From Bacteroidales bacterium (GTDB taxonomy: Bacteria; Bacteroidota; Bacteroidia; Bacteroidales; VadinHA17): a DNA stretch of 64,000 nucleotides. Below, piece after piece: positions 1 to 64,000 of this stretch (position 1 is the first letter of the stretch; the number at the start of each line of letters is the position of its first letter). The translations under genes and the position numbers were made by a program. The notes below the pieces were generated by a model. It saw only the letters and a program-made list of their open reading frames with translations. It had not been told where the DNA came from and ran no database searches. Location of the stretch: positions 1-64,000 of the forward strand of contig JAIPBU010000009.1 of assembly GCA_021738535.1 (NCBI GenBank), in the 5' to 3' direction.

Positions 1-53
1 AATATGTTAACATTATAAACCAGTACGTCAAAGAACTTAATGTTGCTATTTAA
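1..53 (+). CDS. Possible 3' end of an upstream gene (partial)
   Basis: The first bases read as about 17 open codons ending in a TAA at 51-53 (tail residues NQYVKELNVAI). The rest of the gene lies outside the window, so no product can be named. It could be chance, because an open run this short is weak evidence. No stem-loop terminator is evident directly after it. Confidence 0.25.
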   Translation, partial: YVNIINQYVKELNVAI

Positions 54-118
54 TTTGAAAAAATATTTAATAAAAAAAATGCATATTTACTTGTTTAGCC
101 ATATTGCTTTATCGTCCG

Positions 119-174
119 GGGGTGTCAAGGTAGGGGTGTCAAGGTAGGGGTGTCAAGGTAGGGGTGTTAAGGTA
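119..174. repeat. 14-bp tandem repeat, 4 copies
   Basis: Four head-to-tail copies of GGGGTGTCAAGGTA. The first three are identical and the last has one C-to-T change. There are no spacers between the units, so this is a minisatellite and not a CRISPR. It lies in a non-coding region. Confidence 0.95.
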
Positions 175-240
175 ATCCCTTCTATAACGAACCTTCGCTT
201 AAATTAATATGCATCTAATAAACTGCCGTGCATATACACT

Positions 241-318
241 CCTTAGCCTCAGCCTTAGCCTTAGCCTTAGCCTTAGCCTTAGCCTTAGCCTTAGCCTTTG
301 CCTTTGCCTTTGCCTCAG
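241..318. repeat. Hexamer array (CCTTAG), 13 units
   Basis: Thirteen six-base units, mostly CCTTAG, with CCTCAG and CCTTTG variants towards the right end. Because the unit is a multiple of three it leaves a long open frame, which explains the spurious Ala-Leu reading across it. The same words recur in the stem of the terminator after ssb (31029-31068). Confidence 0.95.
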
Positions 319-327
319 CCTTCTCCG

Positions 328-353
328 CCCTCCGGAGCTTTAGCGAAGGAGGG
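328..353. other. Short hairpin beside hexamer array
   Basis: CCCTCC (328-333) pairs with GGAGGG (348-353) around a 14-base loop. The element resembles short interspersed palindromes found between genes in many bacteria. It has no T-run and lies upstream of a gene, so it is not a convincing terminator. Confidence 0.5.
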
Positions 354-432
354 AGCCTTTCGCTTTTCACCTTTTGTCATGTATCTTTCCAGTTGTATCT
401 TTACATAATTATCTCTTTAAAAACTAAAAACA

Positions 433-1017
433 ATGAGCAACTATACTCCAACCAGGGAAGATGCTGAAAAGCTCTTCAGAAAGTACAATAAGTCAGACAG
501 CCTTTACAAACACGCCCTTGCAGTAGAAGGCGTGATGCGGTATATGGCAAAAAAGAACGGTGAGGATGAGGATAAGTGGGGAATAATCGGGTTTATCCAT
601 GATCTTGATTATGAAATGTATCCTGAGCAGCACTGTCAAAAAACGGAGGAGATATTAAGGGAAAACGACTGGCCCGAAGAGTATATCAGGGCTGTTTTAA
701 GCCACGGATGGCAGATAGTTACTGACGTAAAGCCGGAAAGCATCATGGAGAAAACACTTTACGCCATGGATGAACTCACCGGGCTGGTAACAACAACTGC
801 TCTTGTACGTCCATCAAAGAGCGTGCTGGACATGAAAGTTAAATCCGTAAAGAAGAAATGGAAAGACAAGCGTTTTGCTGCAGGTGTTGACAGGTCTGTA
901 ATAGAAAGAGGTGCAGAATTACTGGATACTGACATTTCAGACCTCATCCAGGATTGCATAAACGGCATGAAAGAGGTTGCGGATGAAATTGGGTTAAAAG
1001 GGGATGTTGAAGAGTGA
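433..1017 (+). CDS. HD-domain (HDIG-type) hydrolase
   Basis: A 194-residue soluble protein with the HD metal-phosphohydrolase pattern: His27 in KHALAVEG, the His56-Asp57 pair in GFIHDLDYE and a further His91 in LSHGW. Proteins of this size with HD near the middle are annotated as predicted HDIG hydrolases, and their substrates are usually unknown. No partner domain (kinase, GAF, receiver) is fused to it. The start is the ATG at 433, and no signal peptide is visible. It stands alone, with repeats upstream and two hairpins downstream separating it from the convergent DUF1080 gene. The fold call is firm, but the substrate cannot be told from sequence. Confidence 0.85.
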   Translation: MSNYTPTREDAEKLFRKYNKSDSLYKHALAVEGVMRYMAKKNGEDEDKWGIIGFIHDLDYEMYPEQHCQKTEEILRENDWPEEYIRAVLSHGWQIVTDVKPESIMEKTLYAMDELTGLVTTTALVRPSKSVLDMKVKSVKKKWKDKRFAAGVDRSVIERGAELLDTDISDLIQDCINGMKEVADEIGLKGDVEE

Positions 1018-1057
1018 AAAACGAAGACATAAGACTCATTTTTATAGATAATTGTAG

Positions 1058-1077
1058 ATGCGGCATGCCTGCCGCAT
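1058..1077 (+). terminator. Perfect 8-bp hairpin after HD gene
   Basis: ATGCGGCA (1058-1065) pairs with TGCCGCAT (1070-1077) around a TGCC loop. It lies 40 bases after the HD-domain stop codon. It is GC-rich but followed by only AAAGGA, with no T-run, so a terminator role is plausible but not proven. Confidence 0.45.
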
Positions 1078-1092
1078 AAAGGACACAAGCAG

Positions 1093-1123
1093 AGAGGTGA
1101 GAGGTGAGAGGTGAGAGGTGAGA
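1093..1123. repeat. 7-bp tandem repeat (AGAGGTG), 4 copies
   Basis: Four direct copies of AGAGGTG followed by a partial unit. The reverse strand reads as repeated CACCTCT. I recall similar arrays in intergenic regions of other Bacteroidota. No function is apparent. Confidence 0.9.
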
Positions 1124-1135
1124 ATATTGAAAAAA

Positions 1136-1177
1136 AAGAATATCGAATATCGAATGGGTCCGATATTCGATATTCTT
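1136..1177. terminator. Perfect 17-bp inverted repeat, likely bidirectional terminator
   Basis: AAGAATATCGAATATCG (1136-1152) pairs perfectly with 1161-1177 around an 8-base loop. It is preceded by an A-run and ends in TTCTT, so it could stop transcription from both sides. It sits between the convergent HD-domain and DUF1080 genes, the usual place for a shared terminator. Its low GC content is unusual for a terminator stem. Confidence 0.65.
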
Positions 1178-1186
1178 AATTTATCA

Positions 1187-1951
1187 TTAAAGCTCTTTGA
1201 CCTTAATATTCCTGAACCATACGTCATTACCATGATCCTGCAACCCGATATAACCTTCTGAAGCGGGATCCACAAATTCAGGCCAGTCAGCAAATTTTGA
1301 ATTTGCACACATCTCTTTCCACTTGTCTGTCCACAGGTGATACTCCACAACATTTTCACCATTTTGTGTATGCACCACGGTGCCATCATAAACAAGTATC
1401 TTTACCGAATTCCACTCTCCTGCAGGTTTAGCATTCTGCGGCACGGCAGGTATCAGGTCATACAGTGCACCTGCCTTCCTGTTACCATCCTTACCAAGCT
1501 TTGCATCCGGATGCTTTTCATTATCAAGAATCTGCATTTCCGGTGCTGACATATAGATAGGCTTACCTTCAAGCTCCTGTCCAAGATAGAATATACCACT
1601 GTTTCCTCCTTCAGAGATCTTCCATTCAAGAGATAGCTCAAAATTTGAATATTTTTCCTTTGTTATAATATCTCCACCCTGACCACCGGCTTCACCTTTA
1701 CCTGATCCTATACAGCGCAGCTCACCGTTTTCTGTAATTTCCCAGCCTGCTTCAGGGAATTCTTCTTTTCCGTAGCCCCTGAAATTATCTGTAGATGTCC
1801 CGTCAAAAAGTATTGTCCAGCCTTCGTCAGCCGTTGTTTCAACACTTTCGGCTTTCTTTTCTTCACCCTTTTCATCAGTTCCCGAAGAACCGCATGATGT
1901 TCCAATAAATGCGATTAGCAATAGTGAAAGAAGTAAATTAATAGTCTTCAT
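1187..1951 (-). CDS. DUF1080 / 3-keto-disaccharide hydrolase family lipoprotein
   Basis: A 254-residue lipoprotein whose body matches the DUF1080 (PF06439) fold, a concanavalin-like beta sandwich: GWTILFDGTS near the start, then WEITENGELRC, NFELSLEWKI, GNSGIFYLGQE and a closing GYIGLQDHGNDVWFRNIKV. Family members cleave glycosides already oxidised at C3. The ATG at 1951 is the start, because it gives a clean signal MKTINLLLSLLLIAFIGTSC with lipobox Cys20; an in-frame TTG nine bases upstream adds nothing. It is followed by an acidic Glu/Lys linker, so it is probably surface- or periplasm-anchored. It lies 28 bases downstream of a Tat-exported Gfo/Idh/MocA gene, the expected partner that makes the 3-keto substrate. 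Confidence 0.88.
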   Translation of the reverse strand: MKTINLLLSLLLIAFIGTSCGSSGTDEKGEEKKAESVETTADEGWTILFDGTSTDNFRGYGKEEFPEAGWEITENGELRCIGSGKGEAGGQGGDIITKEKYSNFELSLEWKISEGGNSGIFYLGQELEGKPIYMSAPEMQILDNEKHPDAKLGKDGNRKAGALYDLIPAVPQNAKPAGEWNSVKILVYDGTVVHTQNGENVVEYHLWTDKWKEMCANSKFADWPEFVDPASEGYIGLQDHGNDVWFRNIKVKEL

Positions 1952-1979
1952 ATTATTCAAGTTTTAAGATTATGATTTA

Positions 1980-3467
1980 TTATTTAGGCATTTTTGGTAA
2001 TGTCCATCCGTCACGATAGGTATGCCTGATCATTTCATTAGCAAATTCGCGGGCATTCATCGGATCAGTCCACTCCTTATTAAATGTGGGATGTCCGTCT
2101 TTGATACTGAAATTATCTTCGAGGACTATTTTTATTTCCTCATCATTTTTAATATTGGTAAATTCCATCTTGTCACCATCCCATTCAAGCTCCTTGTTCA
2201 ATCCCTGTAACCTCACTGCCAGAACACCCATTACCACCATTTCATTGAATGGTCCTGCTTCGGCAAAATCTGACTTGGAAGGTACACGATTTTCCGGGCT
2301 TTCCTTACATGCTCTTGCCCAGTCTTCTTCATGGGTAACTTCCACCCTTCTCTGGGTTTTGGGCACCACGGGGTTCCTGCCTGACAACAACCAGGGATCT
2401 TTACCATAGCAACCGCATATCAGTTTATCCTTTGTGCCATGGAAGATCACACCACCACCGGCATCGTTCATATTTTTACCATCAGGCCATCCCTCAGGCT
2501 TCATTGGTTCCAGGCCACCGTCAAACCATGTGACTTCCACTTCAGGTAGTCCCATTTTATAATCATCCCTGGCGGGGCGACCCGGATATGTCAGTTTAAC
2601 CATCTCTGCATTGGGGGCACAATCAGTTAACAATAATGTTGAACTACCCTGAACTTTGCTTGGATATGTCAGTTTCAGTCCTTCAAATACCGGGTGCAGG
2701 ATATGGCATGCCATATCTCCTAATGCTCCAGTTCCGAAGTCCCACCATCCCCGCCAGTTCCATGGAGTATAGATACTGTGATAAGGCCTGTGTTTAGCCG
2801 GGCCTATAAACAGGTCCCAGTTAAGGGTGTCAGGTACATCCATCTTCTCTGAAGGCCTGTTAAGTCCCTGGGGCCATATTGGCCGGTCAGTGAATGCTTC
2901 AACTTTTGTTATCTCACCAATCTCACCGTTCTGTATCCATTCAACCACCCTGTTAACTCCTTCGCCGGATGCACCCTGGTTACCCATCTGGGTTGCAACC
3001 TTATTCTTAGCTGCAAGTTTTGTGAGTAATCTTGATTCATATACCGTATGTGTCAGTGGCTTCTGCAGGTAGACATGCTTACCCATATCTATTGCATTGG
3101 CAGCCGTTACTGCATGAGTATGGTCTGCTGTCGCAATAACAACGGCATCAATATCTTTTCCCATCTCATCATACATTTTCCTGTAATCCCAGTAGCGTTT
3201 AGCCTTCGGATAATTTTTGAATTTTGACTTAGCATATGCCCAGTCCACATCACAAACGGCAACAATATTTTCCTTGTCTTTTAAGCGCATCAGGTTAGCA
3301 TTACCCATGCCGCCTACACCTATTCCTGCTATATTTAATTTATCGCTTGGAGGAGTATGCCCAAGACCACTTACTACAGAGCTTGGTATTACTGTAAGCC
3401 CGGCAGCTGCAGCTGTGGTTTTGCCTATAAATGATCTTCGTGAAATCTTACTTTCTTTTTCTTTCAT
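1980..3467 (-). CDS. Gfo/Idh/MocA oxidoreductase, Tat-exported
   Basis: A 495-residue NAD(P)-binding oxidoreductase. A twin-arginine signal (SRRSFIGK, Arg10-Arg11) precedes the Rossmann motif GIGVGGMG at about residues 48-55. The catalytic-lysine motif reads LQKPLTH in place of the usual EKP, followed by the long C-terminal substrate domain (WNWRGWWDFGTGALGDMACH). Relatives oxidise sugars or glycosides, often at C3, using tightly held NAD. It is the first gene of a two-gene unit with the DUF1080 lipoprotein, so glycoside 3-dehydrogenase is the likeliest role. Export by Tat implies folding with cofactor in the cytoplasm. The natural sugar and the electron acceptor are not visible. Confidence 0.87.
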   Translation of the reverse strand: MKEKESKISRRSFIGKTTAAAAGLTVIPSSVVSGLGHTPPSDKLNIAGIGVGGMGNANLMRLKDKENIVAVCDVDWAYAKSKFKNYPKAKRYWDYRKMYDEMGKDIDAVVIATADHTHAVTAANAIDMGKHVYLQKPLTHTVYESRLLTKLAAKNKVATQMGNQGASGEGVNRVVEWIQNGEIGEITKVEAFTDRPIWPQGLNRPSEKMDVPDTLNWDLFIGPAKHRPYHSIYTPWNWRGWWDFGTGALGDMACHILHPVFEGLKLTYPSKVQGSSTLLLTDCAPNAEMVKLTYPGRPARDDYKMGLPEVEVTWFDGGLEPMKPEGWPDGKNMNDAGGGVIFHGTKDKLICGCYGKDPWLLSGRNPVVPKTQRRVEVTHEEDWARACKESPENRVPSKSDFAEAGPFNEMVVMGVLAVRLQGLNKELEWDGDKMEFTNIKNDEEIKIVLEDNFSIKDGHPTFNKEWTDPMNAREFANEMIRHTYRDGWTLPKMPK

Positions 3468-3589
3468 TATCAGGTGAGTTTTAAGTTTGAAGGAGATAAA
3501 ATTAAAAAAATCCTGATACTTTGCCTTCTATTAAGCAGAAAAAATCACTTTTTATCCTCACTAAAAAAAGATAAATTGCAATCCAATAA

Positions 3590-4072
3590 ATGCTAAAAAT
3601 GAACAAACAAACAATCACTCTGGGTGAAAGAGAAGACAAACCTGTTGTTAAAATTTTAATAGTAATATTCGGAATACTTTGCCTCTTCACAGCAGGATGG
3701 TGGACTGTTTTCCTTATTAAATATCCTGATAATGAGAACATTTTCTGGGCCGGCAGTATATTCCTTTTTCTTTTTGGTATATACCAGGTATATGCAGGAT
3801 TGGGCAAGGCAAAAAGATATATACAGAAAGAAAATGACATCCTGATTATCAGGCAAAACAGCCTTCTTCCGGCAAAAAAGTTTGAGGCTAAAAAAATAAA
3901 ACAGCTTGAAGTAAGGTCAATGGATATGCTTATTCATTCGGATGAGGGCTCAAAGTACAGGATTAAGCTTGGACTGAAATATCCTGATCTTGGACAAACA
4001 ATTAAAGATTTCATCATTGGTTTTGCAGAAGAAAACGACATAGAGGTATTCTACAAGAACGAAGCCTTATAG
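3590..4072 (+). CDS. Small membrane protein, PH-like, unknown function
   Basis: A 160-residue protein with two transmembrane segments (about residues 20-43 and 51-70) and a soluble C-terminal half of alternating strands (NDILIIRQNSLLPAKKF, KQLEVRSMDMLIH, YRIKLGLKYPD). This layout resembles bacterial PH-like membrane proteins, but I do not recognise a named family. ATGs at 3590 and 3599 are both possible starts. It is divergent from the Tat oxidoreductase at 3467 and lies 22 bases upstream of a cytosolic Gfo/Idh/MocA gene, so the two may be co-transcribed. Its relation to sugar oxidation is unknown. Confidence 0.7.
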   Translation: MLKMNKQTITLGEREDKPVVKILIVIFGILCLFTAGWWTVFLIKYPDNENIFWAGSIFLFLFGIYQVYAGLGKAKRYIQKENDILIIRQNSLLPAKKFEAKKIKQLEVRSMDMLIHSDEGSKYRIKLGLKYPDLGQTIKDFIIGFAEENDIEVFYKNEAL

Positions 4073-4094
4073 TAAACCTGAAATTTATAGAGTT

Positions 4095-5240
4095 ATGAGA
4101 TTAAGAATGGCAATGATAGGTGGCGGAACAGGTTCATTTATTGGTCCCGTACATCTAATGGCAGCACGAATGGACTCAATGATTGAGCTTGTTGCGGGTG
4201 CATTCAGCAGCAAAACAGACATATCTGAAAAAAGCGGCCGTGAATACGGTTTGCCCGTGAACAGGATATACGGCAACTGGGAAGAGATGATAGAAAAAGA
4301 GAGCAGGCTGCCTGCAGATCAAAAACCGGATATAATATGCGTGGTAACTCCGAATAATTTGCATTACGCCCCAGTGATTAAAGCAATAAATGCGGGATTC
4401 CATGTTATTTGTGACAAACCTCTCTGTATTAGTGTGGAAGAAGCTCTTGATATAAAATCAGCACTCGAATCCGGCAATACACTTTTTTGTATTACCCACA
4501 ATTATTCAGGCTACCCGATGGTAAAAAAAGCCAGGGAAATGGTTGCAGGAGGAGAGCTGGGCACAATCAGGAAAGTAATGGTGGAATATTTACAGGGCTG
4601 GTTAAGCGATAAAGAGGAAGAAAGAGGTAACAAGCAGGCTGAATGGAGATCTGACCCGGCAAAAGCAGGCAAAGCAGGCTGTATGGGTGATATAGGCACA
4701 CACGCATTTCAGCTGGCAGAGTATATTTCCGGAAACAGGGTAAAAAGACTCTTTTCACAACTGAATACCTATGTTGACGGGAGGATACTTGATGATGACG
4801 GTAACGTATTCCTTGATTTTCAAAACGGGATTAAGGGGACGCTCCTTGCCAGCCAGGTTGCTTGCGGAGAAGAGAATGCACTAAGCATAAGAGTATACGG
4901 TACAGCAGGCAGCCTGGAATGGAAGCAGATGGAACCCAACAACCTGTATTTTCGAAAAAAGGACAGTGCATTGCAGGTTTATCGTACAGCCTCTCCATAC
5001 GGATCACCGGGTCCGATCGCAGAAAAACATAGTCGGCTCCCAGGCGGGCATCCTGAAGGCTTTATTGAAGCATTCGCCAACCTCTACCGGAATTTTGCAC
5101 TTAACATAATGGCACTAAGGAATAATGAAAAGCATGATTCCTCATATGATTACCCCGGCATAGCCGATGGTTTAAGAGGAATGAAATTCCTTGATGCAGT
5201 TGTGGACTCCTCCGAAAAAGATCAATGGAGAGAAATATAA
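4095..5240 (+). CDS. Gfo/Idh/MocA oxidoreductase, cytosolic
   Basis: A 381-residue oxidoreductase without a signal peptide. The nucleotide motif is MIGGGTGSFIG at the N terminus, with CDKPLCIS as the catalytic-lysine motif and GDIGTHAFQLAEYISG as the active-site helix carrying the conserved Asp and His. This version resembles the cytosolic members that oxidise or interconvert imported sugars. Lying between two units of exported sugar enzymes, it may process the keto sugar or the released monosaccharide after uptake. It converges with the isomerase gene at 5260 across a short hairpin. The family is clear, the substrate is not. Confidence 0.87.
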   Translation: MRLRMAMIGGGTGSFIGPVHLMAARMDSMIELVAGAFSSKTDISEKSGREYGLPVNRIYGNWEEMIEKESRLPADQKPDIICVVTPNNLHYAPVIKAINAGFHVICDKPLCISVEEALDIKSALESGNTLFCITHNYSGYPMVKKAREMVAGGELGTIRKVMVEYLQGWLSDKEEERGNKQAEWRSDPAKAGKAGCMGDIGTHAFQLAEYISGNRVKRLFSQLNTYVDGRILDDDGNVFLDFQNGIKGTLLASQVACGEENALSIRVYGTAGSLEWKQMEPNNLYFRKKDSALQVYRTASPYGSPGPIAEKHSRLPGGHPEGFIEAFANLYRNFALNIMALRNNEKHDSSYDYPGIADGLRGMKFLDAVVDSSEKDQWREI

Positions 5241-5250
5241 ACCAACAGGC

Positions 5251-5274
5251 AATACCTGGCTAAACCAGGTTATT
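5251..5274. terminator. Hairpin between convergent sugar genes
   Basis: ACCTGG (5254-5259) pairs with CCAGGT (5265-5270), extended by AAT/ATT arms with a bulge. The loop begins with the stop codon of the minus-strand isomerase gene (5260-5262), so the hairpin overlaps the end of that gene. It follows the plus-strand stop by ten bases and is flanked by TTATTTT, compatible with a compact terminator for the plus-strand gene. Confidence 0.5.
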
Positions 5275-6102
5275 TTCCAGAAGGAAATTTCGACTTATCT
5301 CAATATTTTCCATCGGCTTACGGGCACGACTATGATCCTGTTCCACGAAGAAATATTTCATACCTGCTTTACCTGCTGCCGCAAAAATTGGTGCAAAGTC
5401 CATTGTCCCTTCTCCAAGGGTAGCATCTTTCTTATCCTCAGATAAATCTTTGACATGCCACAGTTCAAACCTGCCCGGATACCTGTTGAAATACTCCACA
5501 GGATTATTTCCTGAAGCTGTTATCCACGCCAGGTCCAACTGGAAGACAACAAGTTCGGGATCCGTATTTTCAATCATCACATCGTAGGGCTTTTTACCTT
5601 CAACTTCATCAAATTCAATAGTATGATTATGAAAACCAAGTTTAATGCCGTTTTGCCTGCACTTGTCACCGGCCATATTCATAAACTCAGACGTCTTTTT
5701 CAGGGCATCAATACTGTTTATCATATTATGAGGGAGAGAAGGAATGACCACATATTTCAACCCGGCCTCAGCTGATGCACCGACAACTTCATCAACATTT
5801 TCCTTATTAAGACCGCTATGGCTGCTAACCAGTTGCATAGACCTGCTTTCGATCATTTTCCTGAAGTCGGCCGGCTTATGACCATAAAAGCGGCCTTCTG
5901 AATACCCGGCTGCTTCAAGCCAGTTATATCCAATCTCAGCAATTCGGTCCAGGGTTGATTCAGGATTAGCTGACATTTCATCCCTTACTGTGTAAAGAAT
6001 TAATCCTGTATCAGCATTTTTAGGAGAACATGCCAGTGATGGCATCAGCATGGCTGCTGTTGCCCCGGCAGCACTAGTTTTTAGAAATTTACGCCTTTTC
6101 AT
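5260..6102 (-). CDS. Sugar phosphate isomerase/epimerase family Tat lipoprotein
   Basis: A 280-residue TIM-barrel protein of the AP-endonuclease-2-like (PF01261) sugar isomerase/epimerase family. Barrel motifs with metal-ligand residues are visible: GFHNHTIEFDE, VFQLDLAWI, ELWHVKDL and KYFFVEQDH. The N terminus MKRRKFLKTSAAG has Arg3-Arg4, and LMPSLAC places a lipobox at Cys25, so it looks like a Tat-exported lipoprotein that acts in the periplasm. It lies 21 bases downstream of a Tat-exported Gfo/Idh/MocA gene. In 3-keto-glycoside loci a homologue of this type accompanies the dehydrogenase and DUF1080. The exact reaction (keto-sugar elimination, epimerisation or isomerisation) cannot be decided here. 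Confidence 0.85.
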   Translation of the reverse strand: MKRRKFLKTSAAGATAAMLMPSLACSPKNADTGLILYTVRDEMSANPESTLDRIAEIGYNWLEAAGYSEGRFYGHKPADFRKMIESRSMQLVSSHSGLNKENVDEVVGASAEAGLKYVVIPSLPHNMINSIDALKKTSEFMNMAGDKCRQNGIKLGFHNHTIEFDEVEGKKPYDVMIENTDPELVVFQLDLAWITASGNNPVEYFNRYPGRFELWHVKDLSEDKKDATLGEGTMDFAPIFAAAGKAGMKYFFVEQDHSRARKPMENIEISRNFLLENNLV

Positions 6103-6123
6103 AACTTCCTGTTTATTGGTTAG

Positions 6124-7686
6124 TTAAATAATCTTCTCATTCTCACGATCCCACTTCACCTGCCGTCCTTCGCGATATGCCATTGTCCCCATATGTGCTG
6201 TAATAGCCTCTTCAAAGCCCTGATCAATATTACAGGAAGGTGTATTTCCACTACGTATAGAATCAATCCACTCTTTTATGTGGAGATGCGTAGTGTCCAC
6301 CCGTTTACCTCCCCTGTAGGTATATAACAAACCACGGCCTGCAAAATATTGTTCTGTAGCCGAAGTTACTGCATCTATTGATTTTTTTCCTGGAACATAG
6401 GAAAGAATTGGTATTGTTGGGTCAATAATTCCCTCTTCCATTTTTTTGCTGTAGCGTCTGGAATTACGGTCAGGATATACTGTAAGACTGCTTCCAACCT
6501 CCATATATCCATCATGTCCCATAATGATTTTACCTCTTGGCTTACTGTTGGCTAGTGTGGCGCTGTACATCATTGTAAGATCATAGTCATCAAACTCAAA
6601 GACGGTATGAAGTACATCAGGAACGGTTCTGCCATCTTTAAAGTGATAAATTCCACCGGAAGATACTGCTTTATCTGGAATACCGAATCCAAGTATCTGG
6701 TTCATTGCATCATATTCATGAGTAAGCAGGTCTCCTGATAAACCTGTACTGTAATCCCACCAGCATCTCCACCTGAAAAACCTTTCGAGGCTGAAGTCAT
6801 GCCAGGGTGCCTGCCCTATAAACTTTTTCCAGTCTATTGTTTTTTCATTTGCTTCCGGGTGAATTGGATATACCCAGGCACCGTTGGGAGTATTCCTGTT
6901 GGTTGTAACTTCTATCAGGTTAACGGCTCCTATGACATTATTATCAATTACTTCCCTGGCTTTATTATATGCTTCTGTCTGCCGCCCCTGGTGTCCAAGC
7001 TGAAAAACCACACCACTCTCCTTTACGGCCTTTCGCAGTGCATATGTCTCTTCTACCGACCAGCTCATTGGTTTCTCACAGTATATATGTTTCCCTGCCC
7101 TTGCCGCTTCTATTGCCATAGGCGCATGCCAGTGATCGGGGGTGGCAATAATCACGGCATCAACATTATTATCTGCCAGGAGCTCCCTGTAGTCATCATA
7201 GATAACAGGCATATCAGAGAAGCCGGCACCTTTCCCCTTTCTCTCAATATTTGCACCTGTTTGCCTTGCTTTTTCCGCGTAAACTGAAAAAATATCACAT
7301 ACAGCTGTAACCTCAACATTAAGGTCTTCCTGCTCAATGAAGTCATTATACCTTTTATCGGCGCTGTTTTTGGCTGCTGACATTTTGAGATTCTCAACAC
7401 TTTCAGGATGCAGGAATCCTGCTGCCTTTGCAATCTGAGGTCCCCTGATACCAAAACCTATTAAACCAAGCCTTATCTTTTTTCCAGTGATACTCTTTAC
7501 AGGCTCTGTGTCTTTATCCGGTGAAATATCTATATTTTCAAGTATCCTGTTCTTTAACTGTCTTGAATGCTTTCTTTTCCTGTAAAAAGCATAAGCAAAA
7601 GCCCCCAGTACAGGCACCGTTGCCATTCCCTTAAGTATATCTCTTCGGCTTACACCTTCCGGATTATTATTTTCCGTATTGCTCAT
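6124..7686 (-). CDS. Gfo/Idh/MocA oxidoreductase with Tat-type N terminus
   Basis: A 520-residue oxidoreductase. SRRDILKG (Arg14-Arg15) plus a short hydrophobic stretch and a basic patch (FYRKRKHSR) make a Tat signal or anchor. A linker of about 30 residues follows, then the Rossmann motif GLIGFGIRG. The catalytic-lysine motif is YCEKPMSWS, and the substrate domain includes RWRCWWDYSTGLSGDLLTHE, similar to the sister gene at 1980. It overlaps the DoxX gene by ATGA, which implies translational coupling and a joint function at the membrane. An exported glycoside or polyol dehydrogenase is the likeliest role. Confidence 0.86.
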   Translation of the reverse strand: MSNTENNNPEGVSRRDILKGMATVPVLGAFAYAFYRKRKHSRQLKNRILENIDISPDKDTEPVKSITGKKIRLGLIGFGIRGPQIAKAAGFLHPESVENLKMSAAKNSADKRYNDFIEQEDLNVEVTAVCDIFSVYAEKARQTGANIERKGKGAGFSDMPVIYDDYRELLADNNVDAVIIATPDHWHAPMAIEAARAGKHIYCEKPMSWSVEETYALRKAVKESGVVFQLGHQGRQTEAYNKAREVIDNNVIGAVNLIEVTTNRNTPNGAWVYPIHPEANEKTIDWKKFIGQAPWHDFSLERFFRWRCWWDYSTGLSGDLLTHEYDAMNQILGFGIPDKAVSSGGIYHFKDGRTVPDVLHTVFEFDDYDLTMMYSATLANSKPRGKIIMGHDGYMEVGSSLTVYPDRNSRRYSKKMEEGIIDPTIPILSYVPGKKSIDAVTSATEQYFAGRGLLYTYRGGKRVDTTHLHIKEWIDSIRSGNTPSCNIDQGFEEAITAHMGTMAYREGRQVKWDRENEKII

Positions 7687-8168
7687 ACCCTGTTATTTTT
7701 AAAAATGAATCTGTCAATACCCACATGATTCCATGAAGGGAATACTAATAAAACAGCCAGAGATGCAAGCTCAATAAGATTCTTGTTTACCCACAAGTAA
7801 GAGCCTTCCGAAGGCACAGAAAAGGTATAACCTACCAGAGGAGGATGTGAAAGGTAATACATTCCCAGTAAAGCTATACCGGCAATTATGGATATACGTG
7901 TAAACAGGCCCAGTATTAACCCGAGGCCAATAAGTATAAGTCCCCATACATTCAGAAAATCAACTACCTTCAAAACTTCGGGGTTTGAGGCCAGCGACTG
8001 GAAAAAAGCCGATAGAAAACCTTTTGAGTCCAGGAGAAAAGCCACCGATGACCAGTCAGGGTTAAACAACTTTGACAGACCTTCATAAAGGAAGTGCCAG
8101 CCAATAAGCACACGCAATATAACAAGCAATGAAAGTTGCCGCCTGCTGTAATTTGTTTTAGCTGTCAT
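7683..8168 (-). CDS. DoxX family membrane protein
   Basis: A 161-residue protein with four transmembrane segments and DoxX-family features: RVLIGWHFLYEGLSKLFNP early, then GLILIGLGLILGLFTR and GIALLGMYYLSHPP. DoxX/DoxD proteins are linked to quinone-dependent oxidations in some species, though most are uncharacterised. It is the first gene of a unit that continues, through a four-base ATGA overlap, into an exported Gfo/Idh/MocA enzyme and then an exported isomerase. A role in passing electrons from the exported dehydrogenase to the quinone pool is attractive but unproven. A strong Bacteroidota promoter lies just upstream (8201-8231). Confidence 0.85.
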   Translation of the reverse strand: MTAKTNYSRRQLSLLVILRVLIGWHFLYEGLSKLFNPDWSSVAFLLDSKGFLSAFFQSLASNPEVLKVVDFLNVWGLILIGLGLILGLFTRISIIAGIALLGMYYLSHPPLVGYTFSVPSEGSYLWVNKNLIELASLAVLLVFPSWNHVGIDRFIFKNNRV

Positions 8169-8200
8169 TTATAATAAATATTGAATTGGAATAAAATATG

Positions 8201-8231
8201 CAAATTTATCACTATTGGCCAATTCATCAAA
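8201..8231 (-). promoter_or_regulatory. Bacteroidota promoter for the DoxX-oxidoreductase unit
   Basis: On the minus strand a TTTG (8231-8228) is followed after exactly 19 bases by TAAATTTG (8208-8201) and then C. This matches the Bacteroidota -33/-7 consensus TTTG-N19-TAnnTTTG in full. Transcription would begin near 8194, leaving a leader of about 25 bases before the DoxX ATG at 8168. Confidence 0.85.
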
Positions 8232-8274
8232 AAGCGGTATCAGATTATTACTAACTTTATAAAAAAACTTGTAT

Positions 8275-9282
8275 ATGAGAGGCAAATATTTCACGCGCAA
8301 AGACAACCTGGAACTGAGGTGCAATCTCTGTCCTCACTATTGTATATTAGAACCGGGCGAAAAAGGAAAATGCAGTGTACGACGCAATTCGGGTGGCAAT
8401 ATTGTTACTGATGCATATAATAATGTTTCAGCACTTGCTGTTGATCCGATTGAAAAAAAGCCGCTATATCATTTCTATCCCGGGAAAAATATTCTTTCTG
8501 CAGGCTCATTTGGATGTAATATGACCTGTCTTTTTTGCCAGAACCACGATATTTCTCAGCCATCCGGGCTAATAATTGATAAGCGTTCGAGGATGATCAC
8601 AGCCGTTGATATTATCAAAAAAGCCTCCGGTATAATGAACAATATTGGTATTGCCTTTACATATAATGAGCCTGTTGTCTGGCATGAATTTATGAGTGCT
8701 ATTGCCGAAGAGGCAAAAAAAGTGAATATGAAAACTGTAATGGTTTCCAATGGATATATCAACCCCGGACCACTTGATGATTTACTACCCCTGGTAGATG
8801 CATTTAACATTGACCTTAAGGCATTCAATAATGATTTTTACCGTAAATACACCGGTTCAACACTAAAACCTGTACTGAACAGTATCAGGCAAATAAAAGA
8901 ATCAGGCAGGCATCTTGAAATAACCTTCCTCATCATTCCCGGGCACAATGATGACAGCAAGGAGTTTGAGCAATGTATTTCATGGATAGCTGATACCCTT
9001 GGGAAAGAAACAGTTTTACACCTGAGCCGGTACTTCCCTTCATATGGTTTTACAGCACCGGTAACACCCTTCTCAACCATGGAGGATTTTTACAGGATTG
9101 CTTCTGATAAACTGGATTTTGTTTACCCCGGTAATATAAATATGCCGGGAATAATGAATACTGTTTGCCCCGGATGTGGAAGTATTATAACCGAGAGGAG
9201 CGGGTACCAGGTAAACCACATGCACACAGTTGATGGAAAGTGTTCTGAGTGTGGAAAGCAGATTTACGATAATTTTATTTAA
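8275..9282 (+). CDS. amrS: AmmeMemoRadiSam system radical SAM enzyme
   Basis: A 335-residue radical SAM protein. The cluster motif is GCNMTCLFCQNH (Cys81, Cys85, Cys88). An N-terminal Cys group (Cys16, Cys19, Cys23, Cys33) and a C-terminal zinc-ribbon-like pair (CPGCG, CSECG) complete the layout typical of the AmmeMemoRadiSam radical SAM family, once called PflA-like. I took the ATG at 8275 as the start; a TTG two codons earlier is also open. In many genomes this enzyme lies with Memo and AMMECR1 domain genes, but neither is in this window. The family call is strong and the reaction is not established. Confidence 0.87.
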   Translation: MRGKYFTRKDNLELRCNLCPHYCILEPGEKGKCSVRRNSGGNIVTDAYNNVSALAVDPIEKKPLYHFYPGKNILSAGSFGCNMTCLFCQNHDISQPSGLIIDKRSRMITAVDIIKKASGIMNNIGIAFTYNEPVVWHEFMSAIAEEAKKVNMKTVMVSNGYINPGPLDDLLPLVDAFNIDLKAFNNDFYRKYTGSTLKPVLNSIRQIKESGRHLEITFLIIPGHNDDSKEFEQCISWIADTLGKETVLHLSRYFPSYGFTAPVTPFSTMEDFYRIASDKLDFVYPGNINMPGIMNTVCPGCGSIITERSGYQVNHMHTVDGKCSECGKQIYDNFI

Positions 9283-9307
9283 AAACTGGTTATTGTATCA
9301 GCTCTTT

Positions 9308-10132
9308 TCAGGTACTGAAATTCTTAAGGTAATCATCTATTAATTTCATGAAACGCCTGCTAATTCTCCTGAGTATTTCATTATTCGTATTGAACTCATA
9401 CTCCCCTACCCTGCTAAAGGGCAATATGTTAGGTGAAGTACCTGTAAGAAAAGCACTTTTTACATTGTTAAGTTCACCTATGTGCAAACATCGCATCTCA
9501 ATATCAATATTCTCTTCCCTGATAATACTCAATATCTTCTTCCTGGTAATGCCTCCCAGCACACAATCGCCCGGAGCTGTAACTATTACATCATCCCTGA
9601 TAAAGAAAAGGTTTGACCTGCTTCCCTCCGTAATACATCCTTTACGATTGACAAGCATTGCTTCGTAAGCATTTGCCTCCATAAGCCTTGAATAGATGGA
9701 AGACCTTAGTTTATGATTAAAAACCTTTGCGGTAGGATTACGGCGTTCGGCATAATATAATATTCCTTTTACACCATTTTCATACATTTCCTGGTCAGGA
9801 TACCTGGCATCCACGAAATACAACAGGTAGGAGGTGTTTTCACCGTCATAATTCAGGTTTATCTTAACGTTACCATTACTTATTTCGCTTTCCTTAATCA
9901 AACTAACTATCTCTTGCTTAAGAGTATCATAGCCAACTAACAGTGTTTTACCCGTGGCAATTGCGCTGTTTTTAAGTCTTTCAAAATGATCATCAAGGAA
10001 CATGGGGATTCCTGACCTGATTCTAATTACTTCGTATACTACTTCACCTTCAAAAACTTTTGCCGGATCAAAAAGAGTATGATCTTTCAGGCTTCCGTTT
10101 TCAATAAAAACTTTACTGTAACATTCGCTCAT
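9308..10132 (-). CDS. Class IV PLP aminotransferase
   Basis: A 274-residue fold-type IV PLP enzyme, the family of branched-chain aminotransferases, D-amino acid transaminase and aminodeoxychorismate lyase. Visible motifs are VYEVIRIRSG near the N terminus, the PLP-lysine region KVFNHKLRSS, then CITEGSRSNLFFIRDD and the phosphate-binding stretch VLGGITRKKIL, with FLTGTSPNILP near the end. The length fits all three activities and no motif separates them cleanly. Aminodeoxychorismate lyase (folate) or a general amino acid aminotransferase are both possible. It is a single gene, convergent with amrS and divergent from the exonuclease fusion. Confidence 0.85.
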   Translation of the reverse strand: MSECYSKVFIENGSLKDHTLFDPAKVFEGEVVYEVIRIRSGIPMFLDDHFERLKNSAIATGKTLLVGYDTLKQEIVSLIKESEISNGNVKINLNYDGENTSYLLYFVDARYPDQEMYENGVKGILYYAERRNPTAKVFNHKLRSSIYSRLMEANAYEAMLVNRKGCITEGSRSNLFFIRDDVIVTAPGDCVLGGITRKKILSIIREENIDIEMRCLHIGELNNVKSAFLTGTSPNILPFSRVGEYEFNTNNEILRRISRRFMKLIDDYLKNFST

Positions 10133-10231
10133 ATACTTGTAAATAATTAATACCGGATATTGAATATAAAAGTAACACTTATTTTCAGCAGAAATTAAAA
10201 TCTGGATATATTAGTGGTTTTTTAGAGAATA

Positions 10232-11599
10232 TTGTACGCAGTTGTTGACATAGAAACCACAGGAGGCAGCCCGAAGGCTGAAAGGATAACAGAGATAGCC
10301 ATTTATGTCTTTGATGGTGAAAAAATTATCGATGAGTTTGTCAGCCTTATCAATCCCGAAAGGAATATACCCTATTTTATCACTGGTCTTACAGGGATAA
10401 GTAATGAAATGGTAAAAGATGCTCCGTACTTCTATGAAGTTGCAAAGAAAATTGTTGAACTAACAGAAGGGATGATATTGGTTGCCCATAATGCTAGATT
10501 TGATTATTCATTCATACGCCAGGAATTCAAAAACCTGGGGTTTAATTATAATCGAAAACTCATTGACACGGTAAGCCTGAGCAGGCGCCTTCTGCCCGGG
10601 CACAAATCATACAGTCTTGGTAAATTATGTGCTGAACTTGGTATTGATATACCCGGGAGGCACAGGGCATCAGGGGATGCACTTGCAACTGTAAAGCTTT
10701 TCAGTATCCTGCTTGATGCTGATGAGAGGTCAGACACGCCCGGATTGATAAACAACACAAAACTGAGCAAGCTCAACCCTTCATTGAACAGTAGTATACT
10801 GGATGAACTGCCTGAGGAACCAGGTGTATATTATTTCTATAATGACAATAATGAGTTAATATATATAGGAAAGAGTAAAAATATCCACGAAAGGGTTATG
10901 ACACACCTGTCAAATAATTCATCACGCAGAGCTATGCAGATGCGCGGGGAAATAGCTGACATAGATTATGAATGCACAGGAAATGAACTAATTGCATTAC
11001 TAAAGGAATCTGATGAGATTAAAAAGAACAAACCCATCTATAACCGGGCACAACGAAGATCATGCTTCTCATGGGGGATTTATTTTCACAGGGATGAGAA
11101 GGGATACATAAACTTCAGATTCAACAATATAAAAGAAGATAAACAACAACCTGTTTCGGTCTTCACTTCTAAAGAAAAAGCCCGGTCCAGGTTACTTTCC
11201 CTTGTAACAAAGTACGAACTGTGCCAGCAATTATGCGGACTATATCATTCACCGGGCGGCTGCTTCCAGAGGCAGGTCGGAATCTGCAGAGGAGCCTGCA
11301 CAGGTGACGAAAATGCATCATCCTACAACCTCAGAGCACAAAAGGCTCTTGATGAATTTATTTTCAGCAATGAAAACTTCTTTATCATCTGCAAGGGCAG
11401 GCATGAGGACGAAAAAACAGCAATAAAAATAATAAACGGCAAATATTGCGGTTATGGCTATTTTGATATCAACGAAATGGGGTTTGGCATGCAGGCTGTA
11501 CATGACTGCATTAAGACATTCCCTGACAACAGGGATACACAGGTTATATTAAAGTCATATTTTAAAAATAACAGGGATTACCGGATCATAAAATTTTAA
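10232..11599 (+). CDS. DnaQ-like exonuclease fused to UvrC-type GIY-YIG nuclease
   Basis: A 455-residue two-nuclease protein. Residues 1-170 are a DEDDh exonuclease: VVDIETTG, AHNARFDYSF and HRASGDALAT. From about residue 190 a GIY-YIG domain of the UvrC/Cho kind follows: PGVYYFY, LIYIGKSKNIHERV, and ELIALLKESDEIKKNKPIYN with the catalytic Glu. A Cys-rich stretch (CQQLCGLYH to CRGACTG) comes after it. The protein starts at a TTG: the only upstream codons are AGA-ATA after an in-frame TAG at 10223, and the exonuclease needs its first strand. It probably acts in nucleotide excision or proofreading-linked repair. Such fusions occur in several phyla. Confidence 0.88.
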   Translation: MYAVVDIETTGGSPKAERITEIAIYVFDGEKIIDEFVSLINPERNIPYFITGLTGISNEMVKDAPYFYEVAKKIVELTEGMILVAHNARFDYSFIRQEFKNLGFNYNRKLIDTVSLSRRLLPGHKSYSLGKLCAELGIDIPGRHRASGDALATVKLFSILLDADERSDTPGLINNTKLSKLNPSLNSSILDELPEEPGVYYFYNDNNELIYIGKSKNIHERVMTHLSNNSSRRAMQMRGEIADIDYECTGNELIALLKESDEIKKNKPIYNRAQRRSCFSWGIYFHRDEKGYINFRFNNIKEDKQQPVSVFTSKEKARSRLLSLVTKYELCQQLCGLYHSPGGCFQRQVGICRGACTGDENASSYNLRAQKALDEFIFSNENFFIICKGRHEDEKTAIKIINGKYCGYGYFDINEMGFGMQAVHDCIKTFPDNRDTQVILKSYFKNNRDYRIIKF

Positions 11600-11653
11600 A
11601 ACAGTCTTTGTTGTCACTTCATTATTGTGTCCTTACCGGTTCCGGTTTTACAT

Positions 11654-13417
11654 TCAGAGAGATTTACTTACGGAAAAGAGAAATTCCAGTCCGCCCCCTT
11701 CAATATTCTTAACAGATATCTGTCCCCTGTGAAACTGAACTGCGTGTTTTACAATGGCCAGACCAAGTCCTGTACCTCCTCTTTTGCGTGAGCGGCCTTC
11801 GTCTATCCTGTAAAAGCGTTCAAACAGCCTTGGGATATGCTTTTCCGGGATACTCTTGCCAGTGTTTATATACCTGAAATAGTAATAATTAGCATCCTCA
11901 TAATGCAGTGAGGAACGTATAAGTACATTCTCCCCGGCATAATTAATTGTATTCTCAATAAGGTTCTGATATACCGAATGCATTAAAGTCCTGTTAGCCC
12001 TGATCTTTAATTTATGGTCAATATCTATTTCAACCTTTATCTTTTTAGCTTCGAGTTTCATCTTCATGCTATCTACTACCCCTTTTATAATATCATAGAG
12101 ATGAACATCCTCAATATCATAGAATCCCGGTCCCTCCTCGAGTTTATTCAGAACGGATATATGATCAATCAGTTCAGAAAGACGATGAGCCTGTATCCTG
12201 GTACGTTCCATGAATAATTTCCTCTGTTCTTCTTCCACTGATCCATCCAGGATAGTTTCAAGGTATCCGATTATCGATGTTACCGGAGTGCGTAGTTCGT
12301 GAGCAATATTTGAGGTCAATTGTTGTTTGAGCACCCGGTTTTTTTCAGCCTTGGTAATGTCTTTAATAACTATTTCAAAGCTGTTATCCTTAAAAATGTT
12401 AGCCCTTATAAGGAAATATTTATTTTTTTTCTGGTAAACTATCTCTTTAAAAGGGACTTCGCCGCCAATACTCAGTTTCAGTTCACTGCTCTTCTCATTC
12501 AGGTAATCAACCACTTCCTTAAACTCTTTAACACGTAATACATCCTCAGGAGCCTGCAGAGTTCTGTCTGAAAGAAGATTTGCATTTTGAATAAATGAAT
12601 TATTACTGACAAGTATTTTCTTATCATGCGAAAATATGGCAACGCCTTCTTCCATAGCCTGCAAATGCCGGAATATTTTTTCCTGCTCTGTGATTAGTTT
12701 ATCCCTGGTATCCTTAAGCTCACTGTAAATATCTATTATTTGATTCCCAATATTTCCAAGCTCTGTCTTTGGAAAGTCAATATTGTTGAATTCCTTATTC
12801 TCGAGGGCACGCGAGGCAAATTGCTTTAGCTGACTTATGGACAAGCCCAGTCGCTCATTTATATAAACCAGGGCAGCCCATACCAGGAAGAAAAGTATAA
12901 CAATAAAAATCAGGAATAACTTATCAATTTTCAAAGAAGACTGAACCTCAAAAGTATATTCAGTTGCAGCCCTCGTAATATAATCATCATAATACCTTGC
13001 ATAATAGAAGTACTTCTTTCCCGTCGACGATGATCTTCTTACAGAAGAGCCTGTGGTATTTTTCAGTGCCTGCTGTATTTCAGGCCGGCTGATATGATTC
13101 TCCAGGTCCCGGTAATCAGATACGTCGCTGTCAAAAAAAACATCACCACTATGATCAATAATGGTTATCCTCAGGTTATTGACCGGGACAAATGCAACCA
13201 GATCATTTAATTCATCAAATCCTGTGGAGTCATTAAGTTCATTATCAACTATATAGTTATGTACTATTCCTGAAACATTGTCAAGCACAGCCTCAAACCT
13301 GTCTCTGCGATATTCCCTTTCGCGGTAGTACTGGAAAAGTACAATTACAACTGTAAATATTATAAAGACAAGGAAGTAGTAGGTAAATATGCGGTTTCTA
13401 AAAGTATTAATCAGCAT
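11654..13417 (-). CDS. PhoR-like sensor histidine kinase
   Basis: A 587-residue membrane kinase. One transmembrane helix at about 10-30 and another at about 168-190 bracket a periplasmic sensor domain. A HAMP-like linker and a PAS-like region (AMEEGVAIFSHDKKILVSN) follow. The HisKA box is SNIAHELRTPVTSIIGY, with the N box NLIENTINYAG, FERFYRID and the G2 box GGTGLGLAIVKH. The ATG shares its A with the stop of the upstream response regulator (TAATG at 13419-13415), so the two are translationally coupled. The order regulator-kinase and the architecture match PhoB-PhoR or WalK-like systems. The signal sensed is unknown, and no pst genes are nearby. Confidence 0.9.
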   Translation of the reverse strand: MLINTFRNRIFTYYFLVFIIFTVVIVLFQYYREREYRRDRFEAVLDNVSGIVHNYIVDNELNDSTGFDELNDLVAFVPVNNLRITIIDHSGDVFFDSDVSDYRDLENHISRPEIQQALKNTTGSSVRRSSSTGKKYFYYARYYDDYITRAATEYTFEVQSSLKIDKLFLIFIVILFFLVWAALVYINERLGLSISQLKQFASRALENKEFNNIDFPKTELGNIGNQIIDIYSELKDTRDKLITEQEKIFRHLQAMEEGVAIFSHDKKILVSNNSFIQNANLLSDRTLQAPEDVLRVKEFKEVVDYLNEKSSELKLSIGGEVPFKEIVYQKKNKYFLIRANIFKDNSFEIVIKDITKAEKNRVLKQQLTSNIAHELRTPVTSIIGYLETILDGSVEEEQRKLFMERTRIQAHRLSELIDHISVLNKLEEGPGFYDIEDVHLYDIIKGVVDSMKMKLEAKKIKVEIDIDHKLKIRANRTLMHSVYQNLIENTINYAGENVLIRSSLHYEDANYYYFRYINTGKSIPEKHIPRLFERFYRIDEGRSRKRGGTGLGLAIVKHAVQFHRGQISVKNIEGGGLEFLFSVSKSL

Positions 13418-14100
13418 TAATCAGGCATTTTTTCATCAATAAAATAGCCGTATCCCGTTCTTGATTTAATTCTTGCACCAAAGCTACCAAGTCTTTTCCT
13501 CAGCCTGGTAATATGAACATCCACAGTTCTCTCGGTAACAAGTGTATCCGACCAGATGGAATCCAGTATTTCTTCACGGGTAATAAATCGCCCGGAATTT
13601 TTGACCAGCAGAAGCAATATCTGGTATTCTTTTTTCGTCAGTTCAATGATTTCCCCTTCATTAGCCACTTCTTTCTTAAGCGTATCTATGGCGAGTGAAC
13701 CAACCCTGATACTGGTATTATCATTTTTCTGATTATGACTCCTGGAAAGCACGGCCTTTACCCTTGCTTTAAGTTCCACTATTGAAAATGGTTTCCTTAT
13801 ATAGTCATCTGCTCCAAGGCTGAAGCCCGTAAGCATGTCATTCTCCTTATCCTTTGCTGTAAGAAAAACAATTGGCATTTTTATTTTCATTTCATTTCTC
13901 AGCTTGTCTGCAAGCTTAAACCCGGAAGTCTTACCCATCATTACATCCAGTATGAGAAGATCATAAACAGACAGGTCCATTGTAAGTGCATCCTCAGCAG
14001 AACTTGCTGTATCAACATCATAACCTTCTGATCTCAGGTTAAATTGTAAAATTTCCTGTACATCGGTTTCATCGTCTACAACCAGGATCTTTTGTGACAT
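13417..14100 (-). CDS. OmpR/PhoB-family response regulator
   Basis: A 227-residue regulator. The receiver domain (residues 1-120) has the acidic pair VVDDE, phospho-acceptor Asp in LLILDVMMGK, FLTAKD and the Lys in DYIRKPF. A winged-helix DNA-binding domain follows (IELTKKEYQILLLL, RTVDVHITRLRKRL, RTGYGYFID). It is the partner of the histidine kinase encoded directly downstream with a TAATG junction. The pair is transcribed away from the gamma-glutamyltransferase gene. The target genes cannot be told from here. Confidence 0.92.
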   Translation of the reverse strand: MSQKILVVDDETDVQEILQFNLRSEGYDVDTASSAEDALTMDLSVYDLLILDVMMGKTSGFKLADKLRNEMKIKMPIVFLTAKDKENDMLTGFSLGADDYIRKPFSIVELKARVKAVLSRSHNQKNDNTSIRVGSLAIDTLKKEVANEGEIIELTKKEYQILLLLVKNSGRFITREEILDSIWSDTLVTERTVDVHITRLRKRLGSFGARIKSRTGYGYFIDEKMPD

Positions 14101-14255
14101 AATCTATATGTTTGTTTATCATAACATTACACAGCCATGCTTTTGAAATGCTATTGAATTGAATAATGATTCTAAGATAAATGAAATATTTTTTATATGC
14201 CATTTATAAATTGTGATTAATGTATTCACAGAAATCTTTTCAAACATTTTATCTA

Positions 14256-14287
14256 TTTCCAATTTGCCACAATTATTCCTAATTTTG
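14256..14287 (+). promoter_or_regulatory. Probable promoter of gamma-glutamyltransferase
   Basis: TAATTTTG at 14280-14287 followed by T fits the Bacteroidota -7 box. TTTC at 14256-14259, 20 bases upstream, is one base off the -33 TTTG. Transcription would begin about 14294, 18 bases before the ATG at 14312. This supports the inner ATG over the upstream GTG at 14213. Confidence 0.6.
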
Positions 14288-14311
14288 TCTTTACACAAAA
14301 TCAATAGTATT

Positions 14312-16000
14312 ATGAAAAAGCTAGTGTTCATCGTCCTGGTATCGTTTCTCACTCTGAATATAAATAGTCAGGACCGTATCACCGGTCATGATTTCGCAAC
14401 ACGATCCGAAGTCATCGCCCAGAATGGCATGGCCTGCACAAGCCAGCCTCTTGCCACCCAGGCAGCTCTTGACATACTGAAAAACGGAGGTAATGCCATT
14501 GATGCAGCCATTGCAGCAAATGCAGTACTTGGACTGGTTGAACCTACGGGCAGCGGCATTGGTGGAGATTTATTTGCAATCATATGGAGTAATGAAAAGC
14601 AGAAACTGTTTGGGTTGAACGCCAGCGGAAGATCTCCCCGATCACTAAAACTTGACTATTTCACTGAGAATGGTTATGAAAAGATACCGGCATACGGGCC
14701 TTTACCTGTATCGGTTCCGGGCTGTGTTGATGGCTGGTACGAGATGCATGGCATGTTTGGGAAATTACCCATTGAGAATATTCTTCAGCCTGCTATAAAA
14801 TATGCAAGGGAAGGGTTCCCGGTATCAGAACTGATAGCTTATTACATGAACTCAGGAACATCTTATCTGAAAAGATTTCCAAATGTTGCAGATGTTTACA
14901 TGCCTGGCGGGCATGCACCACGGAAAGGTGAAATATTCAAAAACCCTGCACTTGCCAATACTCTTGAAAAAATTGCCAGGGGAGGAAGAGATGAATTCTA
15001 CAGGGGATCAATAGCAAGGATCATTTCTGACTTTATCCAGGAGCAGGGAGGTTTTCTGTCGTATGAGGACCTTGCCAGGCACCGCTCAGAGTGGGTTGAC
15101 CCAATCAGCAGTGATTACAGGGGCTACACGGTATGGGAACTGCCTCCCAACGGACAGGGAACGGCAGCACTTCAAATACTTAATATACTTGAAGGATTTG
15201 ACATTAAAGAAATGGGCTTTGGCTCAGCCGAATACATTCATCATTTCGTTGAGGCAAAAAAGCTTGCTTTTGAGGACAGGGCGCAATATTATGCAGATCC
15301 TGCTTTCAACGACCTGCCTGTTCAGGAATTAGTATCTAAGGAATATGCTGCTGAGAGAAGGAAACTTATTGATCCGCACCGCGCATCAAGACAGCTGAAT
15401 GCAGGTAACCCTGAACATGGTAACACTATATATCTCACCGTTGCCGATAAAGAAGGCAATATGGTATCACTCATACAGAGTAATTACAGGGGCATGGGAT
15501 CAGGCATGTGTCCACCCGGGCTGGGTTTTATACTCCAGGACAGGGGCGAATTATTTACTCTCGAGGAAGGACATAACAACGTGTATGCTCCGGGAAAGAG
15601 ACCATTTCATACTATTATTCCTGCATTTATCACAAAAGATGGCAACCCACTCATGAGCTTTGGCGTTATGGGAGGTGCAATGCAGCCACAGGGACATGCA
15701 CAGATAGTTGTGAATATTGTGGATTTTGGCATGAATTTGCAGGAAGCCGGAGACGCGCCACGCATAAGGCATACAGGATCGTCACAACCAACAGGAGGAA
15801 TTATGACTGACGGGGGTAATGTAAACCTTGAGAACGGTTTCAGGTGGGAAGAGATACAGAAGCTTATCAGGAAGGGTCACAGTGTTCAGTGGAACCTTGG
15901 CGGATATGGTGGTTACCAGGCTATTATGAAAGATCCCGAAAACGGGGTATACTATGGTGCTTCCGAATCTCGTAAAGACGGACAGGCTGCAGGATATTAA
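14312..16000 (+). CDS. ggt: Gamma-glutamyltransferase
   Basis: A 562-residue secreted Ntn hydrolase that transfers or hydrolyses gamma-glutamyl groups, for example of glutathione. The start at 14312 gives the signal peptide MKKLVFIVLVSFLTLNINSQ; an in-frame GTG at 14213 would only add a non-signal extension. The N-terminal large subunit has GGNAIDAAIAANAVLGLVEP and TGSGIGGDLFAI. The autoprocessing nucleophile is Thr372 in EHGNTIYLTV, followed by the small subunit with SNYRGMGSG and FGVMGGAMQPQGHAQ. The length is normal and all main motifs are intact. Its TAA overlaps the stop codon of the convergent small membrane gene. Confidence 0.92.
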   Translation: MKKLVFIVLVSFLTLNINSQDRITGHDFATRSEVIAQNGMACTSQPLATQAALDILKNGGNAIDAAIAANAVLGLVEPTGSGIGGDLFAIIWSNEKQKLFGLNASGRSPRSLKLDYFTENGYEKIPAYGPLPVSVPGCVDGWYEMHGMFGKLPIENILQPAIKYAREGFPVSELIAYYMNSGTSYLKRFPNVADVYMPGGHAPRKGEIFKNPALANTLEKIARGGRDEFYRGSIARIISDFIQEQGGFLSYEDLARHRSEWVDPISSDYRGYTVWELPPNGQGTAALQILNILEGFDIKEMGFGSAEYIHHFVEAKKLAFEDRAQYYADPAFNDLPVQELVSKEYAAERRKLIDPHRASRQLNAGNPEHGNTIYLTVADKEGNMVSLIQSNYRGMGSGMCPPGLGFILQDRGELFTLEEGHNNVYAPGKRPFHTIIPAFITKDGNPLMSFGVMGGAMQPQGHAQIVVNIVDFGMNLQEAGDAPRIRHTGSSQPTGGIMTDGGNVNLENGFRWEEIQKLIRKGHSVQWNLGGYGGYQAIMKDPENGVYYGASESRKDGQAAGY

Positions 16001-16230
16001 TCGCTGCTGCCTTCCGCTTCTCTTTTCTTTTTCCTGAAGCCTGCAATAATATCGCCTGCAAGGTAGCCAAATATTATTCCATAGGCTGTCATCAGGTACC
16101 AGTTGGACTTAATGGGACAGCTGCCTGTTTTACAACCAACGAATTTCCAGTAAAGAAAACCGGCAATCCCACCAACAACGACGAGGATAATTTTTATATA
16201 ATTCTTTTTTACTAAATTCTTAATATCCAT
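15997..16230 (-). CDS. Small two-helix membrane protein (DUF6132-like)
   Basis: A 77-residue protein with two transmembrane helices (about residues 12-31 and 44-64), a short loop with two Cys (VGCKTGSCPI) between them, and a basic-acidic tail (FRKKKREAEGSSD). The GCKTGSCPI loop matches small Bacteroidota membrane proteins that I recall as DUF6132. The paired Cys may form a disulfide or bind a metal. It lies 27 bases downstream of the glycosyltransferase and ends on the same TTAA as the convergent ggt. Confidence 0.7.
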   Translation of the reverse strand: MDIKNLVKKNYIKIILVVVGGIAGFLYWKFVGCKTGSCPIKSNWYLMTAYGIIFGYLAGDIIAGFRKKKREAEGSSD

Positions 16231-16257
16231 AGCTTTTCATTCAGTCAATAAAAATTT

Positions 16258-17382
16258 CTAAATACCGTCTTTTACCAGGCTTATAAAAGATTTCAACTTT
16301 TCCGATTCTTTTTCCCAGTTCAGATCCTCGAGAGCTATAAGGGAATGTCTTTTCATATCTTTAAGCCTTTCCGGGTTATCTCTTAAAAACAGTATAGCTT
16401 CAGTAATATTTTTCCTGTCAGGATATTTTATTACTACACCACAGTCATACTTATTTAAAACAAGACTTATCTCTTTAAGTTCATTTGCCAGAACAGCTAA
16501 ACCTGCACCTATATATTCAAATAACTTATTTGGCAGGCACAGATCAAGATTTGTACAACCTGGTTCAAACAATGCAACCCCTGCATCCGCAGCAGCAGTA
16601 TACGACATCATCGTATCCCAGGGCATAACCGGGAAAAAAATGATTTTGCTCTTTAAGGGATCCTTTTCAGCCATAGTCTTTAGCTTTTTCAACCTGTCTC
16701 CACCCCCTATTATCATTAAACGGACCCTGTCAATATCCTTTATCGCTTCAATAAGTGGCTCACCTCCATTCCCCATATTTAATCCCCTGCCCTGCAAAAC
16801 CAAAAGCAGTTCGTCATCTGAGGCACCAATCATCTCCCTTGCCATAACAGGACCATCATACCTTTCTGTTACGTTTCGGATTACAATACTGTCTGACCCG
16901 TACTCACCCCTGTAGAGTTCTGCAATAGAATTATTGACAGTTATAACAAAGCTGAGTCGCGGCAGGATAATCCTCTCAATACTTTTCCAGAAGTCTCTGA
17001 CAAATTTCCTTTCCCTTAACTCAGGGACACCGGTAAAGTACTCATGCGAGTCAAAAACCAGTTTTTTATTTCTTACCAGGGATACAAGGTACCCGGCAGG
17101 CAAAGTATCAAGATCAACGGACACAAGTATGTCGAATTTGCTGAATAGCAGGAAAAAGAACAGCCTGATATTAAGAGAGGCATAAAACATGAAGGAGCGC
17201 TTAAAAAGCATGTTAAACCGCCGGCATTTATAAGGTAATTGATCCACAGGAAGACTGCCTTTCAGCTGCCTGCCTGCAATAACGACATGGTCGCCCCCGC
17301 CTGCCAGGACACCGGCAAATCTTAGTACCCTGTTATCAGTAGCAATATCATTGGAAACTGTAATTATTACCCTGGATGGCAT
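16258..17382 (-). CDS. GT4-family glycosyltransferase
   Basis: A 374-residue GT-B glycosyltransferase. The N-terminal half has SNDIATDNRVLRFAGVLAGGG and FDSHEYFTGVPEL, a form common in Bacteroidota glycosyltransferases of group 1. The C-terminal donor-binding half has LLVLQGRGLNMGNGGEPLIE, LMIIGGGDRLKKL, DAGVALFEPGC and CLPNKLFEYIGAGLAVLANE with the conserved Glu. The ATG at 17382 is preferred over an upstream TTG at 17421, because the family starts with a strand like PSRVIITVS. It probably adds a sugar in surface polysaccharide or glycolipid synthesis. No wzx, wzy or other polysaccharide genes are near. Confidence 0.85.
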   Translation of the reverse strand: MPSRVIITVSNDIATDNRVLRFAGVLAGGGDHVVIAGRQLKGSLPVDQLPYKCRRFNMLFKRSFMFYASLNIRLFFFLLFSKFDILVSVDLDTLPAGYLVSLVRNKKLVFDSHEYFTGVPELRERKFVRDFWKSIERIILPRLSFVITVNNSIAELYRGEYGSDSIVIRNVTERYDGPVMAREMIGASDDELLLVLQGRGLNMGNGGEPLIEAIKDIDRVRLMIIGGGDRLKKLKTMAEKDPLKSKIIFFPVMPWDTMMSYTAAADAGVALFEPGCTNLDLCLPNKLFEYIGAGLAVLANELKEISLVLNKYDCGVVIKYPDRKNITEAILFLRDNPERLKDMKRHSLIALEDLNWEKESEKLKSFISLVKDGI

Positions 17383-17392
17383 AAAAACATTG

Positions 17393-17400
17393 TATATTTG
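17393..17400 (+). promoter_or_regulatory. -7 box upstream of ornithine-cyclodeaminase gene
   Basis: TATATTTG followed by T matches the Bacteroidota TAnnTTTG -7 element. It lies 30 bases upstream of the ATG at 17431. No TTTG is found at the expected -33 distance, so this is a partial match. It lies between the divergent glycosyltransferase start and the ATG at 17431. Confidence 0.5.
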
Positions 17401-17430
17401 TTTTTTTGCAAGATAATACAATCAATATAG

Positions 17431-18363
17431 ATGATGAACCACATCAATGAGAAAACAATAAAATCAGTAGCTTCATACCGTAAATGGGTAGATACTATCG
17501 AAGAAGCATTATCTTTAAAAAAAGGGCCGGATTATCATATGCCTACTCGTATGCATGTCGATTTTGGTAACGATACACTTTTACTTATGCCATGCATAGG
17601 CAACAATTACATGGCGACCAAGCTTGTAAGCCTTTTTCCCGGCAACCGGGCTAAAGGGAAATCACCCCTGCAGGGTATTGTAATCCTGAGTAAAAGAGAC
17701 ACAGGTGAACCACTGGCAACTCTTGATGGTGCAGCATTAACAGCAATGAGAACAGCTGCCGTGGGGGGATTTGCAATCAGGCACCTTGCCTCCCCCGGGG
17801 CTTCTACGCTGGGGGTCATAGGGATGGGGACGCAGGGTCTTCACCAGGCCATGTTTGCCTGCTCTGAGCGGGAAATAAGTACAGTTAATATCTATGATAA
17901 CAACAAGGAAGCGTGTGAATCTTTTACCAGGAATTTTTCAAAAGAATACCCGGGTATTAAAATAAATATAGCTGAAAACAACAGTAAACTGTGTGAAGAA
18001 TCTGAGCTTATTATAACTGCCACAAATTCAACAGCACCAGTTCTGCCGGATGATCCCGGTATGCTAAAGGGGAAAACAATTATCGGAATAGGCTCATATA
18101 AAAAGAATATGAGGGAATTTCCGGATTCACTGTATGGTTTATGCGACAAAATATTCATTGATTCGTATGACGGTCTTAAAGAAAGCGGGGATCTGATCTA
18201 TCCAATTGAAAAGGGATTAAAAGATAAGAACGACTTTATCAGTGCAGGTGAATTACCGGGGATGGATATTGACAAGAATGAAACAAATGTCTTTAAATCA
18301 GTGGGGACAGCTCTTTTTGACCTTAGTGCATCAATCCTTGTTTATGAATCAATGAAGGAATGA
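17431..18363 (+). CDS. Ornithine cyclodeaminase / mu-crystallin family protein
   Basis: A 310-residue NAD(P)-dependent enzyme. The N-terminal half has MPTRMHVDF and LVSLFPGNRAKGKSPLQG, and LDGAALTAMRTAAVGGFAIRHL is the family signature. The Rossmann motif is LGVIGMGTQGLHQ. Family members include ornithine cyclodeaminase, alanine dehydrogenase of archaeal type, ketimine reductase and pyrroline-2-carboxylate reductase. The sequence alone does not choose among them. ATG-ATG at 17431 gives a small start ambiguity. It is followed 73 bases later by an epimerase-murB pair. Confidence 0.87.
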   Translation: MMNHINEKTIKSVASYRKWVDTIEEALSLKKGPDYHMPTRMHVDFGNDTLLLMPCIGNNYMATKLVSLFPGNRAKGKSPLQGIVILSKRDTGEPLATLDGAALTAMRTAAVGGFAIRHLASPGASTLGVIGMGTQGLHQAMFACSEREISTVNIYDNNKEACESFTRNFSKEYPGIKINIAENNSKLCEESELIITATNSTAPVLPDDPGMLKGKTIIGIGSYKKNMREFPDSLYGLCDKIFIDSYDGLKESGDLIYPIEKGLKDKNDFISAGELPGMDIDKNETNVFKSVGTALFDLSASILVYESMKE

Positions 18364-18436
18364 TGTCTTTTTTATTTGCAGCCTAATAATTATATTAAAG
18401 TTCGAATATTTCAACCTTATAACTCATCATTACTGA

Positions 18437-19444
18437 ATGAAAGTACTTGTAACCGGAGCTAACGGACTCCTGGGATCAAATATAATAAGGAATCTTAAGA
18501 AAAGTGGAATAGCTGCAAGAGCATTCGTTAGACCAAGTGCAAACCTGCTGTCTTTAAAAGGATCCTCACCAGATTATTTTTTTGGTGATATAAGTTCATA
18601 TGAAGATGTCAAGAAGGCTGTTAAAGGATGTAACTATATTATACACACAGCCGCTGTAACAGACCAGACCCTTCCCCGGCTGGAAGACTATACCGGTGTA
18701 AATGTTGGCGGAACAAATAATATCATCAAGGCAGCTCTTGAGGAAAAAATAAGGAGGTTAATATATATAAGCAGCACAAATTCAATAGGATATGGCAACA
18801 AGGAAAAACCGGGTCATGAAGGTATACCTCCTATGAAACCATATACAGAATCCTTTTATGCCATTAGTAAGTCAATGGCAGAAAATAAAGTACTCAAAGC
18901 AGTAAACGAATCAGGGCTAAAGGCTTTAATACTGAATCCTTCTTTTATGATAGGACCGCATGATGCAAAACCCAGTTCCGGAAGACTGCTATTAATAGGA
19001 TTCCGGGATAAAGTGGTCTTTCTTACCCGCGGAGGTAGAAATTTTGTGCCGGTGGAAGATGTGGCTGCTGCAGCCTGCAACAGTTTAACAATGGGAAGGG
19101 ACGGAGAAAAATACCTCCTTACCAATTCAAACCTGACATACAAGGAGTTCTATAGTATAGTTGATGAAATAACAGGGTTCAGAAGAGTTAAAGTTTTGCT
19201 CCCTTCATGCCTGGTAAAGGCAACCGGAATTTTTGGATCACTTGTATCCTATTCAGGCAGGCAGGTACTTCTGAATTATAATAATGCAAGGATATTAACT
19301 GTAAGAAATTTCTACACTGCACAAAAAGCTGTGGAAGAACTGGAGTTCCCGCAAAGCAGTATTAAGGAAGCCATATCAAAAGCCATTGCCTGGTTCAGGG
19401 AATACAATTATATAAAAGACCAACACACAGTAAAAAAGCAATGA
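18437..19444 (+). CDS. NAD-dependent epimerase/dehydratase (extended SDR)
   Basis: A 335-residue extended short-chain dehydrogenase. The nucleotide motif is VTGANGLLGSNIIRNL at the N terminus, with FGDISS, YIIHTAAVTD, IYISSTNSIGYG and the catalytic YAISK (YxxxK). Relatives act on nucleotide sugars, dihydroflavonols or sterols, and the hydrophobic C-terminal part resembles the 3-beta-hydroxysteroid/DFR-like branch. It overlaps murB by ATGA (19441-19444), so the two are co-translated. A link with wall precursor synthesis may be only positional. Confidence 0.85.
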   Translation: MKVLVTGANGLLGSNIIRNLKKSGIAARAFVRPSANLLSLKGSSPDYFFGDISSYEDVKKAVKGCNYIIHTAAVTDQTLPRLEDYTGVNVGGTNNIIKAALEEKIRRLIYISSTNSIGYGNKEKPGHEGIPPMKPYTESFYAISKSMAENKVLKAVNESGLKALILNPSFMIGPHDAKPSSGRLLLIGFRDKVVFLTRGGRNFVPVEDVAAAACNSLTMGRDGEKYLLTNSNLTYKEFYSIVDEITGFRRVKVLLPSCLVKATGIFGSLVSYSGRQVLLNYNNARILTVRNFYTAQKAVEELEFPQSSIKEAISKAIAWFREYNYIKDQHTVKKQ

Positions 19445-20451
19445 TCCAAAAAAATCACCCTTTAAAAAAACATAATACTTTCGGCATTGATGTCAAAGCC
19501 AATACATTTATAACATTTAATTCAGAAATACAGGCTCAGGATTATCTTAAAAGTAAGATCCCGGCAAAGGAAAACATTTTAATACTGGGAGGTGGGAGTA
19601 ATATACTGTTCACAGGTAATTACCAGGGTATTGTCCTGCATCCGGGCTTTGATGAGATAAAAGTGGTGAAGGCTGATAACAAACAGGTTTGCATCTATGC
19701 AGAAGCAGGAATTGAATGGGATGGCCTTGTTGAATGGGCCGTTGCAAATAATATGGGCGGCCTGGAAAATCTCTCCGGAATTCCGGGCAATGTAGGAGCA
19801 GCACCCATACAAAATATAGGTGCCTACGGTGCTGAAGTTTCTGATGTGATAAACCGTGTTTTTGCCCTTTCAACTGATGATGGAAGTAAAAGAGTATTTT
19901 CAAAACAGGAATGCAGTTTTGGTTATCGCAACAGCATTTTTAAAGGTGAGCTGAAGAACCAGTATATGATTACAGCAGTTGAGTTTATGCTAAATAATTC
20001 CCCGGGTAACTTCAATTTGACATACGGGAACCTGGAACAGGAAATCCTGAAATACGGTGCGCCCTCTCTTAAATCAGTAAGGAAAGCGGTAACAGAAATA
20101 AGAAAAGACAAACTACCTGATCCTGCATATAAAGGAAATGCAGGAAGCTTTTTTAAAAACCCGGTCATAAGCAAAGACCGGTTCGTTGATCTTAAAAGCA
20201 GGTTTAATGATATACCATCATGGAAACTTGGTGATAACTCTTACAAAATTCCTGCTGCCTGGCTGATAGAGAAAGCAGGCTGGAAAGGCAGGAAATATGG
20301 AAGGACTGCTGTTCACAGCAGGCAGGCCCTTGTACTGGTTAATGATAATAATGCCAGCGGCAGTGAAATACTGGAACTAAGTAATTTAATAATTGATGAT
20401 GTAAAAGATAAAACCGGCATTGTCCTGAGCAGGGAAGTAAATGTTGTTTAG
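19441..20451 (+). CDS. murB: UDP-N-acetylenolpyruvoylglucosamine reductase
   Basis: A 336-residue flavoenzyme that reduces UDP-GlcNAc-enolpyruvate to UDP-MurNAc, the second committed step of peptidoglycan synthesis. FAD-binding motifs are LILGGGSNILF and LSGIPGNVGAAPIQNIGAYG. The active-site serine lies in GNAGSFFKNPV, followed by PAAWLIEKAGWKG and the C-terminal Glu in LSREVNVV. The length and the extra loop match the type I (E. coli-like) form. It overlaps the upstream epimerase by ATGA and ends three bases before the stop of the convergent mltG. Confidence 0.95.
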   Translation: MIQKNHPLKKHNTFGIDVKANTFITFNSEIQAQDYLKSKIPAKENILILGGGSNILFTGNYQGIVLHPGFDEIKVVKADNKQVCIYAEAGIEWDGLVEWAVANNMGGLENLSGIPGNVGAAPIQNIGAYGAEVSDVINRVFALSTDDGSKRVFSKQECSFGYRNSIFKGELKNQYMITAVEFMLNNSPGNFNLTYGNLEQEILKYGAPSLKSVRKAVTEIRKDKLPDPAYKGNAGSFFKNPVISKDRFVDLKSRFNDIPSWKLGDNSYKIPAAWLIEKAGWKGRKYGRTAVHSRQALVLVNDNNASGSEILELSNLIIDDVKDKTGIVLSREVNVV

Positions 20452-20454
20452 CAA

Positions 20455-21483
20455 CTAATTGTAAATCTGCATCCGGTTAAGCTCCATCTGGTACTTGTTC
20501 GCATAATTCAAATGATCACGCAAATTAGTTGAGAAATGATGGTAACCGGAAAAATCATGCCTTGCAACAAAATATAAATAGTTGTGGTCCTCAGCGTTCA
20601 GTACAGATAATAATCCTGATTTAGATGCACAGCGTACAGGGCCCGGTGGTAAGCCCGTATGCGTATAAGTATTATAAGGAGAATCAACATCCAGGTGCTT
20701 ATTAAGAACACGTCGTATTGTAAAATCCTTGAGCGCAAATTTTATGGTTGGACAAGCCTGCAACGGCATATTCCTGCGCAACCTGTTAATATATACACCG
20801 GCTATCTTCGGTTTTTCATCTTCCTTCAGCACCTCATCATCCACAATAGACGCCAGTGTACTGACCTCAACCGGGCTTAACCCTGCCTCCTCTGCTTTCT
20901 TTAGTTTTTCTTTATCCCAGAATCTCCTGAATTCCCTTATCATCCGGTCTATTAAATCACCTGCGCTTACAGTCCAGTAAACCTCGTAAGTATCAGGTAT
21001 AAAAGCTGCAATAATAGTCTCAGGCTTAAATCCCTCATTATTGTAGAGTGACTCATTAAGCAAGGCATTATGTATACTGGCCGAATCAAGAGCAAGCTGC
21101 TCTCCCAGGCGCCCTGACAATTCAGCCGGTGTTCTTATATTATTGAATGTAACCAGTACAGGAGTCTGTCCACCGGATTTCAACAGGTTTAATATGTCAT
21201 TATTACTCATTTTGTCTGTTATAACATACCTCCCGGGCTTAACATTTGAATTATACCTCTTTCTTTCTGACAGAATATCAAAAGCTTTTTCATTTACCAG
21301 TATTCCATTTGCGCGAAGAGTATCCTTTACCTCCTCGTATCCGGCACCAGGAGGTATATAAATATTCACACCTTCCCCACTAATCTTAAGGGGTGAAAAA
21401 AATGATCTCCACAGGATCAATGATACCACAATCACAATCAGCGATAATGATCCGAATACTGTTAATATGTTTTTCCTGTTCAT
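20455..21483 (-). CDS. mltG: Endolytic transglycosylase MltG (YceG-like)
   Basis: A 342-residue protein with an N-terminal membrane anchor (about 8-28) and a LysM-like/YceG domain. It cleaves nascent glycan strands and so sets their length. Visible motifs are PPGAGYEEVKDTLRANGIL, PDTYEVYW, LASIVDDEVLKEDEKPKIAGVYINRL, SPYNTYTHTGLPPGPV and YLYFVARHDFSGYHHFSTNL. The active-site stretch usually reads ASIIEKE or ASIVEEE; here the first acidic residue is Asp. The normal QADPT reads QACPT, and PIRxPS reads PVRCAS. The ATG at 21483 is the start, as the codon before it is TTG. It converges on murB. Confidence 0.88.
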   Translation of the reverse strand: MNRKNILTVFGSLSLIVIVVSLILWRSFFSPLKISGEGVNIYIPPGAGYEEVKDTLRANGILVNEKAFDILSERKRYNSNVKPGRYVITDKMSNNDILNLLKSGGQTPVLVTFNNIRTPAELSGRLGEQLALDSASIHNALLNESLYNNEGFKPETIIAAFIPDTYEVYWTVSAGDLIDRMIREFRRFWDKEKLKKAEEAGLSPVEVSTLASIVDDEVLKEDEKPKIAGVYINRLRRNMPLQACPTIKFALKDFTIRRVLNKHLDVDSPYNTYTHTGLPPGPVRCASKSGLLSVLNAEDHNYLYFVARHDFSGYHHFSTNLRDHLNYANKYQMELNRMQIYN

Positions 21484-21502
21484 CAATTATTGTTTATGAT
21501 TG

Positions 21503-21510
21503 CAAAAATA
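21503..21510 (-). promoter_or_regulatory. -7 box upstream of mltG
   Basis: On the minus strand TATTTTTG followed by C matches the Bacteroidota TAnnTTTG element. It lies about 20 bases upstream of the mltG ATG at 21483, giving a very short leader. No clear -33 TTTG is present. Confidence 0.5.
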
Positions 21511-21589
21511 ACAGAATTGGGTTAAAGTAAGACATGCTAACACTTTTAAGAAATTTCTTTATACTTCGGTAGTAAATCAAAAATATTTA

Positions 21590-21597
21590 TACATTTG
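21590..21597 (+). promoter_or_regulatory. -7 box upstream of lipoprotein gene
   Basis: TACATTTG fits the Bacteroidota -7 element. TTCG at 21565-21568, 21 bases upstream, is one base off the -33 TTTG. With transcription starting near 21604 the ATG at 21615 is a more comfortable start than the one at 21609. Confidence 0.55.
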
Positions 21598-21608
21598 AAA
21601 AAAACATT

Positions 21609-22475
21609 ATGGAAATGAAAAAAACAATCTCACTTTTACCACTCCTTACAATCCTGCTGGTATTATTTACAACGGCAAGTTGCAGCAAAAAACTGCTTTC
21701 ATCTACTGAAAAAGGATCTACCCTGGAATATAAGTTTACCGGTGATGATTCATATAAATACCTGCAAAGCTCAGAAGTTGTGCAAACAATTGATTTTAAC
21801 GGTCAGGATATAAGCACCTATATTAATTCTGACCTTGGCTTTACTGCCAGTGCAAAAGGAATAGCTAACGGTTCTCTTATCCTGGACATCACCCTTGATA
21901 CACTTGGTGTATCCATAAATTCAATGCAGGGTAATATGAAAGAGGATATAAGCGACCTTAAGGGTAAAAGCTTCATGATGACAATGGACCTTGATGGTGA
22001 CAATATGGACCTGGATGAAGCCGCTAAGCTCCAATATACGGTAGCGGGAATGCAGAATTCAAACCTGAAAGCCAGTTTCATGGAAATATTCCCGGAGCTG
22101 CCAGGCAGCGGTACTGAAATTGGTTACACCTGGCAGGACACAGATACAGTTACCATTAATACTGAAACTGAGAATGTTGAACTGATACTGACTACTGACA
22201 ACATCATAGAAGCAAAAGAGAAAAAATTCGGCTATGATTGCTACAAGGTCAGTTATAAATTGAGCGGAACACGTGATGGCAGTAGTCAGACTCCACAGGG
22301 AATGGTACTGACCAGTTCAGATGTAAAAGGTACAGGACACTATTATTTTGCTGCTAAAGAAGGTGTAATTGTTTCCAGCCATACAAACAGTAATTCAGAT
22401 GGTAGTGTTACAATCCCAACAGGTCAGAATCTTCCAATGTATATGACAACAAAAAGTGATCTCTTATTAAAATAG
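21609..22475 (+). CDS. Exported lipoprotein of unknown function (DUF6263-like)
   Basis: A 288-residue lipoprotein. ATGs at 21609 and 21615 both give a Lys-rich start, a hydrophobic core and the lipobox FTTASCSKK. The mature part is beta-rich and polar, with a GSTLEYKFTGDDSYKYLQ start, a run of Asp/Met (MTMDLDGDNMDLDE) and a late GTGHYYFAAKEGVIVSSH motif. I do not recognise it with certainty; the overall plan resembles DUF6263-type Bacteroidota proteins. It stands alone between convergent and divergent neighbours, with a -7 box just upstream and a complex inverted-repeat region downstream. Confidence 0.8.
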   Translation: MEMKKTISLLPLLTILLVLFTTASCSKKLLSSTEKGSTLEYKFTGDDSYKYLQSSEVVQTIDFNGQDISTYINSDLGFTASAKGIANGSLILDITLDTLGVSINSMQGNMKEDISDLKGKSFMMTMDLDGDNMDLDEAAKLQYTVAGMQNSNLKASFMEIFPELPGSGTEIGYTWQDTDTVTINTETENVELILTTDNIIEAKEKKFGYDCYKVSYKLSGTRDGSSQTPQGMVLTSSDVKGTGHYYFAAKEGVIVSSHTNSNSDGSVTIPTGQNLPMYMTTKSDLLLK

Positions 22476-22482
22476 GATTAAA

Positions 22483-22578
22483 AAAGAAACCCATGCCCTA
22501 AAACCTAAAACTTGTATTGAGTGAAATATGTGAGAAACTATATGCTCATTTCATGACTGCCCGGCATGGGTTTTCTTT
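22483..22578 (+). terminator. Long extended inverted repeat after lipoprotein gene
   Basis: CCCATGCC (22490-22497) pairs with GGCATGGG (22563-22570), continued by AAAGAAA against TTTTCTTT with one bulge. Inside, TGAAAT/ATTTCA and GAG/CTC form a smaller hairpin. The structure ends in TTTTCTTTCT, so it may act as a terminator for the plus-strand lipoprotein gene. Confidence 0.5.
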
Positions 22579-22631
22579 CTAATATGACCATCGAAACAAA
22601 TTTTACCCTATTCACCGGGCAGTTTTTTTTT
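22556..22631 (+). terminator. Alternative inverted repeat with T-run
   Basis: ACTGCCCGG (22556-22564) pairs with CCGGGCAGT (22615-22623), which runs directly into a run of eight or more Ts. The left arm shares two bases with the preceding inverted repeat (22563-22564), so both stems cannot form fully at once. The 50-base loop is long for a standard terminator. Confidence 0.45.
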
Positions 22632-23511
22632 AAGGGATAAGTAATGGCCAGCCTTTCCTGATTTTTGCTACCCTGAAGACCATATTCTTTTTTACCCTGT
22701 AATCATCACCTACCATTACCTCATGTTTCAGTCCGTGTTCATCCGAAACAAGTAATATTTTACCCTGGCCATCGGGCCTGGTACTCTCTGAAATGAGAAA
22801 AAATTCGTATGACTGTCCCGGGCTGTAATATGGATTTACCGGCTCTATCTTAAAATTTCCGGTATCATGATATTTTATAAACCTTCCCTTGAAGTCAGAG
22901 TTTTTTTCAAGGCCGTAATATGAATACTGGTCTGACGGTATTATATGATGGTCATTAAGGTGATCTCTGACCAGGAAGTAATCTTTACCATCCAGGCCCT
23001 TTTTCCTGTCATAAATATAGAAATCATACACGGCCTCTTCTTCAATCCTTTCACGGCCTTTTTTCTTACCCCTCTCTGAAAAAACTATTTTACCCTTTGT
23101 TATTTTCTCAACCGGAAGTTTAATATAATTATCCAACTGCTCATTATAATTGCTCACCATATCCACCGGCACTACTAATTCCTGTCCCGCCCTGTCAGAA
23201 AGGGTAAGAACAACAACTGTTTCTCCCTTGCTATCAACCCTCAAATCGCGGCCGGTAACCTCAAACATATATTCCCTGCCTTCTGAATAATAAGGGTGTT
23301 CAGGCTCAAGGAACACCTCTCCCCTGCAGTTAATTTTATCAACCCTGCAAGTGATTTCATCATCGATATTTATATTATAGTGCTCATAATAATCTTTTTT
23401 CAATAAGTATTTAATCTCTCCGGGACCGAGTAACAAATAGTAATTATTCCCCCCGATCTCTAATACTCTTTTAACAAAAAAGTTATATTTTTCTCCTTCC
23501 TGAAGCTTCAT
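22630..23511 (-). CDS. Four-repeat OB-like protein, unknown function
   Basis: A 293-residue soluble protein made of four similar units of about 70 residues (roughly 5-75, 76-155, 156-228 and 229-293). Each begins EGxxYxFxV or similar, has a GxxxYLL strand, an aromatic-rich YxxY segment and a CRVDKI-like strand. Repeats 1 and 3 end in EPEHPYY and EPVNPYY. The spacing suggests OB-fold or S1-like modules. I know of no named family. The ATG at 23511 (MKLQEGEKYNF) is preferred over an upstream GTG. It lies 15 bases downstream of the cardiolipin synthase gene and is probably co-transcribed with it. A nucleic-acid-binding role is only a guess. Confidence 0.75.
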   Translation of the reverse strand: MKLQEGEKYNFFVKRVLEIGGNNYYLLLGPGEIKYLLKKDYYEHYNINIDDEITCRVDKINCRGEVFLEPEHPYYSEGREYMFEVTGRDLRVDSKGETVVVLTLSDRAGQELVVPVDMVSNYNEQLDNYIKLPVEKITKGKIVFSERGKKKGRERIEEEAVYDFYIYDRKKGLDGKDYFLVRDHLNDHHIIPSDQYSYYGLEKNSDFKGRFIKYHDTGNFKIEPVNPYYSPGQSYEFFLISESTRPDGQGKILLVSDEHGLKHEVMVGDDYRVKKNMVFRVAKIRKGWPLLIP

Positions 23512-23526
23512 AATATTCACAGTATA

Positions 23527-24996
23527 TCAGTATAATAAACCAAAAATCCTGGCCAGGCTTTCCCTGTATCTATCAATATGTGGCCTGTCTGTCCAGAAAT
23601 CATCCAGCACTTCATTGCTTTGCTCTGCATCAATAAAAAACAATTTCTTCAGCTTAACAGAAAAATCTTCATCATATATTAATGCCGTAACCTCGAAATT
23701 CATGTCGAAGCTTCGCATATCAACATTTACTGAACCTACTGAAGAAAGGATATCGTCAACAATGAAATATTTTGAATGATTAAATCCCCTGTTAAACAAG
23801 TACACTCTTACTCCTGCATTCAGCAACTCAGCAACATACGAACGTGAATTCCAGGTTGCAATAGCTGAATCAGATTTGCCTGGCATTATTATTCTTACAT
23901 CCAATCCGCTGAGGGCTGCAGTTTTCAGGGAATTCAGTATACTCTCATTGGGTGAAAAATAGGGTGTGCAGATATATACATACTTCTTTGCTGTAGCAAT
24001 GGCTGAGAAGTATGCCTGCATAATAGTAGCCCAGTTGCTGTCGGGGCCGCTGCTTGCCAGTTGAACAAGGCTGTCGCCTCCCGATTTTGGGTGAGGAAAA
24101 TACTTTTTCTTCCCGGTCAACACTTCACCACTCAAAAAATACCAGTCGTTAAGGAATACCCTGTTAAGACCTGCAACTGAATCACCACGTATTCTCAGAT
24201 GAGTATCAGCCCACGGACCTGTTCCCGGTAACCCTTTAACATACTTATCGGCGATATTCATCCCACCGATATAGCCCACTTGTCCATCCACAACCAGTAT
24301 TTTCCGATGATTCCTGTAGTTAAGCTTACTTGCAAACCAGGGAAACCTGACGGGAAAAAAGGGAAAAACCTGTACCCCATCCCTCCTGTCCTTATCAATA
24401 TAACGTTTTTTAAATGACCAGCTGCCCACATCATCAATAATTACCCTTACTTCAACACCTTCCCCGGCTTTTTTCCTGAGTGCCTCCCTGAACCGGTTAC
24501 CAGTATCATCGATATCAAAACGGTAAACTTCCAGGTGAACATGATCTTCAGCACTTTCAATATCGGAGATCATTGAATTGTAAATTTGCTCAGGGTCGTT
24601 AGCCAGTTCTATACTGTTATTAGCAGTTAAAACTGATTTTTCGTTATTCAGCATTAAGGTAACAAGCTGTTGTTTTTCCAGGAAATTTTTGCCTTTACGA
24701 CTTAGAAGTTCACTGACAGAACGGGTCTGTTCAAAAGCCGCATTAAGCAAATGATCACTATCTGCGAGTCGCTTACGAGAGAAAATCTTTTTTTTCCTGT
24801 AGTTCTGCCCGAAGAAAAAATAAAGAATTATGCCTGCAACAGGCAGTAATGTTATTACCAGCACCCAGGAAAGTGTTTTTACCGGAGCCCGGTTTTCAAA
24901 GATTATTACCATGCAAACAACAATCACCGTAACCAGGTATATAACAGCAATTATTACCTGGAATGAAAAAAGGCTACTAGCAGACCCGGTATCCAT
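23527..24996 (-). CDS. cls: Cardiolipin synthase, phospholipase D family
   Basis: A 489-residue membrane enzyme that joins two phosphatidylglycerols into cardiolipin. Two N-terminal transmembrane helices (about 12-34 and 42-62) are followed by two PLD half-domains. The first HKD motif lies in NHRKILVVDG, with GGMNIADKYV after it. The second lies in FNHSKYFIVDD, followed by GSVNVDMRSFDMNFE. Both catalytic His/Lys/Asp sets are intact and the length is typical of bacterial ClsA. It heads a probable unit with the OB-repeat protein and follows the terminator of the outer-membrane gene. Confidence 0.93.
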   Translation of the reverse strand: MDTGSASSLFSFQVIIAVIYLVTVIVVCMVIIFENRAPVKTLSWVLVITLLPVAGIILYFFFGQNYRKKKIFSRKRLADSDHLLNAAFEQTRSVSELLSRKGKNFLEKQQLVTLMLNNEKSVLTANNSIELANDPEQIYNSMISDIESAEDHVHLEVYRFDIDDTGNRFREALRKKAGEGVEVRVIIDDVGSWSFKKRYIDKDRRDGVQVFPFFPVRFPWFASKLNYRNHRKILVVDGQVGYIGGMNIADKYVKGLPGTGPWADTHLRIRGDSVAGLNRVFLNDWYFLSGEVLTGKKKYFPHPKSGGDSLVQLASSGPDSNWATIMQAYFSAIATAKKYVYICTPYFSPNESILNSLKTAALSGLDVRIIMPGKSDSAIATWNSRSYVAELLNAGVRVYLFNRGFNHSKYFIVDDILSSVGSVNVDMRSFDMNFEVTALIYDEDFSVKLKKLFFIDAEQSNEVLDDFWTDRPHIDRYRESLARIFGLLY

Positions 24997-25020
24997 TTCC
25001 TTTGGTTTAGAGCATCAAAA

Positions 25021-25055
25021 TAAAAAAACTCCCAAGTAATAACAAGGGAGTTTTT
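25021..25055 (-). terminator. Rho-independent terminator of the outer-membrane barrel gene
   Basis: A ten-base stem, AAAAACTCCC (25024-25033) with GGGAGTTTTT (25046-25055), closes a 12-base loop. Read on the minus strand it lies 20 bases after the barrel gene's stop and continues into a T-run, so it is a good intrinsic terminator for that gene. Confidence 0.85.
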
Positions 25056-25074
25056 CATGTCTGTAGAAATATTT

Positions 25075-25692
25075 TTAAAACATAATTCCTGCACTTACGA
25101 CAATTGCATTTGTACGACCATCGAGAGTATAGGTCTGACCACCCACCTCAATTTCATCTCCGAAATTATTCAATCCTCCTTCGTACCTAACATCCAGTGT
25201 GAGTTTTTTAAACAGATCAATTCCCAGACCTGCCTGGTAACCAAATGTAGCTGTCTTATAAAGATTTTCAGCATCATTGATAAGGTCACTTGCCGAGCTG
25301 ATCATAACTGAAGCTGCCGGACCGGCCATTATTCGTACAGGTCCCAGCTTAGCACCGAGCATTATTGGCACATCCAGCTTATTAAATTTCTGACTTTTCA
25401 GTTCCTCTGTACCTGCTGTGACATCTTCAACTATCATATTATTCTCTGCCATGGAGAACAACACTTCAGGTTGTACCATAATACCAAGCATCGAAATTCT
25501 GAAGAAAGCACCACCGTGAAATCCCCAGGCAGCATCCTGGGCAGCTGTAATGGTTTGCTGCGCGTTTACACTAAGAGGGTCTTCAAGTTTAAAATTATTG
25601 GATGTTGCACCGGCCTTCAGCCCCCAGCTAAACTGTGCAAATGCACCTGTTGAAATTATTACGCCAAATAGAATTAGAACTAATTTTTTCAT
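25075..25692 (-). CDS. PorT-like outer-membrane beta-barrel protein
   Basis: A 205-residue exported protein with signal peptide MKKLVLILFGVIISTGAFAQ and the start FSWGLKAGATSNNF, typical of the Bacteroidota outer-membrane beta-barrel (OMP_b-brl_2/PorT-like) family. Alternating strands run throughout (MVQPEVLFSM, KFNKLDVPIMLGAKLG, FGYQAGLGIDLFKKLTLDVRYEG), and the protein ends NAIVVSAGIMF with the C-terminal Phe expected for BAM-mediated insertion. It is monocistronic, with its own intrinsic terminator. The specific role is unknown. Confidence 0.87.
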   Translation of the reverse strand: MKKLVLILFGVIISTGAFAQFSWGLKAGATSNNFKLEDPLSVNAQQTITAAQDAAWGFHGGAFFRISMLGIMVQPEVLFSMAENNMIVEDVTAGTEELKSQKFNKLDVPIMLGAKLGPVRIMAGPAASVMISSASDLINDAENLYKTATFGYQAGLGIDLFKKLTLDVRYEGGLNNFGDEIEVGGQTYTLDGRTNAIVVSAGIMF

Positions 25693-25757
25693 GTTTCTTG
25701 TTTTTGGTTGTGTATTTAATGACAGTTATTTTATACGAATGGTTGCGTTTATTGTTA

Positions 25758-26447
25758 CTAATCCATTATTTTATATCCAACTCCCTTAACCGTTTGAATA
25801 ATATCATCTCCGACTTTTTCCCTTATCTTCCTGATATGAACATCAATAGTGCGATCGCCCACAATAATGTCTTCACCCCAGACTTTTTTAAATATTTCGG
25901 TTCTTGTAAAAACTTTCCCGGGTTTAGTAAGAAGAAGTGATAAAAGTTCAAACTCCTTCCTGGGCAGATATACTTCTTTATTATCAAAATACATAACAAA
26001 ACGGTCGCGGTCAAGACTCAATCGACCGGAGTCAAGAACCTGCAGGTTATTTTCCGTATCACCCCTTGTACTATACCTTCTCAACAATGCTTTCACCCTG
26101 CTCACAAGTACTTTGGGGCGAATTGGTTTAATTATGTAATCATCTCCCCCTGCATCAAAACCGGCAATTTGAGAATAATCTTCACTCCTGGCTGTTAAAA
26201 AACAAATAATGCTTGAATTCAGTTCTTCAATTTTCCTGATCTGCTCACATGCTTCAATACCATCTATCCCGGGCATCATAACGTCAAGCAGTATCAGGTG
26301 GGGCATTACTTCCTTTGCCTTACTTATTCCACTGTGACCGTCAGCTGCCGTATATACTTCAAATCCCTCCCTGCGCAAGGTATAGGAAAGGAATTCTCTT
26401 ATATCCTCTTCATCATCTACAAGCAATATTGTATGCTGCTTTCCCAT
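25758..26447 (-). CDS. OmpR/PhoB-family response regulator (orphan)
   Basis: A 229-residue regulator. The receiver has LLVDDEEDIREF, phospho-acceptor Asp in LILLDVMMPGIDG, FLTARS and Lys in DYIIKPIRPK. The winged helix has YLPRKEFELLSLLL and RTIDVHIRKIREK, ending VKGVGYKIMD. The ATG at 26447 (MGKQHTILLVDD) is used because the upstream TTG adds a non-conserved leader. It follows the redoxin gene by 13 bases, so the two probably share a transcript. No histidine kinase is adjacent, which makes it an orphan in this window. Confidence 0.9.
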   Translation of the reverse strand: MGKQHTILLVDDEEDIREFLSYTLRREGFEVYTAADGHSGISKAKEVMPHLILLDVMMPGIDGIEACEQIRKIEELNSSIICFLTARSEDYSQIAGFDAGGDDYIIKPIRPKVLVSRVKALLRRYSTRGDTENNLQVLDSGRLSLDRDRFVMYFDNKEVYLPRKEFELLSLLLTKPGKVFTRTEIFKKVWGEDIIVGDRTIDVHIRKIREKVGDDIIQTVKGVGYKIMD

Positions 26448-26460
26448 AGGATCCGGATAA

Positions 26461-26994
26461 TTATTTCTCAAGTTCAGTGAAAATAATGTTTTTCATTTCA
26501 TTAAACTCATCCATCCTGAAGAGCCTGGTAAGCTTAACTATGTATCCTTCGCGATCAATAATTACATTCCTTGTAACGCCGGCCTCCTTAAGGGCAAAGA
26601 GGCTGAAAATTTCAGCTCCGGGATCAAGGGCAAGGGGATATGTAACCCCAATATCTTTTTTGAACTTCTTAACTGTTTCAAGCGGTTCATCCCTGTCTAT
26701 ACCAATTACTTTCAAACCCAGTTCTTTCCCTTCTTCCCAGATTTCACTTTCGATGTAGGGCATCTCTTTCCGGCAAACACTGCACCAGCTGGCTGTAAAC
26801 TGAAGCATTACCACACTTCCTCTCAACTCTGACAGCATATAAGACTTTCCGCTTGCTTCCCTGATTAAAAAATCAGGGGCTTTGTCCCCAACCTTAACAA
26901 TATATCCATGTTCATACACCTCCTGTGAATAATTGGTTGATGTACAAATAAACAAAAAGAATATAACCGGCAGTACTTTAAGTAATGATTTCAT
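26461..26994 (-). CDS. TlpA/ResA-like redoxin, exported
   Basis: A 177-residue thioredoxin-fold protein with signal peptide MKSLLKVLPVIFFLFICTS. The AhpC/TSA-redoxin pattern is visible: VGDKAPDFLIREASGKSYML, then QFTASWCSVCRKEMPYI with the WCxxC active site, and later VTRNVIIDREGYIV near the cis-Pro region. Such proteins reduce disulfides in the periplasm, for example in cytochrome c maturation or oxidative repair. It is the first gene of a unit with an orphan response regulator. A TATATTTG -7 box lies just upstream. Confidence 0.88.
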   Translation of the reverse strand: MKSLLKVLPVIFFLFICTSTNYSQEVYEHGYIVKVGDKAPDFLIREASGKSYMLSELRGSVVMLQFTASWCSVCRKEMPYIESEIWEEGKELGLKVIGIDRDEPLETVKKFKKDIGVTYPLALDPGAEIFSLFALKEAGVTRNVIIDREGYIVKLTRLFRMDEFNEMKNIIFTELEK

Positions 26995-27016
26995 AGCTGT
27001 TAATTATGTTAACCAC

Positions 27017-27024
27017 CAAATATA
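27017..27024 (-). promoter_or_regulatory. -7 box upstream of redoxin-regulator unit
   Basis: On the minus strand TATATTTG followed by G fits the Bacteroidota TAnnTTTG element, 22 bases upstream of the redoxin ATG at 26994. No TTTG stands at the usual -33 distance. Confidence 0.5.
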
Positions 27025-27165
27025 TGTTAATTCAGCCAATAGAAAATTCTTATACCGGGTTTTTTTCATCTCAATCAGATTTTAGCGTTAATATTTGTTA
27101 ATGCACTCTATAAAACAATTCAAAAAACTATATTTAAATTTCAGTTTAATAAAAACACTATTTTT

Positions 27166-28743
27166 ATGAAATTTATTGCCCATTCACTATTCCTAACCTT
27201 ATTCCTGAGCTGTAATTTATATTCACAGGAGCCGGTCGATAAAGGTTTAAACATGATAACACGTGATGCCCTCCAGGCTCAGCTTGGTTTCCTGGCGTCG
27301 GACTGGACCGAGGGCAGGGAGACAGGCGAAAGAGGTGCTTTCCTGGCAGCTGACTACATTGCAAGTATGCTTAAGCTTTATGGAGTAAAACCTGCAGGAG
27401 ACATTGTAAATGCATATAATCCCGCCAGCAGAAGCTATGAAAGGAAAAGAACATACTTCCAGTCTTTTGCCCTGCAACAGAATTTACCTTATTCTTCCCA
27501 ATCCCTGGAAATAGTCAATAAAAATCAGGGTAAAGTGCACAAATTGTCTTTTGAACCGGGGACAGATTTCAATATTGCTCCCTCATATCCCGGAATAGAG
27601 ATCGAATCAGAAGTTGTATTTGTAGGATACGGATACCGTAATGAAGATACTGGCTATGATGATTTTAAAAATACTGATATTGAGGGAAAGATCATTTTAA
27701 GGCTTACAGGTGTACCGGAAGGACTGTCAGTTTATGAAAACGACAGGTACGCAGCTTACAGGATCAGCCGTGATAAAGACAGGATTGCGACTGAGCTTGG
27801 TGCAGCAGCCATACTGGAAGCAGATCCCCGTGATAATGGAATGAGATGGACCACACCAAAACCTTTTATGAATATGTCTCCGTCTGAATCAGGCAGGCAC
27901 AGTTCACGTAAGAGGTATAGTATACCGGACTCAGAGGTATCTGATGCTCCTGTCAAAGCTTACATATCAAAACGAACTGCCAATGCTGTACTTAGCCGTA
28001 CCGGCAAGACACTGGAAAATCTGCTCAGGGGAAACAGAACCGAAAGCCTCAATACGGGGGCTATTGTTAAGATCAAAGCCGCAAGCCAGTCGGAGCTCGT
28101 TCATGTCCGAAACGTTATTGGTATGATTGAAGGGAAAAAACGTGATGAAATCATTGTTATTGGAGCTCATTATGACCATGTTGGTATGGTAGACGGATAT
28201 ATCAATAACGGAGCCGACGACAATGGTTCCGGAACGGTTGGGGTAATGACAATGGCCAGGGCAATACAAGCATGTGGTCCTAAACCGGAAAAGACAATCA
28301 TCTTTGCCTTATGGACAGGTGAAGAAAAAGGATTACTCGGATCAAGGTATTTTGTTGACAATCCAACCGTCCCCCTGGAGCACATAGTAATGAATCTTAA
28401 TTTTGATATGATATCAAGATATGTGGCCGATGACAAACCCGATGATGTTACAGTTACCTACACGAAGTCATATCCCTACTTCCAGGAAATAACAGAGAGA
28501 TACATTGAGGATTACAACATTGAGCTTAAACCTGATTACGTATCTTCCCCAAATCCTCCGGGTGGATCAGATCACAGGTCATTTGTTGCGAAAGGTATTC
28601 CCATTCTTCGTTTTAAACCTGGGCACAGGGAAGAATACCACACTCCTGCTGATGAGTATGAGACCATAGACTGGGATATAATGGAAAAAATAATAAAAAT
28701 CAGTTTCCTGGATATATGGGATCTAGCCAATAATGAATGGTAA
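27166..28743 (+). CDS. M28 family metallopeptidase
   Basis: A 525-residue exported zinc aminopeptidase with signal peptide MKFIAHSLFLTLFLSCNLYSQ. A PA-domain-like insert (FVGYGYRNEDTGYDDFKN) precedes the peptidase core. The two-zinc site is clear: His and Asp in VIGAHYDHVG, Asp in NNGADDNGSG, Glu-Glu in WTGEEKGLLG, Asp in LNFDMIS and His in GGSDHRSF. It probably trims peptides in the periplasm or outside the cell. It is followed 49 bases later by a DUF4251 lipoprotein on the same strand. Confidence 0.92.
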   Translation: MKFIAHSLFLTLFLSCNLYSQEPVDKGLNMITRDALQAQLGFLASDWTEGRETGERGAFLAADYIASMLKLYGVKPAGDIVNAYNPASRSYERKRTYFQSFALQQNLPYSSQSLEIVNKNQGKVHKLSFEPGTDFNIAPSYPGIEIESEVVFVGYGYRNEDTGYDDFKNTDIEGKIILRLTGVPEGLSVYENDRYAAYRISRDKDRIATELGAAAILEADPRDNGMRWTTPKPFMNMSPSESGRHSSRKRYSIPDSEVSDAPVKAYISKRTANAVLSRTGKTLENLLRGNRTESLNTGAIVKIKAASQSELVHVRNVIGMIEGKKRDEIIVIGAHYDHVGMVDGYINNGADDNGSGTVGVMTMARAIQACGPKPEKTIIFALWTGEEKGLLGSRYFVDNPTVPLEHIVMNLNFDMISRYVADDKPDDVTVTYTKSYPYFQEITERYIEDYNIELKPDYVSSPNPPGGSDHRSFVAKGIPILRFKPGHREEYHTPADEYETIDWDIMEKIIKISFLDIWDLANNEW

Positions 28744-28792
28744 GTCCTTTGTTCTCATGGCATAGATTTTGCGTTAATATTATTAAAAAGCT

Positions 28793-29290
28793 ATGAGAAA
28801 TATATTATACATACTGTTACCTGTTATGCTCATTTTATCATCATGTTCAGGCTACAGGAGCATTTCTGAAAATCGTGCCGAAAGGCAGGCAGTTAGAAAA
28901 GCTGTTGTTAAAGACGCTGTCGAGCAACAAAGAATGGTACTGAGCATCAACAGGTTTCACCCCTTAAAGGGAAGTCCCGTTGAAATGAGACCGGATAATA
29001 ACTTTGTAATTATTGATGGTGACAAGATCAGGATGAGCCTGGGTTATATGGGCCGGTCACACAGTATTAGGCCGATATCTGCCATTAACATGAGTGGCAG
29101 GATATTATCAAGGGAAATTGGCGTTTACAAGAACGGGGGCTATGACATGAGCATTGAGGCCAGCCAGGACAATGAAAGATTCAGGATTCATCTTATAATC
29201 TCCGGATCAGGCCAGGTTGACCTGAGTATAATAAATACGAGAATTGATATGGCCAGATATTCCGGAAGGTTAAAGAATACAAGCAGCTAG
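28793..29290 (+). CDS. DUF4251 lipoprotein
   Basis: A 165-residue lipoprotein with lipobox LILSSCSGY. The body fits the DUF4251 family of Bacteroidota: an AVRKAVVKDAVEQQRMVLSI helix after the Cys, then PDNNFVIIDGDKIRMSLGYMG and a later NERFRIHLIISGSGQVDLSI strand pair. The function of the family is unknown. Its TAG overlaps the stop of the convergent barrel gene at 29287 on a shared CTAG. Confidence 0.8.
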   Translation: MRNILYILLPVMLILSSCSGYRSISENRAERQAVRKAVVKDAVEQQRMVLSINRFHPLKGSPVEMRPDNNFVIIDGDKIRMSLGYMGRSHSIRPISAINMSGRILSREIGVYKNGGYDMSIEASQDNERFRIHLIISGSGQVDLSIINTRIDMARYSGRLKNTSS

Positions 29291-30018
29291 AAAACATAGA
29301 AGAAACCCAGTGTAACGCTTATAGCTTCCATTTCAACTTCTTCTTCCCTGGTATCTTTGTACGTTTCAAGATCGGTAATTTTCGTAAGCTCAAAATCATA
29401 TGCAGCACTGCTGTTGAAGTAATCTGCACTTAGTTTAATACCTGTACCCGAACGGGACTGGTAAAGTATACTCCCTCCATAAGAATAAACCAGGTTTGCA
29501 GATGTACCTTTGGCAATGGCCATAATATCATCAAGGCCTTCTGTATACGACAAATCCCGTTTAGGATAAAAGGACATATTCAAACCTCCAAGAGCTCTCA
29601 CTCCTGCCTGGAAAGGTCCAAATGGCACGGATAATTCCGGACCAAGCATAAGATTTACGTAATTCCAGAATCCTGATTCAAAATTTGTCTCTTCCGGAAG
29701 GGGAACCTGTGATAAAACCGGAACCACGGTCTGGGTCTCAATGTAATCAAGTAAATGGCCCAGGTAAACATCCCTCTCGGCATATACAGATCCGAAGCCC
29801 AGTGTACCTCCAACACCTACCAGACTGATGGGGTAATAAAAGCCTTCGAATGATACAGTGAAGCCGGGTATTGCATAGCCGTCGTTAAAAATATCCACAT
29901 TCTGTGCAAATTTACCCTGCGGAATACTTGTACCCAGGCTGAAACCAATATAACTATCCTGTGATTTTGCACTGACTGTTACCAATGCAAGTATGATGAC
30001 GATCAAAAATTTTTTCAT
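29287..30018 (-). CDS. Outer-membrane beta-barrel-like protein
   Basis: A 243-residue exported protein with signal peptide MKKFLIVIILALVTVSAKSQ and repeating amphipathic strands (YIGFSLGTSIPQGKF, GFTVSFEGFYYPISLVGVGG, GPFQAGVRALGGLNMSFYP, GIKLSADYFNSSAAY). It ends SVTLGFFYVF with a terminal Phe, as outer-membrane barrels do. No named family is recognised. It lies downstream of a zinc-finger gene on the same strand, 44 bases away, and shares a CTAG stop with the convergent DUF4251 gene. Confidence 0.8.
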   Translation of the reverse strand: MKKFLIVIILALVTVSAKSQDSYIGFSLGTSIPQGKFAQNVDIFNDGYAIPGFTVSFEGFYYPISLVGVGGTLGFGSVYAERDVYLGHLLDYIETQTVVPVLSQVPLPEETNFESGFWNYVNLMLGPELSVPFGPFQAGVRALGGLNMSFYPKRDLSYTEGLDDIMAIAKGTSANLVYSYGGSILYQSRSGTGIKLSADYFNSSAAYDFELTKITDLETYKDTREEEVEMEAISVTLGFFYVF

Positions 30019-30062
30019 AATTGTAAACTGTATCTAAACCTTTCAAAAATAAACTTTTTATT

Positions 30063-30431
30063 TCATACTTCCAGCAGGTCTGTGTTTTTAACCAGCAACA
30101 AATATTCAGAGTCCATAATCCTGTAGCCATATTCATAGCAGTATCTTGTTACCAATCTGTCTTTTTCAGTTTCCACTGAATGTGTAAAAAAATTAATATT
30201 AAACTCTGAGACAAGAAGAGCATCTTTGTGTATTCTCTTTTTACCACTTTCATACAACTCGCATAACACCTTCCTGTTCCTGCGTAAAACACTGTGAACA
30301 TTACGAACAAGGCTGTTTGCTTCCCTGTTTATGGTATTATTATAATTGTTACGACACTGGTCAGAACAAAATTTCTTGTCTGACCTACCCCTTAGTGCTG
30401 CACCGCAGTCGAGACATTTCCTTGGTGACAT
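30063..30431 (-). CDS. Small zinc-finger protein, unknown function
   Basis: A 122-residue basic protein. The N terminus carries a treble-clef-like Cys set, KCLDCGAAL then KFCSDQCRNNYNN, similar to DUF2116/FCS-type zinc fingers. The rest is helical then beta: VHSVLRRNRKVLCELYESGK and TRYCYEYGYRIMDSEYLLLV. The function is unknown; the finger suggests nucleic-acid or protein binding. It diverges from ssb across a 219-base intergenic region and may be co-transcribed with the barrel gene downstream. Confidence 0.75.
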   Translation of the reverse strand: MSPRKCLDCGAALRGRSDKKFCSDQCRNNYNNTINREANSLVRNVHSVLRRNRKVLCELYESGKKRIHKDALLVSEFNINFFTHSVETEKDRLVTRYCYEYGYRIMDSEYLLLVKNTDLLEV

Positions 30432-30605
30432 TACTGGAATTTTATATAAAGTTATAAAATGTATAGCTTGTTTACAATTCTCACCTTTCTTTTAATCATA
30501 ATAAAAATATTAACAAGATCCTGCCAAAACAGGAGAAAGCCGATTTTAAACGCTTAATATTCAACTATAATCATTTATTTACCGAGTTAGTCCCTTACTG
30601 TAATT

Positions 30606-30613
30606 TATGTTTG
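30606..30613 (+). promoter_or_regulatory. -7 box upstream of ssb
   Basis: TATGTTTG followed by T fits the Bacteroidota TAnnTTTG element. It lies 37 bases upstream of the ssb ATG at 30651. A -33 TTTG is not evident. Confidence 0.5.
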
Positions 30614-30650
30614 TATCAGTTAATTATTTTTATTCAAAAATCTTAGTATT

Positions 30651-31010
30651 ATGGCATCTTTAAACAACAAAGTACATTTAATCGGTAATCTTGGGAGAGA
30701 TCCAGAGATCAGGGAATTTGACAATGGCAGGAAAGTTGCAAACTTTCCCCTCGCCACATCTGAAACCTTTAAGAACGAAAAAGGAGAAAAGCTGCAGGAA
30801 ACAACCTGGCACAACCTTGTAATGTGGAATGGCCTGGCCACTATTGCTGAGAAATACCTTACAAAAGGTAAAGAGATAGCGGTAGAAGGACGTATATCAC
30901 ACCGTGAATATGAAAAAGACGGCACGAAAAAGTGGTACACGGAAATTATTGTCGGACAAATGCAAATGCTTGGAGCAAAAAAGCAGGAAAGCGTGTTTGA
31001 TGAGAAATAG
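30651..31010 (+). CDS. ssb: Single-stranded DNA-binding protein (short form)
   Basis: A 119-residue OB-fold protein with SSB motifs: NKVHLIGNLGRDPEIREF, ETTWHNLVMWNGLATIAEKYL and KGKEIAVEGRISHREYEKDG. It binds single-stranded DNA during replication, recombination and repair. It ends QESVFDEK and lacks both the Gly/Gln-rich linker and the acidic DDxxF tail that recruits partner proteins in main SSBs. It may therefore be a secondary SSB, with the full-length one elsewhere. It has its own -7 box and a strong hairpin terminator. Confidence 0.9.
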   Translation: MASLNNKVHLIGNLGRDPEIREFDNGRKVANFPLATSETFKNEKGEKLQETTWHNLVMWNGLATIAEKYLTKGKEIAVEGRISHREYEKDGTKKWYTEIIVGQMQMLGAKKQESVFDEK

Positions 31011-31028
31011 ACCGGGCTTTAAAAGCAG

Positions 31029-31068
31029 AGGCTAAAGCAGAGGTATGTATAAACCTCTGCCTTAGCCT
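31029..31068 (+). terminator. Intrinsic terminator of ssb
   Basis: AGGCTAA-GCAGAGGT (31029-31044) pairs with ACCTCTGC-TTAGCCT (31053-31068) with a single A/C mismatch and an 8-base loop, followed by TATTTTAT. It lies 18 bases after the ssb stop and immediately before the end of the convergent peptidase gene. Confidence 0.8.
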
Positions 31069-31082
31069 TATTTTATCCGCCG

Positions 31083-33428
31083 TTAATAATCCTTAAGCTC
31101 AACATTAGTCCTGTAATCACCCAGGAGATGTTCAGCAAAATAATACCACATCATTGTTTCAAAATACTCTGAATAATCTCCAAAACCATGTCTTTTACCC
31201 GGCATGATCATAAAATCGAATCTTTTATTTGCCTTGATAAGCGCATTTACCACCCTGATACTGTTCCCTGGGTGCACATTATTGTCTATATCACCATGAA
31301 CCAATAGCAGGTGACCTTCCAGGTTTTTAGCAAGATCCTGGTTAACCGGAACATCCGATTTGAAAGAAATAACAGTTTTTAGGCTATCCTGCTTATCTTC
31401 AGGGTAAGCTTTTTCCTGTTTCTTATCACTTTTCACCTTTACTTCTTTCTTAACTTCTTTAACACCATGATGTGTCTCACCCCACCATTGATTATAAATA
31501 TTATTATCGTGGTTGCCGGCAGAAGAAACTGCAACATCATAGAAATCTGGGTGACTCAGCAATGCTGCGGTACTCATAAATCCACCTCCTGAGTGACCGT
31601 AAATACCGACATTTTCAACATCTATGAAATCATAGCGGTCAGCCAGCTGTTCAATCCCGTACCTGTCGTCTGCAAGAGCATAGTCCCGCAGGTTGTCATA
31701 TCCGTAGGTATGATAATAGTTATTTCTCTGGGGGCTGCCACCGCGGTGACCGAAGTTTACCACGATAAAGCCGAGCTGTGCAAGGGCAGTATTATATCTT
31801 GAGCTCACTGAGAAAGAATAAGGAACGGATTCTGTTTGCGGTCCCGGGTAAACATATGATATAACCGGGTATTTACGAGTTGAATCAAAATCGAAAGGCT
31901 TGAACATAACACCATACAGGTCAGTAACGCCATCTTTTGCCTTTACTACGAAGCGCTCCGGCATTTGCCAGCCGGTAGCATACACCTGTGACAGATCCGG
32001 TTTTTCAAGATTCAGTACTATTGATCCGTTTTTATCTCGCAGTACTGACTGTGGTTCCATGTCAACTCTTGAATAAGTATCCACCCAGTAATCATTTGTC
32101 TTTGCCATACTGAATGAATGGTCGGCATTTTCAGGGCTGATAAGCCTCATGCCAGGCTCATCAAGTGAAAGCTTATAGAACATTGAGTAGTATGGGTGTA
32201 CTCCCTTCTCCTTTCCAAAAGCTTCCACATAGAGTTCTCTTTTAAGAGTATCTATACGTTCAATATCTCCGGTAACGAAATAGCCATTGGTGAGCTGCCT
32301 TTTCATATTACCTTCACCGTCGTAAAGGTAGAGCTGTCCCCATCCTGATCTTTCAGACCACCAGATAAGATCTTCTCCCTCGTTAAGGACAGCCAGGTCT
32401 CCGAATCCGTACCCGTCATAAATATACGGATATTGCTCTTCTTCAAAAAGAACTTCCAGTTCACCTGTATTTGCATCAACCTTACATATCTCAAGCTTTG
32501 TAAGATCTCTTTTCTTCCTTTCAATTATCATTTTACCGGCAGTTTCCTGCGAAACCCACCTTACTCTCAGGCGCTGATCTTTCCATTTTTTTACATCAAC
32601 ATCTGTGCGTTCTTTTGATTCAACATCAAAAATTATCAATTCGTTTTGTGGTACATTAGCCTCACCGGGCATTGAATACTTGTATGTTTCAAGTTCAGGC
32701 CTGGGTTCTGCGAGGGAATTGATAACAAACAATTCACTTACCTTGCGACGGTCAGATTTTATAACAAATAATTTCTCTTCATTTTCGAACCACCTTGCAA
32801 TGCTTCGTACCTTCTTGTCTTTTGCAGTATCCGCCCTGCTGCTGGCATATCCATAGTGCTCCATCCCGTCCTCGGTCAGTCTTATTTCAGTACTGTCAGG
32901 ATCATCGGATTTCATAATATACAGGTCATAGTTTTTAGCATAGGCAATCCATGTACTGTCAGGGCTGTAAGTTGCCCACCTGTTACGCCTTTTCTCTTCA
33001 GGAACAGTATCCTTAATAACCAGCTTTCGGCTATTGATATCATAAAGGAACCTTATACTATCTATCTTAAAAGTAAGTTTGGTTGTACTTTCTTTCTCAA
33101 ATTCAAGATCTTTTAAAGGCAGGTCCAGTTGATTATAGGGCCTGTGTATTAGCCTGTGAATCTCTGAAGCCATATAGCTGCGGTCAAACAGTAATTTCTT
33201 TGTTTTCCGGTCGGCATCAACATAGTAATAATTTTTCCCATCCGACTTCTTGTAGGAGTACCAGAATTTATTTGATTCATTTATCCAGTTAGGGCTGACC
33301 CTTGTATCTCCTACTTTTTGCCTGAGGTTTGACCTTCTGAATTTTTCAGCTGCCTTAAAATTTGCTTTTTGCGCATAAGTCATTGAAGCAATGAAAAGGC
33401 TTAAGAGTATAAAAACAGTTTTTTTCAT
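31083..33428 (-). CDS. S9 family dipeptidyl-peptidase IV-like serine peptidase
   Basis: A 781-residue exported peptidase with signal peptide MKKTVFILLSLFIASMTYAQ. An N-terminal beta-propeller (to about residue 500) controls access to a C-terminal alpha/beta hydrolase. The nucleophile is Ser613 in GIYGHSGGGFMS, the acid lies in LVHGDIDNNVHPGNS and the base in MPGKRHGFGDYS. Classical DPP-IV enzymes have GWSYGG at the nucleophile, and this one has GHSGGG, so the substrate range may differ. Acidic and Lys-rich inserts follow the nucleophile (KEVKKEVKVKSDKKQEK). It probably releases dipeptides in the periplasm. Confidence 0.9.
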   Translation of the reverse strand: MKKTVFILLSLFIASMTYAQKANFKAAEKFRRSNLRQKVGDTRVSPNWINESNKFWYSYKKSDGKNYYYVDADRKTKKLLFDRSYMASEIHRLIHRPYNQLDLPLKDLEFEKESTTKLTFKIDSIRFLYDINSRKLVIKDTVPEEKRRNRWATYSPDSTWIAYAKNYDLYIMKSDDPDSTEIRLTEDGMEHYGYASSRADTAKDKKVRSIARWFENEEKLFVIKSDRRKVSELFVINSLAEPRPELETYKYSMPGEANVPQNELIIFDVESKERTDVDVKKWKDQRLRVRWVSQETAGKMIIERKKRDLTKLEICKVDANTGELEVLFEEEQYPYIYDGYGFGDLAVLNEGEDLIWWSERSGWGQLYLYDGEGNMKRQLTNGYFVTGDIERIDTLKRELYVEAFGKEKGVHPYYSMFYKLSLDEPGMRLISPENADHSFSMAKTNDYWVDTYSRVDMEPQSVLRDKNGSIVLNLEKPDLSQVYATGWQMPERFVVKAKDGVTDLYGVMFKPFDFDSTRKYPVISYVYPGPQTESVPYSFSVSSRYNTALAQLGFIVVNFGHRGGSPQRNNYYHTYGYDNLRDYALADDRYGIEQLADRYDFIDVENVGIYGHSGGGFMSTAALLSHPDFYDVAVSSAGNHDNNIYNQWWGETHHGVKEVKKEVKVKSDKKQEKAYPEDKQDSLKTVISFKSDVPVNQDLAKNLEGHLLLVHGDIDNNVHPGNSIRVVNALIKANKRFDFMIMPGKRHGFGDYSEYFETMMWYYFAEHLLGDYRTNVELKDY

Positions 33429-33453
33429 TACAGGGTATTTTTGATTAGTGATC

Positions 33454-33461
33454 CAAAATTA
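33454..33461 (-). promoter_or_regulatory. -7 box upstream of the S9 peptidase gene
   Basis: On the minus strand TAATTTTG followed by G fits the Bacteroidota -7 element, 25 bases upstream of the ATG at 33428. A TTTG lies 24 bases further upstream, a little more than the usual 19-21 spacing. Confidence 0.5.
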
Positions 33462-33586
33462 TAAATACCTTAATACTAATAGTAACAAAGTGTTGTACAA
33501 CAGGCAAGATTCAATACATTTTCCTGTTCTGACATGTGCAACTATCCTGTTAGTATAGTTCAGGTACCTGGCTATTATTAAAACAT

Positions 33587-34162
33587 TTAATTAGTAAACT
33601 GATCCCTGCCGGCATGTAAAGCCTTAAGGTTAAGGTCAATTACCTCCGTGCCTTTTTTACCAAAGAGTTTACGAATAGCATTCTCAATACTCTCAACAGG
33701 TAACTCCAGGAAATGAGATGCAGCACCAAGCATTACTATGTTTGCTGCCTTTCCTGAACCAGCCTCTCTTGCTATTGAATCGGCATCAACGATAAGGTTA
33801 TTTTTCACCTTTTTAATTTCTGTCATCAACTCGCCGGTATCCGGATAATCAGGAATATTTACAAAGGGATTTGAATTAGTAACCAGCCAACCTTCAGCGG
33901 ACAGCCAGGGCAGGTAGCGCAACGACTCCATGGGTTCTACTGAAAGGATCAGGTCTGCTTCACCATAAGGTATAAGATCTGATGCCACGGGATGATCAGA
34001 TAGGCGGAAATGGGACTGTACATCACCTCCCCGCTGGCTCATACCATGTACTTCGGCCTGTTTAAGATATAGGTTGTTTTCAACGGCGGCATAGCCAATG
34101 ACAGCGGCTATAGACAGGATACCCTGGCCACCAACACCGGATAGTATAATATCATTTTTCAT
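33587..34162 (-). CDS. iorB: Indolepyruvate oxidoreductase subunit beta
   Basis: A 191-residue gamma-type subunit of the 2-oxoacid oxidoreductase family. It opens with MKNDIILSGVGGQGILS, the family signature, followed by QAEVHGMSQRGGDVQSHFR and GEADLILSVEPMESLRYL. With the alpha subunit it oxidatively decarboxylates aryl pyruvates (indolepyruvate, phenylpyruvate) to acyl-CoA, passing electrons to ferredoxin, or runs in reverse for aromatic amino acid synthesis. It lies 12 bases downstream of iorA in the same unit. Confidence 0.9.
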   Translation of the reverse strand: MKNDIILSGVGGQGILSIAAVIGYAAVENNLYLKQAEVHGMSQRGGDVQSHFRLSDHPVASDLIPYGEADLILSVEPMESLRYLPWLSAEGWLVTNSNPFVNIPDYPDTGELMTEIKKVKNNLIVDADSIAREAGSGKAANIVMLGAASHFLELPVESIENAIRKLFGKKGTEVIDLNLKALHAGRDQFTN

Positions 34163-34174
34163 TATAATGCTAGT

Positions 34175-35779
34175 TTATTTTTTTTCACGTTCTTTTTTTC
34201 TTCTCCTTGCAGCCGTCTGTATACACTCGCGTTGAGATATTATTACGGATACCCCTTTGTAAACAAGTTCCTCTTTTATCACTTCTGTATTCTCATCATG
34301 GTTCTTACGAAGCGGAATGATAACACGGATATGTTCTTTTTCAACTCCCAGTCCCTCGCATATGGACTCTAACCTGTTTGTAGCATGTGATTTCTGACCG
34401 CCTGTCATACCAGTTGTTGAATTATCGGAAATTATTATTGTAACGGGTGATTTCTTTATCACTGCATCGAGCAAACCCGTCATACCGGAATGGGTAAAGG
34501 TAGAATCTCCTATCACTGCCACAGACGGGAATAACCCACCATCTGCAGCTCCCACTGCCATTGTAACAGATGCTCCCATATCAACACAGGAATTAATGGC
34601 ATTGAAAGGCGGTAAAGCCCCGAGGGTATAGCAACCGATATCTGAGAACACTTTACCCGGGCCATGCTCTTCAAGGGCAGTGTTCAATGCATTATACATA
34701 TCAGCATGGCCACAACCTTTGCACAAAGATGGGGGTCTTTTTCTCACAATACCAGGCACTTCTTCCCCATACAAGGAGTTCATGCCCAGGGCTTTTGCCA
34801 CAATATTTGGATTCAGCTCGCCATCTCTTGGCACAGATCCGTCAAGCCTGCCCCTGATTTTGTAAGATGATGAGGGATAGCCTCTCATCAATTCTTCAAC
34901 AAGCGGATAACCCTCTTCGAGTACAATAATTTCATCACACTCTTCCTTCAGTCGTCCAAGGAGGTCTTCCCTGACAGGGTAAGATCCTATTTTTATTACC
35001 GGGTGCTTACACTTTTCTCTCCTGCAGTTTTCTGCCAGGTAGTTATAGGCAAGTCCGCAGGCTACTATACCAAATGATTTATCTTCTCCATCAATATAGA
35101 AGTTGTTCTTCTGAAATTTATCATCATTAGCAATTGCTTCATAATTGGCAAGTAAGCCTTTATATTTCTTTCTTGCTATTGCGGGTAGCAGCACAAATTG
35201 CCTGAGCTCAGACGGAAGAGAAAAATCATTCTGCTTAACTTCATCATTCTGTTCAACCGCACTTCTTGAATGGGCAAGTCGTGTTGTTATCCTGAACAGG
35301 ACCGGCACTTTATACTTTTCAGAGGTTTCAAAGGCCTCGAATATCATATTATAGGCCTCCTGCTGACTGGAAGGTTCGAAAGTGGGAACAAAGGCAAATT
35401 TGCCATAGAACCTTGAATCCTGTTCATTCTGAGATGAGTGCATTGAAGGATCATCAGCTGCCACAACTATTAATCCCCCGTTAACCCCTGTCATTGCAGA
35501 ATTAATAAAACCATCAGCTGCCACATTCAGGCCTACATGCTTCATAGCTACCATTGACCGCTTACCGGTGTAGGACATCCCGAGGGCTGCTTCCATTGCA
35601 GTCTTTTCATTGGCAGACCATTCACGAATAATATTCTTATCCGAAGCTACACGTGAAGCCTGTATATATTCCATTATCTCGGTGGACGGAGTGCCGGGAT
35701 AAGCATACATACCGCTTAATCCTGCATCCATGGCTGCCTGAGCAACAGCCTCATCTCCCAGTAACATTAGTTTAGACAT
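34175..35779 (-). CDS. iorA: Indolepyruvate oxidoreductase subunit alpha, without ferredoxin domain
   Basis: A 534-residue TPP enzyme subunit. The pyrimidine-binding half opens MSKLMLLGDEAVAQAAMDAG with YPGTPSTEI. The TPP-binding half has PSLCKGCGHADMYNAL, SDIGCYTLGALPPF and VAVIGDSTFTHSGMTGL. The protein ends at VIISQRECIQTAARRRKKEREKK, so it lacks the C-terminal two-[4Fe-4S] ferredoxin domain that makes the classical archaeal IorA about 100 residues longer. Electrons must then leave by another route. It is the first gene of a unit with iorB. No tryptophan-catabolism gene is adjacent. Confidence 0.9.
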   Translation of the reverse strand: MSKLMLLGDEAVAQAAMDAGLSGMYAYPGTPSTEIMEYIQASRVASDKNIIREWSANEKTAMEAALGMSYTGKRSMVAMKHVGLNVAADGFINSAMTGVNGGLIVVAADDPSMHSSQNEQDSRFYGKFAFVPTFEPSSQQEAYNMIFEAFETSEKYKVPVLFRITTRLAHSRSAVEQNDEVKQNDFSLPSELRQFVLLPAIARKKYKGLLANYEAIANDDKFQKNNFYIDGEDKSFGIVACGLAYNYLAENCRREKCKHPVIKIGSYPVREDLLGRLKEECDEIIVLEEGYPLVEELMRGYPSSSYKIRGRLDGSVPRDGELNPNIVAKALGMNSLYGEEVPGIVRKRPPSLCKGCGHADMYNALNTALEEHGPGKVFSDIGCYTLGALPPFNAINSCVDMGASVTMAVGAADGGLFPSVAVIGDSTFTHSGMTGLLDAVIKKSPVTIIISDNSTTGMTGGQKSHATNRLESICEGLGVEKEHIRVIIPLRKNHDENTEVIKEELVYKGVSVIISQRECIQTAARRRKKEREKK

Positions 35780-35988
35780 TTCTATATTTATTTTTTTTGT
35801 TTTACTGAATAACTATTAATCATTTTAAATCTTTGAAGCGCTGGCGCAAATCTCTCTTGCCCGCGCAGAGCAAAGAGCGCAGGCAGAAGTAAGATAATAA
35901 AACTTAAGCGATTTACTTAGACGCATACTATAAATTGTGGCGTAAATATCTTAAATTAAATAGAATTATCATATAATTATTATCAACA
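35780..35988. other. Intergenic region with a GC-rich patch
   Basis: This 209-base gap between yjbQ and iorA (both minus strand) has no open frame of note. It holds a GC-rich, imperfectly palindromic patch at about 35838-35885 (GCGCTGGCGC, CCCGCGC, GAGCGC), unlike the AT-rich sequence around it. It could be part of the iorA leader or an end-of-transcript structure for yjbQ. No tRNA or clear terminator is seen. Confidence 0.5.
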
Positions 35989-36399
35989 TTATGATAACAC
36001 ACTTACTGTTATCTTTCTTGACTGCGGATGATCCCGGAACTCACACAGATAAATACCCTGCCAGGTACCGGTTTTTAATCTGCCGTTTGTTACGGGTATT
36101 GTAACAGACTGGCCAAACAGTGACGATTTAAGATGTGCAGGCATATCGTCAGGGCCTTCAAGAGTATGTTTAAACAATGAAGGATCATCCGGGATCATTC
36201 TACTGACAAATGATTCAAAATCCATTCTGACCGTGGGATCAGCATTTTCATTTAAAGCAAGCGCTGCTGATGTATGCTGAAGGAAGATATTTACCAGGCC
36301 ACTCTGGGGGAGATCCTTAATCTCACCCCTGATAATATGGTCTATAAGGTGAAACCCCCTGCCCAGGACCGGCAGCTTTATTTCATATTGTTTAATCAT
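35989..36399 (-). CDS. yjbQ: YjbQ family protein (UPF0047)
   Basis: A 136-residue protein of the YjbQ/UPF0047 family, proposed to have a secondary thiamine-phosphate synthase activity. Motifs are GLVNIFLQHTSAALALNENADP, LEGPDDMPAHLKSSLFG and GTWQGIYLCEFRDH, with the conserved His and Asp residues that line the putative active site. It begins inside the stop codon of the ArsC-like gene (TAATG, 36401-36397), so the two are translationally coupled. That link is more specific than shared orientation and may hint at a joint task. Confidence 0.9.
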   Translation of the reverse strand: MIKQYEIKLPVLGRGFHLIDHIIRGEIKDLPQSGLVNIFLQHTSAALALNENADPTVRMDFESFVSRMIPDDPSLFKHTLEGPDDMPAHLKSSLFGQSVTIPVTNGRLKTGTWQGIYLCEFRDHPQSRKITVSVLS

Positions 36400-36866
36400 T
36401 ACTTCGGTGGTCTTACAGGGTCAGAAAAATCGCCGGGTATGAGATTCCTCACATTCTCATTGACAAAATCAAAACAGAAGTCCTCAAGTGAATCCCTTAT
36501 AGCAGCCAGCTTCTGAAGTATAGCTTCTTCATTATCCTCAAGTGATCGACAATCCTGTGAAGTTTTTTCAATTACGGTAGGGTTACCGGTTATTTCCTTG
36601 ATGACCTCCCTGCCCTTCCCTTCTGCCATATTAATAATATAATCAAATGTTTTTTCCGGCAAATCATCAATAATATTTGGTTCACTCCCGGTAATATCAA
36701 TCATGGCATCCATCATTACTTTAACTGCATACTTGTTCACCTCGGAAGGACTGTATCCAGCGCTGTAAATCAAGGCTTCATCTCCGGAATAATATTTGAG
36801 CCAGCCCTCCATCATCAGGCTGCGGCAATCATTTCCTGTACCTATTACAAGTATTCTCTTCTTCAT
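36399..36866 (-). CDS. ArsC/low-molecular-weight phosphatase-like protein lacking the catalytic Cys
   Basis: A 155-residue protein of the arsenate reductase ArsC / low-molecular-weight tyrosine phosphatase fold. The N-terminal P-loop, normally C-T-G-N-x-C-R-S, here reads IGTGNDCRSLMMEGW: the nucleophilic Cys is Gly (codon GGT, one base from TGT), while the second Cys and the Arg remain. The following IYSAGYSPSEVNKYAVKVMMDAMIDI matches the family. The redox Cys pair of ArsC is not kept; only a lone Cys in TSQDCRS is seen. It is probably a pseudoenzyme, possibly a binding or regulatory protein, and is coupled to yjbQ. Confidence 0.8.
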   Translation of the reverse strand: MKKRILVIGTGNDCRSLMMEGWLKYYSGDEALIYSAGYSPSEVNKYAVKVMMDAMIDITGSEPNIIDDLPEKTFDYIINMAEGKGREVIKEITGNPTVIEKTSQDCRSLEDNEEAILQKLAAIRDSLEDFCFDFVNENVRNLIPGDFSDPVRPPK

Positions 36867-37026
36867 AACCTTTCATTCTTAGCATAAAGATATTAATTAT
36901 TGTTTAAATGCTGAATGCCAATAAGGAAAACAAAAGCTGATCATTAAACATTAGCAAACAACTTATTGTTAAACTGATGGGAGTATGCTATTTAACATTT
37001 GAACCTGCATAAACCAAGTAATTTCT

Positions 37027-37034
37027 TAATTTTG
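37027..37034 (+). promoter_or_regulatory. -7 box upstream of the PepSY gene
   Basis: TAATTTTG followed by C fits the Bacteroidota -7 element. It is 61 bases upstream of the ATG at 37096. TTTG at 36998-37001 is 25 bases upstream, longer than the usual spacer. A second, weaker TATTTTGC follows at 37041. Confidence 0.5.
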
Positions 37035-37095
37035 CATTTTTATTTTGCGGATGACAACAGCATAAAATCATCAGTTAATTAATGGGATTTATTTC

Positions 37096-37668
37096 ATGAA
37101 CAAGAAAGAACAGGCATTACTTATAAGATTGGCAAGAAGAGTACACAGAGCGTTGGCGGCAGGTCTGTTTATATTATTTTTATTTATCTCGGTAACCGGC
37201 ATATTGCTTGGCTGGAAGAAGAACAGCAACGACATCATTATGCCGGGCTCATATGAAGGAAGCACCACAAATACAGCTATGTGGATGTCGCTTGACACTC
37301 TTAAATCAATAGCCTTTGCAACTCTTCATGATTCTGTATCACCTGCTCTGTCAACTAATCTTGACAGGATTGATGCCAGGCCATCCAAAGGTATGGTCAA
37401 GTTTGTTTTTGAAAACCATTATCATGAGATCCAGCTGGATGCTGCTAACGGGGAGGTCCTGGTAGTAGCGAAACGAAGATCCGATATAATAGAAAATATT
37501 CATGACGGTTCTGTCCTGGATCATGCGTTCAATACCGGCAACGGCATTTTCAAACTTTTTTACACATCAATCCTGGGCATTGCACTGTTTATTTTCACCC
37601 TTACCGGATTCTGGCTGTGGTATGGGCCTAAACTGATAGGCAAGCAACGTAATCGCAAAAAAGGTTAA
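37096..37668 (+). CDS. PepSY-associated membrane protein
   Basis: A 190-residue protein. The N-terminal motif RLARRVHRALAAGLFILFLFISVTGILLGWK is the PepSY-associated transmembrane helix with its conserved His. The periplasmic PepSY domain follows (VKFVFENHYHEIQLDAANGEVLVV), then a second helix (LFYTSILGIALFIFTLTGFWLWYGP). Such proteins often accompany ferric-siderophore receptors and may handle iron reduction. A carboxypeptidase-regulatory protein and a TonB-dependent receptor follow on the same strand, which fits a metal-uptake context, though no iron-specific gene is visible. Confidence 0.85.
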   Translation: MNKKEQALLIRLARRVHRALAAGLFILFLFISVTGILLGWKKNSNDIIMPGSYEGSTTNTAMWMSLDTLKSIAFATLHDSVSPALSTNLDRIDARPSKGMVKFVFENHYHEIQLDAANGEVLVVAKRRSDIIENIHDGSVLDHAFNTGNGIFKLFYTSILGIALFIFTLTGFWLWYGPKLIGKQRNRKKG

Positions 37669-37745
37669 AAATATCATAAAGTAGTACAGATACTTCGAAA
37701 AGAGGATCAATTTGTATTTCTTTACATAATAAATATATTGTATTC

Positions 37746-38414
37746 GTGAGCCGGAAATACGCAATAATAATATTACTGATAACTATTGCACTGCCAGCAA
37801 CAGCACAGGATGTGTCTCCCCTCAGGTATGTACAGGTTGACGGACTCGTTTTCGACAATGAGAGCACACCTGTAAAATATGTTAATATTATTTCTAAAGG
37901 ATTAAGAACAGGCACCGAGACAGATGAAAGGGGAATATTCTCCATTATTTCATATCCCGGTGACACCCTGATATTCTCTTCAATAGGGTATCAGCCTGCT
38001 TTTGCAGCAATACCTGCCGGGGTTCAAAAACCCAGGTATACGATAGACGTTACACTGATAATTGACACAATAAATATCGGGTCTGTTCTCGTTCTGCCAT
38101 GGAAAACCTATGATGAATTCAAAAGAGCCGTTGTTGAGTATGTCCCTCCCATGGAAAAGGAGATGAAGGTTATGCAGCAGAATCTTGCCCTGATCGAGAG
38201 ACAAATACTTAGAGAGATGGATATTGCGCCTGCTGCAGGTTACAGGTATGCAATGCAACAGGAAGCCGAAAGGGTCATGACAAGGAATCAGACACCGGTT
38301 AATAACCTTTTCAATCCATTTGCCTGGGCAAAATTCATTAAAGGGCTTAAAAACGGCCTTCTTAAGAATGAGGATTCAAAAAAAGACAGTGACAAGTCGA
38401 AAGACAATAATTAG
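37746..38414 (+). CDS. Carboxypeptidase-like regulatory domain protein
   Basis: A 222-residue exported protein with signal peptide MSRKYAIIILLITIALPATAQ and a CarboxypepD_reg-like beta-sandwich (QVDGLVFDNESTPVKYVNI, TDERGIFSIISYPGDTLIFSSIGY). A helical tail with a Lys/Asp-rich end follows (KNEDSKKDSDKSKDNN). It starts at a GTG. It lies 31 bases upstream of the TonB-dependent receptor, whose own N terminus has the same domain type, so the two are probably co-expressed. The precise role is unknown; it may stabilise or gate the receptor. Confidence 0.8.
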   Translation: MSRKYAIIILLITIALPATAQDVSPLRYVQVDGLVFDNESTPVKYVNIISKGLRTGTETDERGIFSIISYPGDTLIFSSIGYQPAFAAIPAGVQKPRYTIDVTLIIDTINIGSVLVLPWKTYDEFKRAVVEYVPPMEKEMKVMQQNLALIERQILREMDIAPAAGYRYAMQQEAERVMTRNQTPVNNLFNPFAWAKFIKGLKNGLLKNEDSKKDSDKSKDNN

Positions 38415-38445
38415 TGTACTGAGCAAAACAGCACATAAAGCGTCA

Positions 38446-40866
38446 ATGACCCGGATATTAATCATTCTGTTTTTTATTGCGGCTTCCTTACCATTGTCCG
38501 GGCAGGAAAAAAATACCTTTATCCGGGGAAGGGTAAGCGATACCTCAGGCAATCCACTGGAGCTTGTTAACATTGGGATTAAAGGGCTCAACGCAGGAAC
38601 TTTCACGAGGGACACGGGCTTATATGAGCTAGAAGTTCCTGCAAGCGGTAAGGAATACACGCTTGTATTTTCGAGAATTGGTTTTTTAAGCAGGGAGCAA
38701 ATCTTTACAGCTGATCCGGACAGCCTTACTATTAATATTATTATGGAGCCGGACATCACCAGGCTTGGGGATGTAATTGTCACGAGGTACAAACAAAAAG
38801 AGGCTCCCACCTTAAGGGTGATACCTGTAAAGGATATTAACCTGTTACCTTCGGTATCAGGTAGTGTTGAGCAGCTACTTGTTTCCATGCCGGGAGTTAA
38901 TTCAAGAAATGAACTATCAAACCAGTATAATGTTAGAGGAGGCAACTATGATGAAAACCTGGTTTATGTCAATGACATCCAGGTTTATCACCCTGTTCTT
39001 ATCAAATCAGGCCAGCAGGAAGGACTCAGTTTTATAAACCCCGACCTCGTTGGAAATATCCGGTTTTCAGCAGGTGGATTTAATGCCTCATTCGGTGACA
39101 GGATGTCTTCTGTACTGGATCTCAGGTACCGGGAGCCTTCAGAAACAGGTGGCTCTTTAAAAACAGGATTGTTATTAAACAGCGCTCACGTAGAAACAGT
39201 ATCCGGTAACGGGACACTTAAATTTATAAGCGGCGCCAGGTATAAATCCACGCGACTACTTCTTCAGACACTGGATACAAAAGGTAATTACAGTCCTGAC
39301 TTTTTTGACATACAATCACTGCTTTCCTATGATATTTCAGAGCAACTTAAAGTAAGCATCCTGGGCAATTATAACTCAAATAATTTTTCTTTCACTCCTG
39401 AATCACGCAGAAGTTCATTTGGTAATCTCAGTGAAGCATACCAGTTATATGTACTTTATGCAGGATCCGAAACAGACAGCTATAATTCATATAACCTGGC
39501 TTTTTCTCTTGACTATGAATCAGATTATGGCATGAATCACAAATTTATTGCTCACCATTATAAGGCGTCGGAAAGCGAAACATATGATATAAGAGCATAT
39601 TACTCCCTTAACCTGCTTGACCAGAACCTGGGTTCTGAAAACCTTGGAGACAGTCTTATGAATGTAGGCACGGGCAGCTGGCTCAATCATGCCAGGAACG
39701 TGCTTAAGATGAATAATTATACAATTAATTATAAAGGCAGATGGGAACACAGCAACAATATACTGGGCTGGGGACTGAAGTATAATATTGAAACTGCCGG
39801 TGACAGGATAAGAGAATGGGAAAAGATTGATTCTGCAGGATACAGTGTACCATACTCACCCGGAGAACTCACTCTCAGCAGCAGCACTTTTAATGATACA
39901 GCTATCACTACCAATAAGCTGGAGGCCTATATTATTGATAACTTTACCTTAAACGCAGGCGGGCACAGCCTGATATTTACCGGTGGTGCAAGGATAACAC
40001 ACTGGTCATTCTCCAACGAATTGCTCTTCAGTCCGAGGTTATCGCTGGCCTGGCATACTGCATCAGGAAACTCCAGGTATTTCCTCTCCGGTGGAATATA
40101 CTATCAGCCACCATATTACCGGGAAATGCGTTATCCTTCCGGAGATATAAACCCGGGTATAAAATCCCAGAGATCCGAGCATATTGTACTGGGCACCGAA
40201 CAGGATCTGGTGATAGGAAATACCCCTTTCAGGTTCACAGGCGAGGTTTATTATAAAAACCTGGAAAATGTAATCCCCTATAAATATGATAATGTTAGAA
40301 TTATATATGCAGCAGAGAATATTGCCGTAGGTTTCGTAAGGGGAGTGGATCTCAGGCTAAATGGTGAATTTGTCCCTGATGCCGAATCATGGATATCCTT
40401 ATCTCTTATGGATGCCAGGCATGATATAGTGGGAGACGATCACGGATATTACCCGGCTCCTTCAGACACCAGGTTTTCTGCTAATATTTTTTTTCAGGAT
40501 TATTTCCCTTCCTACCCCAGTTACAGGGCACACATAAATATACATTTCAGTACGGGGATACCTGTTAGTTCGCCCTTTACCGACAATTATGACAGCTACA
40601 GGAGGATGCCTTCCTACAGGAGGGTGGATATAGGGTTTACCAAGATATTTAAGAGTAAATACTACCTCGGCAATTCGGGTTTTCTTTCATTTTTTGATGA
40701 GATTATTGCAGGCGTTGAAATATTCAACCTGCTTGATATAAGAAATACAATTTCATATAACTGGCTTACTACGGTGAATAACCTCAGTAATGAATCCAGG
40801 CAATATGCGGTCCCTAACTACCTTACGGGAAGATCCGCGAATTTTAAACTTATGCTTTCCTTTTAG
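38446..40866 (+). CDS. TonB-dependent receptor
   Basis: An 806-residue outer-membrane receptor. The ATG at 38446 gives the signal peptide MTRILIILFFIAASLPLSGQ. A carboxypeptidase-like regulatory domain (SDTSGNPLELVNIGIKGLN, FSRIGFLSREQI) precedes the plug, with LPSVSGSVEQLLVSMPGVNSR, YNVRGGNYDENLVYVNDI and FSAGGFNASFGDRMSSVLDLRY. A 22-strand-type barrel fills the rest and ends SANFKLMLSF. No SusD-like gene follows, so this is not a classical polysaccharide-utilisation pair. With the PepSY gene upstream, metal-chelate or small-molecule uptake is likelier. Its TAG overlaps the stop of the convergent AEC transporter gene. Confidence 0.9.
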   Translation: MTRILIILFFIAASLPLSGQEKNTFIRGRVSDTSGNPLELVNIGIKGLNAGTFTRDTGLYELEVPASGKEYTLVFSRIGFLSREQIFTADPDSLTINIIMEPDITRLGDVIVTRYKQKEAPTLRVIPVKDINLLPSVSGSVEQLLVSMPGVNSRNELSNQYNVRGGNYDENLVYVNDIQVYHPVLIKSGQQEGLSFINPDLVGNIRFSAGGFNASFGDRMSSVLDLRYREPSETGGSLKTGLLLNSAHVETVSGNGTLKFISGARYKSTRLLLQTLDTKGNYSPDFFDIQSLLSYDISEQLKVSILGNYNSNNFSFTPESRRSSFGNLSEAYQLYVLYAGSETDSYNSYNLAFSLDYESDYGMNHKFIAHHYKASESETYDIRAYYSLNLLDQNLGSENLGDSLMNVGTGSWLNHARNVLKMNNYTINYKGRWEHSNNILGWGLKYNIETAGDRIREWEKIDSAGYSVPYSPGELTLSSSTFNDTAITTNKLEAYIIDNFTLNAGGHSLIFTGGARITHWSFSNELLFSPRLSLAWHTASGNSRYFLSGGIYYQPPYYREMRYPSGDINPGIKSQRSEHIVLGTEQDLVIGNTPFRFTGEVYYKNLENVIPYKYDNVRIIYAAENIAVGFVRGVDLRLNGEFVPDAESWISLSLMDARHDIVGDDHGYYPAPSDTRFSANIFFQDYFPSYPSYRAHINIHFSTGIPVSSPFTDNYDSYRRMPSYRRVDIGFTKIFKSKYYLGNSGFLSFFDEIIAGVEIFNLLDIRNTISYNWLTTVNNLSNESRQYAVPNYLTGRSANFKLMLSF

Positions 40867-41816
40867 AGTAATATCGTTATAAGCCAGTATATAAACGGAA
40901 GAGTAAAAATGCTTAATACGGTTGATACAAAGACATTTGCGGTAGCAAGGTTTTCATCTACCCTGTACATTTTTGCAATTATAACAACATTAGCCATACA
41001 GGGCATAGCCGATTCAAGAATTACAACTGAAATTATCATGGGATCAATACCGGATAGCATATTCTTATTAAGAAAAGAAAAAATAAGTATGAAAATAGCG
41101 GGAAAAAGGAGGTTTTTATTGAAGGAAGTAACATATACAAGAATATTTGACAGAACACCCTTTATCTTCATTAACCCAAGCAGGGCTCCAATATACAACA
41201 TTGACAGATAAAGTGTAGTACCACCCAGCTTATTAAATGGCCCGGCTATTACTTCAGGTATTTTTATACCAAAAATAAAAAGCAGGAACCCTGCTATTAT
41301 TGCCACTGAATTAGGATTTATCATATTCCTGAGGCTGGATACAAAGCCCATGCCGCCTTTTCTTGCTATTAGGTAAATCCCAACTGTCCAAAGAAGTATT
41401 ATTGAAACAAAAGTGTATATACTGGCATAAAACAGGCCCAGTTCACCAAAAAGAGCATTAACCACAGGGAACCCAAAATACAGAACGTTACCGAAAGCAT
41501 TATGCGGTACAAATACCGATCGCTGCTCATGCTTCATCCTGAAAAAGCCAGATGCAAGATAAGACAATAACAACATTATCAATATCATCACCAGGGATAT
41601 AAGGATAACCCAAAGGCTGTTACGAAGAATTTCAGGTGTCAGGTCCAGCTTGTTGAAATTTGTAAACAACAATAACGGAAGGGTAATATTGAATATAACT
41701 TTAACGAGTGAATCCCGGGTGTTCTCCCTGATAACACCAATTTTTGAAGTAAAAACCCCAATAAGTACAAGAACTGCAAGGAATGAAATCTGGTCCAGAA
41801 TTATCGATTGTTGCAT
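40863..41816 (-). CDS. AEC family transporter
   Basis: A 317-residue inner-membrane protein with about ten transmembrane helices, of the auxin-efflux-carrier (AEC) family that exports or takes up organic acids. Family features are LDQISFLAVLVLIGVFTSK, VIFNITLPLLLFTNFNKL, HNAFGNVLYFGFPVVNALFG and MPCMANVVIIAKMY. The two halves (helices 1-5 and 6-10) repeat, as in the family. It ends on the same TTAG as the convergent TonB-dependent receptor. The substrate is unknown. Confidence 0.88.
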   Translation of the reverse strand: MQQSIILDQISFLAVLVLIGVFTSKIGVIRENTRDSLVKVIFNITLPLLLFTNFNKLDLTPEILRNSLWVILISLVMILIMLLLSYLASGFFRMKHEQRSVFVPHNAFGNVLYFGFPVVNALFGELGLFYASIYTFVSIILLWTVGIYLIARKGGMGFVSSLRNMINPNSVAIIAGFLLFIFGIKIPEVIAGPFNKLGGTTLYLSMLYIGALLGLMKIKGVLSNILVYVTSFNKNLLFPAIFILIFSFLNKNMLSGIDPMIISVVILESAMPCMANVVIIAKMYRVDENLATANVFVSTVLSIFTLPFIYWLITILL

Positions 41817-41882
41817 TAATTAGTCAGTTTAATATATTAGAACAAGGACGTAAAAATAATAATTTATAATTTCGTAGCCGGG

Positions 41883-42626
41883 ATGAGACAGCATGAAGGT
41901 AAAATAGCAGGAATAATCGGGACAATTATTATTCATTTAATTGCTGCCATTATTTTTATGTCTGCCAAACTCACCTCATTATACCATGAGAAACAATCCG
42001 AGTTTCTTGTTGAATTCCAGCAGGATATGGAATTTATTGAAGATGATGTAGTGGAAGAACCCGTAACGCTGGAGGAAGTTTTTGAAGGGGACGACAGGTT
42101 TACTGATATAATACGCAATATTGCCAACCAGGAAGATATTGAAATCAATAAGGAAGATTATATCAATAAGGTTAAGGAAGAAATGATAGCAGAGGGTAAG
42201 CTGGGTGAAGATAATTTCATTGACCGGCAAAATGATGTTCTGCAGGATATGGAGCAAGGCCAAACTGCATTTGAATCGGGTAAAAAAGACAGCCTGGAGA
42301 TTACTGAAGAATTATCGGCCAATGAGCTGGCTGCAAATTATGACGGACCTACCAGGGTTTACTATAATCTAAAGGACCGGTATCACCTTAATCTACCCAT
42401 ACCGATTTACAAATGCGAAAATGCCGGTTTGATAGTAATGGATATTATTGTTGACCGCTCGGGAGAGATAAAAGAATACAGATACAATGACAATGAGAGT
42501 TCAACTGCTGATGGCTGCTTGCTTGAGGCAGCCATAGATGCAGTCAAACGAAGCAGGTTTAATCCCGATCCCTCCGCTGTTAATAAACAAGCGGGCAGTA
42601 TTACTTACCAGTTTGTTGCACAATGA
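41883..42626 (+). CDS. TonB-like energy transducer
   Basis: A 247-residue protein with one N-terminal transmembrane helix (about 8-28), a long acidic, periplasmic linker (EFIEDDVVEEPVTLEEVFEG) and a C-terminal domain of TonB type: GLIVMDIIVDRSGEIKEYRY, then a helix DGCLLEAAIDAVKRSRFNPDP and a closing strand GSITYQFVAQ. The linker is acidic, not Pro/Lys-rich as in most TonB proteins, so the role in energising receptors is likely but not certain. It diverges from the AEC transporter and converges on the SOS peptidase gene. Confidence 0.8.
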   Translation: MRQHEGKIAGIIGTIIIHLIAAIIFMSAKLTSLYHEKQSEFLVEFQQDMEFIEDDVVEEPVTLEEVFEGDDRFTDIIRNIANQEDIEINKEDYINKVKEEMIAEGKLGEDNFIDRQNDVLQDMEQGQTAFESGKKDSLEITEELSANELAANYDGPTRVYYNLKDRYHLNLPIPIYKCENAGLIVMDIIVDRSGEIKEYRYNDNESSTADGCLLEAAIDAVKRSRFNPDPSAVNKQAGSITYQFVAQ

Positions 42627-42636
42627 TTAATCATTG

Positions 42637-43365
42637 CTAAAACAGGCTTTGCTGGCTGGGATAGGCATAAGGGGATATTATCTTCTCTGTATTCCTGTTT
42701 ATATCCCGCCTGTTTATCAGAGGGCTTATAGTATGAGCTTTAAGTTTCCCATCAGGAAACGGATTTAAGATACTATCCAGCCTTTTCCTCTCCGTATCTT
42801 CATTAATCCAGGCCTCCACGTCATCTCCACTGACAATCACGGGCATGCGTCTTTTACTGTTATGTATACCGGACATCAGTTCATTAGCACGGGTAGTAAC
42901 AATTGTAAAGGTGTTAAGAGTATTATCATCCTCCCCGGTGTGCCAGCTTGAATAAAGACCTGCCAGCATCATAATTCCAGAGTCCGGGGGGTATATGTAC
43001 CAGGGAATTTTCTGTCCTCCCTTATGCTGCCATTCAAAAAATCCTCTTACCGGGATAATGCACCTTCTGTTCCTGAATGACTCTTCAAAAGAAGGTTTCG
43101 TGTCAATAGTCTCCGCCCTTGCGTTAAGGGTCAGAGAGCGTATTTCATCTGCATCGCCGGGATCTCGTACCCATCCGGGGATAAGACCCCATTTCAGAAG
43201 TCTTATATTATTCTCATGATTAAACCTCCCAAAGGCAGGCAGCTCAGGAAATGCATGTGCATGGTAATAATAGGAAGGCCTGTAGTTTTCATGATCTATA
43301 AAAGGAACATTGAAATGTTTTTCAAACTCTTCCTTTACAATATTGACATTTACCGTAAAGCACAT
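42637..43365 (-). CDS. SOS response-associated peptidase (YedK/HMCES family)
   Basis: A 242-residue protein of the SRAP family, which protects abasic sites in single-stranded DNA by forming a thiazolidine cross-link through Cys2. The ATG at 43365 is chosen because it yields Met-Cys (MCFTVNV), which places the catalytic Cys at position 2 once Met is removed; an upstream TTG would bury it. Other key residues are in TLNARAETID, PVRGFFEWQ (Glu) and HNSKRRMPVIVSG (His). The length is normal. Bacteroidota members often read MCF or MCY here in place of MCGR. Confidence 0.92.
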   Translation of the reverse strand: MCFTVNVNIVKEEFEKHFNVPFIDHENYRPSYYYHAHAFPELPAFGRFNHENNIRLLKWGLIPGWVRDPGDADEIRSLTLNARAETIDTKPSFEESFRNRRCIIPVRGFFEWQHKGGQKIPWYIYPPDSGIMMLAGLYSSWHTGEDDNTLNTFTIVTTRANELMSGIHNSKRRMPVIVSGDDVEAWINEDTERKRLDSILNPFPDGKLKAHTISPLINRRDINRNTEKIISPYAYPSQQSLF

Positions 43366-43380
43366 AGGCAAAATTACTTG

Positions 43381-44691
43381 CTAATATTCAGCAGTATAAG
43401 AAACAGGGTCAAGCGGAATGGGCAATGAATAGTCAAAAAGGTCTTTTTCAGGCCACTCCCCCGTATTCCGGATTATACCCGACATCAGCCTGTTTATATC
43501 AGTTGTGAACATTGAGCTTTTCCATGTACTCGTGTTAAGCAAAACGGCCCATAGAGTACCATCGGGCATCCTTTTGACCATGGCCGATGTTCCTGCAAAA
43601 GATCCCGTTCTCCACCAGTAACCGTTTGAGGTAGTAGCCTTCCACCCTACCGGGGCAAAACCATTTGACCTGTCCGTCATAAAGCGTACGGAAGAAGGCG
43701 GTAGAATATCGTCCCCGTTAATCCCATCAACTGACCTGACGAATTTCAGGAGATCGGCAGCAGTGGTTATCCATGCTCCTGCACCACCAAGGGCTCTGAC
43801 ATCATTACCACCATAAGGAGCAGGCAACATATTTCCTGTCCCATAAACAGACTCCTTCCTGATTGCATTTAATGGTTCATAATACCGGACTTCGTAAGGG
43901 TCACGATCGTAGTAAAGGTTATGGGCCAGTTCAAAATCATATATACCCAGGGGTTCAAAGATATTCTTACGGCAGTAATTATCGTAGTCCATTCCTGAAA
44001 CCTCTTCAATAACAAGACCAAGAATTGCATAGCCAAGATTCGAGTATGACCTGCCTGTTCCGGGAGTAAAATGTAAACGCTTATCCAGGGCGAAGCGAAC
44101 GATATCCCTTGTTGAAACGGGCAGTTCTTTATCCAGAAAATCTGCAACTACCTGGGGCATGAACATATGATCACCATATCTGTGGCGCCATCCTCCCTTG
44201 TGCGCAAGAAGGTGAGCAACGGTAATATCATTAGCTCTTTTATCGACGGGGTCATCAAAATACGGGTCCTGTAAAATACCGTCAACCCCAAAAACCCTGT
44301 CGTTAAGATTAATTTTACCCTCATCATGGAGCTTCATTATTGCAGTGGCCGTCACCAACTTTGAAATGCTTGCAATTCTGAACTTATGATATGGCTCAGC
44401 CTTTATCTTTCTTTCCCGGTCAGCCATCCCATATGCCCTGGCAAAAACCAGCCTGTTATCCTTTACAACGGCAACAGAGGCACCCCTGATATCCCAGTAT
44501 CTCATGAATCTCCTGAACGATCTGTTGATATTACTGAACTCTTCCTCTTCTGAATATTCATTCTTTATCCTTGCATTATCAAGAGTAAATTTTGGTTCAG
44601 GCAGACTGGTACCGCCTATTGAATCAGGATTATGATTCAACAGGGTCAGTACGACAATCAGGAATATATATCGAAAATACTTTGTATTCAT
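43381..44691 (-). CDS. Serine hydrolase of the beta-lactamase / class C family
   Basis: A 436-residue exported serine hydrolase. The ATG at 44691 gives the signal-like start MNTKYFRYIFLIVVLTLLN; an upstream open stretch is rejected. The SxxK motif is IASISKLVTATAIM, the YxN motif is RSYSNLGYAILGLV, and WWRTGSFAGTSAMV is the HTG-like third box. Relatives include D-alanyl-D-alanine carboxypeptidases, esterases and beta-lactamases. Large insertions and a long N terminus suggest a peptidase or esterase, not a true beta-lactamase. It probably acts in the periplasm. A TATTTTTG -7 box lies 19 bases upstream of its start. Confidence 0.87.
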   Translation of the reverse strand: MNTKYFRYIFLIVVLTLLNHNPDSIGGTSLPEPKFTLDNARIKNEYSEEEEFSNINRSFRRFMRYWDIRGASVAVVKDNRLVFARAYGMADRERKIKAEPYHKFRIASISKLVTATAIMKLHDEGKINLNDRVFGVDGILQDPYFDDPVDKRANDITVAHLLAHKGGWRHRYGDHMFMPQVVADFLDKELPVSTRDIVRFALDKRLHFTPGTGRSYSNLGYAILGLVIEEVSGMDYDNYCRKNIFEPLGIYDFELAHNLYYDRDPYEVRYYEPLNAIRKESVYGTGNMLPAPYGGNDVRALGGAGAWITTAADLLKFVRSVDGINGDDILPPSSVRFMTDRSNGFAPVGWKATTSNGYWWRTGSFAGTSAMVKRMPDGTLWAVLLNTSTWKSSMFTTDINRLMSGIIRNTGEWPEKDLFDYSLPIPLDPVSYTAEY

Positions 44692-44709
44692 CTTATAAAC
44701 TCTACGATA

Positions 44710-44717
44710 CAAAAATA
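44710..44717 (-). promoter_or_regulatory. -7 box upstream of serine hydrolase
   Basis: On the minus strand TATTTTTG followed by T fits the Bacteroidota TAnnTTTG element, with a TTTT 20 bases upstream that is one base off the -33 TTTG. It supports the ATG at 44691 as the true start. Confidence 0.5.
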
Positions 44718-44805
44718 ACAAAACTGAAATAAATGGTAAAAATGAAGTATTAACAATAAGCCCCTGAGGAGCTAAAGTTATTAACAAACAATTAATTAAG
44801 CCAGG

Positions 44806-45567
44806 TTAATGTAACCTGTGATAAACTCTATCCACAAGGTCCTTTAGTTCCGAAGGCACTGCTGCCCTTAAGCTGTCGAAGTCAGGCTTTGCCCTGGGCC
44901 TGCAGCGAAGGTCTGTTGCATCCTCAACAGGAGTCCTTGTTCCCTTGCCAAGGTAGGAAAACAACTTCCATGTTTCATCTTCCCTGAACAGTGGCTGCAG
45001 TTCAAGACCTATCAGGTCAAAAAGTACTGCAGGTACATGGTCGTTACCATGCTCGAGCTTTTGTACTTCCTCTTTAATCCATTCGTTTGACGCCAGATTA
45101 AGCATTATATCAACATTCTGAAACGCTGTTTTGATCTTTTCCGACTTCAATGAAGCAAATGCCTCGTAATCTCCCTCGTAGGCAGCTGAAGGAGGGTTAT
45201 CTATCCATTTCTCTGCGAAATGGTCCAGGAATCTGAAAGATGCCATATGGGCAAATGCATTCGCAAGCCATGTTATCTGGCGCGGATCCGTGTATATATT
45301 ACTCAGCACATGAGCATACTGATAAGCTACCTTTCCATAAGTCAGGTGACCCACTGTAAGTCCTATCTTGTAATGTTCCTCGACCAGTGGAGTATAAATT
45401 CTCATTCCATAATACAGATCATTTACTATCCATAATGGCTTATATCCCAATGGCGGAGCTGATGCCACCAGCCTGTCAAATTCAGCCGAAAGTTCATTTA
45501 TAACGGGAGAAATATTATTATTATAATCTTCTGAATCCCAAAGGTCAAGTTTTATTTTCCAGTTCAT
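44806..45567 (-). CDS. Unrecognised soluble helical protein
   Basis: A 253-residue protein without signal peptide or membrane segments. It is mostly helical, with a His/Trp-rich core (YGMRIYTPLVEEHYKIGLT, ANAFAHMASFRFLDHFAEKW) and a central KLEHGNDHVPAVLFDLIG stretch. The end is basic with Cys (DLRCRPRAKPD). I do not recognise a family. The several His and acidic residues could bind a metal, but no standard motif is clear. AAAGGAG abuts the ATG directly, too close to act as a normal Shine-Dalgarno site. It lies upstream of the serine hydrolase on the same strand, 114 bases away. Confidence 0.75.
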   Translation of the reverse strand: MNWKIKLDLWDSEDYNNNISPVINELSAEFDRLVASAPPLGYKPLWIVNDLYYGMRIYTPLVEEHYKIGLTVGHLTYGKVAYQYAHVLSNIYTDPRQITWLANAFAHMASFRFLDHFAEKWIDNPPSAAYEGDYEAFASLKSEKIKTAFQNVDIMLNLASNEWIKEEVQKLEHGNDHVPAVLFDLIGLELQPLFREDETWKLFSYLGKGTRTPVEDATDLRCRPRAKPDFDSLRAAVPSELKDLVDRVYHRLH

Positions 45568-45698
45568 CTCCTTTATGTTTATTATTAAAATCTCAGTTGC
45601 CTGCTAATATCAATATAAGGCTTTTTCACAGGATGTGCAAATTACAAAAATATTAGTTTAAAATACAAGATGCATAATCAGGGATTTTAAGCTTTTGC

Positions 45699-45706
45699 TA
45701 TATTTG
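45699..45706 (+). promoter_or_regulatory. -7 box upstream of the ankyrin-barrel gene
   Basis: TATATTTG followed by C matches the Bacteroidota -7 element. Transcription would begin near 45713, so the ATG at 45714 would be leaderless. This favours an inner ATG (45723 or 45738) as the true start. Confidence 0.55.
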
Positions 45707-45713
45707 CATATCT

Positions 45714-47159
45714 ATGTCCGTAATGATAATAAATAAAATGCATTTTCGTCTCTGCATCACGGCAATAATAATATCAGTCCTCTCACTCACTGCTGAGGGA
45801 CAGCAAAAAACTGTCATTATTGACACCTCAGACTACCTGCCCTACCCGGATTACATCAATACTAACCTTATGATAGCGTCATCCAAAGGGTACACCAGTG
45901 AGATACACCGCTTAATTAAACTTGGAGCTGATGTAAATGCCACAGACTTTGACAACATTAGTCCTTTGATATATGCAGTAGCCAATAACAATTTATCTAC
46001 TGCACAAGCCTTGCTCGATCATGATGCTGAAACTAATATTATAAGCAATAGCGGAGAAAGTGCCCTGCACATAGCAGCCAAAGAAAATATGCTTGAGATT
46101 GCTGAAGCCCTTATCAGGAGCGGAGCTGATACTGACATTGAAGATAAGCACGAGGCAAGCCCCCTGCACTATGCAAGTGCTTTTGGCTACCTGTATATGT
46201 CTGACCTTCTCATATATTATGATGCTGAAATTGACTACAGAGATAAAGAAGGAAATACTCCTTTATTATCGGCAGTTTATTCTGCAAAAGCTAATACTAC
46301 TGATCTGCTTATCCAATCCGGATCAAATCCTGACATTCCGGATAATGAAGGGTATACACCCCTGATAGTGGCGGCACAAAATAATGATACCCTTATTATG
46401 AGTCTTCTCCTTAAGGCAGGTGCAAATATTTATGCCACTAACGAATACAATTATGACCCCCTTACAATGGCAATCAGGAACAATAACCCTGAAGCCTGCC
46501 GGTATATTATCGACATGATTGATCCTGCTGTTTATAAAAAGAACAGTAAACTTTCACCTTCAACGGTTGCAAGGAAGTACTCCAGGAAAAAGATGCTGGA
46601 AGAACTTGCCAAAGCTGGTTTTAAGGAGTCTCCTAAGCTTAATTTTGACCAGGCAAGAATTGAAACAGGCTTCAAAACCGACATGCGTGATTTCTATGCG
46701 CGTCTTGGAGTGAGTTTTAAAGACCCCCTGCTCAAAATTATGATAAATGCAGGTTTTGAGATGAAACCTCTTTACAATAAAGTGCTTGTACAAACCTCAG
46801 AAGACTCATTTACACAATATTATGACAAGAGGTACGTATTATATGCCGGCGCCGGTAAATCATTCCTGATCATGGAAGATTATGATGATGGTAAACTTTT
46901 TGCTGACCTTAACCTTAATGTTGGCTACATGATGGCTGCCAGGTACAGAGGCACAAACATAAAACCCTCTGACAAATTCAGGCTGATGCCCGGAGTAAGA
47001 CTAAGATGGGATTCAGGCAGGATAGACATATTTGCCGGTTATGATTACATGAAGACCGGTCTGTACAGAATAGGCCCGGGTTGGTTTAGCCTTGGTGCAA
47101 GCTATGATATATATTTCGACAAGGCCCGGGGACCACAAAAACGAATTAAATGGTATTGA
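45714..47159 (+). CDS. Ankyrin-repeat protein with C-terminal beta-barrel
   Basis: An exported protein of 481 residues from the first ATG. ATGs at 45714, 45723 and 45738 are possible; the last gives MHFRLCITAIIISVLSLTAEGQ, a clean signal peptide, and suits the promoter position. Six to seven ankyrin repeats occupy roughly residues 45-300 (GADVNATDFDNISPLIYAVA, GESALHIAAKENMLEIAEAL, GNTPLLSAVYSAKANTTDLL, GYTPLIVAAQNNDTLIMSLL). From about residue 325 the sequence changes to alternating amphipathic strands (YVLYAGAGKSFLIMED, LFADLNLNVGYMMAARY, RIDIFAGYDYMKTGLYRIG, WFSLGASYDIYF) like an eight-strand outer-membrane barrel. A periplasmic ankyrin plus barrel is unusual. The gene overlaps a Cys-rich lipoprotein gene by ten bases. 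Confidence 0.8.
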   Translation: MSVMIINKMHFRLCITAIIISVLSLTAEGQQKTVIIDTSDYLPYPDYINTNLMIASSKGYTSEIHRLIKLGADVNATDFDNISPLIYAVANNNLSTAQALLDHDAETNIISNSGESALHIAAKENMLEIAEALIRSGADTDIEDKHEASPLHYASAFGYLYMSDLLIYYDAEIDYRDKEGNTPLLSAVYSAKANTTDLLIQSGSNPDIPDNEGYTPLIVAAQNNDTLIMSLLLKAGANIYATNEYNYDPLTMAIRNNNPEACRYIIDMIDPAVYKKNSKLSPSTVARKYSRKKMLEELAKAGFKESPKLNFDQARIETGFKTDMRDFYARLGVSFKDPLLKIMINAGFEMKPLYNKVLVQTSEDSFTQYYDKRYVLYAGAGKSFLIMEDYDDGKLFADLNLNVGYMMAARYRGTNIKPSDKFRLMPGVRLRWDSGRIDIFAGYDYMKTGLYRIGPGWFSLGASYDIYFDKARGPQKRIKWY

Positions 47160-47569
47160 AAAAGATACATATCAGCATTCTCCTGGCTTGCATGATACTC
47201 ATGACTGCATGTGAAGAATTGTACATCGTTGATTGCAGTCAGTGCGAAACAACAGAACCCACAACCTGCCTGCTTGAAATTCAGCTGGGTGAATCCAGGA
47301 GCTTCAACATAATCTATGATGTTACTATTTACCGCGGCAGAATTGAGGACGGTGTAATTATTGAAAACCTGCAGACCTCCGAATCCATCAATTATCCCGT
47401 AGCTCTAAACTCGGAATATACAGTAACATCTACCTTTACGGTTAATGGCAAGGAATACACAGCCATAGATGCTACCAGGCCAAAAGTGGACCTGATTACC
47501 GATATGTGCGAGGAAACCTGCTACTGGGTCTATAACAACAATGTTAACCTTGGTATCAAGTATTATTAA
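47150..47569 (+). CDS. Cys-rich lipoprotein, unknown function
   Basis: A 139-residue lipoprotein with lipobox MILMTACEE (Cys21). Eight residues later come paired Cys (VDCSQCETTEPTTC), and near the C terminus a second set (DMCEETCYW), so up to five further Cys could form disulfides. The middle is a beta-sandwich-like run (FNIIYDVTIYRGRIEDG, TVTSTFTVNGKEYTAI). No family is recognised. The ATG lies inside the last codons of the ankyrin-barrel gene, so the two are translationally coupled and probably act together at the outer membrane. Confidence 0.75.
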   Translation: MVLKKIHISILLACMILMTACEELYIVDCSQCETTEPTTCLLEIQLGESRSFNIIYDVTIYRGRIEDGVIIENLQTSESINYPVALNSEYTVTSTFTVNGKEYTAIDATRPKVDLITDMCEETCYWVYNNNVNLGIKYY

Positions 47570-47586
47570 GAATAAAATGTCAGTAT

Positions 47587-48801
47587 ATGGTTCATGCTTT
47601 TAAATACGGACACGGATATTTGAATTATGAAATACCTTCTGACCATAGTATAATAAACAGTAGTCCTCCGCCGGGCCATCCACACAGGAAAAACTTCTCA
47701 GAACAGCTTAGTTTCCTGCTTAAAAAAGATATCAAATCAGCCGGTATAATTGTATCAGATAAAACCAGGCTATGTGGGTATGACAGGTATCTCCCCTGGC
47801 TGCTTGATGAACTTCACAATAAAGGTATAAAAAAAGAAAATATCAGGTTCTACATTGCCTATGGGACACACCCGGCACAAAATACTGAAGAAAGTCTGAA
47901 GGCTTACGGCTATATTTTCAGAGAATATGAATTCATTCATCACAATTGTGATGATCTTACTTCTTTAATAACCCCGGGTAAAACGTCGAACAATACGCCC
48001 GTAAGCATAAGAAAGGATATATTTGAACATGATCAATTAATCCTGTTCGGCTCTGTTTCTCATCACTATTTTGCAGGTTACGGAGGCGGCAGAAAGCTAA
48101 TATTCCCCGGTCTTGCCGGCCGCGAGGCCATATATTCAAATCACAAGCTCTTTATTGATTTTGAAAACAGGTGTTTGAAAAAAGGATGTACCTCGGGCAG
48201 ACTTGCAGGTAACCCTGTAGCGGAAGACCTGCGTGAAGCAGATCGCTTCACACCGGATAAAATAATTATTAGTGCCCTGCTTAATCCTGATGGAGAAGTG
48301 AGTAGTTTTACCTTTGCATCATCCTATGATGAGTTCCTGGAAACATGTAATATTTATGATGAGCATTACCGCGTCCGCGATAACAGCAATTATGATAATG
48401 TAATAGCCAGTGCAGGAGGCTATCCTAAAGACATCAATTTCATACAGACTCATAAATCAGTGCACAATGCAGCATCTTTTGTAAAAGACGGAGGTAATTT
48501 ACTGATATTAAGTGAGTGCAATGACGGCATTGGCAAGGAAGAATTCCTTGATATATTCAAAGGAGATAAAGATGAGATATACGCTTCGCTCCAAAAACAC
48601 TATTCAGGTAATGGAGGCACAGCTTTATCTCTGGTATCAAAGACAGAAAGGATAAATATCAGCATGATTACATCCCTTAACCACAATACCTGCAGGCAGC
48701 TTGGCATCAGCAAGCTTTCAAAAAGCGAGGCACCGGGTTTTATCGAAGGGATGAAAGGCAATACAGCCATTATTGAAAATGCCAGTATCGTTTATAAATA
48801 A
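47587..48801 (+). CDS. LarA-like nickel-dependent racemase family protein
   Basis: A 404-residue protein of the lactate racemase LarA (DUF2088) family. The family's active-site stretches are visible: YIAYGTHPAQNTEE, then GSVSHHYFAGYGGGRKLIFPG with the His pair and the lysine that holds the nickel-pincer cofactor, and SNHKLFIDFE with the second His. It should racemise or epimerise a 2-hydroxy acid. The larB, larC and larE cofactor-synthesis genes are not in this window and must be elsewhere if it is active. It starts 17 bases after the Cys-rich lipoprotein and may share its transcript, although the link in function is unclear. Confidence 0.87.
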   Translation: MVHAFKYGHGYLNYEIPSDHSIINSSPPPGHPHRKNFSEQLSFLLKKDIKSAGIIVSDKTRLCGYDRYLPWLLDELHNKGIKKENIRFYIAYGTHPAQNTEESLKAYGYIFREYEFIHHNCDDLTSLITPGKTSNNTPVSIRKDIFEHDQLILFGSVSHHYFAGYGGGRKLIFPGLAGREAIYSNHKLFIDFENRCLKKGCTSGRLAGNPVAEDLREADRFTPDKIIISALLNPDGEVSSFTFASSYDEFLETCNIYDEHYRVRDNSNYDNVIASAGGYPKDINFIQTHKSVHNAASFVKDGGNLLILSECNDGIGKEEFLDIFKGDKDEIYASLQKHYSGNGGTALSLVSKTERINISMITSLNHNTCRQLGISKLSKSEAPGFIEGMKGNTAIIENASIVYK

Positions 48802-48859
48802 ATCTTTAACCTGCAGCCGGGAGTCTCGAGTTTGCCTGAGGAAAGTAAGTGATTCGAGC

Positions 48860-50431
48860 TCACCGTAAGGTAACCTTCATTCCCGTAGTGTCTTTGTAAT
48901 ACTCACGAAGCTGCTTCAGCCTTTCTGTTAACTCAGCCTGTATATCAGCATAATCAGGATCACCATAAACGCTTTTCATCTCCATGGGATCCTCCTCAAG
49001 ATCGTACATTTCCCACTCGTCAATATCCTTATAGAAATGAATTAGCTTGTACCTGTCAGTTTTAATACCATAGTGCCTCTTAACCATGTGCACGGCCGGG
49101 TATTCATAGTAATGGTAATAAAGGGCATCCCGCCATTCAACATCTTCGCCCTTAAGAAGAGGTAACATGCTTTCTCCCTGCATTTCATCAGGTATTTCAA
49201 CCCCGGCGGCATCCAGGAATGTTTCTGCATAATCAATATTCTGTACAAGCTTATCCGACCTGCTGCCGGCCTTAACCTGTCCCGGCCAGCTGACAATAAG
49301 TGGTGTGCTCATTGACTCTTCATACATAAACCTTTTATCGAACCAGCCATGCTCACCCAGGTAAAAGCCCTGGTCCGATGTATAAACGATTATAGTATTT
49401 TCCTCAAGTCCGTTATCCTCAACATAGTCGAGTATCCTGCCTACATTTTCATCCAGTGCTGCAATACATGCCATGTAGTCCTGCATATATCGCTGGTACT
49501 TAAACCTCATAAGATCTGTACTGTCCATACCAGGATATACTTCACTGAACTCCTCGTTCATTCTTCCATACACTTCTTTCCAGTGAGCCAGTTGTTCATC
49601 ATTATACCTGGCAAGTTTGCCTGTCAGTGCCCTGAAATCCCAGTTGTTCATTGCTTCAATGCCCAGGTCTGTCAGCACATCGGGATGTATTTTAATATCA
49701 CCAGCCATATTCATGTGGTGCAATACAGACATCTCTGCCTCTTCTGCGGCTGTGCCCCTGCCTTCATAATCATCAAACAGTGTTAGGGGTTCTTCAAACT
49801 CTTTGGATATAAAATCCTTGTAATACCTGTAGGGGGGCTCCCATTCACGGTGGGGTGCCTTATGCTGGTACATCAGCATAAACGGCCTGTCACTTTTCCT
49901 GCCGGACAGCCACTCAAGAGCCAGGTCTGTAATTATATCGGTAGTATAGCCTTCAATATTTTCTCTTCCTTCAGGTTTGATAAAAACAGGGTTATAATAA
50001 AAGCCCTGCCCAGGCAAAACCCTCCAGTAATCGAATCCCGTTGGTTGCGACCGCAGGTGCCATTTACCTATCATTGCGGTTTCATAGCCAGCTTCCTGCA
50101 TCAGTTTTGGAAAGGTAATCTGTGTACTATCAAAGGGATGGCCTGAATTGTCAATCTTCCCGTTTATATGGCTGTGCTTACCGGTCAGAATAACAGCCCG
50201 GCTGGGAGCACATATTGAATTACTCACATAAGCGTTTTCAAACAACATCCCCGCCTCCGCTATCCTGTCAATATTAGGAGTGGTATTCCTGTATGAACCA
50301 TAAGCACTTATAGCTTCCTGGGTATGATCATCTGCCATGATAAAGATAATATTCGGACGCTTATCCTGCTCAGAGCATGAAGCCAGCAATAATACGATAA
50401 TAACAAATACCGGGAATCTGATATTTTTCAT
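48860..50431 (-). CDS. Type I sulfatase, lipoprotein
   Basis: A 523-residue arylsulfatase-family protein with lipobox VLLLASCSEQ (Cys19). The metal-binding start is NIIFIMADDHTQE (Asp34-Asp35). The formylglycine site is Cys74 in SICAPSRAVILTG, the Cys-type consensus CxPSR, so it needs maturation by an anaerobic sulfatase-maturing or formylglycine-generating enzyme. ETAMIGKWHL and IIVYTSDQGFYLGEHG complete the active site. It is probably periplasmic or surface-anchored and acts on sulfated sugars. No other sulfated-glycan genes adjoin it. Confidence 0.92.
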   Translation of the reverse strand: MKNIRFPVFVIIVLLLASCSEQDKRPNIIFIMADDHTQEAISAYGSYRNTTPNIDRIAEAGMLFENAYVSNSICAPSRAVILTGKHSHINGKIDNSGHPFDSTQITFPKLMQEAGYETAMIGKWHLRSQPTGFDYWRVLPGQGFYYNPVFIKPEGRENIEGYTTDIITDLALEWLSGRKSDRPFMLMYQHKAPHREWEPPYRYYKDFISKEFEEPLTLFDDYEGRGTAAEEAEMSVLHHMNMAGDIKIHPDVLTDLGIEAMNNWDFRALTGKLARYNDEQLAHWKEVYGRMNEEFSEVYPGMDSTDLMRFKYQRYMQDYMACIAALDENVGRILDYVEDNGLEENTIIVYTSDQGFYLGEHGWFDKRFMYEESMSTPLIVSWPGQVKAGSRSDKLVQNIDYAETFLDAAGVEIPDEMQGESMLPLLKGEDVEWRDALYYHYYEYPAVHMVKRHYGIKTDRYKLIHFYKDIDEWEMYDLEEDPMEMKSVYGDPDYADIQAELTERLKQLREYYKDTTGMKVTLR

Positions 50432-50460
50432 TGGGTTGTTTTTTTTGAGATTTGTATTTT

Positions 50461-50477
50461 GAACGTATTATTCGTTC
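50461..50477. promoter_or_regulatory. Small dyad upstream of the sulfatase
   Basis: GAACG (50461-50465) and CGTTC (50473-50477) form a dyad around TATTATT, between the end of cdaA and the sulfatase start on the same strand. It could be an operator or the base of a small hairpin. The evidence is weak because the arms are only five bases. Confidence 0.3.
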
Positions 50478-50494
50478 CTGGTATGGAATAATAC

Positions 50495-51268
50495 TTAAAT
50501 AATTTCTTCAGACAATCTTTTCCTCAGGTTATTTGGTTTAACATTCTCCTCCACATCTCCCATCTGTGCAATTGATATCTTTCCTCTCTCTTCCGAAACA
50601 ACAATTACAATGCAGTCTGTTAACTCACTAATCCCGATGGCGGCACGGTGCCTCATACCAAACCTGGGGGGCAGGTTAGGGTTATCAGTTGCAGGCAGCG
50701 GACAGCGGGCAGCATAGATCTTTCCAGACTCTATCAGCACAGCTCCATCGTGCAGGGGACTATCTTTTACAAATATTGTTTTAAGCAGTTCTGCACTTAT
50801 TCGTGAATTGATTATCTCTCCACCTTCAGCGTACATCTCCAGTGTACTCCTCCGGGCAATAACTATCAGAGCCCCGTTCTTCGATTCAACCAGCCATTCA
50901 ACTCCCCTGATAATTTGCTCAATATCTGTTTGTTTCTGTCGCGAGGCAACAGATCCCCCGCTAAAAAAGCGCTCAATTGAGAAACTGCCACTTCCCATAT
51001 ACCGGCTTCCGAGCATGAGCAGGAATCGGCGTATCTCCTGTTGAAAAACAATGATCAGAATAATCACACCACCTCCAAATACTGCTGTCATAATAGAACT
51101 GATCAGCTCCATTTGCAGTAACTCTACAACCTTCCAGAAAAGATAAACAACGAAAATACCCATGAATATGGTGATCGCTGCCGAGCCCCTTATAAGCCTG
51201 TAAAGCTGGTAAAGGATAAAAGCTACCAGAACTATATCAATAATATCCAGGATTGTGATAGGTGGCAT
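50495..51268 (-). CDS. cdaA: Diadenylate cyclase (CdaA)
   Basis: A 257-residue membrane enzyme that condenses two ATP to cyclic di-AMP, a second messenger for potassium and wall homeostasis. Three N-terminal transmembrane helices (within about residues 8-80) precede the DisA_N domain. Its signature motifs are SPLHDGAVLIE (DGA) and RFGMRHRAAIGISE (RHR), followed by VVSEERGKISIA. It lies 52 bases downstream of folP in the same unit, a pairing I recall from other Bacteroidota. Confidence 0.94.
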   Translation of the reverse strand: MPPITILDIIDIVLVAFILYQLYRLIRGSAAITIFMGIFVVYLFWKVVELLQMELISSIMTAVFGGGVIILIIVFQQEIRRFLLMLGSRYMGSGSFSIERFFSGGSVASRQKQTDIEQIIRGVEWLVESKNGALIVIARRSTLEMYAEGGEIINSRISAELLKTIFVKDSPLHDGAVLIESGKIYAARCPLPATDNPNLPPRFGMRHRAAIGISELTDCIVIVVSEERGKISIAQMGDVEENVKPNNLRKRLSEEII

Positions 51269-51320
51269 AACTAATTTTTAGTATCGTTCAGACAAATGTA
51301 AAAAATATAAGTGAATAATA

Positions 51321-52160
51321 TTAGCAAGCTCCCGTACTGTTAAGCAATTTAATAGTCTGCACAGCCTCAGCCACATCATGAACCCTTATGATGGAGGCCC
51401 CTTTTACTAATGCAAGTGTATTTAGAACCACGGTACCTGTCAGGCTCCCGCCGGGATCAGTATCAAGGGTTTTCCATATTAATGATTTTCTTGACAATCC
51501 GGCAAGCAGCGGAAGATCAACAACTTTAAACCTTTCAAGTTCGTTAAGCAAACTGAAGTTATGTTTAATGGTCTTACCGAAACCAAAACCGGGGTCAATA
51601 ATAATATCATTGACACCTCTGAGAACAAGTTCATGCTTCCTGTCGGCAAACCACTTAATTATCTCTGCAAAAATATCCTCATAATGAGCTTTGTGCTGCA
51701 TGTCTGCAGGTGTTCCTTTCATATGCATAAGGATATAAGGAACATTATACTTTTGAATAATATCAAACATTGTATTGTCATAAGTTCCTCCATAGATATC
51801 GTTAATAATATCTACTCCGTAATCCCTGATAGCTATCTCTGCTATTGAAGACCGGAAGGTGTCCAGCGACAAAATAGCCCGGGGAAATTCTTTGCGTATC
51901 TTTTCAAGTGCAATCAGCACCCTGTCAAGTTCCTCTTCTTCACTTACTTCATCAGCGCCCGGCCGGGATGAATAAGCACCAACATCCAGAATGTCAGCAC
52001 CATCTTCAAGCATTGATTCTGCCCTCTTCAGAATATCACTATTGCTGCTCAGCCTGCTACCTTCATAGAATGAATCGGGTGTTATATTCAGGATACCCAT
52101 GACTCTTGGTTTATCCAGATCCATTAAATCCCCTCTGATATTAATTGTTTTTGCCATCAT
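51321..52160 (-). CDS. folP: Dihydropteroate synthase
   Basis: A 279-residue TIM-barrel enzyme that joins p-aminobenzoate to the pterin diphosphate in folate synthesis, the sulfonamide target. Signature motifs are RVMGILNITPDSFYEGSR, ADILDVGAYSSRPGAD and IIIDPGFGFGKTIKHN, with LLAGLSRKSLI and RVHDVAEAVQ near the end. ATGs at 52160 and 52157 are both good starts; the open stretch upstream begins at a TTG and is rejected. A TATTTTTGC -7 box lies 34 bases upstream. cdaA follows in the same unit, and tmk diverges. Confidence 0.94.
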   Translation of the reverse strand: MMAKTINIRGDLMDLDKPRVMGILNITPDSFYEGSRLSSNSDILKRAESMLEDGADILDVGAYSSRPGADEVSEEEELDRVLIALEKIRKEFPRAILSLDTFRSSIAEIAIRDYGVDIINDIYGGTYDNTMFDIIQKYNVPYILMHMKGTPADMQHKAHYEDIFAEIIKWFADRKHELVLRGVNDIIIDPGFGFGKTIKHNFSLLNELERFKVVDLPLLAGLSRKSLIWKTLDTDPGGSLTGTVVLNTLALVKGASIIRVHDVAEAVQTIKLLNSTGAC

Positions 52161-52193
52161 AAAAATAAATAAGCATTTTAGCTGTGTCACAGG

Positions 52194-52226
52194 CAAAAAT
52201 AATCTTTAAGAATTATTTATTCCAGA
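52194..52226 (-). promoter_or_regulatory. Probable promoter of folP-cdaA
   Basis: On the minus strand TATTTTTG (52201-52194) followed by C fits the -7 box, and TCTG 21 bases upstream is one base off the -33 TTTG. It places transcription start near 52187, upstream of the ATG at 52160. Confidence 0.55.
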
Positions 52227-52318
52227 ATAAGTAGTTGATTTTTCAAAGCCGTTAATATCTCTGCTGATACTGTTAGCTCTTTTAATTCAGCAGGGATATG
52301 AATAATTGCTTTACTTAT

Positions 52319-52326
52319 TATATTTG
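52319..52326 (+). promoter_or_regulatory. -7 box upstream of tmk
   Basis: TATATTTG followed by T matches the Bacteroidota -7 element, 24 bases upstream of the ATG at 52351. It supports that start over the earlier open codons at 52306. No clear -33 element is seen. Confidence 0.5.
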
Positions 52327-52350
52327 TATCTGGTAAAAAAACCATACAGA

Positions 52351-53037
52351 ATGAAACTTTTAGTGATAGAAGGTCTGGACGGAGCCGGCAAATCAACGCA
52401 GATAAGTATGCTCAGCAAGTATTTAAACAACAGGGATCTGGATCACGAATTTATTCATTTCCCGCGGACTGAAGCACCTTATTTTGGTGAACTGATATCG
52501 AGGTTCCTCAGGGGTGAATTCGGGCAGGTGAATGAGGTTGACCCCTACCTTGTTGCCATGCTGTATGCAGGCGACAGGAAGGATATAGCTGCAGATATCA
52601 GTGACTGGCTTAACGAAGGTAAATATGTTATCCTTGACAGGTATGTTTATTCAAATATAGCTTACCAGTGTGCAAAGATTGGTAATGATAAAGAAAGGGA
52701 GATATTAAAAAAGTGGATATTTGATCTTGAATTCAGGCATTTCGCTATTCCCGTTCCGGCCATCAACATTTTCCTTGATGTGCCCTTTATTTTTACTGCC
52801 CGGAAGCTTCAGAACGAGAGGCAGGGAGATGACAGGCAGTACCTTAACGGGAACAGGGACATTCACGAGAGCAGCCTCGCTTTTCAGAAAAAAGTCAGGC
52901 AGGTTTATTTAGACACAGCCGGGGATGATGACAGCCTGGAAATAGTGAACTGCACAGGCGATAATCAGGAAATGCTCTCCCCGGAAAAAATTTTTAATAA
53001 GATAATAGACTTACTCAAAGAAAAGGAATTAGTATGA
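52351..53037 (+). CDS. tmk: Thymidylate kinase
   Basis: A 228-residue P-loop kinase that makes dTDP from dTMP. The Walker A motif is VIEGLDGAGKSTQ. LDRYVYSNIAYQ is the DRY region, and a lid with ARKLQNERQGDD follows. The ATG at 52351 is used, because it starts the family's first strand and follows the -7 box. It ends in an ATGA overlap with the next gene (53034), so the four genes tmk to prmA look like one unit. Confidence 0.92.
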   Translation: MKLLVIEGLDGAGKSTQISMLSKYLNNRDLDHEFIHFPRTEAPYFGELISRFLRGEFGQVNEVDPYLVAMLYAGDRKDIAADISDWLNEGKYVILDRYVYSNIAYQCAKIGNDKEREILKKWIFDLEFRHFAIPVPAINIFLDVPFIFTARKLQNERQGDDRQYLNGNRDIHESSLAFQKKVRQVYLDTAGDDDSLEIVNCTGDNQEMLSPEKIFNKIIDLLKEKELV

Positions 53038-54248
53038 CAGGTATTAAACAACTGAGCCGGTATATTTCAGGTCTTGTTTTTATCTTTTCGGGGCTGGTAA
53101 AAGGTATTGATCCCATGGGCTCAATGTATAAGTTCATTGATTATTTCACCGCGTTCAACATGGATGCCCTTGAACCACTGGCATATGTCCTGGGAATCAT
53201 TTTGTGTACTTCTGAATTCATAATTGGCTTTGCAATAGTAACAGGCATCAGGATGAGAATAGCATCATGGGGCTTGCTGCTCTTCATGATTGGCTTCACC
53301 CCTCTTACTCTTATACTAGCCATCTCAAACCCTGTTGCCGACTGCGGCTGTTTTGGAGATGCCATACACTTAACAAACTGGCAGACCTTCTATAAAAATA
53401 TTGTAATCCTGGTCTTTGCAATCATAGTTTTTATTAACAGGAAAAGTTACCGTATAATATCGAAACCACTTACAGAATGGCTGGTTATTGCTGCTATGGC
53501 AGTACTGTTTGTTCTTTTTACGGGATATAACAGGAAGCACCTGCCTGTTGTAGATTTCAGGCCTTATAAGATAGGCACCGATATTCGGGAGGATATGAGA
53601 ATGCCTGAGGGAGCACCGGCTGATCAGTTTGAAACCACACTTATTTATGAAAAAAACGGGGAAGAGAAGGAATTCACCCTTGAAAATTACCCTGCGGAAG
53701 ACACTACCTGGACGTTTGTAGATTCTGAAACTAAACTGGTCAAGAAAGGTTATACTCCACCCATTCATGATTTTAGTCTAAGCACGCCGGATGGCCAGGA
53801 CCTGACTGATATTGTACTAACTGAGCCCGGTTACAACCTGCTAATGCTCAGCCTGAAATTAAGCGAGGTTGACCAGGACCAGGTAACGGAAGGTATTACC
53901 AGGGGAATGGAGTGCATGCAGGAAGGAATAGGTTTCTATTTACTGACTTCTTCAGTACCTGAAGGAGGATTATTTGAACATATTAATGTTTTACTGGTAG
54001 ATGAAACCACCATGAAGACTATCATCAGGTCTAACCCCGGTTACCTGGCAATAAAAGAAGGAGTGATAACAGGTAAATGGGCAGGATCAGATATCCCTTC
54101 GAAGGAAAAATTCATTGAAATATTAAAATCATCTTATCCGCCCGTGAAAGAGAGAGGAATGCTCAAAGTGGTAATTATCATATCAATAATATTAGTTATA
54201 TCTTTATTAATCAATTACACTTTAAGGAAACACTATAAACCAAATTAA
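53034..54248 (+). CDS. BT_3928-like DoxX/MauE-type membrane protein
   Basis: A 404-residue membrane protein. The first 165 residues form four or five helices of the DoxX/MauE kind (YISGLVFIFSGLVKGIDPMG, ISNPVADCGCFGDAIHL with a CxCF motif). A further helix at about 145-165 leads into a soluble periplasmic domain with degenerate thioredoxin-like sequence (TPPIHDFSLSTPDGQDLTDI, GYNLLMLSLKLSEVD) that lacks a CxxC. A final transmembrane helix lies near 380-398. This resembles proteins annotated BT_3928 family. It may handle disulfide or methylamine-dehydrogenase-type maturation, but that is only by analogy. It overlaps tmk by ATGA. Confidence 0.8.
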   Translation: MTGIKQLSRYISGLVFIFSGLVKGIDPMGSMYKFIDYFTAFNMDALEPLAYVLGIILCTSEFIIGFAIVTGIRMRIASWGLLLFMIGFTPLTLILAISNPVADCGCFGDAIHLTNWQTFYKNIVILVFAIIVFINRKSYRIISKPLTEWLVIAAMAVLFVLFTGYNRKHLPVVDFRPYKIGTDIREDMRMPEGAPADQFETTLIYEKNGEEKEFTLENYPAEDTTWTFVDSETKLVKKGYTPPIHDFSLSTPDGQDLTDIVLTEPGYNLLMLSLKLSEVDQDQVTEGITRGMECMQEGIGFYLLTSSVPEGGLFEHINVLLVDETTMKTIIRSNPGYLAIKEGVITGKWAGSDIPSKEKFIEILKSSYPPVKERGMLKVVIIISIILVISLLINYTLRKHYKPN

Positions 54249-54252
54249 TACG

Positions 54253-55017
54253 ATGAGAAGAAAAATAGTTGCAGGAAACTGGAAAATGAACCTTAACCTA
54301 CATGAGGGTCTTGATCTGGCCAGATCAGTGGATAGATATATGCAGAAAAGCAAGAAAACGGATGTTGATGTAATTATGTGCACCCCATATATTCATCTTT
54401 CCAAAGCATCTGAATTGCTTGCCTCACCGGCTGTTTCAATAGGGGCACAGGACTGTTCTGACAAATCATCAGGGGCATATACAGGGGAAATATCAGCTGC
54501 GATGATAAGTTCGACGGGCGCCACATATGTAATTATTGGTCATAGTGAAAGAAGGTCATACCATAAAGAAGACAACGAGTTATTAAACAAAAAAGTCAAA
54601 GCAGCGCTGGACGCCAGGCTAAAGGTGATTTTTTGCTGTGGGGAAGTACTTGAAGAAAGAGAAAAAAATCTGCACAGGGATGTCGTAAGCAAGCAGCTTA
54701 GAGAGGGACTGGCAGGAATAAGTGCGGATGATCTTGATAATATTGTAATCGCATACGAACCGGTCTGGGCAATTGGCACCGGCGTTACGGCTTCTAAAGA
54801 TCAGGCACAGGAAATGCACGCGTACATAAGGTCAGTCCTGGCTGAAAAGTATGGAAAAGAATCTGCAGAGAATACAGCAATCCTGTATGGAGGAAGTTGT
54901 AAACCTTCGAATTCTGTAGAATTATTCTCGATGAATGACGTTGACGGAGGTCTTATTGGAGGAGCATCACTAAAGGAAGACGACTTCTGCACTATAATTG
55001 ACACTTTCCCGGGATAA
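54253..55017 (+). CDS. tpiA: Triosephosphate isomerase
   Basis: A 254-residue glycolytic enzyme that interconverts dihydroxyacetone phosphate and glyceraldehyde 3-phosphate. It opens with RRKIVAGNWKMN (active-site Asn and Lys), the catalytic His is in IIGHSERRSY, and the catalytic Glu is in VIAYEPVWAIGTG. ILYGGSCKPSNS and GGLIGGASL complete the phosphate site. It follows the BT_3928-like gene by four bases and is followed four bases later by the prmA ATG. Confidence 0.96.
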   Translation: MRRKIVAGNWKMNLNLHEGLDLARSVDRYMQKSKKTDVDVIMCTPYIHLSKASELLASPAVSIGAQDCSDKSSGAYTGEISAAMISSTGATYVIIGHSERRSYHKEDNELLNKKVKAALDARLKVIFCCGEVLEEREKNLHRDVVSKQLREGLAGISADDLDNIVIAYEPVWAIGTGVTASKDQAQEMHAYIRSVLAEKYGKESAENTAILYGGSCKPSNSVELFSMNDVDGGLIGGASLKEDDFCTIIDTFPG

Positions 55018-55021
55018 CCCG

Positions 55022-55864
55022 ATGAAATACGTAGAATTAAACATTATTATTCCTGAAAATACTGCTGAAGGCAGTGAAATTCTTGCTGCACTGCTTTCTG
55101 AATCAGGATACTATGGTTTTCTTGAAACAGATAAAGGGTTAAAAGCCTATATTGAAGAGGATAAATATGATAACAGGCCGGAAGAGACATGTAAGTTAAT
55201 TGACAGGGATATTTTCGGAGATATTAAGATACGTCATAGCATCCTGGAAAGTAAAAACTGGAATGATGCCTGGGAAAAAAATTTCAAACCGGTTATTATA
55301 GAGGACTTTGTATATATCAGGGCTCCCTTTCATGATAAAAATGAAAATGTTAAGCATGAGGTAATTATACAACCCCGAATGGCTTTTGGAACCGGTCATC
55401 ATGAAACCACTTTCTTAATGCTGGAAAACATGAGAAAAACAGATTTCAGCGGGAAAAAAGTTCTTGACGCTGGCTGCGGTACCGGTATCCTGTCTTTTCT
55501 TTCCGAAAAGATGGGAGCAGTCAGTATTACTGCAATTGATACAGACGAAGATTCATATATTAATACAATCGATAATTCTGAGTTAAACAAATCTGAGAGG
55601 ATTATACCCATTAAAGGAAATATCAGAAGCCTGGATAAAAATGAAACATATGATATAATTCTGGCGAATATCACAAAAAATGTATTACTTGAAGAAATGA
55701 AAAATTATTCAGGCAGGCTGAATAATAATGGCATACTGCTTATAAGTGGTTTTTACGAGGAAGACCTTGAAGAAATCCGTAATGAAGCAAAAAAACATAA
55801 GCTTGAGTTTGTGTCATGTAAAAGCTTACACAACTGGATGGCCGCAGAGTTTAGCTGCAAGTAA
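55022..55864 (+). CDS. prmA: Ribosomal protein L11 methyltransferase
   Basis: A 280-residue SAM-dependent enzyme that methylates ribosomal protein L11. The ATG at 55022 (MKYVELNIII) is used, since the earlier open stretch overlaps tpiA. PrmA signature motifs are PRMAFGTGHHETTFLML, KKVLDAGCGTGILSFL and DIILANITKNVLLE. The length fits the family. It is the last clear housekeeping gene of the unit before the 1501-residue protein, eight bases downstream. Confidence 0.94.
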   Translation: MKYVELNIIIPENTAEGSEILAALLSESGYYGFLETDKGLKAYIEEDKYDNRPEETCKLIDRDIFGDIKIRHSILESKNWNDAWEKNFKPVIIEDFVYIRAPFHDKNENVKHEVIIQPRMAFGTGHHETTFLMLENMRKTDFSGKKVLDAGCGTGILSFLSEKMGAVSITAIDTDEDSYINTIDNSELNKSERIIPIKGNIRSLDKNETYDIILANITKNVLLEEMKNYSGRLNNNGILLISGFYEEDLEEIRNEAKKHKLEFVSCKSLHNWMAAEFSCK

Positions 55865-55872
55865 AAGATAAT

Positions 55873-58800
55873 ATGAGGAAATTAATAAATCTGTTAATAT
55901 CGCTGTTATTTTTGTCTATCTGCAATACAGGTATCGCACAAACAGTCACGTTCAGCGGCGACGCTGAATCTTTCACAACTGAATTACGTCAGTATATGGG
56001 TCCTAACCTCAATGAAAGTGAAACAGCGCTGCTTAATAAATTTATAAGCACATGGGACAGCACAATGATTGATAACAGTCTTAAGCCCATGATAATGGCC
56101 GGCTGCATCAGTATGCAGAATAAAAGGATGAGACCTGATCCCCATTTTATTGAGTTTATCGGGACAATCATGGATTTTATTGATTATGATATATATATGG
56201 AAGATTTTAAGGCCTGGCTGGAAGGACTTGAATCATTAATTAATGAGAACAGATCTTCTGTAAGTAATATCAGGTCATTCATAAACTCAGCATCCTACCT
56301 TATAAGGGATAATATTATTTACCATTCAAGCAGTGTAATATGGAAAACAACTTCTAACAGGTTCTCCTTCAATAAGGAGCCTTCCTTTACGGTAAGTATT
56401 CCTGAATCAGACATTATATGCTATGCCAGCAGGGACAGTACAATAATTCATGGTACCAGTGGTTATTTTGATCCGGTAAAGGCCACATGGAAGGGTAAGG
56501 GAGGAACCATTGACTGGAGCAAAGCCGGCTATCAGCCTGGTGAAGTATATGCCGAACTGGGTCAATACACTATTGATCTCAGCAGCGCAACATTCTCCAT
56601 AGACTCGGTACTGTTTCACAACAGTACTTATTTTAAAGAACCTGTTTACGGTAAACTCATTGACAGGTCAACACAGATTACTGAAGCCGGGAAAGCCAGG
56701 TTTCCAAAGTTTGAAACCTACCAGAAGACCTTCTTCCTGGAGGATATCTACAACGAAATTGATTTCAGGGGCGGACTGACCTTTGAAGGTGCAATTGTTA
56801 AAGGAACAGGTGAAAGGTACAGTCCTGCCATTATTACCATGTATAAAAATGACACCCTTATAGCAAAGGCAAGGTCGCAAGATTTTCTTTTCAGCCAGGA
56901 TAAGATACAAACACAGAGTACTGCGTTTACTCTTTATCTTGAAGAAGATACCATATACCATTCTGACATAGCCTTCAATTTCAATGTATCTGACCGTGAA
57001 CTTAATACTTACAGATCCAGGTTCCCTACCTCAAGAAGTCCCTACTTCGATTCATACCATATGATGGATATGTATTTTGATTACTTATCGTGGAAAATGG
57101 ATGAATCTTATATAACATTATCCCGCGCAAGAGGAGCAAGCAGGGGGCAGGCATATTTTGAATCTGTTTCATATTTCAATGAACAGGAATTTATTAAGAT
57201 GATGGGTATTGATGATTACCATCCACTATACCGTCTCAGGGCCTTTGCGGATTATTACTATAATAAGACATTCCCGGTGGATGAACTTGCTCGATGGATG
57301 AATAAACCCCGTGAGTACGTAATAGCAATGTGCATAGACCTTACCAATAAGGGTTTCCTTTTCTATGATCGTGCCAATAATGAGGTCACTATAAAGCAAA
57401 AGCTGTATGACTATATTGATTTCTACCGGAAGAAACTGGACTATGATGTAATGAGCATTTTCAGTGAAACAAGCAGTCCCGTGGATAATGCAACATTGAA
57501 TATGCGTAATTACAAGATGAGTATAAAGGGTGTCCCGAGAGTATTCCTCAGTGACTCCCAGAACGTACGCATTTTTCCTTATGGCAGGGAAATCACACTT
57601 GAAAGGAACAGATCATTTGAATTTAATGGTGTTGTACAGGCGGGAATGATAACAGTTTTCGGGCATAATTTCAAGTTTAGCTATGATACCTTCAAGATCA
57701 ACCTGGCCAAAGTTGATTCCATTATGTTATCGGTTGAGACAGGTGAGGTTGATGAAAGCGGACGAGCACTTGCAAGACAGGTAGAAGATCTCATACAGAT
57801 GACAAAAGCAGACCTGCTTATTGACGATCCGCGCAATAAATCAGGACTGGCAAGTCTTGAACAATATCCTATTTTCAATGCCTATAGTGAATCCTATGTG
57901 TTTTATGACAAAATACCAAACCTGGAGGGAGTGTACCCACAATCTGATTATTACTTCCGGCTTATACCTTTTACTTTCGAAAACACAGACAGGCTTTCTC
58001 CTTCTGATCTTGACCTTAAAGGGACATTTTACGGGGGCAAGATAATCGAGCCCCTTGATCAGACACTTACACTGCAACATGATAACTCCTTGGGCTTTTT
58101 CTATAAAATCCCTTCTGAAGGCCTTGATGTGTACAAAGGACAGGGAACACTTTACAACAGCATTGAGATGAGTAACCGTGGACTAGTAGGTGATGGCACT
58201 CTCAGTTATCTGACTACCACGGCCGAATCTGAGAAATTCAGGTTTTTCCCGGATTCTATGCTCGCAAAAACCCGGAAGCTGACAGTGAATGCCTCGACCA
58301 TTTTCCCGGAAGTAATAACCGCTGAAACAAATATTAAATGGTACCCCGAAAAAGACGAATTTTTTATTGAGCCTCTTAAAGACATGGAATTCAATATGTT
58401 TAATAATGGAACCCGGCTCAAAGGAAAGCTACTGATGAAAAAGAGCGGACTCAGAGGTAATGGGGTTATTAATCTTACTGATTCCTACCTTGAAGCAAGC
58501 AATTACAAGTTCTCCCCCTCCAGCATATATGCAGATACTGCAATTTATAACCTGAAATCTGTTTCGGGTGATGGTTTCGCTTTCATTGCAGATGATGCGA
58601 AAACAACAATTGACTTCGATAAGCAAATGGCTGTCTTCAGTCTTAACACTGATTCATCAATGGTTAAGTTTCCTGAGGTGCAGTACATCTGCACAATGAC
58701 AGACTTTGAGTATGACATGGCTGACAAAGTACTTAAAATGAAGCAAGAAGGAAGAGAAGCTTCTGAGCTTATGAGCCCTGAAGAGTTGCTTAAGCAGGAT

Positions 58801-60378
58801 CGCTCCAGTCTTGAGGAACCTACATTTTTCAGCACAAATAAGATAAATGACACTCTGACTTTCAGTGCCAGTTCAGGTGAATATTTATTGACAGATGAAA
58901 AGATAATCATAAACAACCTGAACTATATTCCTGTGGCAGACGCTCTTATCCAACCCGACAAGGGCACGCTACGAATAAATAAAGGGGCCAAAACAGACCC
59001 TGTAAGAAATGCCACTATAGCTATCAATAACACTCACCTCATTCATGAAGCAAGCATTGATATAATAAACAGTAAAAGATATACAGCCGGCGGAATATAT
59101 CATTATGTTGATGAAACCGGAAAAATTCAGAATATAAAATTTGATGATATAAGGGTTGATTCACTCAGGTCAAAAGGCAGTGGAAACATCCCCCGGATAG
59201 ATAATTTTATGCTGAGCCCTGAATTCACCTTCCAGGGAGATGTCAGTTTTACAAATGACAGGAAAGAACTATATTTTCTTGGCAGTACAGGTATTGTTCA
59301 GGAATGCGATAAGATAGGCTCATCACCAATGAGATTTGAAGCTCATATTGACCCTGAAAATATTATGATCCCTGTCAAAGAAAAACCACGGGATATAAAC
59401 GGAAACCTGATAACCGTAGGATCATATATTGCCGTAGACTCCACGCATATTTATTCAGCCTTCCTGTCACCCTCCAAATCATGGGCAGATACTCCCCTTG
59501 TTGAAGCAAGAGGCTTTATTATATACGACAGGGATGATGGAAAATATAAAGTTGCTGAGAAAGAAAAACTGGCAAATACATCACTTCCGGGCAGTCTTAT
59601 TAGTTTCGACAGGAATAGTTGCGAGGTATATAGTGAAGGTCCTCTTAACCTGGGGGTTGACTACGGACATTTAGATATACGCGGTGCCGGTGAAGTAAAT
59701 CATAGTACTGATTCAGGTAAAGTAAAGATTGACATGATCCTTTCACTGGATTTTCACTTCTCAGCACCTGCTCTGCAGGTAATGGCTGACGAGATAAGGT
59801 ACATTCCAACGCTTGAACCTGTTGATATCAGCGGTAACAACTACACCAAATCAATGCAGAACCTGCTCGGAAGCGAAGCAGCCGCTACATTAAAGGAAGA
59901 AATGGATCTTTTCGGGGTGTCACGGAGCCTGCCGGAAGGTTTTGAACCGGAAATAGTATTAAACGATCTAAATCTTGAATGGAACCAGGAATTTCAATCG
60001 TATCGTTCTACAGGTAAAATAGGTATCGGCTTTGTAGGTACACAGGCTATGAATGTTTATGTTGATGGTTATGTGGAATTACAGAAAAGACGTTCAGGCG
60101 ACCTGCTGGATGTGTACCTGAAAGCAGATGATGCAACATGGTACTGGTTTAGCTATACAAGGGGTGTACTTATGGCCCTGTCCGAGAATAACAGCTTCAA
60201 TAAGATCCTGGTTGAAGAAAAGGTAAAAGACAGGCGACATCCTGATCATTCTATAAGATCACCTTACACCTATATGGTTGGCGTGAGAACAAGAATGGAA
60301 AACTTCCTGAGACGAATGGAAAATATTGAAGATGATGATGCCGGAATTGTTGAAGAACCTATTGATTACATGCCCTGA
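55873..60378 (+). CDS. Very large exported beta-rich protein, unknown function
   Basis: A 1501-residue protein with signal peptide MRKLINLLISLLFLSICNTGIAQ. A helical N-terminal part (to about residue 150) leads into a long beta-rich body with repeated half-motifs such as GLVGDGTLSYLTT, GLRGNGVINLTDS and FEGAIVKGTG. Two copies of a unit of about 55 residues lie at roughly 745-805 and 845-905. A helical insert (about 450-520, with LARWMNKPREYV) looks winged-helix-like. Long G-x-G/beta repeats suggest a TamB/AsmA or OstA-like periplasmic scaffold, but I cannot assign a family. It lies between prmA and rsmE with tight spacing (eight and three bases), so it is co-transcribed with core genes. No CxxC or catalytic site is evident. 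Confidence 0.8.
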   Translation: MRKLINLLISLLFLSICNTGIAQTVTFSGDAESFTTELRQYMGPNLNESETALLNKFISTWDSTMIDNSLKPMIMAGCISMQNKRMRPDPHFIEFIGTIMDFIDYDIYMEDFKAWLEGLESLINENRSSVSNIRSFINSASYLIRDNIIYHSSSVIWKTTSNRFSFNKEPSFTVSIPESDIICYASRDSTIIHGTSGYFDPVKATWKGKGGTIDWSKAGYQPGEVYAELGQYTIDLSSATFSIDSVLFHNSTYFKEPVYGKLIDRSTQITEAGKARFPKFETYQKTFFLEDIYNEIDFRGGLTFEGAIVKGTGERYSPAIITMYKNDTLIAKARSQDFLFSQDKIQTQSTAFTLYLEEDTIYHSDIAFNFNVSDRELNTYRSRFPTSRSPYFDSYHMMDMYFDYLSWKMDESYITLSRARGASRGQAYFESVSYFNEQEFIKMMGIDDYHPLYRLRAFADYYYNKTFPVDELARWMNKPREYVIAMCIDLTNKGFLFYDRANNEVTIKQKLYDYIDFYRKKLDYDVMSIFSETSSPVDNATLNMRNYKMSIKGVPRVFLSDSQNVRIFPYGREITLERNRSFEFNGVVQAGMITVFGHNFKFSYDTFKINLAKVDSIMLSVETGEVDESGRALARQVEDLIQMTKADLLIDDPRNKSGLASLEQYPIFNAYSESYVFYDKIPNLEGVYPQSDYYFRLIPFTFENTDRLSPSDLDLKGTFYGGKIIEPLDQTLTLQHDNSLGFFYKIPSEGLDVYKGQGTLYNSIEMSNRGLVGDGTLSYLTTTAESEKFRFFPDSMLAKTRKLTVNASTIFPEVITAETNIKWYPEKDEFFIEPLKDMEFNMFNNGTRLKGKLLMKKSGLRGNGVINLTDSYLEASNYKFSPSSIYADTAIYNLKSVSGDGFAFIADDAKTTIDFDKQMAVFSLNTDSSMVKFPEVQYICTMTDFEYDMADKVLKMKQEGREASELMSPEELLKQDRSSLEEPTFFSTNKINDTLTFSASSGEYLLTDEKIIINNLNYIPVADALIQPDKGTLRINKGAKTDPVRNATIAINNTHLIHEASIDIINSKRYTAGGIYHYVDETGKIQNIKFDDIRVDSLRSKGSGNIPRIDNFMLSPEFTFQGDVSFTNDRKELYFLGSTGIVQECDKIGSSPMRFEAHIDPENIMIPVKEKPRDINGNLITVGSYIAVDSTHIYSAFLSPSKSWADTPLVEARGFIIYDRDDGKYKVAEKEKLANTSLPGSLISFDRNSCEVYSEGPLNLGVDYGHLDIRGAGEVNHSTDSGKVKIDMILSLDFHFSAPALQVMADEIRYIPTLEPVDISGNNYTKSMQNLLGSEAAATLKEEMDLFGVSRSLPEGFEPEIVLNDLNLEWNQEFQSYRSTGKIGIGFVGTQAMNVYVDGYVELQKRRSGDLLDVYLKADDATWYWFSYTRGVLMALSENNSFNKILVEEKVKDRRHPDHSIRSPYTYMVGVRTRMENFLRRMENIEDDDAGIVEEPIDYMP

Positions 60379-60381
60379 TAC

Positions 60382-61086
60382 ATGCAACTATTCTATTTCA
60401 ATACTATCCGTGATAATACCATTGTGTTTGATGCAACAGAGTCCAGGCATATAGTCAGGGTCTTAAGATATAAGAAAGACGACCTTATTTATGCCACTGA
60501 CGGCTTAGGGTTTATTTACCAGGCAAGGATAAAAGATACCGATCCGGGTGAATGTACAGCAATAATAAACGAAAAAAAGGAAGGTCAGGACAGGCGTAAT
60601 TATTCAATTCATATTGCCATTGCTCCTACAAAAAACCAGGACCGCCTTGAATGGTTTGTAGAAAAATCAGTTGAACTCGGTATTGACAGCATTACCCCGG
60701 TAGTCTGTGAACACTCAGAACGCAGGAAGATAAGGAGTGACAGGCTTAATAAAATCATGCTCTCAGCAATGAAACAGTCGCATAAAACAAAAATGACTAA
60801 TATTTATGAGCTAAGGAGCTTTAATGACTTCGTGCAGGCAGGGTACAACTCCGGAAAATATATTGCCCACCTGTCAGAATCATTCGGGTCTGTGAACCTT
60901 AAATCAACCTGCAAAGCGGGAGAAGACACTATTATTATAATCGGACCCGAAGGCGATTTCAGTGAAGAAGAGATCAATACTGCATTAAAGAACAACTTTA
61001 CCCCCGTGACCCTGGGTCAGAGCAGGCTAAGAACAGAAACAGCAGGAGTTACCGCCTGCTGTATTGTTCACTTTGTTAATATGTAA
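60382..61086 (+). CDS. rsmE: 16S rRNA (uracil1498-N3)-methyltransferase
   Basis: A 234-residue SPOUT methyltransferase that modifies U1498 in 16S rRNA. The N-terminal PUA-like part has ESRHIVRVLRYKKDDLIYATDG. The knotted SAM-binding part has APTKNQDRLEWFVEKSVELG, IIIIGPEGDFSEEEI and TLGQSRLRTETAGVTACC. The length is typical. It starts three bases after the 1501-residue gene. Its last codons overlap, on the other strand, the decayed SPFH fragment. Confidence 0.95.
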   Translation: MQLFYFNTIRDNTIVFDATESRHIVRVLRYKKDDLIYATDGLGFIYQARIKDTDPGECTAIINEKKEGQDRRNYSIHIAIAPTKNQDRLEWFVEKSVELGIDSITPVVCEHSERRKIRSDRLNKIMLSAMKQSHKTKMTNIYELRSFNDFVQAGYNSGKYIAHLSESFGSVNLKSTCKAGEDTIIIIGPEGDFSEEEINTALKNNFTPVTLGQSRLRTETAGVTACCIVHFVNM

Positions 61087-61359
61087 GGTTATGAACCTTT
61101 TTTCTTCCACTTTACATACCAGTACACAACTAATTTTAATGGGATTCCCGGTTTTATCATTCACCTTGATTGTATCACTTTCAAAGTTCCGTGCCCGTAA
61201 AGAAATCTTCTTACGTACAAAAAACGGATTAACCCGGAAGAACCCATTACTTTTAATTGTTCCCTTGTAGGCAACAAATAAAACAAGCACACTAGACTCA
61301 TTTGGATTTACAACCGTAATGCCTATGGCCGTTAATAAGAAGACCGCCAGCACAAACAT
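61087..61359 (-). pseudogene. Decayed SPFH/band-7 domain gene fragment
   Basis: An ATG-started frame of 110 codons whose first 88 or so residues match the N-terminal part of Bacteroidota SPFH/stomatin-like proteins: ITVVNPNESSVLVLF, YKGTIKSNGFFRVNPFF, KKISLRARNFESDTIKVND and GNPIKISCVLV. The intact family is about 280 residues or more. Here the similarity stops near KVEEK, and the frame then reads antisense through the end of rsmE to a stop at 61027-61029. Two expected residues look altered (LFGxY reads LFVAY, VLVWRV reads VLVCKV). It is probably the 5' remnant of a gene whose rest was deleted. Confidence 0.7.
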
Positions 61360-61361
61360 CC

Positions 61362-61550
61362 CTAAAAATTATCCTTCAGATCTGAGATAAATTGTTCCAG
61401 GAATTTTTCATCAGGCCGGCGTTTTAAAATATCCAGCACAACAGAAAGATCCTTATACAATGAATCAATACCATAAGCATCAGACAGTAAGTCGATACCG
61501 TCAGAATTAATTTCCTTATGATTTAGAAAACGGGTAGAATTTACATCCAT
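61362..61550 (-). CDS. Small protein downstream of the ECF sigma factor
   Basis: A 62-residue protein. The ATG at 61550 (MDVNSTRFLNHKEINSDG) is preferred over an upstream TTG. It is acidic and helical with no signal or membrane segment. It lies 61 bases after the sigma-factor gene on the same strand and two bases before the SPFH fragment. Short acidic proteins often follow RpoE-like genes in Bacteroidota, but I cannot name this one. Size and context make it plausible, not certain. Confidence 0.5.
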   Translation of the reverse strand: MDVNSTRFLNHKEINSDGIDLLSDAYGIDSLYKDLSVVLDILKRRPDEKFLEQFISDLKDNF

Positions 61551-61611
61551 AGGCAAAACGTTTCAGATTTCAAATAAGAAACGCATTGCCACACATAATA
61601 TTGTGAAAAAA

Positions 61612-62199
61612 CTAATTAATAGTCAGACTCAGGTTTTTCTCTTCTATCATCTTCCTGAGGTTAATAAGGGCATATCTCATTCTTCCCAGGGCTGTATTAA
61701 TACTTACATCAGTCTGCTCGGCAATTTCCTTAAAGGACAGGCCTGCATAATGCCTTAGCACAACAACTTCACGCTGGTCATCAGGCAATTTATCAATCAG
61801 AATACGGACATTGCTTACTATTTGATCCTTAACAATACTATCCTCGATATTTTCATCTGCAAATTTCTTTTCATTAAACAGGTCTGCTTCATAATCATCA
61901 TTAGATAGCATTCTCATTTGCTTTTCTTTCCTGAAATGATCAATAACAAGGTTATGAGCTATTCTCATTACCCAGGAAAGGAATTTACCATTATCTGTGT
62001 ATTTACCTTTTTTTAGAGAGTGTATGACTTTCAGGAAAGTTTCCTGGAAGATATCTTCAGCAAGGCTCTGTTCACGCACATAAACAGATATATAAGAATA
62101 TACCTTTGTTCTGTGACGCTGTATAAGTTTTTCGATACCGGTGTGGTTACCATTAACAAACTGCTTCACCAGGTCCCGGTCAGTGGTATGTGAATTCAT
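61612..62199 (-). CDS. ECF-type RNA polymerase sigma factor (RpoE-like)
   Basis: A 195-residue extracytoplasmic-function sigma factor. Region 2 has YSYISVYVREQSLAEDIFQE then FLSWVMRIAHNLVIDHFRKE, and region 4 has LPDDQREVVVLRHYAGLSFK followed by IAEQTDVSINTALGRMRYAL. It directs transcription of a stress or envelope regulon that cannot be seen here. No anti-sigma factor with a transmembrane helix adjoins it; the 62-residue gene downstream is the only same-strand neighbour. It diverges from uvrA. Confidence 0.92.
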   Translation of the reverse strand: MNSHTTDRDLVKQFVNGNHTGIEKLIQRHRTKVYSYISVYVREQSLAEDIFQETFLKVIHSLKKGKYTDNGKFLSWVMRIAHNLVIDHFRKEKQMRMLSNDDYEADLFNEKKFADENIEDSIVKDQIVSNVRILIDKLPDDQREVVVLRHYAGLSFKEIAEQTDVSINTALGRMRYALINLRKMIEEKNLSLTIN

Positions 62200-62313
62200 T
62201 CTTACTCGTATTGGTTAAAGAGTAGAATTTATCCTATAAGCAGTTCTCCTTTATTAATGATACAATGTGTTAACTAGTGCAATTAAATAAAAAAATATTA
62301 AAATTAAAAATAT

Positions 62314-62321
62314 TACTTTTG
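62314..62321 (+). promoter_or_regulatory. -7 box upstream of uvrA
   Basis: TACTTTTG followed by T fits the Bacteroidota TAnnTTTG element, 35 bases upstream of the uvrA ATG at 62357. No TTTG is visible at the -33 position. Confidence 0.5.
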
Positions 62322-62356
62322 TTGACCCGTAAAAACAGACAGGTCAAAGAATAAAT

Positions 62357-64000
62357 ATGACAAGGAAATCAAAAGATTATATAAGCATAAAAGGTGCAAG
62401 GGTACACAATCTGAAGAATATAAGCGTAGACATACCACAGGGCAGCTTAATTGTAGTTACGGGTGTTTCTGGTTCAGGAAAATCATCACTGGCGTTTGAC
62501 ACTATTTATGCTGAGGGGCAGAGGCGTTATGTTGAGAGTCTCTCCTCTTATGCAAGGCAGTTTCTTGGAAGGATGGACAAACCGGAGGTAGATTTTATCA
62601 GTGGTATCCCCCCTGCTATAGCTATAGAACAAAAAGTAAATACAAGAAATCCACGTTCAACAGTTGGTACTTCAACTGAGATCTACGATTACCTCAGGTT
62701 ACTTTACTCAAGGCTGGGCACTACTTATTCGCCCGTATCAGGCAAAGAAGTAAAGAAGCACAGCGCAGACGATGTTGTACGCTTTATTGCTTCCCTCGAG
62801 GATGGCCTCAGGCTGCTTCTGCTGGCACCAAACAGGATTCCGGACAGTATTGACATGCAGGAATACCTTTCTTTCCTTAAGAAGCAGGGTTTCAGCAGGG
62901 TCAAAGCAGGCGATAAAATCCTTAAAATAAGCGGGGGCACAGGGATTTCAGAAGAGTTACAAGCAGGAATGGATATCCAGGTTGTTATTGACAGGATCAA
63001 ATCAGGTAAGGACGATGACATGCTGAGCAGGGCAGCAGATTCCGTTGAAACTGCTTTTACTGCAGGTAATGGCAGGTGTTCAATTGAATCTGACGACAAA
63101 AATCTCACTATTCACGAAGAATTCTCCAACAGGTTTGAAGCTGATAATATTGAATTCACTGAACCGGATGAGCACCTGTTCAGTTTTAATAATCCCCTGG
63201 GTGCCTGCCCGGTATGCGAAGGGTACGGAAGGATTATCGGGATAGATGAAGATCTTGTGATTCCGGACCAAAGCCTCTCAATATATGATGATGCAATTGT
63301 ATGCTGGAAGGGTGAGAAAATGAAGAAGTGGAAAGAAAGGCTTATCCGCAATGCATCAGCATTTGCTTTCCCGATTCATAAGCCATGGTACGATCTCACG
63401 GAGCAACAAAAGGAGCTTGTATGGAAAGGTAACCGGTACTTTTACGGTCTGAACCGTTTCTTTGAGTATCTTGAAAAGAAGAAATACAAGATTCAGTACA
63501 GGGTTATGCTAAGCAGGTACAGGGGTAAAACAAGATGTACTGAATGTAAAGGTAACAGGCTGAGAAAAGAAAGCTCATATGTTAAAATCAGGAATCATGC
63601 CATACAGGACCTGATCAATATACCGGTTTCAGAATTATACAAATTTATTACAGGGCTGGAGCTGAGCAAAAATGAAGAGAAGATTGGTGGGCGGATACTC
63701 ACTGAGATCAGGACACGACTGGAATTTTTGCTTAATGTAGGTTTGTCGTATCTCACCCTGAACCGCCTCTCCTCATCACTTTCAGGGGGTGAATCGCAAC
63801 GTATTAACCTTGCAACATCACTGGGAAGCAGCCTTGTAGGGTCACTTTACATACTTGATGAACCAAGTATCGGCCTGCATCCGCGCGACACCAACCTGCT
63901 GGTAAAGGTACTGAAGGATCTCAGGAACATCGGGAATACAGTAATTGTTGTAGAGCATGAAGAAGAGATCATAAAGCAGGCTGACCAGCTTATTGACATA
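62357..64000 (+). CDS. uvrA: Excinuclease ABC subunit A (partial, 5' part)
   Basis: The first 548 codons of UvrA, the damage-recognition ATPase of nucleotide excision repair; the gene runs off the window end without a stop. Seen in order: [16 protein letters not shown], Walker [14 protein letters not shown], the UvrA-specific [18 protein letters not shown], the first zinc-binding CPVCEGYG and CTECKGNRL modules, then the ABC signature [17 protein letters not shown] and Walker [15 protein letters not shown]. The start ATG follows a -7 box. This is the standard UvrA, and the second ABC half lies outside the window. Confidence 0.97.

Follow-up and report, generated by a model that had tools for sequence, protein, structure and literature searches.

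Background

Among the described proteins that are composed of OB barrels in tandem, bS1 lines several barrels along one RNA strand and CvfB, which in addition carries a winged-helix end, is thought to do likewise. HIN is also made of tandem OB folds, small tandem barrels are found in ModG/Mop (TOBE), and OB folds, which often grip RNA or ssDNA, are also known to bind proteins, sugars and metals. Here we analyze a protein of 293 aa encoded in a 64,000-nucleotide stretch of DNA from a Bacteroidales bacterium (hereafter the window). The original prediction regarded it as four OB-like units outside any named family, and saw in an operon with a cardiolipin synthase gene (cls) a clue to a membrane-associated or RNA-linked role.

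The window protein shares with bS1 the tandem OB barrels, and in structural comparison its units 3-4 match domains 1-2 of bS1, but it lacks Pfam S1 repeats (PF00575, no match at E up to 1) and exhibits two alternating subtypes of units, A-B-A-B, with motifs of their own. With the multi-S1 proteins of the CvfB/YitL type (S1_2, structure 3go5) it has in common its size (S1_2 frames comprise 281-318 aa) and the presence of several OB units, and structure 3go5, which we take to be CvfB-like, is a fold match to it in VIA-align (Z 7.2-7.3). However, it contains nothing similar to the winged-helix end of CvfB, and S1_2 (PF13509) was matched neither in it nor elsewhere in its genome. Finally, Schlafen AlbA_2 proteins (L097, L137, L173 and L174; here and below, L and G numbers are our handles for loci and genomes) begin with a homologous A-B pair, but they comprise 589-1147 aa and include an AlbA_2 domain, whereas the window protein consists of OB units alone (Pfam finds no AlbA_2 in it). 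No description of the family or of its AlbA_2 fusions was found in the literature searched, including the accessible parts of PMC12839542 and PMC7159879, which is not proof that they are undescribed.

Gene structure and repeat organization

The gene (22630-23511, minus strand) is read from an ATG at 23511 to a stop codon at 22630-22632, with a GTG at 23520, nine bases outward, as another possible start. Upstream of it, on the same strand, lies cls (23527-24996, minus strand), which codes for a cardiolipin-synthase-like PLD protein (Pfam PLDc_N and two PLDc_2 stretches) and whose stop codon is separated from the start of the four-OB ORF by 15 bp. A plus-strand gene at 21609-22475 is convergent with the four-OB gene; it is lipoprotein-like, of unknown family, and L002 and L007, from the closest relatives, have a similar gene on that side as well. 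By inspection of the sequence, neither a membrane segment nor a signal peptide is apparent in the 293-aa protein.

As had been proposed, the whole protein is filled by four OB-fold units, which we delineated with family profiles and AlphaFold2: unit 1 (residues 1-78; 23278-23511), unit 2 (residues 79-149; 23065-23277), unit 3 (residues 157-232; 22816-23043), which a linker separates from unit 2, and unit 4 (residues 233-293; 22633-22815), all on the minus strand. The EPxxPYY element that the original prediction ascribed to the units closes unit 1 (EPEHPYY, residues 69-75; 23287-23307, minus strand) and, in the sequence as well as in the family profiles, unit 3 (EPVNPYY, residues 223-229; 22825-22845, minus strand), but it is absent from units 2 and 4, whose C-terminal element is I-x-K-G.

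In local alignments of the single sequence, units 1 and 3 scored 94, a value reached by none of 1000 shuffles (maximum 54); the scores of four other pairs were reached by 4 to 24 of 1000 shuffles, and that of units 1 and 4 by 554 of 1000. Units 1 and 3 are thus the one pair that stands well clear of chance at this level. All six pairs do align once family profiles are compared, with hhalign probabilities of 90-99.9. Units 1 and 3 constitute one subtype, A (probability 99.9, E 5.8e-31), and units 2 and 4 a second one, B (probability 99.1, E 6.7e-18), hence the layout A-B-A-B; the four A-B cross pairs reach probabilities of 90-96, with scores of 39-51 against maxima of 13-23 in 30 column shuffles each.

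Predicted structure and relationship to known folds

Structure prediction returned four confident five-stranded barrels (AlphaFold2 model of the whole protein from 80 sequences, pLDDT 91.3, pTM 0.70), and the pTM value means that the units themselves are sure, their mutual arrangement less so. Units 3-4 modeled alone gave pLDDT 93.9 and pTM 0.79 (42 sequences). According to DSSP analysis of the AlphaFold2 models, units 1 and 3 are formed by three strands, a helix and two strands, and units 2 and 4 by five strands with no helix; with the superposition on S1/OB domains by VIA-align, this identifies the units as OB folds.

VIA-align ranks S1-type domains, those of NusA, bS1 and RNase R, as the best structural matches. 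Unit 1 is most similar to the S1 domain of NusA (66 residues at rmsd 2.4, Z 8.6), followed mostly by other S1 domains with Z of 6-8, a range that may reflect no more than a shared small barrel. The tool itself cautions that Z near 8 may indicate just a common arrangement. As a pair, units 3-4 superpose on domains 1-2 of bS1 with Z 8.0 and rmsd 4.6 over 118 residues. Foldseek, queried with the whole protein, found p204 HINab with dsDNA (1.2e-6) and bS1 (6.0e-6), with low whole-chain TM-scores of 0.16-0.25.

These barrels and fold matches bear out the view of an OB-like protein without a named family, and no domain database yielded a significant match: comparison with Pfam listed, at E up to 1, only DUF1292 (E 0.57), and the NCBIfam, PHROGs, PADLOC and PDB sequence sets gave none at the limits used. 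The A-B profile compared with 11 S1 domains from the window's genome reached an hhalign probability of 68.7 (score 30.3), which is below a safe threshold. For unit 1 alone the probability was 43.2 (score 24.2, whereas none of 40 column shuffles exceeded 13.9) and for units 2 and 4 only 1.4 and 8.1; unit 3 reached 36.4, but with a 20-column piece that is out of register. Sequence profiles weakly suggest kinship with S1 domains, and for units 2-4 they hardly do so at all. Beyond the window but on the contig to which it belongs (C54 of G000, 86928-88409), a frame of 749 aa shows six S1 matches and is likely the bS1 of this genome.

Given somewhat better than even chances, the reading that we favor is that of a cytosolic, S1-like, multi-barrel RNA-binding protein of the bS1/CvfB type, in which unit 1 is the main working unit. 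The S1-like OB barrels, arranged as two A-B pairs, would reside in the cytosol, several of them would line up along one strand of RNA (or, less likely, ssDNA), and unit 1, with its DKINCxG...EPxHPxY motif, would be the principal binding unit to which the remaining units add affinity or length. We infer the cytosolic location, the binding of nucleic acid, the preference for RNA over DNA and the division of labor between the units; an RNA-linked role, which the original prediction also considered, is plausible. Should RNA binding be proven, such extra S1-like proteins would bear on mRNA choice and regulation in Bacteroidetes, which, according to PMC3155529, generally lack Shine-Dalgarno sequences and in which S1 has been proposed to aid the selection of start sites.

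Distribution and conservation of the family

Within the same order, members of the family were matched in 99 of 393 sampled genomes and in 56 of 207 genera; in two of the 99 (G949 and G972) the match is a larger AlbA_2 protein with a related module. A motif scan of named genomes identified 171 relatives, 80 of which were kept for further analysis, with record labels that are nearly all Bacteroidales or Bacteroidetes (one is Chlorobiota and one 'uncultured bacterium'). This is a real, unnamed family, scattered through one order of mostly uncultured bacteria (Bacteroidales, by the record labels). Samples of the class and of the phylum, which were drawn evenly and hold few genomes of the window's order, gave matches in 2 of 395 and 2 of 296 genomes, each time the window's own genome and G186.

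A more permissive search of 295 class genomes (A4, E up to 0.1) pointed to 26 places, two of them in the window's own gene and one in G186; candidates L099, L101, L107, L111, L114 and L119 look like chance matches, and L103 resembles an ordinary S1 domain. Replacement of CvfB by the family was also considered, but among 60 near relatives the four-OB family was found in 12, S1_2 in 11 and both in 2, i.e. there is no pattern of exclusion. As for carriage by mobile elements, the window protein has no phage match, the two-unit member L009 no plasmid match, and none of 27 viral stretches that fit a pattern encodes a relative.

The family comprises four-unit and two-unit forms. In G001, which belongs to the window's own genus, a 140-aa form (L057:6001-6420, the same as L007:1333-1752) has unit 1 fused in frame to unit 4, with the junction at the EPxxPYY element, and still lies behind cls. 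Such a form suggests the loss of modules via the repeated element; it also suggests that a single A-B pair is enough, and one such pair is probably a sufficient working module.

Unit 1 is the most conserved of the four. Columns conserved in at least 80% of the sequences amount to 21 of 76 in unit 1, 10 of 71 in unit 2, 14 of 76 in unit 3 and 6 of 61 in unit 4, as counted in the 80-row set, whose members were selected by motifs located in unit 1 itself. We therefore recounted key residues in 84 distinct members retrieved by profile and protein searches, a set that partially overlaps with the former and some of whose search profiles were built from it. C62, E69 and P70 are present in 84 of 84, G64 in 82, Y75 in 79, N61 in 78 and C55 in 74. 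The two cysteines are the first and last residues of the signature CRVDKINC (residues 55-62; 23326-23349, minus strand). The C55/C62 pair occurs in 80 of 80 rows of the motif-selected set; a strict two-cysteine metal site is nevertheless unlikely, as C55 is replaced by G, V, I, F or A in 10 of the 84 distinct members.

The location of the strongest conservation, in the last hairpin and the EPxHPxY tail of unit 1 and not in a basic run, would also fit OB units that serve as a protein-protein scaffold or adaptor and bind no nucleic acid. The window protein, with a pI of 6.1, is not basic (the family median is 8.4, range 5.2-9.4), which agrees with such a function. We nonetheless consider a scaffold unlikely: the nearest folds in VIA-align are mostly RNA-binding S1 domains, and four large proteins combine a module homologous to the A-B pair with AlbA_2.

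Larger proteins with an AlbA_2 domain

The distant matches in G186, G949 and G972, and a further one in G770 found from that in G186, are large proteins of 589-1147 aa (the frame of L173 is cut by the stretch fetched), and all four (L097, L137, L173, L174) contain AlbA_2 according to Pfam. Their N-termini align with the A-B module over 143 columns with an hhalign probability of 98.1 and a score of 84.8; in 40 column shuffles the score did not exceed 15.9 nor the probability 0.7, and the reversed control gave 0.1. The A-B module and the N-terminal region of these larger Schlafen-AlbA_2 proteins are thus homologs. The same N-termini compared with S1 domains gave a probability of 1.3. In search of further fusions we found only G186 among 295 class genomes (A6), and 2 among 78 genomes of its family. 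For a common but unnamed family from a large group of mostly uncultured bacteria, the fold, the domain layout and a signature are now described, and the family is linked to proteins of the Schlafen type.

A recent survey (PMC12839542) states that several prokaryotic Schlafen-linked systems can act in anti-phage defense via tRNA cleavage. PADLOC matched none of our four AlbA_2 proteins, hence we assign them to no defense system. Two of them, encoded at L173:1-3417 and L174:458-3898 (both on the minus strand), exceed 1100 aa, with a tandem OB pair at the N-terminus and AlbA_2 further on, and the gene of the former is adjoined by a gene for a C39-like peptidase. The OB-AlbA_2 protein of L137 (193-3033) adjoins a gene of the TaqI_C type (a TaqI-like specificity domain), which PADLOC matches to methyltransferases of types IIG and II.

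Genomic context

Neighboring genes were compared at 140 distinct family loci, many of them with short flanks, which were left when loci repeating one another at 97% identity had been collapsed (L164 = L072 and L157 = L092 were each counted once). The neighbors result from a greedy choice of the longest ORFs, some of those listed being spurious frames, and their names are based on Pfam searches with representatives.

Proximity to cls holds for the window, where the two genes are on the same strand 15 bp apart, but it is bound to lineage: cls is found beside or near the family gene on the same strand in only 12 of the 140 distinct loci (many of which have short flanks). These comprise the window's clade, L027 (with one gene between), L092 and L216, and require three changes on a tree that covers part of the set and is poorly resolved. 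They could be taken to mean that the protein assists Cls in a cardiolipin- or membrane-linked capacity; we deem this highly improbable, given that 128 of the 140 loci, many with short flanks, show no cls, that entire clades hold the family gene beside other genes, and that no lipid-binding relative is present among the best 50 matches of each fold search. As a clue to the role, the cls operon is weakly supported at best, and co-transcription with cls in the window's lineage probably reflects where the gene lies, not what it does.

On the tree of the 80 motif-selected rows the most frequent context is NAD salvage (30 rows; nicotinamidase-type and NAPRTase genes, often with a macro-domain gene), followed by molybdenum cofactor (17), cls/mltG (11), cobalamin adenosyltransferase (8), an AIR-synthase-like gene, presumably SelD (4), Rel (3), an unnamed cluster (3) and others (4). 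Just 8 changes account for these contexts across the 76 labeled rows, therefore the context follows descent. No nucleic-acid-linked neighbor is constant across the family loci.

The molybdenum cofactor cluster, seen in 17 of the 80 rows, brings to mind a Mop/TOBE-like protein that binds molybdate or another oxyanion, and fold searches offer it a partial foothold: ModG takes rank 8 in Foldseek for the whole protein (6.5e-4) and rank 1 for units 3-4 (8.6e-4), and for unit 4 alone its Z of 6.5 equals the best VIA-align rows. Such a protein is very unlikely, however, since for units 1 and 3 the Z values of ModG/ModE (about 6.3-6.4) are below those of the best S1 domains, Pfam finds no TOBE (PF03459) in the window protein (the one TOBE match of its genome is on another contig), the family gene in the cofactor cluster is on the strand opposite to its cofactor neighbors, and 30 of the 80 rows have NAD-salvage neighbors instead.

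The most dispersed neighbor of the family is a RelA/SpoT gene, found on the same strand in 16 loci, nine from one locus set and seven from a second set of 38 fetched regions, which represent 15 of the 140 distinct loci. It is upstream in 12 distinct loci (L011, L043, L072, L084, L167, L169, L178, L190, L191, L199, L206, L207) and downstream in three (L172, L201, L204); 13 of the 15 come from coded genomes with six family codes (f6, f163, f181, f206, f211, f229), and one representative exhibits RelA_SpoT, TGS, ACT and HD domains in Pfam. The adjacency, common to the two-unit and four-unit forms of the protein and seen in both gene orders, would suit a protein that partners or modulates either the RelA/SpoT (p)ppGpp enzyme or translation control in the stringent response. 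We regard this as improbable: 125 of the 140 distinct loci, the window's included and many with short flanks, have no Rel neighbor, the gaps extend to 125 and 178 bp in L204 and L207, and the adjacency may go back to one ancestral position, retained in some lineages and lost in others (6 changes on the poorly resolved tree mentioned above for cls, which covers part of the loci). Even so, the recurring neighborhood of rel is a better lead on function than the cls operon, though still a lead.

A more speculative scheme we also hold to be improbable: the A-B pair may be an RNA-sensing module that has escaped recognition, which as a free protein would act as a ribosome- or mRNA-bound regulator tied to the stringent response, and in fused form would be the sensor of a Schlafen-type effector. 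The tie to the stringent response would account for the repeated place beside rel.

One clade shows a run of a macro-domain gene, NAPRTase and a nicotinamidase-type gene, with the family gene last and often facing a DciA gene (L025, L031, L052, L061, L063, L066, L073, L075, L076, L085, L087, L088, L089 and L094).

Follow-up and report, generated by a model that had tools for sequence, protein, structure and literature searches.

An exported ankyrin-repeat protein that ends in a probable outer-membrane barrel is encoded directly ahead of a small cysteine-rich lipoprotein in the window analysed here (the whole stretch of DNA, 64,000 nucleotides long), and the arrangement is not a chance one, as 67 of the 247 Bacteroidales genomes examined carry both genes. 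Our judgement leans, if only slightly, toward a two-protein outer-membrane unit in which barrel and lipoprotein pair with one another and the ankyrins serve as a periplasmic adaptor, most likely in the role of an anchor or sensor.

The first gene (45714..47159, like all parts of the pair on the + strand) encodes 481 aa, its homologues in 69 genomes being mostly of ~450-550 aa, and translation may actually begin at the ATG at 45738, not at 45714. The protein begins with a signal peptide (45714..45803) composed of a hydrophobic core and AEGQ, with cleavage beside Q30, a residue conserved in 94% of the 69 homologues; the proposal of the sequence-only reading that ankyrins follow a signal peptide is thereby supported, and with it their export. 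About seven ankyrin repeats plus a cap occupy residues 52-303 (45867..46622), where Pfam Ank_2 matches in several stretches from residue 52 to ~260 (E 6.5e-40), and its presence in 17 of 17 homologues of our first alignment places the protein firmly in the ankyrin-repeat family. A reading of the protein as an injected Dot/Icm effector was rejected: its scores against the NCBIfam Ank models are far below cut-off, as for generic repeats, and the signal peptide also contradicts it. The C-terminal domain, probably an eight-stranded outer-membrane barrel by its strand pattern and by weak profile matches, spans residues 306-467 (46629..47114) and is followed by a tail (residues 468-481, 47115..47156) whose ending, KxIxWY, recurs in homologues, with an aromatic residue at position 480 in 82% of them. 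The codons for the final KWY and the stop hold the ATG of the second gene, such that the two reading frames do overlap by exactly 10 nt (47150..47159), as had been noticed at the outset; the same overlap is found at many other loci, including those of distant relatives. The second gene (47150..47569) encodes 139 aa and was correctly taken for a lipoprotein, as a lipobox, MTAC, can be read from its sequence and the lipid-bearing cysteine, Cys21, is present in 57/57 aligned members; the mature domain would comprise residues 21-139.

Co-occurrence was assessed by profile searches of 247 genomes drawn evenly from the order Bacteroidales. The profile of the C-terminal domain matched in 69 of them and that of the lipoprotein in 70, with both genes in 67, the domain alone in two, and the lipoprotein alone in three, by weak matches only (Fisher p 4e-54 for the domain and lipoprotein together, uncorrected for relatedness). 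In 53 genomes the genes lie within 251 nt of each other on the same strand. At least nine others (G257, G092, G261, G167, G163, G182, G193, G078 and G067) hold the pair unlinked, with the contig continuing past the barrel gene without a lipoprotein and the lipoprotein encoded elsewhere in the genome, so linkage can be lost while both genes persist. Outside Bacteroidales, and besides the window genome, the barrel profile was found in two of ~395 genomes of the phylum (one match weak) and the lipoprotein profile in four of ~395 (three weak), and the pair is thus almost absent beyond the order. The linkage that the sequence-only reading had suggested looking for across Bacteroidota is supported, mainly within Bacteroidales. 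A single-query search of genome contigs matched only Bacteroidales bacterium UBA9300, with a relative at 62% identity, and no relatives were found in viral contigs.

Clustering of the neighbours at ~77 loci revealed no third conserved gene, the commonest other neighbour being present at nine. In the window, a homologue of LarA-like nickel-pincer racemases (47587-48801, +) lies 17 bases 3' of the lipoprotein gene; it matches NPN_LarAH10 of NCBIfam with E 9.5e-79, under the cut-off of the model, is found at this place in the closest relatives alone (L018, L020), and is probably a late neighbour. Farther downstream, a DacA/CdaA-like gene (50495-51268, -) adjoins a folP-like gene (51321-52196), both named from sequence alone, and in relatives belonging to the same family the two are conserved as a block close to the pair, with no linkage to it elsewhere. 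Shorter proteins of the barrel family, 384-387 aa in length and with no adjacent lipoprotein, are encoded at L124 5272-6435 and L126 4843-5997 (genomes G196 and G089), and G196 additionally has a second, longer copy. A 749-residue reading frame at L113 1313-3562 joins an apparent radical-SAM N-terminus to the ankyrin-barrel protein, a fusion that may be a frameshift or an assembly artefact.

Is the C-terminal domain a membrane barrel? The domain, ~175 residues and all-beta, belongs to no Pfam family, the window protein has no match to the PF13505 (OMP_b-brl) profile above its gathering score, and PDB sequence profiles gave no credible match to the domain. When averaged over the 69 homologues, hydrophobicity alternates by residue in eight stretches (residues 314-322, 327-336, 340-350, 374-386, 395-407, 422-432, 436-445 and 458-467), with a strength that was matched by only three of 1000 column shuffles. 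The linkers between strands 2 and 3, 4 and 5, and 6 and 7 are 3, 8 and 3 residues long, and those between strands 1 and 2, 3 and 4, 5 and 6, and 7 and 8 are 4, 23, 14 and 12. Eight-stranded barrels of the OmpA type, with both ends in the periplasm, have short turns on one side of the membrane and longer loops on the other, so the order observed fits an eight-stranded barrel with both termini periplasmic. The composition of the polar face of the predicted strands (36% Gly/Ala/Ser, 28% charged) comes near to the values for PF13505 barrels collected from relatives (29% and 26%), whereas the lipoprotein differs (13% and 45%). Weak OMP_b-brl matches were obtained for three of the 69 homologues (best E 6e-4), and a comparison of profiles with the PF13505 set reached 47%, across about three strands, where shuffled or reversed controls gave ≤2% and the lipoprotein, which was meant as an unrelated control, gave 20%. 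A separate gene in the window (25078-25674, -) encodes a PF13505 outer-membrane barrel, with E 2.5e-9.

Structure prediction was less informative. The AlphaFold model of the full protein, made from one sequence, has a pLDDT of 32, and that of the barrel domain, made from two sequences (the domain and one relative), is all-beta at a low-confidence pLDDT of 46; its strands mostly coincide with those predicted here, with strand 2 missing, and a Foldseek search with this weak model returned nothing significant (best E 0.13). The domain might instead be a soluble periplasmic beta domain, in which case the protein would be a secreted adaptor of the lipoprotein. The lack of a confident barrel in either model is as this alternative would have it, and alternating hydrophobicity is not peculiar to barrels, being seen in soluble beta proteins, the lipoprotein among them. 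We nevertheless regard it as decidedly unlikely, given a polar face that resembles those of barrels and not that of the soluble-like control, the weak OMP_b-brl signals, the alternation of short turns and long loops, and the existence in one genome of a stand-alone protein consisting of a signal peptide and the barrel (L125, described below). The barrel originally proposed thus stands as very probable on strand pattern, face composition and weak family matches, with both AlphaFold models of low confidence.

The most conserved part of the domain, together with the short loop at 323-326, is the loop that joins strands 3 and 4 (residues 351-373, 46764..46832; consensus RPxxxRVL...YQxWExR). Its mean JS is 0.40, compared with ~0.33 for the strands and 0.15 for the turn between strands 4 and 5, and its length varies only from 22 to 25 residues across the homologues. 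As the outside loops of ordinary outer-membrane proteins are usually their most variable part, the conservation of a loop predicted to face outward suggests that it meets a fixed partner or acts as a plug.

Which part of the protein would hold the lipoprotein? The sequence-only reading had the ankyrins binding a partner, and one version of this idea is that they themselves bind a lipoprotein facing the periplasm, with the barrel as an anchor only and the ankyrins supporting their operon partner in the manner of AnkB. Ankyrins are indeed binding modules, here retained in every homologue of the first alignment, and the two genes overlap. There is also precedent for periplasmic ankyrins coupled to the product of an operon neighbour: in Pseudomonas aeruginosa, catalase B requires AnkB, an ankyrin-like protein of the periplasm, for full activity (AnkB/KatB), and Leptospira has an ank-katE operon whose catalase is periplasmic (PMC7567364), examples which also make the earlier statement, that ankyrins normally act inside cells, true only in part. 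Three observations argue against ankyrin binding. The first is an ankyrin-less pair, albeit in a single genome: at L125 (G364, outside the class of the window genome), a stand-alone signal peptide and barrel (278-865) is followed directly by the lipoprotein (3-440), within which the contig ends. This pair is present in one of 32 genomes of its family, the 31 relatives being without both genes, and horizontal transfer is possible. The second is that the divergence of the lipoprotein follows that of the barrel better than that of the ankyrins: over 57 pairs, the partial distance correlation is 0.50 between lipoprotein and barrel with ankyrins removed and 0.21 between lipoprotein and ankyrins with the barrel removed, and the barrel correlation is the larger in 97% of half-samples, to which slippage of the ankyrin repeats in the alignment could contribute. 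Finally, there is the unusual conservation of the long barrel loop. From the ankyrin-less pair, the distance correlations and the loop, the lipoprotein appears to be tied to the barrel rather than to the ankyrins, and we consider binding by the ankyrins rather unlikely.

The lipoprotein has no credible match in Pfam or NCBIfam, and a PDB profile match to BtSGBP-B, at E 0.06 only, was taken as chance. Besides the lipid-bearing residue it has four cysteines, C29, C32, C120 and C124 (47234..47521), of which C32 and C124 are present in 57/57 aligned members and C120 in 54/57. One member, L082, lacks both C29 and C120 and keeps the other two, and members with C29 or C120 displaced have another cysteine close by. 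From this joint loss, the conservation and the nearby substitutes, we infer disulfides C29-C120 and C32-C124, which are predicted to tie together the two ends of the domain. It could be argued instead that the cysteines bind a metal or heme and that the unit handles this cofactor at the outer membrane, since most members have CxxC plus CxxxC and in other bacteria catalase activity is reported to depend on ankyrin proteins, probably via heme (PMC7567364). However, the spacing of the first pair varies from C-x2-C to ~C-x6-C, C29 and C120 are lost jointly in one member as disulfides predict, and the ~77 loci show no conserved neighbour that is a catalase or metal gene, all of which makes a cofactor role very unlikely indeed. 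Regarding surface export, the published export signal of Bacteroidetes surface lipoproteins (LES) comprises a polar or basic residue and then two acidic residues at positions +2 to +6 (PMC5080379). The lipoprotein family resembles it loosely, with D/E at +2 in 34/57 and at +3 in 24/57 members and with the K, or Q/S, before the acids mostly missing.

Several of these elements have counterparts elsewhere, and it is already known that ankyrins can be exported (PMC7567364) and that barrels can have lipoprotein partners (RcsF-OmpA, SusC/D). With OMP_b-brl (PF13505) and OmpA/OmpX-type barrels, the window protein shares a signal peptide and, by prediction, eight amphipathic strands, a small lumen, and short turns on one side with longer loops on the other. 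OmpA also bears a periplasmic binding domain. In contrast to those barrels, the window protein would have its periplasmic part at the N-terminus, in the form of ankyrins; the long loop of its family is conserved and not variable, and there is a conserved lipoprotein partner. We know of no barrel in AnkB or in the Leptospira ank-katE product. What these have in common with the window pair is that ankyrins would act with a periplasmic partner encoded alongside (PMC7567364), but that partner is a catalase in their case and a small lipoprotein here; the window ankyrins are exported by sequence, and no adjoining catalase gene was seen among the conserved neighbours at the ~77 loci.

Lipoproteins that work with barrels offer a second comparison. 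RcsF is a lipoprotein with two disulfides. It is described as forming complexes with the outer-membrane barrels OmpA, OmpC or BamA and reporting envelope damage (PMC7553776, PMC9907809). The window pair likewise combines a lipoprotein with two (predicted) disulfides and a probable outer-membrane barrel, but unlike RcsF, which has no single operon partner, it is genetically fixed and mainly confined to Bacteroidales, and no Pfam or PDB relative was found that would make the lipoprotein kin to RcsF. SusC is a large TonB-dependent transporter, unlike the window domain, which is small, predicted to be eight-stranded and without transporter features. The resemblance is that Sus systems are outer-membrane complexes of Bacteroidota with a surface-exposed lipoprotein (PMC5080379), and a barrel-lipoprotein complex of this phylum is what we predict here. 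A fusion of ankyrins to a barrel in Bacteroidota was not described in the open literature searched, most subscription journals being outside it.

In the model we favour, the eight-stranded barrel would span the outer membrane, its two termini both on the periplasmic side, and the ankyrin repeats would extend into that compartment as an arm for binding proteins; the lipoprotein, an all-beta domain putatively pinned by its two disulfides, would associate with the barrel. The two reading frames, the ankyrins, the conserved pairing and the conserved cysteines are directly observed; barrel, topology and disulfides are inferred from sequence features. The remainder we offer as a hypothesis: the lipoprotein, if flipped to the cell surface, would probably dock on the conserved long loops at residues 351-373 and 408-421, and the unit would be an anchor or sensor coupling it at the outer membrane to a putative periplasmic partner held by the ankyrins. 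Eight-stranded barrels do not enclose an open channel of sufficient width for transport, so movement of substrates by this route is unlikely, and anchoring or trans-membrane sensing is the most economical role.

A gene pair that has no family name and is retained together in dozens of families of Bacteroidales makes a good candidate for some outer-membrane function not yet described. With it, the use of ankyrins as binding repeats in the periplasm becomes testable, as does the conservation, in place of variability, of a long loop predicted to lie on the outside of a small barrel. One might speculate further, on what we consider a rather doubtful footing, that environmental Bacteroidales possess a dedicated outer-membrane relay, with a surface lipoprotein on the barrel loops and an ankyrin arm that signals to a periplasmic partner. 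If true, such an outer-membrane barrel, carrying ankyrins and having an obligate lipoprotein as its co-receptor, would to our knowledge be the first of its kind to be described.
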